The notes below the pieces were generated by a model. That model saw only the letters and a list, made by a program, of their open reading frames with translations, was not told the origin of the DNA and made no database searches. From an uncultured Aurantimicrobium sp. (GTDB taxonomy: Bacteria; Actinomycetota; Actinomycetes; Actinomycetales; Microbacteriaceae): a stretch of 32,318 nucleotides of DNA. Location: assembly GCF_936931525.1 (NCBI RefSeq), contig NZ_CAKZII010000091.1, positions 1-32,318 of the forward strand, written 5' to 3'. Of this stretch, positions 1 to 32,318 are shown in pieces; position 1 is the stretch's first letter; every line of letters starts with the position of its first letter. The position numbers were made by a program, and so were the translations under genes.

Positions 1-1286
1 TCCTGGCTCCACCCCACCGAGCGCAACACATCACTGACGGATTTGAACAAGGGCTCCCCCGAGACAGAGACAGATGCCCCGCGCAACGCCATGATGGCTT
101 GTTTAACTTCTGGAAGGTCATAGAAACGCTTCGCGCCGTGAATGGTGCTGCTGATTCCAAGGTCAGAAAGTGCTTGTTCTAGAGCAACCGCCTGAACATT
201 GATGCGATAAAGCACAGCAATATCTTCAGGAAGGGTCCCTCCTGCGATCTCCGCGGCAATCTTCGTTGCCACAGCACGTGCTTCAGCACCGTCATTGGGA
301 TACTCCGCCAGTTGTGGGCTGGGTCCGTCGGGGGTTGCCGCAGTCAGGGTCAATGCACCGGGGCGATCTCGCATCAAGGCGTTTGCTGCCGAAACTATTG
401 GTGCTGTTGACCGATAGTTCGTCTCTAGCTTCACCAGATGTGCATCCGGATAGGTCGTGCCGAACGAGAGTAAGTAATCACTGGTTGCGCCGGTGAAGGA
501 ATAAATGGTCTGGCTTGCATCTCCCACCACGCACAGATCGCGGTGGTCGCCAAGCCACAGATCTAACAAGTGATGCTGCAGAGGTGAGACGTCCTGATAT
601 TCGTCCACGACGAAGAAACGGTAACGCTCGCGCACTTCCATAGCGGCCGCTGCTTCCGATTCCAGCAACCCAGCTGTGAGGAGCAACACGTCTTCCATAT
701 CTATCTGGCCGCGAGCATCTTTGAGATCCTCATAACCATTCATCACGGCAAGAACGTCTGCAACGGCCAGATTTCCTGGCATGGGGCGGGCATAAGCACG
801 CTTTTCATAGCTGGAGAGACTCAGATTGCTTGTCTTGCGCCATTCCACTTCTGAAGCCAGATCACGCAAGGTTGCTGTGTCGAGTTTGAGGCCCAGTTGA
901 GTGGCAACCTCAGCAAGTGGCCTTGACTTTGATTCAAAAATCTTCGGGGTTTCGCCACCGACAAACATGGGCCAGAAGTGCCCAAGCTGACGAAGAGCTG
1001 CCGCATGGAAGGTCTGAGCCTGAACGGGACCGGCACCCAAGTGGCGCAGACGCGTCCGCATCTCTCCTGCTGCTCGATTGGTGAACGTTAATGCCAAGAC
1101 ACGATCGGGAGAATATGTTCCTGTTGCAATGCCGTAGGCAATGCGGTGGGTAATCGCACGAGTCTTTCCTGTGCCCGCACCAGCGAGAACACAAACAGGT
1201 CCTCGAAGTTCTTCCGCCACAGCACGCTGGTCTTCATCAAGACCCGCAAGGAGCTCTTCAGGTGTCACAGGAACTATCTCGCTCAC
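1..1286 (-). CDS. uvrD2: UvrD/PcrA-family SF1A DNA helicase, partial (C-terminus lies beyond the left edge)
   Basis: Minus-strand frame open from a GTG at 1286 to the window edge. Translation includes Walker A 'VLAGAGTGKTRAITHRIAYG', 'LALTFTNRAAGEMRTRL', motif II 'FFVVDEYQDVSPLQ' and 'VVGDASQTIYSFTGA'. GTGA overlap with the nudC stop. The uvrD2-nudC-...-adnB-adnA order matches known actinobacterial synteny. Confidence 0.9.
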   Translation of the reverse strand, partial: MSEIVPVTPEELLAGLDEDQRAVAEELRGPVCVLAGAGTGKTRAITHRIAYGIATGTYSPDRVLALTFTNRAAGEMRTRLRHLGAGPVQAQTFHAAALRQLGHFWPMFVGGETPKIFESKSRPLAEVATQLGLKLDTATLRDLASEVEWRKTSNLSLSSYEKRAYARPMPGNLAVADVLAVMNGYEDLKDARGQIDMEDVLLLTAGLLESEAAAAMEVRERYRFFVVDEYQDVSPLQHHLLDLWLGDHRDLCVVGDASQTIYSFTGATSDYLLSFGTTYPDAHLVKLETNYRSTAPIVSAANALMRDRPGALTLTAATPDGPSPQLAEYPNDGAEARAVATKIAAEIAGGTLPEDIAVLYRINVQAVALEQALSDLGISSTIHGAKRFYDLPEVKQAIMALRGASVSVSGEPLFKSVSDVLRSVGWSQ

Positions 1287-2260
1287 GATGGTTGTCCAAG
1301 CCAGGTGTGTTCTTGGTCGAGACTCTCCCCTAGCCATTCCTCGATCAATGCGCGGGCAATGGAAACTTTGCCAGGAAGAACAATCTCATCCAGGCTTGCT
1401 TTGAGCTCATCACGAGTGAACCACCGCAGTTTCAGAATTTCTTCACCATCAGCAACATGGTTCTCCGGATCAAAGCCTGCTGCTACCTGAGCCCTGAAAC
1501 CGAGCATGAGGGACTGCGGGAATGGCCACGGCTGTGAGCCGAGATAAACAGGGTTCGTCACGACAACGCCTGATTCTTCAAACACTTCACGAATCACCGC
1601 TGCTTCCAGCGATTCACCGGGCTCAACATACCCAGCCAGCAGAGAGAAACGATTGCTTTCCCACATCGCATTGTTGCCCATGAGCAGACGGTCTTGGTCA
1701 TCAACGACGAGCACAATCACTGCTGGGTCTGTGCGGGGAAATACTTGTGCTGATTCATCTTCAGGAAGATGGCGAACCCAACCTGCTTGACCTGCAACCG
1801 TCGCCTCACCATTTGAGGGTGCATGTGCATGAGTACGGTGCCAGTTCGCCAAGGCAAGTGCTTGCGTGAACAAACCTGCATCGCGGTCAGAGAGTTCATG
1901 GCCGAGCACACGGAGATCACCCCAGTTGGACTGTTCAGGGCCTAGAACCCCGGCAGCACTGTCATCGACCGTTGCTGCCAAGAACGGGGTTCCAATAGGT
2001 TCACCAGATGACTCAACGGTGCTGATGCCGAGAAAGATAATTTCTTGAGATTGTGCCGGGGTGACTGCATTGAGCTGTTCCAAGGTCAGCGTGACTAATT
2101 GGTTCCCGGCAACTAAAGCTTTACCTTTGTTGAGCACAATGACGCGAGTACGTGCGTCTGCAGCTAACTCATCGAGCAAAGCAGGCCTGGTGCGTAATTC
2201 AGCCCTGCGATCGGTGGCATGACGAGACAACGTGAGTCGTTGCGTGAATTCGTCAGTCAT
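1283..2260 (-). CDS. nudC: NudC-like NAD(+) diphosphatase (Nudix)
   Basis: Nudix box 'GYVEPGESLEAAVIREVFEESG' followed by the NudC signature 'SQPWPFPQS'; 'FPRTDPAVI' precedes the Nudix domain. No Cys in the protein. Confidence 0.88.
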   Translation of the reverse strand: MTDEFTQRLTLSRHATDRRAELRTRPALLDELAADARTRVIVLNKGKALVAGNQLVTLTLEQLNAVTPAQSQEIIFLGISTVESSGEPIGTPFLAATVDDSAAGVLGPEQSNWGDLRVLGHELSDRDAGLFTQALALANWHRTHAHAPSNGEATVAGQAGWVRHLPEDESAQVFPRTDPAVIVLVVDDQDRLLMGNNAMWESNRFSLLAGYVEPGESLEAAVIREVFEESGVVVTNPVYLGSQPWPFPQSLMLGFRAQVAAGFDPENHVADGEEILKLRWFTRDELKASLDEIVLPGKVSIARALIEEWLGESLDQEHTWLGQPS

Positions 2261-2330
2261 TGCACTCGTTCTGGGGTATCAGTAGGGCATTGGATGCGTG
2301 GCGTTGAGTGCCACAAGCACATCCGCGAAT

Positions 2331-2336
2331 TAGCCT
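2331..2336 (+). promoter_or_regulatory. Candidate -10 box TAGCCT for the leaderless phosphotransferase gene
   Basis: TAGCCT-GTATTTC-ATG. Confidence 0.45.
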
Positions 2337-2343
2337 GTATTTC

Positions 2344-3411
2344 ATGGCCAGATCTCATATCACTCTAGCGGCGTTGGCTACAGCGGCTGTGCCCGGTTTT
2401 GACCCCGTTCAAGCCCAGGCTTTCTCCACCGGAATGCACGGTGACTTCTTTGCAGCCATCGTCACTGATGCCACTGGCCGTGAGCTGATTGTTCGCGTTC
2501 CCAACTCGGCAGAAGCTGAAGCGCAGCTCGGTGCAGAAAAGTATGCACTCGAGACGATGACGGCGGGCATTCGCTCACGTCTGAGCTTTGATGTGCCCAC
2601 CCTGGTTGGGCGCGCACCCATTGGTAAGACTTTCGGACTTGTCTTTGAATTCCTTCACGGTCACCAGATTTCGCTCGCTGACTTCACCGCAGAATCAGGT
2701 TTGCCTACTTCCATTGGAACTTCGATTGCGTCGATTCACTCGTTGCCGACCCACTTCGTCTCTGATGCTGGACTCCCCTTCTTCTCTGCACAAGACATTC
2801 AGCGTCAAACGCGAGATCTTGTTTCCAAAGCTCAGGGAACCGCTCTTCTTCCAGCCGCACTTTCTGCTCGTTGGCAAGAAGCTGTCAACGACAGCTCGCT
2901 CTGGTTGTTTGAGCCCACCGTGATTCACGGCTCGCTCGGTGCTGATTCCTTCATCGCAGGAACCGATTCGGTTTCTGGCGTTTTGGGCTGGGCAGCACTG
3001 CGCGTGGGAGATCCTGCTTCAGACATGCACTGGATTATCAATGCGCCCGTGGATTCACAAGATGCCGCCTTCGCCGCCTATGGCGACTCACGTCACTCGC
3101 TGGTTGACCCCAAGCTTCGTCAGCGTGCGACTCTCTACTCCGAGCTGGAACTTGCTCGTTGGCTACTTCACGGTGTTGAGCAGAAGAGCCCAGAGATAGT
3201 CGATGACGCCATCGACATGCTGGACCGCTTAGTCGACAGTGTTCACCAGGAAAACACCAACGCTATTGGCACAGACACGGCTCCTGTGTTGACCGTGACC
3301 GAAGTTGTTGAACTCTTGGATGAAACCCCAGGTGATGCGTCTTCAGCTCGCTATCGCGGCATGGAGCCTGTCACGGATGACCAGCGCTCTTCTAACTCTC
3401 TTTCGGAGTAA
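2344..3411 (+). CDS. Aminoglycoside/macrolide-type phosphotransferase family protein
   Basis: ORF 2308..3411. Start chosen at 2344 (MARSHITLAAL) because TAGCCT lies 7 nt upstream. 'VIHGSLGADSFIAG...GVLGWAALRVGDPASDMHWI' resembles the APH catalytic loop and following motif. Confidence 0.7.
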   Translation: MARSHITLAALATAAVPGFDPVQAQAFSTGMHGDFFAAIVTDATGRELIVRVPNSAEAEAQLGAEKYALETMTAGIRSRLSFDVPTLVGRAPIGKTFGLVFEFLHGHQISLADFTAESGLPTSIGTSIASIHSLPTHFVSDAGLPFFSAQDIQRQTRDLVSKAQGTALLPAALSARWQEAVNDSSLWLFEPTVIHGSLGADSFIAGTDSVSGVLGWAALRVGDPASDMHWIINAPVDSQDAAFAAYGDSRHSLVDPKLRQRATLYSELELARWLLHGVEQKSPEIVDDAIDMLDRLVDSVHQENTNAIGTDTAPVLTVTEVVELLDETPGDASSARYRGMEPVTDDQRSSNSLSE

Positions 3412-6400
3412 ATCCGTTCTGGTCTGATTACCTTGTCTTCGGCAACGAAGTAGAAGGCAGCATCAATGTTCTCGGCGGGAACGCCCGACCAGCGAGCATA
3501 GGCAAGTCGATAGAGGGCGAGCTGGAACTGCTTGAGCTCGAGATCTTCAGCATCTTTCGGAGCTTTGCCAGTTTTCCAGTCCACGATTTCGAAGCGTTGA
3601 CCGTGAGAACCTTCGACTTCATAGATGGCATCAATCTTGCAAATGATGATGCTGTTTCCAAAGGGAACGTTGACTTCTAACTCGACAGCAACAGGCTTTC
3701 GGGCGGCCCACTGGCTGCGTTCAAAGGTTTCTTTCAATGTCCGTAGGGTCTGCTCATCTGCAGAAACGAGGGCGCTTGCATCTAAGCCGTCGAGTTCACC
3801 CGGGTGGGCGTCGACGAGGTCGATGTGGCTTGAAACTGCAGAGCGTTCTTCAACCCACGAGTGGAAGAGGGTTCCCAATGCAGTGGCACGGAAGGGGCGT
3901 TCGGGCAACGGCCTGCGCAAGGACCGGGCAACGGCCTGTGGATCCTCGATGAAGTCCTTGAAGCGTGAGGCGGGAATTCGCTCAGGCAACGGAATCTCTA
4001 CATCAGCATTCGATCTGCGATCACGCTCAGCGAGAAGAAGATCAATTTCCGAATCCCAGGGCGTTGGCACGGTGGGACTAGCCAGATAGACCGCTTCGGC
4101 GGCACGCATAACAACATCTCTGCGAGAACCAAGCGAATCCAAGGGCCACGTCACAGTCTCTTCCTCATCACCGAGAGGATTGGTTTCATTCTCAGGGGCA
4201 AGGGGAAGCTCCCCGGAGAACACCCCAGCAGCGGCTAGCTCTTGCAGGAATAGTCCAGGAGGTCGTGGGGTGACCTGTGTGGACCAGAAAGAGGCAGAAA
4301 GCAGCAGAGAGTGCTTAGCGCGCGTGAGTGCCACGTATGCCAATCTGCGCTGTTCATCGTCATAGCGAACGCGGACCTCTTCGACGAATTCGTCGTAACT
4401 CTCCCCCAGCTCAACCTGAGTTGTTGCCGAGCGCCAGTTGAATACGGGCAAATGCAAGGCGTCACCACGGAATTGGAAAGGCAGACGGCCAAATCCCAAC
4501 CAGTTCTCGGCACGAGTGCGATTACCGGGAAGCTCATCTTTGACCATGCGAGGAATGGCCACGACGTCCCACTCCAAGCCCTTAGCACCGTGGATCGTCA
4601 TGATTTGGACCGTGCATGGCTCAGCAGGGGCAGATTGGGGGCTCAGGCGTTCCCGTCTTTCAGCTTCCTTCAGCCAGCTAAGGAAGCCACCCAGCGTTGC
4701 TCGGTCTTCGCCGTCAACATAGGCACTGAGGGGTTCCATGAACGCTTCAAGGCTGGAAAGCGCAGTTGCAGCAGATTCATTCGCGACCGCTTCGATATCC
4801 AGAAGGAGTTCCTGCTGAGCAATCGTGACAAGTTCGCGTAAGTCCACACCCACTCGGCGACGCAGACGAGCGATCTGCTCCCCGGCCAGCTTGAGTCGGG
4901 CCAGACCGGTAGCGGAGAGATTTTCCAAAACCTTGTGATTCTCAGGTGCTGACACGACAAAGTCCAGTGCATCAACCAAAGAAGAACCATCTTCAGACAC
5001 AACGGAGTTACGCAGTGCATTGCGCACTTCTTCGCTCAGGCGCTGCTGACGATGATCGCGCTCACTCATCCATCTCGCGACAGCACTGAGCCCCACTATG
5101 TCCCGAGGTGCAATTGCCCACCTGGCCCCAGTCAGTAGACGAACTAATTCAGAGTCTGCAGTGGCATCGTGCAGAACGCGCAGCGTGCACACCAAGTCCA
5201 CAATGACCGGCTCATCGAGCAAGCCACCAAGGCCCACCACGTGATACCGAACTCCGTGCTCATCTAATGCTCGTTTGAACGGTTCAATGCCTTTGAGAGA
5301 ACGGCACAGCATCGCTGACGTGGTCTCATCATTAACGCGATCCTTCAGCCACAGTGCCACCTGTTGGGCTTCGTCATAGATCGTTTCCGAGACGCTCAGT
5401 TCGACCTCACCTTGCGGCGCATCAGGCTTGGCACGCAATTGCGTGACGGGGATCTGCGTCTTGGCGGAAAGCGGTCGAACCAATACGTTTGCAGCATCGA
5501 GCACACCCACCGGGTTACGCCAACTTGTCGCCAGCGAGTAGGTCGGGGTGAGCTCTACTCCGGCACCAAAGGCAGCACCAAACTGTTCAATATTGTCTGC
5601 GGATGCGCCTCGCCAGCCATAAATTGATTGGTGGGGGTCTCCCACGGCCATGACAGGTGTCCGCGCAAAGAGCAGGCTGAGCAATTGCGTTTGCACAACC
5701 GAGGTGTCTTGGTATTCGTCGAGGAGAACAACCTTGAACTGACTTCGGAAATCTGCCACAACGCTGTCAAAGCGTTGACAGATTTCCAGTGCCAATGCCA
5801 CCTGATCGCTGTATTCAATGAGGCCTTGGCGGCGCTTGGCTGCAGCAAATTCGGTCGCGAGGTCAACTAACACCGGCAGTGTCGTTCCCACTTCACGTGC
5901 CTTGACCCACGCATCAACAGCAGCACTCTTTCGACTACCAGGGCCATCGATAGGCATGTTGACGGTGTGCTCATCAAGTGAGCGAGCAAAGCTTGCAATA
6001 TCTGCAGGGTCCGCCACATTGTCGGCGATGGCGCGGGATAGACGAAGTATCGCTTCGGTGAGTACATCCAGGCTCTTGTCGAGATCCGAGAGAACTTCCC
6101 CCGTTCCTTCACGAGCGATAGAACGGGCCAGCTGCCAGGCAGCTGCCTCACCCAACACTGTCGCATCGGGGTCACGCCCAATAAGCACGGCATACTGCGA
6201 ATAAATACGGTTTGCAAAAGAGTTATAGGTCGTGACGGTGGCTTGATCGAGCTCATCCATCTCGAGCGGGACAACCTTTTCCGCAACCAGTTTGGCTACC
6301 CGCTTGCGGATACGTTCTGCGAGTTCACCAGCTGCCTTGCGAGTGAAAGTCATACCCAAAATCTCATTGACCGAGACCTTGCCATTAGCCACCAGCCACA

Positions 6401-6560
6401 CCACACGGTTGGCCATGGTTTCAGTCTTGCCACTTCCCGCACCCGCGATGACAAGAGCAGGCTCGAGTGGAGCTTCGATGATGGCTTGCTGTTCTGGCGT
6501 GGGATCTGGTTGGTCGAGACGACGTGCCAGCTCTAAGGCGCTGATGTGGAAATCACTCAT
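3351..6560 (-). CDS. adnB: AdnB-like ATP-dependent helicase-nuclease subunit (UvrD motor + PD-(D/E)XK nuclease)
   Basis: 'VIAGAGSGKTETMANRV', 'VVLLDEYQDTSVVQ', 'MAVGDPHQSIYGWRGA', 'TIHGAKGLEWDVV', 'YVALTRAKHSLLLSAS'; C-terminal nuclease motif 'FEIVDWKTGKAPKD...LKQFQLALYRLAYA'. ATGA overlap with upstream adnA. Confidence 0.92.
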   Translation of the reverse strand: MSDFHISALELARRLDQPDPTPEQQAIIEAPLEPALVIAGAGSGKTETMANRVVWLVANGKVSVNEILGMTFTRKAAGELAERIRKRVAKLVAEKVVPLEMDELDQATVTTYNSFANRIYSQYAVLIGRDPDATVLGEAAAWQLARSIAREGTGEVLSDLDKSLDVLTEAILRLSRAIADNVADPADIASFARSLDEHTVNMPIDGPGSRKSAAVDAWVKAREVGTTLPVLVDLATEFAAAKRRQGLIEYSDQVALALEICQRFDSVVADFRSQFKVVLLDEYQDTSVVQTQLLSLLFARTPVMAVGDPHQSIYGWRGASADNIEQFGAAFGAGVELTPTYSLATSWRNPVGVLDAANVLVRPLSAKTQIPVTQLRAKPDAPQGEVELSVSETIYDEAQQVALWLKDRVNDETTSAMLCRSLKGIEPFKRALDEHGVRYHVVGLGGLLDEPVIVDLVCTLRVLHDATADSELVRLLTGARWAIAPRDIVGLSAVARWMSERDHRQQRLSEEVRNALRNSVVSEDGSSLVDALDFVVSAPENHKVLENLSATGLARLKLAGEQIARLRRRVGVDLRELVTIAQQELLLDIEAVANESAATALSSLEAFMEPLSAYVDGEDRATLGGFLSWLKEAERRERLSPQSAPAEPCTVQIMTIHGAKGLEWDVVAIPRMVKDELPGNRTRAENWLGFGRLPFQFRGDALHLPVFNWRSATTQVELGESYDEFVEEVRVRYDDEQRRLAYVALTRAKHSLLLSASFWSTQVTPRPPGLFLQELAAAGVFSGELPLAPENETNPLGDEEETVTWPLDSLGSRRDVVMRAAEAVYLASPTVPTPWDSEIDLLLAERDRRSNADVEIPLPERIPASRFKDFIEDPQAVARSLRRPLPERPFRATALGTLFHSWVEERSAVSSHIDLVDAHPGELDGLDASALVSADEQTLRTLKETFERSQWAARKPVAVELEVNVPFGNSIIICKIDAIYEVEGSHGQRFEIVDWKTGKAPKDAEDLELKQFQLALYRLAYARWSGVPAENIDAAFYFVAEDKVIRPERIYSERELEERWSSVTGSMPR

Positions 6561-9500
6561 GATGCCGACACCGCCGGGGCTGTATGTATGCGGAATTCGT
6601 ATCGAGTGTGGGGCTTGCCGCGCTCTTCTTCGATCACAATCGGTGCCGTGAATTCGTTACCTGCCATACCTTGGGCTGCGGTCTCAATACGTTCACGGAT
6701 GGTGGCCAATTCGCTCTCGTCATAGGGCTTTTGTTCCATAGCTTTGTAGAGCTTGCCCTTGGTGCCGTTCGTCACGTAGATGAGTTTTGCTCCGCCATTA
6801 CGTGACCCCTCGGGCACATCTGTGAGTACTCCTTCGGTGAGTGCTAATTGGTAACAGGCAAGCTGAGCATGCTCGGGAAGATCTTTCACACGAGGCTCAT
6901 ACTTCCCTGTCTTGAGATCCACGATCACGACATGTCCAATAGCGTCTTGCTCAATGCGGTCGATGTAACCGCGCAGGGTTGCTTTCCCCAACTCCAGGGT
7001 GAACCCACCTTCTGTAGCGAGCAGGGTCTTTCCGTCACTCTGGAAGTTCTGCAAGTACTCCGACACCGCAGCAACCATTTTGCGAACTCGACGGCGCTCG
7101 CCCGTGCTCAGCCATTCTGCATCGAACGAAAGTTCATGCCAACGTGCATCTACTGCTGCCCAGAGTGAGTCTGCGTCGATCGGCATTGAATCATCTGCGC
7201 TGGCGTCTTCCATGACTTTGTGCACGATGGTGCCGATGCCTTGGGCAGAGCTTGAGGTTCGCCCTACAACGGATTCAATAAACCAGGCGAGCTGATTCTT
7301 TTCCCATGTTTCAAGCCTGGACGGTGACACGGAAACCGTGTTTCCATCCTCACTGAGATCAACAAGAGGTGCATCTGTTGAAGGTTCACGTAAGCCATAC
7401 CACTGCGTAGGTGAAGCACCTGGAATCTCGGCAGCAGAAAGTCTGGCCAAAGCATGTGCAAGCTGGGCGCTGCGTTCTGAGGTCTCACCTCGACGCAGGG
7501 CCAGCGTGAGTGCCCTGCGCAGAGATCCCACCAAACCACGCAGAGTGAGCGGATACTCACTGAGCCCATTGCGTTCAGAATCGTGAACAGCCTCAGGGTT
7601 TATCCCTGTAGCCGCTTCGATCCGCCTCAGGAAAGGCGAAGGCAAGGTGTCATCATTTGCTGTCGCAGTGAGAATCACGGATTGCCGGGCACGGGAGATG
7701 GCCACCGCAAACATACGCAACTCATCGTCAAGGACCTCCTTGCGAGAAGCTGCAAAATCAACCTCAATGCCGACGGAATCTCCCATGAGGTCTTGAGCAT
7801 GGAGAAGCGAACCTCGTGGCCTCAGGTTTGGCCACAGGTTTTCTTGCACGGCAGCAATTGCCACAACATCGAACTCGGTGCCGATCAACGCCGAAGGGGT
7901 GCAGACCAACACTGCATCAGCTTGAGCTTGAGGGGCCAAAGTATCTTCAGGAACATCGGCATCCAAAAGCTCTGCAATGAACTCGGCTGCAGGGCGATCT
8001 GGATATCTTTCGACATATCTCTTGGCGGAGGTGAACAACGCCATCACACCATCCAGGTTTCGGTTGGCATCATCAGCGACAAGACCGGCACTGAGTGCCT
8101 CAGTGCCCCAGGTCTTGGCCAAACCGCTGCGTTCCCACGTTGTCCAGAGCAACTCTTCGATCGAGTTCCCGGCAGCAATCTCTGCTCGGAGCATCTGCAG
8201 TGTTTCTGCGAAACGGGCAGCACGGCGGGCAGGGGCGAAATCAAGTGTGACAAGGTCAGCAGGTTGGTCGAGTGCGGCGATAAGTAGCTCTTCACCCGTG
8301 CGCACTCCCCCGGCAGCGAGTTCATCGTGGCGTAATGCCAGTCTCAATCTACGAAGATCAAGGACGGTCAATCCCACCATGGGTGAGGTCAATAAATCGT
8401 TGACCACGTTGGGAGTGAGTTCCATCCGGCCCATCGCCACAGCGATGGCGGCGATGAGATCCAGCGCAGCAGGGTGTTCTTTCAAGGAACGTTCCGAAAG
8501 CAACGTCTTCGTGGGAACTTCTGCCACAGCAAGTGCGCGAGCTATCTGCGGCACCAGCGAGCTGGTGCGCACCACAACTGCCATCTGAGACCATGGCGTG
8601 GAGCCGAGAATGTGCTTTTCGCGGAGTTCCCTCGCGATAGCGGTGGTTTCGGCCACGCGTGACGGACGTTCAATGACGCTCACCGGCTGAGAAACAGCAT
8701 TGTCCACCACGGAGAGTGCTTTGCGTTGCGCACCGGCTTCTGCCGAACCCATCTCTGTGATTTTGTGCACAGCAGTGCGAATTGCAGGGCCGTGACGATA
8801 CACAGATTCGAGTACGAAGGTGAGTGATCGTTCGGCAGGGATTCCTAACTCAACGGCAAAACGTCCCAGGAAATTGGGTACAGCCCCTCGGAAGGTAGTG
8901 GTGGTGATGTCAGGGTCACCAAAAACAATGACAGGAACTCCACGGGCGGCAAAGGCTTTCAACATCCTGACAGCACCCCAGGTGAGCTCCTGCGCATCAT
9001 CGACAAGAACGAGTTCCACATCAGGCATCACAGCAGGCTCTGCGAGAACATTTGCGCCAATTGCCAAGATTTCGGAAGCATCAAAAGATTCTGTCCGGAA
9101 ACCAGCTAGTACCTCGCGATATTCATTCCAGAATTCTGCTGCGGCAACCCACTCGGGATGTTCTCGGGAGAGTCCTTGCGCACGAAGTTCTGTTGGTGTC
9201 CATCCAGCCTCGGTGCTGCGCGCAAAGAGATCACGCAGTTCACTGCGGAAGGCGCGGCGCTGGCGCACTTCAGCAACAAGTGGGTCAGGCCAGGCAGGCC
9301 CCGTTCCATCTTCGATATGGCCCAGCAATAACTCAGCAATGATGCTGTCCTGCTCGCTTCCGGTCAGCATTCGCGGAGCACTCTGGCCCGATGCCAGTGC
9401 ATGTTCACCTGCGAGGGAAAACGCGAGCGAACCAGGAGTGCGAGCTAGTGCGCCATTGGTCGCTCGCGCTAACCTCAGGCCCAAGGAATTGCGAAGGCGA

Positions 9501-9730
9501 CCGGCAGCAACACGATGAGGACTCAACACCACAATGTTGTCTGGGTTCACACCCTGAGCAACGCGTGCTGCAACGAGTTCGGTTAGGACTTGTGTCTTTC
9601 CCGTCCCTGGAGCACCCAGAATGACTGCTGACTGGTCACGGGGAAGCTCGATAATCTGCGACTGAATGAGGTCAGGGGCAAAAGGGCGCACGGGTGCAAT
9701 TTCACGCTGCACAAACCCCGTTTTAGCCAC
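6557..9730 (-). CDS. adnA: AdnA-like ATP-dependent helicase-nuclease subunit
   Basis: 'AVILGAPGTGKTQVLTELVAARV', 'LVLVDDAQELTWGAVRML', C-terminal 'LRGYIDRIEQDAIGHVVIVDLKTGKYEP...QLACYQLAL' PD-(D/E)XK nuclease. GTG start with TAGCGT 6 nt upstream. Confidence 0.9.
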   Translation of the reverse strand: MAKTGFVQREIAPVRPFAPDLIQSQIIELPRDQSAVILGAPGTGKTQVLTELVAARVAQGVNPDNIVVLSPHRVAAGRLRNSLGLRLARATNGALARTPGSLAFSLAGEHALASGQSAPRMLTGSEQDSIIAELLLGHIEDGTGPAWPDPLVAEVRQRRAFRSELRDLFARSTEAGWTPTELRAQGLSREHPEWVAAAEFWNEYREVLAGFRTESFDASEILAIGANVLAEPAVMPDVELVLVDDAQELTWGAVRMLKAFAARGVPVIVFGDPDITTTTFRGAVPNFLGRFAVELGIPAERSLTFVLESVYRHGPAIRTAVHKITEMGSAEAGAQRKALSVVDNAVSQPVSVIERPSRVAETTAIARELREKHILGSTPWSQMAVVVRTSSLVPQIARALAVAEVPTKTLLSERSLKEHPAALDLIAAIAVAMGRMELTPNVVNDLLTSPMVGLTVLDLRRLRLALRHDELAAGGVRTGEELLIAALDQPADLVTLDFAPARRAARFAETLQMLRAEIAAGNSIEELLWTTWERSGLAKTWGTEALSAGLVADDANRNLDGVMALFTSAKRYVERYPDRPAAEFIAELLDADVPEDTLAPQAQADAVLVCTPSALIGTEFDVVAIAAVQENLWPNLRPRGSLLHAQDLMGDSVGIEVDFAASRKEVLDDELRMFAVAISRARQSVILTATANDDTLPSPFLRRIEAATGINPEAVHDSERNGLSEYPLTLRGLVGSLRRALTLALRRGETSERSAQLAHALARLSAAEIPGASPTQWYGLREPSTDAPLVDLSEDGNTVSVSPSRLETWEKNQLAWFIESVVGRTSSSAQGIGTIVHKVMEDASADDSMPIDADSLWAAVDARWHELSFDAEWLSTGERRRVRKMVAAVSEYLQNFQSDGKTLLATEGGFTLELGKATLRGYIDRIEQDAIGHVVIVDLKTGKYEPRVKDLPEHAQLACYQLALTEGVLTDVPEGSRNGGAKLIYVTNGTKGKLYKAMEQKPYDESELATIRERIETAAQGMAGNEFTAPIVIEEERGKPHTRYEFRIHTAPAVSAS

Positions 9731-9736
9731 ATCCCC

Positions 9737-9742
9737 ACGCTA
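9737..9742 (-). promoter_or_regulatory. Candidate -10 box TAGCGT for leaderless adnA (GTG start)
   Basis: TAGCGT-GGGGAT-GTG. Confidence 0.45.
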
Positions 9743-9795
9743 CTGCGAACCACTGACACTCCCGCGGAAACAAGCCGGAGTAGCGCGTTTGAGAA

Positions 9796-11025
9796 TTAGT
9801 CGGAGGCGTGCAATTTCGCGTTTTTGTCCCATTCATTCATCAAGTGCTCGATGGCATCATGGAAACGCTTGGTCGGAACACCTGGAGTGATGTCTCCGAA
9901 GTAGTGCTTGCACCAGCGAGCAAGTCGTGCCTGTGCCTCAGGATCATGTTCGATGGCGTCAATCTGCGTGACAATCTGTCCTGCCTGATCTGCGGTCAAC
10001 CATTCACAGTCACTGAGATAGCCACCTTCATCGATTTCTGCTTCGGGGTTGACAGGGCGGGTAATGATCAGTGGCTTGCCTGCAGCGAGTCGGTCATAAA
10101 CCATGGCGGAAATATCCACGATGGCCATATCGGCAACAGAGAGCTGCCAACCTAATTCAGCGCCTTCATCCACAATGTGCTTGGCAGCTGGGTCATGAGA
10201 GTTGGCCCGGCGCAACAATGCCTTGATTTGATCGTTAGCTTGACCGTAGTCAAAGTCCACAGCACCACTGCGGGGGTGGGGGCGATAGATCACACGGTGA
10301 CGTCCGGTCGCGATGAGTGCTTCCACGAGGGCAAGTCCGTGAGTTTCAACTGAGCCATAGGCTGCAGCAGGGCGGTCACCCTCCCAGGTGGGGGCATAGA
10401 GCACCACTTCGCGACCATCAGGCTCGAAGGGAACAGTTCCGGTGTAATGGTCGGCTTGAGGACGGCCAATAGGGATTGCCCTCTTATCAAAGTCGTAGTC
10501 CCAGAGCACACGACCGAGACGTTCACGGGCCGCATCACCGGCAATCAGGCTGTAGTCATAGGCCTTGAATTGGTTGGTCGTCATGTACATCTTGTCGGAT
10601 TCACCGTGGTTGATGAATACGTGGAAACGACTTCCGTAACGGAACATCTGGAAGTTACGGGCGTTCTGATTGACGTAGAGAATCACATGCAAATCTTGGT
10701 CGGCGATGAACTCTTCCAAATCCACGACGGTGCGCACATACGCAACAGGGACCGGTGATTCATCGAGCATCTTGAGTGCGCCCAAAGTGTTACGACTCAA
10801 AATCACAACAGGCCACGTCTTTGCCAACTCCTCGAGCGGCTTGTACCACTGGCGCACTTGGTACAGGTTGACTTCACCATCGGCGAAATACACTCCCACT
10901 TTGAAGTTGTGCTCAGGAAGTGGGTTTTCTGCAAGCTTGCGAGCAAGTTCTTTGCGCCTCAGACGACCCTGAAGTGCTTTGGAGAGCAACGTTGTTGCCG
11001 AACGCGCATCTTGAATCAAACCCAT
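9796..11025 (-). CDS. CDP-glycerol glycerophosphotransferase-family protein (TagB/TagF-like)
   Basis: 409-aa ORF. 'VFINHGESDKMYMTTNQFKAYDYSLIAGDAARERL', 'VVLYAPTWEGDRPAAAYGS', 'HRVIYRPHPRSG', 'DMAIVDISAMVYDRLAAGKPLIITRP' are typical of this family. Confidence 0.8.
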   Translation of the reverse strand: MGLIQDARSATTLLSKALQGRLRRKELARKLAENPLPEHNFKVGVYFADGEVNLYQVRQWYKPLEELAKTWPVVILSRNTLGALKMLDESPVPVAYVRTVVDLEEFIADQDLHVILYVNQNARNFQMFRYGSRFHVFINHGESDKMYMTTNQFKAYDYSLIAGDAARERLGRVLWDYDFDKRAIPIGRPQADHYTGTVPFEPDGREVVLYAPTWEGDRPAAAYGSVETHGLALVEALIATGRHRVIYRPHPRSGAVDFDYGQANDQIKALLRRANSHDPAAKHIVDEGAELGWQLSVADMAIVDISAMVYDRLAAGKPLIITRPVNPEAEIDEGGYLSDCEWLTADQAGQIVTQIDAIEHDPEAQARLARWCKHYFGDITPGVPTKRFHDAIEHLMNEWDKNAKLHASD

Positions 11026-11031
11026 GAAATT

Positions 11032-11037
11032 AGCCTA
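11032..11037 (-). promoter_or_regulatory. Candidate -10 box TAGGCT for the leaderless TagB/F-like gene
   Basis: TAGGCT-AATTTC-ATG, no SD. Confidence 0.5.
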
Positions 11038-11063
11038 ACTTGCGAAGAATAAGTCGGTTACGA

Positions 11064-11966
11064 CTAGAGAATTGGAAAACGGCCAGCTTTGGTCATGCGA
11101 GCCACGGTAAGCCAGCGCATACCGACGCGGCCTCCAGGATTTTCACGCCAACCTTCGACCCAGCCTGAAAACCACGGCTTCAAACCTGCACCACGGTTCC
11201 GAAGTGAGCGCACTAACTGAACCCCCGTCCAGGAGAGCACATAGAACGGAACCAGAACCCACGGAAGGTTGCGCTTGGCCAACCACACCCGGTTTCGAGC
11301 ATTGAGGCGGTAGTAGGTTTCGTGTCTGGTGGGGCTGGTGACCGGGTGGTGGACCACCATGTCACCGGCGTACCACACCGTTTTTCCTGCGTTCCATACT
11401 CGCCACGCAAGCTCAATTCCCTCGTGGGCATAGAAGTAGGGATCTCCCCAGCCGCCGATGTCTTCGAAGACACGTGTGGGCATCAACACCGCTGCTTCCA
11501 GCACGGAGAACACGTAGCTGGAGTCGGTCGCCTCTCCTTTGCGTAAGCGAGGAATCCAGCGACGCGGTGTCGTTTTGCCCGTTGGATCTGTGATTCGTGG
11601 CTGAATCAAACCCAGCGAAGAATCTGCGTGGAGCTTTCTAATGCCTTCGGACAGGAAGAGTGGATCCGCCAACTCGGCATCATCGTCGAGGAAGAAGATG
11701 TATTCGCCGGAAACCTTGGCGGCGCCGGCATTGCGACCGGCAGGAATACCTAAGTTTTCTGGAAGAAAAAGACCACGAACCCCAGCAGAGAGAAATTCAG
11801 GTCGCCAGCCATTACCCACCACCACAATGTCAAGGATCACAAGTTGTTGAGCGAGCACGCTCTTGAGGGCGCGGGAAAGATCTTCAGGGCGCTGTCCCAT
11901 CGTGAGCACAACGACGCCCACACGAGGTCGAACGCCGATTTCTGAGTGACTAGGCAGCCCGGACAC
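11064..11966 (-). CDS. Glycosyltransferase family 2
   Basis: 'VGVVVLTMGQRPEDLSRALKSVLAQ...', DxD-like 'YIFFLDDDAELADP', 'YFYAHEGIELAWRVWNAGKTVWY'. Confidence 0.85.
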   Translation of the reverse strand: MSGLPSHSEIGVRPRVGVVVLTMGQRPEDLSRALKSVLAQQLVILDIVVVGNGWRPEFLSAGVRGLFLPENLGIPAGRNAGAAKVSGEYIFFLDDDAELADPLFLSEGIRKLHADSSLGLIQPRITDPTGKTTPRRWIPRLRKGEATDSSYVFSVLEAAVLMPTRVFEDIGGWGDPYFYAHEGIELAWRVWNAGKTVWYAGDMVVHHPVTSPTRHETYYRLNARNRVWLAKRNLPWVLVPFYVLSWTGVQLVRSLRNRGAGLKPWFSGWVEGWRENPGGRVGMRWLTVARMTKAGRFPIL

Positions 11967-12747
11967 GGGAGCTCGTCATGATGGCGACAAAGTGGCCAAT
12001 AATGGCAAGGACAGACAATGGCAGTAATACAGCAACCAGTATCTGGCTGACCTGAAGTTCTCCCACAGCCAGACCAACAACCGCGGCAATAAAGGCAATG
12101 ATGGTCAGCTCCACCGAGTGGTAAATGCGGTGGAAGGGAACAAAACGGGCCATGCGGCGAAGCTTCGCAACAACACCGGGTCGTGGAGCATTAGCTCCCT
12201 TGGCATCTGCCAACTTGGGCAAATCGGACATAGCTCGGGCCACTCGCACCAAATCGTTGAGCACCTTGTTCAAGATGATGACGATGGCCAAGAATGCACC
12301 GAGGGCAACCCACATCCAGTCAATGGGGCGAGAGTTATCTGCAAATCCGGCAGCACGCAAACCAAGTGCAAGGGGAATCAGTGCCTCAGTTGTGTAGTGA
12401 CCCACTGCGTCCAGGAAGTGTCCTGCTGGGCTCTTGGTTTTGCGCCAGCGCGCAACTTCCCCATCGCAGCAGTCAATAAGCATTTGGAGTTGCCCCAAGA
12501 CCAAGGCAAGAACTGGTCCCCAGATTCCCGGGATGAGTAATGCAGCTGCCGTTGCCCAGCCGGTGAGGATCATGAGCCCGGTCACACCGTTGGCAGAGAT
12601 AGGTGTCTTGAGCAAAACCCACGTGACATAGGGCGAAAGGTCACGCAAATACAGGTGAGCTACCCAGTGCTCTGCGTTGGCACGCGTACGCACCTCAGGT
12701 GGTTGAGTAACTTCGCGCAGCTGAGCGAGAGAGGTGGGCTTATCCAC
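11950..12747 (-). CDS. CDP-alcohol phosphatidyltransferase family membrane protein (variant fourth motif residue)
   Basis: Signature 'DCCDGEVARWRKTKSPAGHFLDAVGH' (DxxDGxxAR...GxxxDxxxH) plus multiple hydrophobic segments. GTG start after SD-like GGAAGG. Confidence 0.85.
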   Translation of the reverse strand: MDKPTSLAQLREVTQPPEVRTRANAEHWVAHLYLRDLSPYVTWVLLKTPISANGVTGLMILTGWATAAALLIPGIWGPVLALVLGQLQMLIDCCDGEVARWRKTKSPAGHFLDAVGHYTTEALIPLALGLRAAGFADNSRPIDWMWVALGAFLAIVIILNKVLNDLVRVARAMSDLPKLADAKGANAPRPGVVAKLRRMARFVPFHRIYHSVELTIIAFIAAVVGLAVGELQVSQILVAVLLPLSVLAIIGHFVAIMTSSRVRAA

Positions 12748-12750
12748 GTC

Positions 12751-13770
12751 TTACCTTCCGCTCTTGCCGGCGATGTTGGAGGTGAGTCTGGTGTAACTCA
12801 TGATGAAACCTACACCCCATGCGAAGTGAATACAGGGAAGTACAAGCGGGAACCACAAGAGTCCTTTAACCCCCATACCCCGGCCATAAACCGCGGTGGA
12901 AACAAGTACGAATGCCACATAAACCGCTGGCACAACCCAACCGAGGGTGAATCCCAGCAGGCCGGTAATGATTCCTAGCGCAGTTGCCATCACCATTGCA
13001 GGTGGAACAAAGTAGCGCAGGCCACTTCCAAAGCGCCTGGAGAGTTCACCACGCCACAAGCCCGTGGAGTACATCTGCTTGACCAGTGCCTTCACCGAGG
13101 TGCGTGGTCGGTACACAACTTTGAGCTTGGGGGTAAACCAGACCAGGCCACCTGCGTCACGGAAACGACGGTTGAGTTCCCAGTCCTGGCCGCGACGAAT
13201 CTCCTCGTTGAACATGCCCACTTTGAGCAGGCTTTCACGATTGAAGACACCCAGGTAGACCGTGTCGACAGGACCTTCCTTGCCACCCACGTGGAACGGA
13301 GTTCCACCCAAGCCAACCTTGGTGTCATAGGCGCGTGCCACAGCACGTTCAAAAGGCGTGGTTCCTTGGGCATCCATGATGCCGCCCACGTTGTCTGCCT
13401 GAGTGCGAAGCAAGGTTTCTACAGCGATGCTGGCATAGTCATTGGGCAGCACCGAGTGTGCATCTACCCGAATCACAATGGGAAAGTTCGAGGCCTTGAT
13501 TGCCAGGTTCATTCCCACCGGGGTCGCAGCCGCAGGGTTATCTACAGAGTGAATCCGCGAATCTTCAGCACACATCTGGGCAACGAGCTCATTAGTGCCG
13601 TCCGAGCTGGGTCCCAACGCAAGGGTCACTTCCATCGGCCCGGCGTAATCCTGCTCGAGCAAGCTCGCCACCGCAGCACGAATGTGGGTGACCTCATTGA
13701 GGACAGGCATCACATAAGAAACGCCAGGTAAGGGCGTTGCTGGGATGGGCGCGGAGCCAAGAGCAGACAT
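12751..13770 (-). CDS. Glycosyltransferase family 2 with C-terminal transmembrane segments (ExoA-like)
   Basis: 'GVSYVMPVLNEVTHIRAAVASLLEQDY', 'VIRVDAHSVLPNDY', 'EEIRRGQDWELNRRFRDAGG', hydrophobic C-terminus. AAGGA SD before ATG. Confidence 0.85.
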   Translation of the reverse strand: MSALGSAPIPATPLPGVSYVMPVLNEVTHIRAAVASLLEQDYAGPMEVTLALGPSSDGTNELVAQMCAEDSRIHSVDNPAAATPVGMNLAIKASNFPIVIRVDAHSVLPNDYASIAVETLLRTQADNVGGIMDAQGTTPFERAVARAYDTKVGLGGTPFHVGGKEGPVDTVYLGVFNRESLLKVGMFNEEIRRGQDWELNRRFRDAGGLVWFTPKLKVVYRPRTSVKALVKQMYSTGLWRGELSRRFGSGLRYFVPPAMVMATALGIITGLLGFTLGWVVPAVYVAFVLVSTAVYGRGMGVKGLLWFPLVLPCIHFAWGVGFIMSYTRLTSNIAGKSGR

Positions 13771-13827
13771 GGGGTCCTTGAGTAGAAGGCCGAGTTCTAG
13801 GTTACCAAGAGCTGGCCGTTTCCCCAG

Positions 13828-15147
13828 CTACTTCAGTGTGCCGAGCTGAACCTTGATTGTCTGCTGCTTACCGTCACGGTTGATCACGACAGTTGCTTCC
13901 GAACCACCCGCAGCGGTGCGAACCAAAGCGGTCAGGTCGTTAGCGTCCGTCACACGAACACCATTGAACTGAGTCACAATATCTCCGGCCTTAATACCGG
14001 CTGCAGCAGCAGCGCCGCCATCAACGGCCTTCTCGATGAAGGCACCAACAGCGGTGCTGCCATCCTTGGTGGCGGCATCTGAGACCTGAGCACCAAGGAG
14101 ACCGTGAGAGGCCTTCTGGTTCTCAATGAGTTCAGTAGACACGCGCTTGGCAAGGTTGGAAGGAAGTGCGAAACCCACACCAATGCTTCCGGACTGACCT
14201 TCAGAGGATCCCGCGCTCGCAATAGCGACGTTGATACCGATCAGGCGACCCTTGGAATCAAGGAGAGCACCGCCCGAGTTACCTGGGTTGATGGCAGCAT
14301 CTGTCTGAATCACAGGGATGGAGATGGAAGCACTTTGGGTTTGGGCCTGGCTCTGTCCTTGACCAAAGTCGAAGTTGAAGGGATTAGAGCTATCTCCACT
14401 ACCGGAGTCAGAACCCGAGGAATCAGGAACGGACGAGCTTGCAACCTGAATGGATCGGTTGAGTGCAGAAACAATTCCTGTGGTGACCGTGCCAGCAAGG
14501 CCAAGTGGAGCACCCAGCGCAATGGTGAGGTCACCCACGTTGAGTTTGCTGGAATCAGCCCATTCAATCGGGGTGAAGGTGCTTTCGCTCTGAATCTTCA
14601 GCACAGCCATGTCCACTGTCGGGTCAGTTCCCACGATGGTGGCAGGGTAAATGTTCCCGTCGTTGTCTTGAACGGTGATCTTTGCATCTGATGCAGCACC
14701 ATCAAGGGTTGCCACGTGGTTATTGGTGAGGACGTAGCCTTCCTTGTTCAAAATGACACCAGATCCGGTTCCAGAACCCTCTGTGCCCGTCACAGCAATG
14801 GTGACAACGCTCGGGGAAGCCTTCGCTGCCACCGCAGTGACCGTTGATACTTCTTCAGAATCATTGATGGTGATGCCTTGAATGGTGTTTGACGCTGTGT
14901 TTGTAGCGTTCTGGCCACCCATCACGGTGGCAACACCGGCTCCGGCAATTCCGCCGACCAATGCGGCAGCTACTGCCACGGCGACGAGTGGGGCAACCTT
15001 GCTCTGCTTGCGCTCACGAACTGCTGCTGGTCCAACAAACGTTTCAGGAACTACCTGTTCAGCAGCTGGTGCTGCTGGTGGTGGAGTGGCATCTCCCACG
15101 GGTGGGAAAAAGTACTCGGGAATTCCTTTGTCGTTGTTCTCAGTCAT
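13828..15147 (-). CDS. HtrA/DegP-like membrane-anchored trypsin-type serine protease with PDZ domain
   Basis: N-terminal TM segment. Triad motifs 'TNNHVAT', 'TVDMAVL', 'NPGNSGGALL'; PDZ 'AAAAGIKAGDIVTQFNGVRVTDANDLTALVR'. Start at MTENND has an AGGAGC SD. Confidence 0.92.
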   Translation of the reverse strand: MTENNDKGIPEYFFPPVGDATPPPAAPAAEQVVPETFVGPAAVRERKQSKVAPLVAVAVAAALVGGIAGAGVATVMGGQNATNTASNTIQGITINDSEEVSTVTAVAAKASPSVVTIAVTGTEGSGTGSGVILNKEGYVLTNNHVATLDGAASDAKITVQDNDGNIYPATIVGTDPTVDMAVLKIQSESTFTPIEWADSSKLNVGDLTIALGAPLGLAGTVTTGIVSALNRSIQVASSSVPDSSGSDSGSGDSSNPFNFDFGQGQSQAQTQSASISIPVIQTDAAINPGNSGGALLDSKGRLIGINVAIASAGSSEGQSGSIGVGFALPSNLAKRVSTELIENQKASHGLLGAQVSDAATKDGSTAVGAFIEKAVDGGAAAAAGIKAGDIVTQFNGVRVTDANDLTALVRTAAGGSEATVVINRDGKQQTIKVQLGTLK

Positions 15148-15270
15148 TCGAGAAGCTCCTTTCAAGCACTTTCAGCATTCCGCACAAGTCTGTGGGAATC
15201 CTATGACCAGCCTGAGTGTTATCTGAGTGTTTATTGAGCAGAAACACCTGGCCTCAAGTGCCTTCTCAGG

Positions 15271-16116
15271 CTAACAGCCAGGAGCTGTTCGACCTGCCGT
15301 GCAATCCCGTGCAGCCAAGACAGTATCTGCATTTTGCACAATCACCACAGTGGTCGTTGCTGCACTAGAAACCTCGCCTGAGACGGGAATCCAGGCTCCC
15401 CCGCCCACGCGATACTCTGCCCCATAACGAACTGCGACAGATGTAGTGAAACTTCCTTCAGATCCATAAACATGACTTGTCGAAGTTGGAGAGAATTCAC
15501 GCATTCCGAGAGTATCCCAGCGAGCACCGGCAACCGAAGTTGTTTGGGTTCCACCATCTCCGTAGTTCCAGTCGTAAGCATGTGGCGTGAACCGAACCTC
15601 GGCTGAGCGGCCAAACAAAGACCCACCCACAACATGAGTAGAAGCCCCAGCAATGAAGTTGGTATTGAGATTCGCCACAGTCCACCCACGTGGCTGAGAA
15701 GTTAACGAGGCGGCTTGGGGAACAAAGTTCGCGAGGTCCGAAAGGGTGACAGGTGCATAAGTCACTGTCGCAGGGGCAGGTGCTGGAGCAGCAGGGGTTC
15801 GCTGACATTGAGGAGAAGGTGAAATCAACCCAAGACACCTAAACGCCAACGAAGAAGGGTAGTAAACAGGGCGAACGACAGTTGATCGACTTCCTGTTGA
15901 TCTACCAGCAGGCGTCACGACAGTGGATGAACCGCCTGGTGTTGTTGACCTAGCCCAGACATCAACTGAGTTGTTGGAGGTTTGGGCACCAGTGCAGCCG
16001 GAAAAAACAGCATTCTGGGATTGACAATTTGCAGTCGCCGCATGGGCAACATCGCTAAATCCAAAAGTTAATCCAAGGAAAGCTAGAACTATAAACAGAA
16101 GTTTTGGCCTGTCCAC
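15271..16116 (-). CDS. Secreted protein with PKD-like region, function unknown
   Basis: Signal peptide 'PKLLFIVLAFLGLTFGFSDVAHA'; PKD-like 'YDWNYGDGGTQTT...SHVYGSEGSFTTSVAVRYGAEYRVGGGAWIPVSGEV'. Confidence 0.7.
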   Translation of the reverse strand: MDRPKLLFIVLAFLGLTFGFSDVAHAATANCQSQNAVFSGCTGAQTSNNSVDVWARSTTPGGSSTVVTPAGRSTGSRSTVVRPVYYPSSLAFRCLGLISPSPQCQRTPAAPAPAPATVTYAPVTLSDLANFVPQAASLTSQPRGWTVANLNTNFIAGASTHVVGGSLFGRSAEVRFTPHAYDWNYGDGGTQTTSVAGARWDTLGMREFSPTSTSHVYGSEGSFTTSVAVRYGAEYRVGGGAWIPVSGEVSSAATTTVVIVQNADTVLAARDCTAGRTAPGC

Positions 16117-16622
16117 ACTTCACTCTTTTCGAGGACTAATTTTCCTCCAATGGCTTGCCACCTAAGTTCCAAGGGCAAATTGTCATTTCTACCCGATGGA
16201 GTTACATCGGTACCCAAATCATCAATAACTCTTATCTCAGAAAGACGCAAGCAAACGTAGTTTGAAATTGAATCAGCGCTCGCGCTTTGAATTGAAAAGT
16301 TATCGAAATGACTAGACCCTTGCGCCAATAAGCCACTGCTCTTGACGTCCAAATAACCTGCCTTTTGCTCCTCAAAAAGCTGAGAGGAAACCAACCCCTT
16401 CAACCTCTCAGGATTAGCCCCGCCATCTCTCGCTATCTGATCTGAGACCTCGAGGTAGTTGGCATACGCAGCTTGTGCTGCAGCCAGTGCTTCTTCGTCG
16501 CTAGAGAAGAGAGGCTGTTCTTGAGCAGCAGCAGTGCTTGTTTCTTGTGTTGGCTGTTGAGTCGAGCACCCCGCAAGGGCGAGAGCAATAAGTGGGATGG
16601 CAATGAGAGGTTTCACACGCAT
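16089..16622 (-). CDS. Lipoprotein of unknown function
   Basis: Lipobox 'LIALALAGCSTQ'. ORF 16089..16670; start set at M17 (16622), preceded by TAAGTT 7 nt upstream. Confidence 0.75.
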   Translation of the reverse strand: MRVKPLIAIPLIALALAGCSTQQPTQETSTAAAQEQPLFSSDEEALAAAQAAYANYLEVSDQIARDGGANPERLKGLVSSQLFEEQKAGYLDVKSSGLLAQGSSHFDNFSIQSASADSISNYVCLRLSEIRVIDDLGTDVTPSGRNDNLPLELRWQAIGGKLVLEKSEVWTGQNFCL

Positions 16623-16629
16623 GTGAGGA

Positions 16630-16635
16630 AACTTA
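16630..16635 (-). promoter_or_regulatory. Candidate -10 box TAAGTT for the leaderless lipoprotein gene
   Basis: TAAGTT-TCCTCAC-ATG. Confidence 0.4.
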
Positions 16636-16683
16636 CTCAGGTTGAGATAACTGCCTCTGGAGTTATCCACATCTGGTTAAACG

Positions 16684-16717
16684 ACAAGCGGGAGAACCCG
16701 AAGGCTCTCCCGCTTGT
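16684..16717 (-). terminator. Hairpin terminator downstream of the NCS2 permease
   Basis: Perfect 12-bp outer stem ACAAGCGGGAGA / TCTCCCGCTTGT, 16 nt past the permease stop. Weak U-tract. Confidence 0.7.
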
Positions 16718-16732
16718 GCGAGTGATTCTTTA

Positions 16733-18277
16733 CTAGCCGCCGAATGCTGCGGAGAGCGGTGCTGCTACGAAGTAGAGCACGAAGCCAGCTGCAACGATCC
16801 AGAGCACTGGGTGGATTTCCTTAGCCTTGCCAGCGAATGCGCGGACAATGACCCAGGTGATGAAGCCGATACCGATACCGTTTGCGATCGAGTAGGTGAA
16901 AGGCATCATGATGATGGTCAGGAAGGCAGGGAACGAGATGCTCCAGTCCTTCCAGTCAATGTCAACAACCTGAGACATCATGAGTGCACCAACGATGACC
17001 AGTGCCGAAGCACCAACCTCGATGGGGACTACAGAGGTCAGAGGTGCGAAGAACATTGCAACCAGGAACAGCACACCGGTGACGATGTTAGCCAGACCAG
17101 TGCGAGCACCACCGGCGATACCGGAAGCAGACTCGATGTAGACGGTGTTGGAAGAGGTCGAGGTGAAACCACCAACAACAGCACCAGCACCTTCAACAAC
17201 CAGTGCGGACTTCAGACGTGGGAAGTTACCGTCCTTGTCAGCAAGGCCAGCCTGCTTGGACAGACCGGTCATGGTGCCCATTGCGTCGAAGAAGTTCGAG
17301 AACACGAGGGTGAACACGAGCATGATTGCAGCAAGTGCACCGATGCGCTCGAAGGAACCGAAGAGGCTTACTTCACCAATGGTGGAGAAGTCAGGAACAG
17401 CAAAGATGCTGGTGGGCAGACCAGGAATGGTGGTGTCCCAACCGAAGGGGGTCACGAACTCACCGTTGACGAACTTGCCGCCTACGGGGAAGAGTGCTTC
17501 AGCGATGATGGCGATAACGGTGGTCGAGATCAGACCGATCAAGATTGCTGCACGAACACGCATTGCCATGAGAACACCAATGGTGAGAACACCAATGATG
17601 AAGATGGTGGTGGGGAGACCAATTCCGTGGTCGGTGCCAACACCGAGTCCAACTGGAACGGGGCCAACGTCAGTGCGACGAACAAGACCACCGTCAACGA
17701 GACCGATGAATGCGATGAAGAGACCAATACCCACGGTGATCGCGGTCTTCAGTGCAGCAGGAACTGCGGTGAAGATCATGGTGCGCAGACCAGTGACCGC
17801 GAGGATGAGGATGATAATTCCGTCGATGACGACGAGGCCCATGGCCTCCTGCCAGGTGACGTCCTTGACCAGAGTTACTGCGAGGAATGAGTTGATACCC
17901 AGACCAGCTGCAATAGCGAATGGCAGACGTGCGACGAAACCGAATGCGATGGTCATCAGACCTGCAGCCAGTGCAGTTGCCGAAGCGATTGCCTGAGGTG
18001 CGAATTCGAATGCGTCAGCTGCGCCGCCGCCGATAACGTTTCCGTTAACGTCGGGGCTGAAAGCCAAGATGATGGGGTTCAGGATGATGATGTAAACCAT
18101 CGTCATGAAGATGACGAGACCGCCGCGGAACTCCGTACCAATGGTGGATCCACGCTTGGTGATTTCGAAGTAGCGATCGAGTGTTGCTGAGAAGCCTGAC
18201 TTGGGCTTTTCGGTGGTCGAGGACGACAAACCGTTCTCCTTTTTGAGTAGGGATGAGGGAACTACAGGTTCAACCAT
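16733..18277 (-). CDS. NCS2-family (AzgA/PbuG-like) purine permease
   Basis: 'STIGTEFRGGLVIFMTMVYIIILNP', 'GLGINSFLAVTLV', 'FSNFFDAMGTMTGLSKQAGL', 'GAGAVVGGFTSTSSNTVYIESASGIAGGARTGLANIVTGVLFL'. Confidence 0.92.
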   Translation of the reverse strand: MVEPVVPSSLLKKENGLSSSTTEKPKSGFSATLDRYFEITKRGSTIGTEFRGGLVIFMTMVYIIILNPIILAFSPDVNGNVIGGGAADAFEFAPQAIASATALAAGLMTIAFGFVARLPFAIAAGLGINSFLAVTLVKDVTWQEAMGLVVIDGIIILILAVTGLRTMIFTAVPAALKTAITVGIGLFIAFIGLVDGGLVRRTDVGPVPVGLGVGTDHGIGLPTTIFIIGVLTIGVLMAMRVRAAILIGLISTTVIAIIAEALFPVGGKFVNGEFVTPFGWDTTIPGLPTSIFAVPDFSTIGEVSLFGSFERIGALAAIMLVFTLVFSNFFDAMGTMTGLSKQAGLADKDGNFPRLKSALVVEGAGAVVGGFTSTSSNTVYIESASGIAGGARTGLANIVTGVLFLVAMFFAPLTSVVPIEVGASALVIVGALMMSQVVDIDWKDWSISFPAFLTIIMMPFTYSIANGIGIGFITWVIVRAFAGKAKEIHPVLWIVAAGFVLYFVAAPLSAAFGG

Positions 18278-18377
18278 AACCTGCCTGAGAGTTTGCCTTG
18301 AGTTTTTCGCCGGAAAGTCTTAACCACAACTTGAAGTGAATTTCTTTATCCCTCACCACCACATATAGGGGTTAACA

Positions 18378-18411
18378 ACATCACCCCCTCGCTTGCACGA
18401 GGGGGTGATGT
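18378..18411 (-). terminator. Strong hairpin terminator after the pit operon
   Basis: 14-bp inverted repeat ACATCACCCCCTCG / CGAGGGGGTGATGT with 6-nt loop, 14 nt past the stop at 18425. Confidence 0.8.
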
Positions 18412-18424
18412 CGATATTCCGGAC

Positions 18425-18682
18425 TTATTTATGGAAGAACGGAATGATCAAGTAGATCTCATAGAGCACTGCAATGGCACAAAGTGTGAAGCAGATGTAA
18501 GCAATGCTGCGGAAAAAAGATTCCTTACGCACAGCTGAGCCATCACCCTTGGCCGCTTTAGGAGCCAGCAGCTCTGCATCAGTGACGAAACGAACACCAA
18601 GTGAGTAGAGCGAAACGATAACGGCTGCTCCGCCTACAGAAGCGATAACAACAGACAGGAATGCATCCCAAGCGATAGTCAT
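18425..18682 (-). CDS. Small two-TM membrane protein adjacent to PiT transporter
   Basis: 85 aa with two hydrophobic segments. Start overlaps the pit stop (TAATG). Confidence 0.75.
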   Translation of the reverse strand: MTIAWDAFLSVVIASVGGAAVIVSLYSLGVRFVTDAELLAPKAAKGDGSAVRKESFFRSIAYICFTLCAIAVLYEIYLIIPFFHK

Positions 18683-19935
18683 TATTTCTTGCCCTTCTTG
18701 TTCTTCTTTGCTTCCTTCGCGGCCTTTTCTGCTTCTTTCTTGGCAGCAAGCTTGGCAGCTTTCTCTGCACGGCGACGCTGTGCAGGAGTTTCTACGATCT
18801 CGCTCGCACCTTCAACCTCAGAGAGGACGTTTGTGTGAGTGACAGCGTTACGCTTGCTGATCTGGAACAAAGCAATAATGACACCAGTCACGAGCACGGC
18901 ATCAATGAGAATTCCGAATGGGCCAGTTCCTGCAATCCACGCAGCGAATGCACCCACAATGGCTGCTGCTGGAAGAGTTAGGAACCATGCGCCCACAACG
19001 TGGCTTGCTTTGCTCCAACGGACGGTGCCGCCCTTACGACCCAGCCCGGCACCGATAACGGAACCAGAAGCTACCTGAGTGGTGGAGAGAGCGAAGCCAA
19101 GGTTTGTCGACGCCAGGATGGTGACACCGGTTGCCGTTTCAGCGGCAAGACCCTGTGCTGGCTTGATCTCAGAAAGACCAGTTCCCATTGTCTTGATGAT
19201 GCGCCAACCACCCATATAAGTTCCCAGAGCAATAGCAAGAGCTGCTGCAATCATGACCCAGAGTGGAACGCCACTGTCCTTACCCAGCACTCCAGCTGTA
19301 ATCAGCACCAGAGTGATAACACCCATGGTCTTCTGAGCATCGTTTGTACCGTGCGAGAGAGCAACCAATGAAGACGAGAAGATCTGACCGGTACGGAAGC
19401 GTGAACGGCCTGTGCCAATTCCGGTACGCGCACGCTCTGCCTGCGAACGGGCGGTGATGATGTACGCGAGCTTAGTTGCAAGATAAGCAGCAATACCAGC
19501 AATCACGGGAGCGAACAGAGAAGGAAGAATAACCTTCTCAACAACCTTGATGAAGTTCACTGCGTCAAAACCTGCACTCGCGATTGCAGCACCGATCAGG
19601 CCACCAAATAGTGCGTGTGAAGAAGAGGAAGGAAGTCCCAAAATCCAGGTGGTGAGGTTCCACAGGATTGCTCCGCACAAACCGGCGAAGATCATTTCCA
19701 CCTTGATTGTGACGTCCTCGTTGATGAGGTCAACCGAGATGGTCTTAGCCACTGCGGTGGAAAGGAACGCACCAACAAGGTTCAATACCGCTGCGATAAG
19801 AACCGCTGTTCGAGGCTTGAGAGCACCAGTAGCGATCGGGGTTGCCATGGCGTTTGCTGTGTCATGGAAACCGTTGGTGAAGTCAAAGAAAAGCGCGAGT
19901 GCTACAACGAGCACGACGACGAATAGAGGATCCAC
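18682..19935 (-). CDS. pitA: PiT-family inorganic phosphate transporter
   Basis: 'FFDFTNGFHDTANAMATPIATGALKP', 'GLPSSSSHALFGGLIGAAIA', 'SSLVALSHGTNDAQKTMGVI'. GTG start at 19935 with SD-like AAAAGG; the ORF extends to 20058. Confidence 0.92.
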   Translation of the reverse strand: MDPLFVVVLVVALALFFDFTNGFHDTANAMATPIATGALKPRTAVLIAAVLNLVGAFLSTAVAKTISVDLINEDVTIKVEMIFAGLCGAILWNLTTWILGLPSSSSHALFGGLIGAAIASAGFDAVNFIKVVEKVILPSLFAPVIAGIAAYLATKLAYIITARSQAERARTGIGTGRSRFRTGQIFSSSLVALSHGTNDAQKTMGVITLVLITAGVLGKDSGVPLWVMIAAALAIALGTYMGGWRIIKTMGTGLSEIKPAQGLAAETATGVTILASTNLGFALSTTQVASGSVIGAGLGRKGGTVRWSKASHVVGAWFLTLPAAAIVGAFAAWIAGTGPFGILIDAVLVTGVIIALFQISKRNAVTHTNVLSEVEGASEIVETPAQRRRAEKAAKLAAKKEAEKAAKEAKKNKKGKK

Positions 19936-20191
19936 AAGGGCCTTTTCTGTGTGATTGTCAAAAACAAGAAGGGGTAACAGGATTGAGTTGTTGTCCACAT
20001 GACGTTTGCTCAAAACCCCAGTTCTGTCGATAGTGACATCTCCGGGCTTTCTCAGCAACCCTAGCTAGTAACTAAGTTAAAGATTTCTCTGCATTTACGT
20101 AAATCAGGGTTCTCTAACTCTCGTTAACTAGTCGAAAGTTCTTCCCTGAGACTTTTCTCATTCAACTTAGGCTCGGGCAAGTACTCGGTCG

Positions 20192-20197
20192 TAGCAT
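20192..20197 (+). promoter_or_regulatory. Candidate -10 box TAGCAT for the leaderless alpha/beta hydrolase gene
   Basis: TAGCAT-GGGGTT-ATG. Confidence 0.4.
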
Positions 20198-20203
20198 GGG
20201 GTT

Positions 20204-21097
20204 ATGTCTGCAAAGCTGCCCCTCAACAGTGTTGAACTCGAAGCACAGGGAATCTCTCTGGCCCAGCAACTTCCTGAACGTGCGATTCGAGGAAGCGTTG
20301 AGATTGATGGCTACCACCTCGCCACCATCACCATTGAGCCACAGGGTGAACGTATCGGAACGGCACTGCTCGTTCCCGGTTACACCAGCTCGGCAGACAC
20401 ATTCAATGGATTACTGCAGCCCCTCTCTGAGCGTGGCTATAAAGTCGTCGCTTTTTCCCAGCGTGGACAGAGCCTGTCCGAAGGCCCTGACAACACCGAC
20501 GGCTATGCATTAGAACGCCTGGGTGCAGATATTCACGACATCATTAGCAAGCTTGAGCTTGGTAACGATGTTCACCTGTTGGGCCACAGCTTCGGTGGTG
20601 TTGTCTCCATCGAGGCTGTTCTTCAGGACCACTCCCCTTTCGCCAGCTTGACCATGTGGAATTCAGGCCCCAGAAATATGGGTGGTGACTTGCTAGAGCA
20701 GCGCTATGGCCTTCTGGAGCATGGTCCACGTGCGTACTACGTCGGCAGCCAGCTCGCTGCAGGTAAAGATCCCGAGGCAGATATCAAGGGTGAGCTCAAC
20801 ATCATTGAGCAGTACTACTACGACCGCCTGATGAGCACTAACCCTGCCCAGCTCGAAGCTGGAATCAACATTCTCATTGACCAGGTCGACCGAACTGTGG
20901 AGCTGTCGCGCACCGGCATCCCCGTTCTTGTCTCCCACGGCGCCAACGATGACGCTTGGCCTATCGAGATGCAGCGAGAAATGGCTGAACAGCTGGGAGC
21001 TGATTATTGGGTTGTGGCGAATGCAGGACACTCAGCTCACGCTGACCGCACTCACACCTCAGCACAGCTTCTCGCCACCTTCTGGGACGAGCACTAG
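20204..21097 (+). CDS. Alpha/beta hydrolase (monoglyceride-lipase-like)
   Basis: 'ALLVPGYTSSADTF', nucleophile elbow 'LLGHSFGGVVS', 'GIPVLVSHGANDDAWP', 'VANAGHSAHADR'. Confidence 0.88.
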   Translation: MSAKLPLNSVELEAQGISLAQQLPERAIRGSVEIDGYHLATITIEPQGERIGTALLVPGYTSSADTFNGLLQPLSERGYKVVAFSQRGQSLSEGPDNTDGYALERLGADIHDIISKLELGNDVHLLGHSFGGVVSIEAVLQDHSPFASLTMWNSGPRNMGGDLLEQRYGLLEHGPRAYYVGSQLAAGKDPEADIKGELNIIEQYYYDRLMSTNPAQLEAGINILIDQVDRTVELSRTGIPVLVSHGANDDAWPIEMQREMAEQLGADYWVVANAGHSAHADRTHTSAQLLATFWDEH

Positions 21098-21100
21098 TGA

Positions 21101-21832
21101 CTAGGCCAGCTGGTGAATAACCAAGCTGGTCAAGAAACCAAGAGTGGCGAGCAGGCCCGTGTAGTTGTGAGCCTTGCGGAATGCATCAGGAATCATGGTG
21201 TCACTGATCATGGCCAGCATGGCACCAGCGGCTAGAGATGTAATGAAGCCGGTGAGCTCAACGGGAGCATCAGCCAAGATAGTGAAACCCAAAAGGCTGG
21301 AGATCGCTGCAGCGAGAGCAATGCCTCCCCACAAAGCGAAGACGAAGCGTGGTTTTCTTCCCGCTGCCTTGAGCTCAGCTGTGCTGGAAAGACCTTCGGG
21401 AAGGTTCGAAATGATGACCGCGGTCAGAATCGGAATACTGACTCCCTGACCTCCAAGCATGGACAGCCCCAACACCATGGACTCGGGCACACCGTCGAGC
21501 AGTGCTCCCACAGCAATACCCGTGCCGGTTCCGGGGCCTTCTGCTGAACCTTTTTTGTTTCGAGCGTTGAGACGATCAAGCAGGACATTCACGCCCACAT
21601 AAACAATCGCTCCCACAGCAAAACCGGAGACGGTCGGCCAGAGGCCAGACTCGGCCATAGCCTCGCCGACCAAGTCAAAGGCGAGTGCCGAGATGAGAAC
21701 TCCCGCACCAAACGCCATCACACTGGCCACGACCCGTGAGGGCACGTTCACAAACCATGCAATGAGAGCGCCCACGAACAGGGCTCCACCAGCCAGCAGA
21801 CCTGCGCCCGCTGCGGTGAGCCACTCGTTCAT
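21101..21832 (-). CDS. ZIP-family metal transporter
   Basis: 'GVPESMVLGLSML', 'AVIISNLPEGLSSTAELKAAGRK', multiple TMs, 'ALAAGAMLAMISDTMIPDAF'-type ending. Confidence 0.85.
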   Translation of the reverse strand: MNEWLTAAGAGLLAGGALFVGALIAWFVNVPSRVVASVMAFGAGVLISALAFDLVGEAMAESGLWPTVSGFAVGAIVYVGVNVLLDRLNARNKKGSAEGPGTGTGIAVGALLDGVPESMVLGLSMLGGQGVSIPILTAVIISNLPEGLSSTAELKAAGRKPRFVFALWGGIALAAAISSLLGFTILADAPVELTGFITSLAAGAMLAMISDTMIPDAFRKAHNYTGLLATLGFLTSLVIHQLA

Positions 21833-21838
21833 GGTTAC

Positions 21839-21844
21839 AGGCTA
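21839..21844 (-). promoter_or_regulatory. Candidate -10 box TAGCCT for the leaderless ZIP gene
   Basis: TAGCCT-GTAACC-ATG; its first three bases are the SNF2 helicase stop codon. Confidence 0.5.
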
Positions 21845-23959
21845 GGCGTACTGAGACGCGATTGCACGAGTAAGGATGTGAACCAAAGCATCGAGCTGGA
21901 TGGAATCCTGCGAGCCTGCTTCAATCTCTTCACCCTCGAGGGCACGAGCAGCAAGTCCACGCTTGCTGTCGATGAGCTCGGCAATCTTCGCGTCAATGGT
22001 CTGGGCAGCGATGATGCGCCATGCGGTAACAGGCATTTCCTGACCAATACGGTGAACGCGGTCAATTGCCTGGGTTTGCTCAGCAGATGTCCAGGACAGT
22101 TCTGCCAGAACCACGTTGGAAGATGCCTGCAGGTTCAAACCAACACCAGCAGCGGTGAGTGAACACACGGCAACTTGAACGGACTCGTCCTTGTTGAAGG
22201 CGTCAATAGCATCCTGGCGAGCAGAAGTGGTCTGGTCACCACGAATGGAAACAGACTTGATGCCCTGGGCAGCAAAGGCACGTTCTGCGGTGTCCATCAC
22301 GTCGATGTGCTTCGCGAAGAAGACAACCTTGCCTACTGAACGTGCAAGCTGAGCTGCGTAGTCAGAAGCAAGTCCAGCCTTGGCCTGACCAATCTTGCGC
22401 ACCATGGTGAAGACGTTCTCGCCAGTCTTCTGGCCCTTAGATTCGTCCAGCTCCTGCTGGGCAACCATACGGATGAGCTCTGTGGTGGAACCACGGAAGT
22501 TACCGGTGACGGTGAAGCGGTTGTAACGCTCAAGCAGGCGCTTAGCCAGTTCCGCTTCAGCAGCCTTGATCGAGTTACCGAGTTCATCATCGAGTTCAAC
22601 GGGCAGGTCAACCACGCGCTTGGCAGGAAGGTCCTTGGCCACGTCAATCTTGCGACGACGGACAATACCCATGGACACCACGGTTTCGCGAGCAGAGGCA
22701 TAGAAGCTTTGGTCTGCAGGGGTGAGACCGGTTGCCTCAAGCTTGGCGGTGAGTTCAGCCGATGGCTTCTCGCCGTCAATCCAGCCGAGGAACTTCCAAA
22801 TAGCGCGGAAGTCATCGATGTCATTGATCAGCGGCGTACCAGTCAGCGCAATACGTAAGGGGTTGTGGCCTGGAGTGCGCGCCACGATGCGGTCAGCGAG
22901 TGCAAGCACGTGCTTGGAGCGCTGAGAAGTGAGGTTCTTGATGAAGTGTGCTTCGTCAACAACCATGCCCTTGAAGCCCATCTGGCCAATCCAGGAGAGG
23001 TGACGGTCCAGAACTTCGTAGTTCACGATAAAGACATCTGCGAAGGCGTCAACGTCTGTTCCGTCACCGTGAATAACGGTTGCCTTGCGACCAGGGATCC
23101 AGCGCTCAACTTCACGCGCCCAGTTCATCTTGACCACGTTAGGAACGATGGCAAGGAGAGGGAAGGCGTTTGCAACAGACGCCGCAATGAGGGACTGTGC
23201 CGTCTTTCCCAGACCTGGTTCATCGGCGAGGAGGAAGGTGCGGTGACCTTCCTTCACACTCTCGATGAAGCGAATCTGGTGTGGCATGAGTTCGCGCCCC
23301 TGAGGCGAGAAGCGATCAAACTTAGGAACAGCAGGCATCTCCATGCAGGCAGAGCCGCCGCCAGCACCTGTTTCAAACGACTTGAACAAGGGGCCAAGCA
23401 GCTCCCAGTTCGACAAGCGCATGACAGGAATAGAACCCGTGGTGGGCTTAGAGAAGTCAGGCTCCAGGAACGGGCTGGACTTCAAACGAGCCTTCACGGA
23501 AAGCGGAAGAACCTGCTTCTCAGCAAGTTCGGGAGCGAACTCCTGAACAGGCTTGGCCTGCTCGGTGGTGATGATGAGGTCTTCGGGGTTGATCTCTGCG
23601 CCGGATTCAACCAGCCAGTCCCGGCGCATTTTCTGCGCCACAGGACTGGTTGCGTGGTCTACTTCGAGAAGCTGGATCAGCGAGGTGTCGCGTGCAGCGG
23701 TTTTTGCCAAGATGGTGGCAACACCATCAAGGCGCTTGAGCTGTTCTGCACGTGAAGAATCAGTCAACGCTGCGTCACCCTTGACGCGTGCGCGCTCTTC
23801 ACGAACGAGGAAAGCAATGACCTGGAACTTGGTGCGGTTGGTGGGACCAACCTTCTTACCAGTCTGAGCTTTTGCTTCTACCTCGCGCACCTTGCGGGCG
23901 AGGATAGGGATGAGCCCCGAGTTATCGAGGGTGTTACGACGAGTGCCGGTACGGGCCAC
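21842..23959 (-). CDS. SNF2-family (DEAH) ATP-dependent helicase
   Basis: 'LLADEPGLGKTAQSLIAA', 'MVVDEAHFIKN', 'IALTGTPLINDIDDFRAIWKFL', 'VLAELSWTSAEQTQAIDRVHRIGQ'. GTG start with GGAGA SD. Confidence 0.9.
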   Translation of the reverse strand: MARTGTRRNTLDNSGLIPILARKVREVEAKAQTGKKVGPTNRTKFQVIAFLVREERARVKGDAALTDSSRAEQLKRLDGVATILAKTAARDTSLIQLLEVDHATSPVAQKMRRDWLVESGAEINPEDLIITTEQAKPVQEFAPELAEKQVLPLSVKARLKSSPFLEPDFSKPTTGSIPVMRLSNWELLGPLFKSFETGAGGGSACMEMPAVPKFDRFSPQGRELMPHQIRFIESVKEGHRTFLLADEPGLGKTAQSLIAASVANAFPLLAIVPNVVKMNWAREVERWIPGRKATVIHGDGTDVDAFADVFIVNYEVLDRHLSWIGQMGFKGMVVDEAHFIKNLTSQRSKHVLALADRIVARTPGHNPLRIALTGTPLINDIDDFRAIWKFLGWIDGEKPSAELTAKLEATGLTPADQSFYASARETVVSMGIVRRRKIDVAKDLPAKRVVDLPVELDDELGNSIKAAEAELAKRLLERYNRFTVTGNFRGSTTELIRMVAQQELDESKGQKTGENVFTMVRKIGQAKAGLASDYAAQLARSVGKVVFFAKHIDVMDTAERAFAAQGIKSVSIRGDQTTSARQDAIDAFNKDESVQVAVCSLTAAGVGLNLQASSNVVLAELSWTSAEQTQAIDRVHRIGQEMPVTAWRIIAAQTIDAKIAELIDSKRGLAARALEGEEIEAGSQDSIQLDALVHILTRAIASQYA

Positions 23960-24109
23960 TTGGTCTCCATGACTAAAGAAACGATGACATCACGAACAAG
24001 CAGTGCTTGCGTCATGCCCCAAACTGCACCTCCCCCAGAAGGTACCTCGCGCATCACGCGTTAGCGCCGGCGACAGTAGAAACGAAGGTTGTGGTGCGGA
24101 TTTAGTCTA

Positions 24110-24466
24110 CTACTTCGGAGCTGGCGTCTTAATCAGGAAGCCGCCGAGGAAGAATGTGGCAGCTGCAGCTGTCTGAAGAAGCATCCACCATTGGATACCT
24201 GGGGTAATCCCATCAGTCAATCGGACGATGGGATTCCAATAAATGGCGATCAACAAGAACAGTGGGAGAAAGATCCACTTCTTGGGATTAGCCCACTGCC
24301 AGGTGAACACAGCGAGGATGGCTGCCAAGATACTGACCACGAACAAGATGGTGATGTACCACTCAGAGCCGTAGAGACCCATACCGATAAACATTGCGGT
24401 AACCCCAGCTAATCCAGGCACGATGCCAGGACGGATGAGCTCAGGTTCTGCTTGCTTTTTTGCCAT
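24110..24466 (-). CDS. Small multi-pass membrane protein, unknown function
   Basis: 118 aa with several hydrophobic segments. ATG preceded by TAAACT 6 nt upstream. Confidence 0.65.
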   Translation of the reverse strand: MAKKQAEPELIRPGIVPGLAGVTAMFIGMGLYGSEWYITILFVVSILAAILAVFTWQWANPKKWIFLPLFLLIAIYWNPIVRLTDGITPGIQWWMLLQTAAAATFFLGGFLIKTPAPK

Positions 24467-24472
24467 GTAAAA

Positions 24473-24478
24473 AGTTTA
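24473..24478 (-). promoter_or_regulatory. Candidate -10 box TAAACT for the leaderless small membrane protein gene
   Basis: TAAACT-TTTTAC-ATG; its first three bases are the desaturase stop codon. Confidence 0.5.
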
Positions 24479-25579
24479 GCGACGACGCATGCGGTCGGCT
24501 TCAGGACAATCGAAAGGATCGCGAGCTGCCAAACCAACCTTGTTGAGATAGCCAATGACGATTCCGTAGGAACGCATCAGCGTGGTCTCGGTATAGGGAA
24601 CACCCTCAGTTGCACAGTGCTGCTTCACAATCAGACGTGCCTTGCGCAGGTTGGGTCGAGCCATGCTGGGGAACAAGTGGTGTTCGATCTGGTAGTTCAG
24701 TCCACCCATGAACGCGGTAGTTCCAGCTCCCTTGATGTTGCGAGAGGTCAAGACCTGCTTGGTCATGAAGTCCACGCGGTTCTCTTTGGGAATCATGGGC
24801 ATGCCCTTGTGGTTCGGGGCAAAGGAGGCACCCATGTAGACACCAAAGACCGCAAGCTGAACACCCAGGAAGGCAAAGGCCATACCGAGGGGAAGGAAGA
24901 TGAAGATCACGGCAACATAAGCGCTCAAACGCAGTGCAATCAAGGTGATCTCGACAGCACGTCCTTCAAGGCGTTCCTTCTGGAACAGGGTCAAGATGGA
25001 ACGGAAGTGAAGATTGATGCCCTCGAGGGTGAGCAAAGGGAAGAAGAGGTAACCCTGGCGTTGGGTAATCCAGCGCAGGAAACCCTTTTGCTTAGCGGCA
25101 TCTTCTTCTTGAAAAGAGATGGTGTCCCATTCGATATCAGGGTCTTTGCCTACTGTGTTGGGGTTGATGTGGTGCTTGGTGTGCTTGTTCATCCACCATG
25201 CATAAGAAATACCGACCACAGCAGTAGCCAGGATGCGGCCACTCCAGTCGTTGAGCTTGCCCGAGGAAAAGACCTGACGGTGTGACGCCTCATGGGTAAT
25301 AAAGGCGAACTGAGTGAGCAAAATACCTAGGCCAGCAGCAATCAGAAGCTGAAACCAAGAATCCCCGATGAGCACAAACCCGGTAATCAAACCGCCCAAG
25401 GCCAAAGAAAGACCCACAAACAAGGTGATGTAGAAGGCGGGTCGCTTGCGCATCAATCCGGCCTGAGTGACCGCCTTCATGAGTGCTGCATATGAACTTG
25501 TCAAAGGCTTACGGTTGGGATCCTTCGGCTCGGTTGAGCGGAGAGGGCCAAGGGTAGAGCTGAAGGTCATGGTCGCCAC
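24476..25579 (-). CDS. Membrane fatty-acid (acyl-CoA/acyl-lipid) desaturase
   Basis: Three histidine boxes: 'HEASHR', 'HTKHH', 'QIEHH(LFP)'. Confidence 0.9.
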   Translation of the reverse strand: MATMTFSSTLGPLRSTEPKDPNRKPLTSSYAALMKAVTQAGLMRKRPAFYITLFVGLSLALGGLITGFVLIGDSWFQLLIAAGLGILLTQFAFITHEASHRQVFSSGKLNDWSGRILATAVVGISYAWWMNKHTKHHINPNTVGKDPDIEWDTISFQEEDAAKQKGFLRWITQRQGYLFFPLLTLEGINLHFRSILTLFQKERLEGRAVEITLIALRLSAYVAVIFIFLPLGMAFAFLGVQLAVFGVYMGASFAPNHKGMPMIPKENRVDFMTKQVLTSRNIKGAGTTAFMGGLNYQIEHHLFPSMARPNLRKARLIVKQHCATEGVPYTETTLMRSYGIVIGYLNKVGLAARDPFDCPEADRMRRR

Positions 25580-25641
25580 TTCTGGATAAGTCAGGTCGAC
25601 TTCACAGCCGGCGAGGTAGTGCGTTATGCAGTTAGTTCAAT

Positions 25642-27873
25642 CTAGCGTGCGAATCTGCGAAGACGCAGTGAATTGAGCACAACGAACAAACTCGAGAACG
25701 CCATGGCTGCTCCAGCAAGCATCGGGTTCAAGAAACCAAGTGCCGCCAGCGGAATTGCCGCGACGTTATAAGCAAATGCCCAGAACAGGTTGCCGTGAAT
25801 AATCCTCAATGTTCTGCGAGACAGTTCGATGGCATCGACGGCAGCAGACAAGGTTCCACGGACCAAGGTGATGTCGCTTGCGGCGATGGCCACGTCTGTT
25901 CCGGTACCCATCGCAATGCCTAGATCAGCCTGTGCCAGCGCGGCGGCATCATTGACGCCGTCCCCGACCATGGCCACACGCTTGCCTTCAGCTTGGAAGC
26001 CCTTGACTGCCTCGACCTTATTTTCAGGACTTGCTCCTGCAATCACGCGAGAAATACCCACTTCTGTGGCAATAGCGCGGGCAGCATCTTCATGATCGCC
26101 CGTCAGCAGGACAACGTCGAGACCGAGTTCGCGGAGGCGAGAAATAGCCTGAGCAGAATCTTCCTTGATGGTGTCGGCGACGGTGATGATGGCACGTACC
26201 TCACCGTCCCATCCCGCTAAGACAGTCGTTGCCCCCGTTGAGCGAGCCGCAGCCAGCACTTCACGTTGCTGGGAAGAGAGCTCAAGGGCATTGTCTTCCA
26301 TCCACTGCTGGGTCCCCACCGAAAGAGTGATGCCTTCAACAACACCGTGCACACCGTGCCCTGCTACAGATCGGAACTCAGAGACAACGGGAAGTGTTTC
26401 TTGTGCTTCTCCCGTTACGTGGGACACGATTGCCTTCGCAATGGGGTGTTCGGAGCCGAATTCCAACGCAGCTATTCGCTTGAGTGCTGCTGAGTAATTC
26501 TCATCTTCCAGATAAACATCTCTCACCGTCATCTTGCCGGAGGTGATTGTTCCGGTTTTATCGAGAATGACGGTGGTGATGCGAGAAGAACTTTCAATCG
26601 CATCAGGACCAGAGATGATGATGCCCATCTGGGCGGCACGTCCCGTGCCCACCATCAGTGCAACTGGTGTGGCAAGCCCAAGTGCACACGGGCACGCGAT
26701 AACGAGGACAGCAATGCCTGCCGTAAAGCCCACAGCTAGCGGCGCACCAGCTATCACCCACCCGATGACGGTAACTCCAGCGATGCCGACCACGATCGGC
26801 ACAAAGACGGCAGAAATTCGGTCAGCAAGCCTCTGCACGGCTGCCTTATGAAGCTGCGCGTCCTCGACAAGGGCAGCCAACTGAGCAATACGAGTGTCCT
26901 GGCCAACCTCAGTGGCACGAACCACAAGCTTTCCATCCAATGCGATGGTGGATCCGGTAACTCGTGATGTCACCGTGACCTCAACCGGAAGGCTTTCCCC
27001 CGTGAGAGCGCTTTCATCGACGGCAGCTCGACCCTCGAGGACGACTCCGTCCGTTGCAATGATTTCACCCGGACGAACAACAAAGACATCCCCTACGTGA
27101 AGATCAGATGTGGAAATTCGTTCTTCAACACCATCCCGAAGTCGAGTGACTTCTGTGGCTTTCAGCTCCCCCAGTGCACGCAGTGCAGCACCGGCACTCC
27201 GTTGTGACTTCTCCTCGAGGTAGCGCCCGAGCAAAAGGAACGTGGTGACACCAGCGGCAGCTTCGAAATAGATATTGTGCGTGGGGTCTGCCTGCCAGGC
27301 AAAGAGTTCCATGCTGTGGTGCATGTGGGGATCCCCGGCAGCGCCAAAGAAAAGGGCATAGACAGACCAGCCGTAGGCAGCAAAAGTACCCAGCGTAATC
27401 AGGGTGTCCATGGTCAGAGTGCCGTGGCGAAGATTGATAAATGTCGCCCGGTGGAAAGGAAGACCGCACCAGAACACGACGGGTGTGGTCAATAACAGTG
27501 AGATCCACTGCCAATACGTGAACTGCCAGGCTGGAACCATCGCGAGCACAATGACTGGGACAGTCAGGAAGATGGCAATGACCAGGCGCTCGAGCAACGT
27601 GACTTTGCCCGCTTTGCCTTCTTCTAACTCAGCTTCGCTGGGCTTGGCCACCTGGGGCAATGTTGCGGTGTATCCGAGCTTGGTTACCTGCTGCACCAGC
27701 TGTTCTTCACTGATGTTGGACGGGAATTCAACCTTGGCGCTGTGCATAGCGAGGTTCACCGCCGCAGTGACGCCGGGAAGTTCAGTGAGGCTTTTTTCAA
27801 CGCGGGCAACACAGCTCGAGCACGTCATTCCCTCAACACCCAAGACGATGGTTGATGTGGTCTGGCTAGCCAT
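25642..27873 (-). CDS. copA: Heavy-metal (copper) translocating P1B-type ATPase
   Basis: HMA 'GMTCSSCVARVEKSL', 'CPCALGLATP', 'DKTGTIT', 'MVGDGVNDAAALAQADLGIAMG'. Start at MASQTT with upstream SD-like purine run; ORF extends to 27945. Confidence 0.92.
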   Translation of the reverse strand: MASQTTSTIVLGVEGMTCSSCVARVEKSLTELPGVTAAVNLAMHSAKVEFPSNISEEQLVQQVTKLGYTATLPQVAKPSEAELEEGKAGKVTLLERLVIAIFLTVPVIVLAMVPAWQFTYWQWISLLLTTPVVFWCGLPFHRATFINLRHGTLTMDTLITLGTFAAYGWSVYALFFGAAGDPHMHHSMELFAWQADPTHNIYFEAAAGVTTFLLLGRYLEEKSQRSAGAALRALGELKATEVTRLRDGVEERISTSDLHVGDVFVVRPGEIIATDGVVLEGRAAVDESALTGESLPVEVTVTSRVTGSTIALDGKLVVRATEVGQDTRIAQLAALVEDAQLHKAAVQRLADRISAVFVPIVVGIAGVTVIGWVIAGAPLAVGFTAGIAVLVIACPCALGLATPVALMVGTGRAAQMGIIISGPDAIESSSRITTVILDKTGTITSGKMTVRDVYLEDENYSAALKRIAALEFGSEHPIAKAIVSHVTGEAQETLPVVSEFRSVAGHGVHGVVEGITLSVGTQQWMEDNALELSSQQREVLAAARSTGATTVLAGWDGEVRAIITVADTIKEDSAQAISRLRELGLDVVLLTGDHEDAARAIATEVGISRVIAGASPENKVEAVKGFQAEGKRVAMVGDGVNDAAALAQADLGIAMGTGTDVAIAASDITLVRGTLSAAVDAIELSRRTLRIIHGNLFWAFAYNVAAIPLAALGFLNPMLAGAAMAFSSLFVVLNSLRLRRFAR

Positions 27874-27941
27874 AGCTACCTCATTCCTCCATCTTTCATA
27901 ACGTCTGATGGTTCCAGAGTATTCCTCCCTCACACAAGAAA

Positions 27942-27965
27942 ACACCGCCCCCGAAGGGGCGGTGT
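27942..27965 (-). terminator. Intrinsic terminator between the Gly/His-rich gene and copA
   Basis: Perfect stem ACACCGCCCC-cgaa-GGGGCGGTGT, followed on the minus strand by TTTTCTT. Confidence 0.88.
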
Positions 27966-27979
27966 CTCAGCTAGTGCGA

Positions 27980-28474
27980 CTAGTTAGTCGTTGCGGGAGC
28001 TGGTGCTGTGGTGGGGTAACCCTCAGGAATGATGTCGTTACCGTTTGCATCGTGCTCGTGAGGAACGTTGCCGGGCATTGAGCCATCAGCTTCGAGACCA
28101 CCCTGCGGTCCGCCTGCCATCTCGCCCTTGGGACCGTGACCGCGCTTTCCTTCATGGCCTTCTCCGCCGCCCTGGGGACCGCCTTCACCCATTTCAATGT
28201 GTGCAGGAGCTTGTCCAGCAGCCAGTGGTCCACCAGCGTGACCGATCACGTTAGCGACAGCAATGCCGCTTCCGAATACACCGGCCAAGAGAGCAACGCT
28301 TGCTGCGGAGATACCGATGATTGCACCGGTGCCGAGGCGACGCTTGGAGCGGGCTTCAGCGATGGGTGTTACCGGAGTTTCGGTTTCTTCAGCTGCAGCT
28401 TCGGGGGTGTACTCAGCAGGAGTCTGAGTTGCCTCTGCGTTGTCGAGGTTGTCGTTGTTGTCGTTCTTTGGCAT
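27980..28474 (-). CDS. Membrane-anchored Gly/His/Met-rich protein, unknown function
   Basis: AAGGAGG SD 7 nt before ATG at 28474. One TM ('GTGAIIGISAASVALLAGVFGSGIAVA') then 'HIEMGEGGPQGGGEGHEGKRGHGPKGEMAGGPQGG'. Confidence 0.75.
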   Translation of the reverse strand: MPKNDNNDNLDNAEATQTPAEYTPEAAAEETETPVTPIAEARSKRRLGTGAIIGISAASVALLAGVFGSGIAVANVIGHAGGPLAAGQAPAHIEMGEGGPQGGGEGHEGKRGHGPKGEMAGGPQGGLEADGSMPGNVPHEHDANGNDIIPEGYPTTAPAPATTN

Positions 28475-28543
28475 CTGCATGCCTCCTTACGTTCGTTTTG
28501 TGTGGTGGCCTTGTGGCCGGTAATTACACACTGGAGAACGAAG

Positions 28544-28560
28544 CTATGAGGACACTATGA
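28544..28560. promoter_or_regulatory. 11-bp-period direct repeat (CTATGA-N5-CTATGA), candidate OmpR/PhoB-type regulator site
   Basis: Exact CTATGA at 28544-28549 and 28555-28560 (TCATAG on the minus strand), upstream of the gene starting at 28474. Confidence 0.4.
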
Positions 28561-28565
28561 ACGAG

Positions 28566-30074
28566 TTAAGAGAGAGCAGAGAGTTTTGCTTGGATTTTTC
28601 GCTCAAGAAAACGCTGCTGAGCCGTTGCCACAATCTTGTTGGCCATGCCGTTGAAGATGATGCCATGCGCAGGGAGGATGGACAGCCAATAGAGGCGGCC
28701 GCCTAGTCCACGGGGGAAGAAGATGGCGCGCTGTGTGTAGTGAGAAGTTCCATCTGGCTTAGCATCTGCAGTGAGTTCCAGCCAGGCCAGGCCAGGAACC
28801 TTCATCTCCGCACGCAAGCGCAGGAAGTTTCCGTGATCGATACGCTCCACGCGCCACCAGTCCACTGCCTCACCCACACGCAGCTTCTCGGGATTACTGC
28901 GTCCGCGGCGTAATCCCACACCACCGACCAACTTGTCAGCGAAACCACGAGCAGCCCAGGCAATGGGGAGTGAATACCAGCCGTTCTCACCGCCGATACC
29001 TTCAATAACTGCCCACAAGTCCTCTACTGGGGAATCACAGTCACGTTCTTTGAGATCGATATAGACCCGGTGGCCTGCCCACTCGGGGTCGCTAGGAAGC
29101 GGGTCGCTCGGAGCACCATCCACACTGGAGTTCTGCCAGCTAGTTTCCAGTTCGCCCTCTTTCATTCGCTCTAGAGCGAGATGGACTGCGGTGCGATAGG
29201 GCAATAAACCTTCGGGTGGTGGCGCAATGATGGAATCAACATCGTGTTCGTTCATGACGCAGTCGTGTTGCAACGACGCAATGATCGGCACGGCGAGCGC
29301 GCGGGGAATCGGAGTAACCAGGTTGACCCATTGGCTAGCCAGGTACGGAGTCAGCACAGGCAAACGCAAAATGGCACGTTCTTTCATTCCCGCTTCAACG
29401 GCATAGCCGTTCATCATCTCGGAATACTTCAGTACCTCAGGGCCGCCGATATCGAGCGTGCGGTTCACACTCGGTGGAAGATCTGCCGCCTTGATCAAGT
29501 AATACATCACGTCGCGCACCGCGATGGGCTGAATGAGGTTACCCACCCACTTAGGTGCCGTCATGACGGGGAGCACATCTGTGAGGTGACGAATCATTTC
29601 GAAGCTGGTGGAACCAGAGCCAATAATGACCCCCGCTTGTAAGGCAACGGTAGGAACTCCCGATTCCAGGAGAATCTCCCCCACCTCTGCCCGTGAGCGC
29701 AAGTGTTTGGAGAGTTCTCCGGTGGCTGGATGTAATCCACCGAGATACACAATGCGAGAAAGCTTCTTCGCTTTGGCCGCTACAGCGACATTTCGGGCAC
29801 CAATGAGTTCCTTCTCTTCGAAGTCACCCTTTTGCCCCATTGCGTGAACGAGGTAGTAGAGAACGTCAATACCGGTGCAGGCTTCGTTGACAATGGCAGC
29901 ATCGAGCAGGTCGCCTTCAACGATGTCTACCTGGGCACGCCAGGGCACATCCTTGAGTTTGTCCGCGTTGCGAACCAGCACCCGCACGCTGAAACCAGCC
30001 TCAAGTAATCGAGGAACGAGACGGCCACCGATATAGCCGGTTGCACCCGTGACCAGAGCTTTTCTCATCGCCAT
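28566..30074 (-). CDS. NAD(P)-binding SDR-like protein with C-terminal DUF2867-like region
   Basis: 'RKALVTGATGYIGGRLVPRLLEAGFSVRVLVRN'; C-terminal 'EAVDWWRVERIDHGNFLRLRAEMKVPGLAWLEL...RAIFFPRGLGGRLYWLSILPAHGIIFNGM'. Confidence 0.85.
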   Translation of the reverse strand: MAMRKALVTGATGYIGGRLVPRLLEAGFSVRVLVRNADKLKDVPWRAQVDIVEGDLLDAAIVNEACTGIDVLYYLVHAMGQKGDFEEKELIGARNVAVAAKAKKLSRIVYLGGLHPATGELSKHLRSRAEVGEILLESGVPTVALQAGVIIGSGSTSFEMIRHLTDVLPVMTAPKWVGNLIQPIAVRDVMYYLIKAADLPPSVNRTLDIGGPEVLKYSEMMNGYAVEAGMKERAILRLPVLTPYLASQWVNLVTPIPRALAVPIIASLQHDCVMNEHDVDSIIAPPPEGLLPYRTAVHLALERMKEGELETSWQNSSVDGAPSDPLPSDPEWAGHRVYIDLKERDCDSPVEDLWAVIEGIGGENGWYSLPIAWAARGFADKLVGGVGLRRGRSNPEKLRVGEAVDWWRVERIDHGNFLRLRAEMKVPGLAWLELTADAKPDGTSHYTQRAIFFPRGLGGRLYWLSILPAHGIIFNGMANKIVATAQQRFLERKIQAKLSALS

Positions 30075-30080
30075 GACCTG

Positions 30081-30086
30081 ACTCTA
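30081..30086 (-). promoter_or_regulatory. Candidate -10 box TAGAGT for the leaderless SDR gene
   Basis: TAGAGT-CAGGTC-ATG. Confidence 0.45.
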
Positions 30087-30124
30087 CGCCTGGAAGCTTG
30101 ATAGCTTCTATAGCGGGAGGAATG

Positions 30125-31117
30125 ATGTCGACAAAAAAGCGACTGTGGCTCAGCGGCGTCATTGCTGTTCTCATTTTCTTACCCGTTGTTTCGATCAGTT
30201 CTGCCCTGAATGCGGTGCAATCTATGCAGACCGCCTCTACTGTCGAATCTCTCGAGAAGGCTCTCAACGGTACAGAAGCTCCTCTCGATATTGCAGTTCC
30301 CACAGAAACACCAGTCGCGAGCCCCACCTCTCCGGCAACACAGAGCGCTCAGACAGGAACTTCGGGGGCATCAACATATCTAGCTCTGCTCCAAGAGCTC
30401 GTAACAGATGATTCCCCTGCCTCTCACAGCGGCTATAACCGTGACTATTTCAACGCATGGATTGATGCAGACGGAGATGGCTGTAATACCCGCGCTGAAG
30501 TTCTCATCATGGAGTCACAATCAGCCGTGACGACCCGTGGCCGATGCACGGTCAGCACTGGCCAGTGGGTTTCGGCCTATGACGGCACTACTTTGACCGA
30601 TGCTGGTGATCTTGACATTGACCACTTTGTTCCCCTCAATGAAGCCTGGGGTTCTGGTGCTTACGGGTGGGACAGTGCAACCAGAATTAATTTCGGAAAT
30701 GATCTGGGCTATGACGCTTCATTACTGGCAGTAACAGCGAGCTCTAATCGCTCCAAGAGCGATCAAGATCCTGCGCAGTGGATGCCCGCTAACCATGGCT
30801 ACTTCTGTGACTATGCCGCTACCTGGGTGGCTGTGAAGTGGCGCTGGAATCTCACCGTTGATTCGCTAGAACGCCTCACCCTGCAATCTGTCCTCAACGG
30901 TTGTTCAACAGTGAGTATTTCTGTTCCAGAGAAAGCTGTTGTCACCGCTGGAGTACCTGCCGAACAAGTTGCTCCTGTCAGTGATGGTGTTCTTGACCCC
31001 AACTATGGAACCTGTTCTGTGGCACAAGCCAATGGCGCTGGCCCCTACTACCAAGGCGTGGACCCGGAATATGACTGGTATCGAGACCGCGATAAAGACG
31101 GAATCGTCTGCGAGTAG
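30125..31117 (+). CDS. Secreted HNH-type (DUF1524/GmrSD-C-like) nuclease with C-terminal Excalibur calcium-binding domain
   Basis: N-terminal signal/TM, 'DADGDGCNTRAEVLI', 'DIDHFVPLNEAWGSGAYGW', C-terminal 'YDWYRDRDKDGIVCE'. GGGAGGA SD before 30125. Confidence 0.85.
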   Translation: MSTKKRLWLSGVIAVLIFLPVVSISSALNAVQSMQTASTVESLEKALNGTEAPLDIAVPTETPVASPTSPATQSAQTGTSGASTYLALLQELVTDDSPASHSGYNRDYFNAWIDADGDGCNTRAEVLIMESQSAVTTRGRCTVSTGQWVSAYDGTTLTDAGDLDIDHFVPLNEAWGSGAYGWDSATRINFGNDLGYDASLLAVTASSNRSKSDQDPAQWMPANHGYFCDYAATWVAVKWRWNLTVDSLERLTLQSVLNGCSTVSISVPEKAVVTAGVPAEQVAPVSDGVLDPNYGTCSVAQANGAGPYYQGVDPEYDWYRDRDKDGIVCE

Positions 31118-31128
31118 GAATTAACAGA

Positions 31129-31164
31129 ACAAGGGCCCGACCTCAAAAGAGGTCGAACCCTTGT
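31129..31164. terminator. Bidirectional hairpin terminator between convergent genes
   Basis: ACAAGGG-ccc-GACCTC-aaaa-GAGGTC-gaa-CCCTTGT. Confidence 0.75.
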
Positions 31165-31179
31165 GCGCTGTGTTTACGC

Positions 31180-31278
31180 TTACTTTCCGCCGCAGCACGC
31201 GCCGCCGCAGCAGCCGCCCTCTTCGCCGCCACCGAGGGTAGCGGAAGGGGTCTCAAGCTTGATGTTTGCGGTTGCCAT
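31180..31278 (-). CDS. 32-aa cysteine-rich small protein (MATANIKLETPSATLGGGEEGGCCGGACCGGK)
   Basis: Internal ATG at 31278 of the listed ORF 31180..31371 has a strong SD (GAAGGAG, 5-nt spacer) and is followed by TAA and a terminator hairpin. Confidence 0.75.
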   Translation of the reverse strand: MATANIKLETPSATLGGGEEGGCCGGACCGGK

Positions 31279-31403
31279 GTGGTCTCCTTCAGATAAGGGG
31301 TGACCGTCGGGGCTTTCGCCTGACCGGTCGAGGTCTATATCCAGTGTGCGCTTGTTTTCTCTGAACGTCAATGTGGGAAGTGGGTATGTCGCCCAGAGCT
31401 TAA

Positions 31404-31736
31404 TTACCCGTGCGAGCTACCCATCTCCAGAAGCACCACACCAATGATGATCAGGGCAAGTCCCAGGAAGCCCCAGACGTTGAGGTTTTCTTTGAACAAG
31501 AAGATACCCATAATGGCCACCAGCGCGGTTCCCACACCAGCCCAGATTCCATAGGCAACACCCATGCTCAGGCCTTTAGACAGGCCTAATCCTAAGGAAG
31601 CGAAGGCAGATAGATAGCCGACGAAAACAAAGATGGTCGGTATGACTTTGGTGAAACCTTCACTCATCTTGAGTGCAAGTGTTCCCACCACCTCGGAGAC
31701 AATCGCGAGGGCAAGAAGTAAGTATGCAACAACCAT
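31404..31736 (-). CDS. Small multidrug resistance (SMR, EmrE/QacE-like) transporter
   Basis: 110 aa, four TMs, 'AIVSEVVGTLALKMSEGFTKVIP', 'GVAYGIWAGVGTALVAIMG'. Confidence 0.9.
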   Translation of the reverse strand: MVVAYLLLALAIVSEVVGTLALKMSEGFTKVIPTIFVFVGYLSAFASLGLGLSKGLSMGVAYGIWAGVGTALVAIMGIFLFKENLNVWGFLGLALIIIGVVLLEMGSSHG

Positions 31737-31742
31737 GAGTTC

Positions 31743-31748
31743 AGCCTA
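31743..31748 (-). promoter_or_regulatory. Candidate -10 box TAGGCT for the leaderless SMR gene
   Basis: TAGGCT-GAACTC-ATG; its first three bases are the IclR stop codon. Confidence 0.5.
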
Positions 31749-32318
31749 ACTTGCACCGTGAATACGACGACTGAGCTCGTGCGCAGTGGCCGTCATTTCC
31801 GGCAGGAGAGAGTCAACACGTTCTTTGAAAGCTTCTGGGGTATTCAAACCCGCCGCAGAGAAAGTCACGGCGATACCTGCCGCCGGCCAACCAATGTGGT
31901 CCTTCACGACGACTCCTACTGACGCCAAACCCTCCGTGATCTCTCCACGTTCCAAGGAATAACCCTGAGTCGCGGCATCAGTGACGAGTGCCTTGAGCTC
32001 GCGGTAGGTGCGGGGTCCCGTGCTCGCCACTCCTGCACGCTGAGTAAAGACGATGCTGTCGGGATAGAGCGCTCGGAGTTGTGCCGGGGGCAGCGCCGAG
32101 AGCAGGGCGCGACCAGAAGCAGTGAGGTGCGCTGGAAGGCGAACACCGACGTCAGTAACAAGGCTGGGTCGACGTGGCGCACGTTCTTCCACGACGTAGA
32201 GAACATCAGTGCCGTGCAGCACGGCAAGGTGAGCAGATTCTCCGATGTGGTCCACCAGCTTTGCCAACAAAGGTGCGCCAAGACGTGTCAGCGGTTGTTG
32301 GCGAGTGTAGGCGGAGGA
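31746..32318 (-). CDS. IclR-family transcriptional regulator, partial (N-terminus beyond right edge)
   Basis: Frame stays open to the window edge. 'GVRLPAHLTASGRALLSALP', 'GYSLERGEITEGLASVGVVVKDHIGWPAAGIAVTFSA' is the IclR effector domain. Confidence 0.85.
   Translation of the reverse strand, partial: SSAYTRQQPLTRLGAPLLAKLVDHIGESAHLAVLHGTDVLYVVEERAPRRPSLVTDVGVRLPAHLTASGRALLSALPPAQLRALYPDSIVFTQRAGVASTGPRTYRELKALVTDAATQGYSLERGEITEGLASVGVVVKDHIGWPAAGIAVTFSAAGLNTPEAFKERVDSLLPEMTATAHELSRRIHGAS

Follow-up and report, generated by a model that had tools for sequence, protein, structure and literature searches.

The window, a 32,318-nucleotide stretch of DNA from an uncultured Aurantimicrobium sp., carries a very short peptide gene near one end, and the features of the locus and its surroundings are listed in Table 1. 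Read directly from the sequence, the ATG lies at 31278 and the TAA ends at 31180, and the Shine-Dalgarno (SD) sequence, spacer, start, 32 codons, stop and hairpin were all found where a preliminary description of this DNA had placed them. The 32-residue product contains four Cys (12.5%), has neither a signal sequence nor a hydrophobic leader, is presumably cytosolic, and is probably disordered. It is laid out as a conserved N-terminal segment, a variable linker and a Cys-rich end. The gene has probably been overlooked in Aurantimicrobium so far. The gene on its 3' side is convergent, so the window has no same-strand gene directly after the peptide gene.

Table 1. Features of the peptide-gene locus and neighbouring genes in the window.
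Feature	Position	Strand	Basis
32-codon ORF and stop, product MATANIKLETPSATLGGGEEGGCCGGACCGGK	31180..31278	-	read directly; conservation; dN/dS
Four-cysteine module, codons of the GGCCGGACCGGK tail	31183..31218	-	invariant Cys; module present on other proteins
SD sequence GAAGGAG, with 5-nt spacer ACCAC before the ATG	31284..31290	-	read directly
Predicted -35 element TTGACG	31366..31371	-	conservation
Predicted -10 element CACACT within conserved (A/G)GCGCACACT	31343..31348	-	conservation
Predicted 5' UTR from conserved AGAC start region	31279..31336	-	fold prediction only
Terminator hairpin, 16 bp	31129..31164	-	scored as terminator
SMR exporter, upstream	31404..31736	-	PF00893, 3.8e-25
IclR-type ORF, upstream	31746..32318	-	
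Convergent gene with GmrSD_C and Excalibur domains	30098..31117	+	
Copper-type P1B ATPase (CopA), possible functional partner	25642..27945	-	TIGR01511 above cut-off

The 32-residue ORF is a real, conserved protein-coding gene. Every one of the 8 Aurantimicrobium genomes searched has it (97-100% identity), and so do four other genera of the family (g13, g60, g68 and g104). The preliminary description had proposed looking in close relatives for homologues with a kept frame and Cys pairs, and these were found: a family-wide profile search gave 21 positives among 400 genomes, in 5 genera, all of them strong and none with intermediate scores. The same profile run against 297 genomes of the order and 395 of the class returned weak matches inside large frames and nothing better. 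The start codon, frame, SD and four Cys are kept across the homologues, with an AGGAG- or GGAG-type SD core at the same position in most relatives. In an alignment of 14 distinct sequences the four Cys are invariant in every one, as are I, K, L, E and P of an IKLE-P segment outside the tail. Conservation at the codon level, also suggested as a check, is evident from an excess of synonymous over non-synonymous change that points to purifying selection, with a dN/dS of about 0.08 between the window gene and three more distant species within Aurantimicrobium and a pS of 0.48 against a pN of 0.17 over nine representatives; the ratios of 0.77 and 1.03 seen in individual pairs come from too few changes to inform. 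For the flanking NmrA-type protein, the sampled positives form one group with moderate support (82/59).

The predicted promoter (TTGACG-N17-CACACT) and AGAC start region precede the gene in nearly all relatives, and the 17-nt spacing is kept in g1, g104, g68 and most of g13; the promoter motif is absent from one g13 genome and the -35 match is weaker in g60. A 63-aa ORF starting from TTG at 31371 was rejected as spurious because this TTG is part of the -35 box (TTGACG, 31371-31366); its frame extension is not conserved, and the earlier preference for the ATG at 31278 is borne out. The 5' UTR is predicted to be capable of forming hairpins, with modest z-scores of -0.3 to -3.2, and a hairpin comparable to the window terminator follows the stop in most relatives. 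The upstream genes differ among genera, being SMR in Aurantimicrobium, a protein we take to be SRAP-type from its MCGRY start in g104 and g13, and others in g68 and g60. With its own predicted promoter and terminator and with differing genes upstream, the peptide gene is therefore a single-gene, monocistronic unit. Membership of an upstream SMR operon was accordingly rejected, the neighbours varying from genus to genus, and the link to the SMR exporter that the preliminary description implied is accidental since the upstream genes vary while the peptide gene keeps its promoter.

The GGCGCACACTT motif was examined as the mark of a wider regulon; nearly all matches elsewhere carried 1-2 mismatches and were near background. 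A paralogue elsewhere in the genome was also rejected, the second promoter copy being a contig-end duplicate in the draft assembly. This copy (contig C27 of genome G000, 11393-11475) is 99% identical to the peptide-gene promoter region and probably derives from a second strain in the assembly. A search for a plasmid or phage origin of the locus gave no match, and a comparison with negative genera yielded no clean empty site because the flanking genes are not conserved there.

The preliminary description could name no family for the peptide, and our searches agree. No match was obtained with Pfam and NCBIfam profiles up to an E value of 10, metallothionein profiles included, nor with any PDB entry, and the absence of an Rfam match at the locus leaves an RNA-family reading unsupported. 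Searches of known families, solved structures and the literature found no direct precedent for the peptide. Partial likenesses exist to several known systems. Metallothioneins (SmtA/BmtA and mycobacterial MymT) are small, cytosolic and Cys-rich, a description that may also fit the window peptide, and MymT, the product of a small unannotated ORF, is required for copper resistance (PMC7558416). The window peptide differs from them in having only 4 Cys in 32 aa and no Pfam or NCBIfam sequence match, and its metal binding is putative. The unstructured, Gly/Cys-rich C-terminal tail of E. coli SlyD (2KFW, residues 153-196) contains CCGG motifs, as does the window tail, and binds Ni and other metals (PMC7055735); the window tail, however, is encoded as a separate gene, contains no His and is not attached to a prolyl isomerase domain. 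The FmdB zinc-ribbon proteins (PF09723/TIGR02605) end in GGGGCCGGGCCG, nearly identical to the window C-terminus, although this tail is all they have in common with the peptide, which lacks the CxxC...CxxC zinc ribbon (PF09723). In Aurantimicrobium itself, the tail of FmdB has Ser and no Cys. A tailed FmdB as the source gene within the family was rejected, as the matches were all weak (30-38%).

The GGCCGGxC(C/GC) module recurs on proteins of metal biology. A scan of the genome collection with a loose pattern gave at least 120 matching stretches; among the 120 matches listed, 102 lie within 18 residues of a stop, marking the tail as a C-terminal module, and at least 77 are on FmdB-type zinc ribbons. 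One Roizmanbacteria MAG (L101) encodes a CDGSH iron-sulfur protein with a C-terminal ...EEEEGGCCGGGCCGGKDEGHKH, and in a separate search a DsbA-like protein was found to carry the tail. The module also occurs at the N- or C-terminus of HMA chaperones (CopZ type, PF00403). In genome G079, from another genus of the same family, an HMA copper-chaperone-type protein starts with MLQNIEITTTPTDANEQAGGCCGGGCCS, the module being N-terminal, and a CopA 53% identical to that of the window is encoded about 2 kb away; this HMA protein has an N-terminal segment resembling NIKLETP. The HMA domain with GMTCxxC is present in the G079 fusion and in the tailed HMA proteins but absent from the window peptide. An order-wide pattern search, the source also of the G079 proteins and of the g39 peptides described below, found the module at the C-terminus of two more HMA proteins, one ArsD and one DUF3151 protein; several other matches resembled spurious frames in GC-rich DNA and were set aside. 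The G079 genome also encodes a ferrochelatase (L319) with the module near its N-terminus, in an extension MSETQMEQSGGCCGGGCCGG.

Similar peptides are encoded as free-standing genes outside the family. Ten genomes of genus g39, from another family of the same order, encode 33-36-aa Cys-tail peptides reading MAEK(T/Q)(N/S)I(D/E)LID...GGCCGGSCGCG(N/Q). Each gene has an SD, and a terminator-like hairpin was found wherever the flank was read; the loci L322-L327 and L331 have their own SD, a 5' GC-rich hairpin-like repeat and a terminator. Profiles of the g39 and window families matched with 98.0% probability (E 2.9e-13, 28 columns), the Gly/Cys tail carrying most of the score, and such Cys/Gly-rich stretches inflate similarity scores in comparisons of the tail. 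In a Demequinaceae MAG (L175, 2823-3341), an 18-aa ORF that carries the tail, MMSSATNGGGCCGGACGC, and a gene for an ArsR/SmtB regulator (NF033788 above cut-off) are arranged divergently, with dyad-like sites, TTGACATATGTCGAA, between the two. The window peptide shares the traits of the free-standing CCGGxC(C/GC) peptides, namely a short ORF, an N-terminal (N)I-x-L, a Gly-rich linker, a C-terminal GGCCGG(A/S)C(C/GC), and its own SD and terminator.

From these sequence comparisons we favour the reading, at a probability of about 0.62, that the peptide is a cytosolic, metallothionein-like thiolate metal binder, most likely for Cu(I), possibly docking via IKLE-P. The Gly-rich C-terminal CCGG(A/S)C(C/GC) tail would offer four thiolates to a soft metal ion, and thiolates spaced CC-x3-C(x)C in a flexible tail would be suited to one soft metal ion or to a small cluster of Cu(I). 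The small peptide could then buffer or shuttle metal in the manner of metallothioneins or the SlyD tail. The comparison supports a metal role, and from it we infer metal binding, the choice of Cu(I), buffering or shuttling, and docking. If one metal has to be named, copper is the best choice in view of the HMA fusions and the nearby copA; the alternatives are Zn(II) and a toxic soft metal. Outside the tail, the invariance of I, K, L, E and P hints at docking, and the IKLE-P segment may be a handle for a partner such as a metal exporter or chaperone; its conservation says that the peptide is more than a metal sponge. Against metal binding must be counted the four Cys, fewer than in characterised metallothioneins. 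The metallothionein-like binder of the preliminary description is thus the best supported of its options, given the module on HMA, ArsD, ferrochelatase, CDGSH, DsbA-like and FmdB proteins and its position opposite ArsR, but a match to known metallothionein profiles is absent. The likeness it drew to biarsenical-binding tags is loose. Both have paired Cys, but those of the peptide are spaced CC-x3-CC (CCGGACC) and those of the tag CC-x2-CC.

If the peptide does bind metal, few bacterial genes dedicated to metal binding would have a smaller product, and this one is conserved in freshwater Actinobacteria whose genomes are streamlined. The Cys tail seen on many uncharacterised proteins, FmdB zinc ribbons and copper chaperones among them, would then also gain a meaning. 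A wider and distinctly tentative proposal is that Actinobacteria possess a family of minimal, free-standing 18-36 aa metal-thiolate peptides that would act as two-part shuttles, a portable CCGGxC(C/GC) grip being joined to a short docking segment. Occurring alone in its own gene or as a fusion with copper chaperones, ArsD, ferrochelatase and zinc-ribbon proteins, the module might form a general intracellular metal hand-over element. Aurantimicrobium is genetically tractable (PMC11577799).

An unlikely alternative is a thiol-redox or sulfur/Fe-S peptide, whose vicinal Cys would alternate between the dithiol and disulfide states or serve partners docked at IKLE-P as a carrier of persulfide or Fe-S. 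The vicinal pairs themselves and the tail shared with DsbA-like, CDGSH and ferrochelatase proteins are consistent with this, and iron-sulfur biogenesis is a reported target of E. coli SlyD (PMC10653786). A CxxC redox motif is nevertheless missing from the peptide, genes for redox or Fe-S functions were not recognised in the flanks, and the HMA fusions and ArsR partner point toward metal ions. The invariance of I, K, L, E and P would also fit a regulator that binds a partner through this segment, the metal site (zinc) being merely structural. We consider this improbable, as the g39 peptides keep the tail exactly while their N-terminal segment becomes NIDLID, and in the 18-aa peptide the tail stands almost alone.

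It is very unlikely that the ORF is a leader that senses cysteine or copper and, through its translation, controls a downstream gene, the peptide itself being functionless. Precedents are the mycobacterial polycysteine attenuators and the CruR/CutF leaders, small Cys-bearing ORFs responsive to cysteine or copper, and the tandem Cys codons near the end and the hairpin directly 3' of the stop recall them. Such ORFs, however, lie upstream of the genes they control. A same-strand gene that could be regulated is absent directly downstream in the window and in most genera, and present only in g104, where an NmrA-type gene is next on the same strand; the gene that follows is convergent in Aurantimicrobium and in the majority of the other genera, leaving nothing there to regulate. 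The invariant amino acids outside the Cys run and the recurrence of the module within larger proteins also argue against a leader. The preliminary description also raised the option of a modified peptide precursor. The ORF would then encode the starting peptide of a ribosomally synthesised, modified natural product, its N-terminal half serving as leader and its Cys tail as core. The layout of conserved segment, variable linker and Cys-rich end would match, but the option is hardly tenable: it gains nothing because no modification enzyme was recognised nearby, in none of the genera were maturation or export genes recognised within ~8 kb, the tail is conserved more strongly than typical cores are, and the gene is monocistronic.

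To return to the favoured metal-binder reading, copA lies ~3.3 kb downstream of the peptide gene on the same strand in the window, and most of the loci that extend far enough have it at about +2.4 to +3.5 kb. Such closeness may simply reflect synteny within a single clade. Metal induction of the peptide gene is not indicated, since a search for an operator-like sequence common to its promoter and the copA block found none. Directly upstream of copA (27980-28480, minus strand) the window encodes a protein of 166 aa in which one membrane-like stretch is predicted and whose end is rich in Gly, His and Met. It has no Pfam match, is kept in most relatives, and is a possible copper-handling partner.
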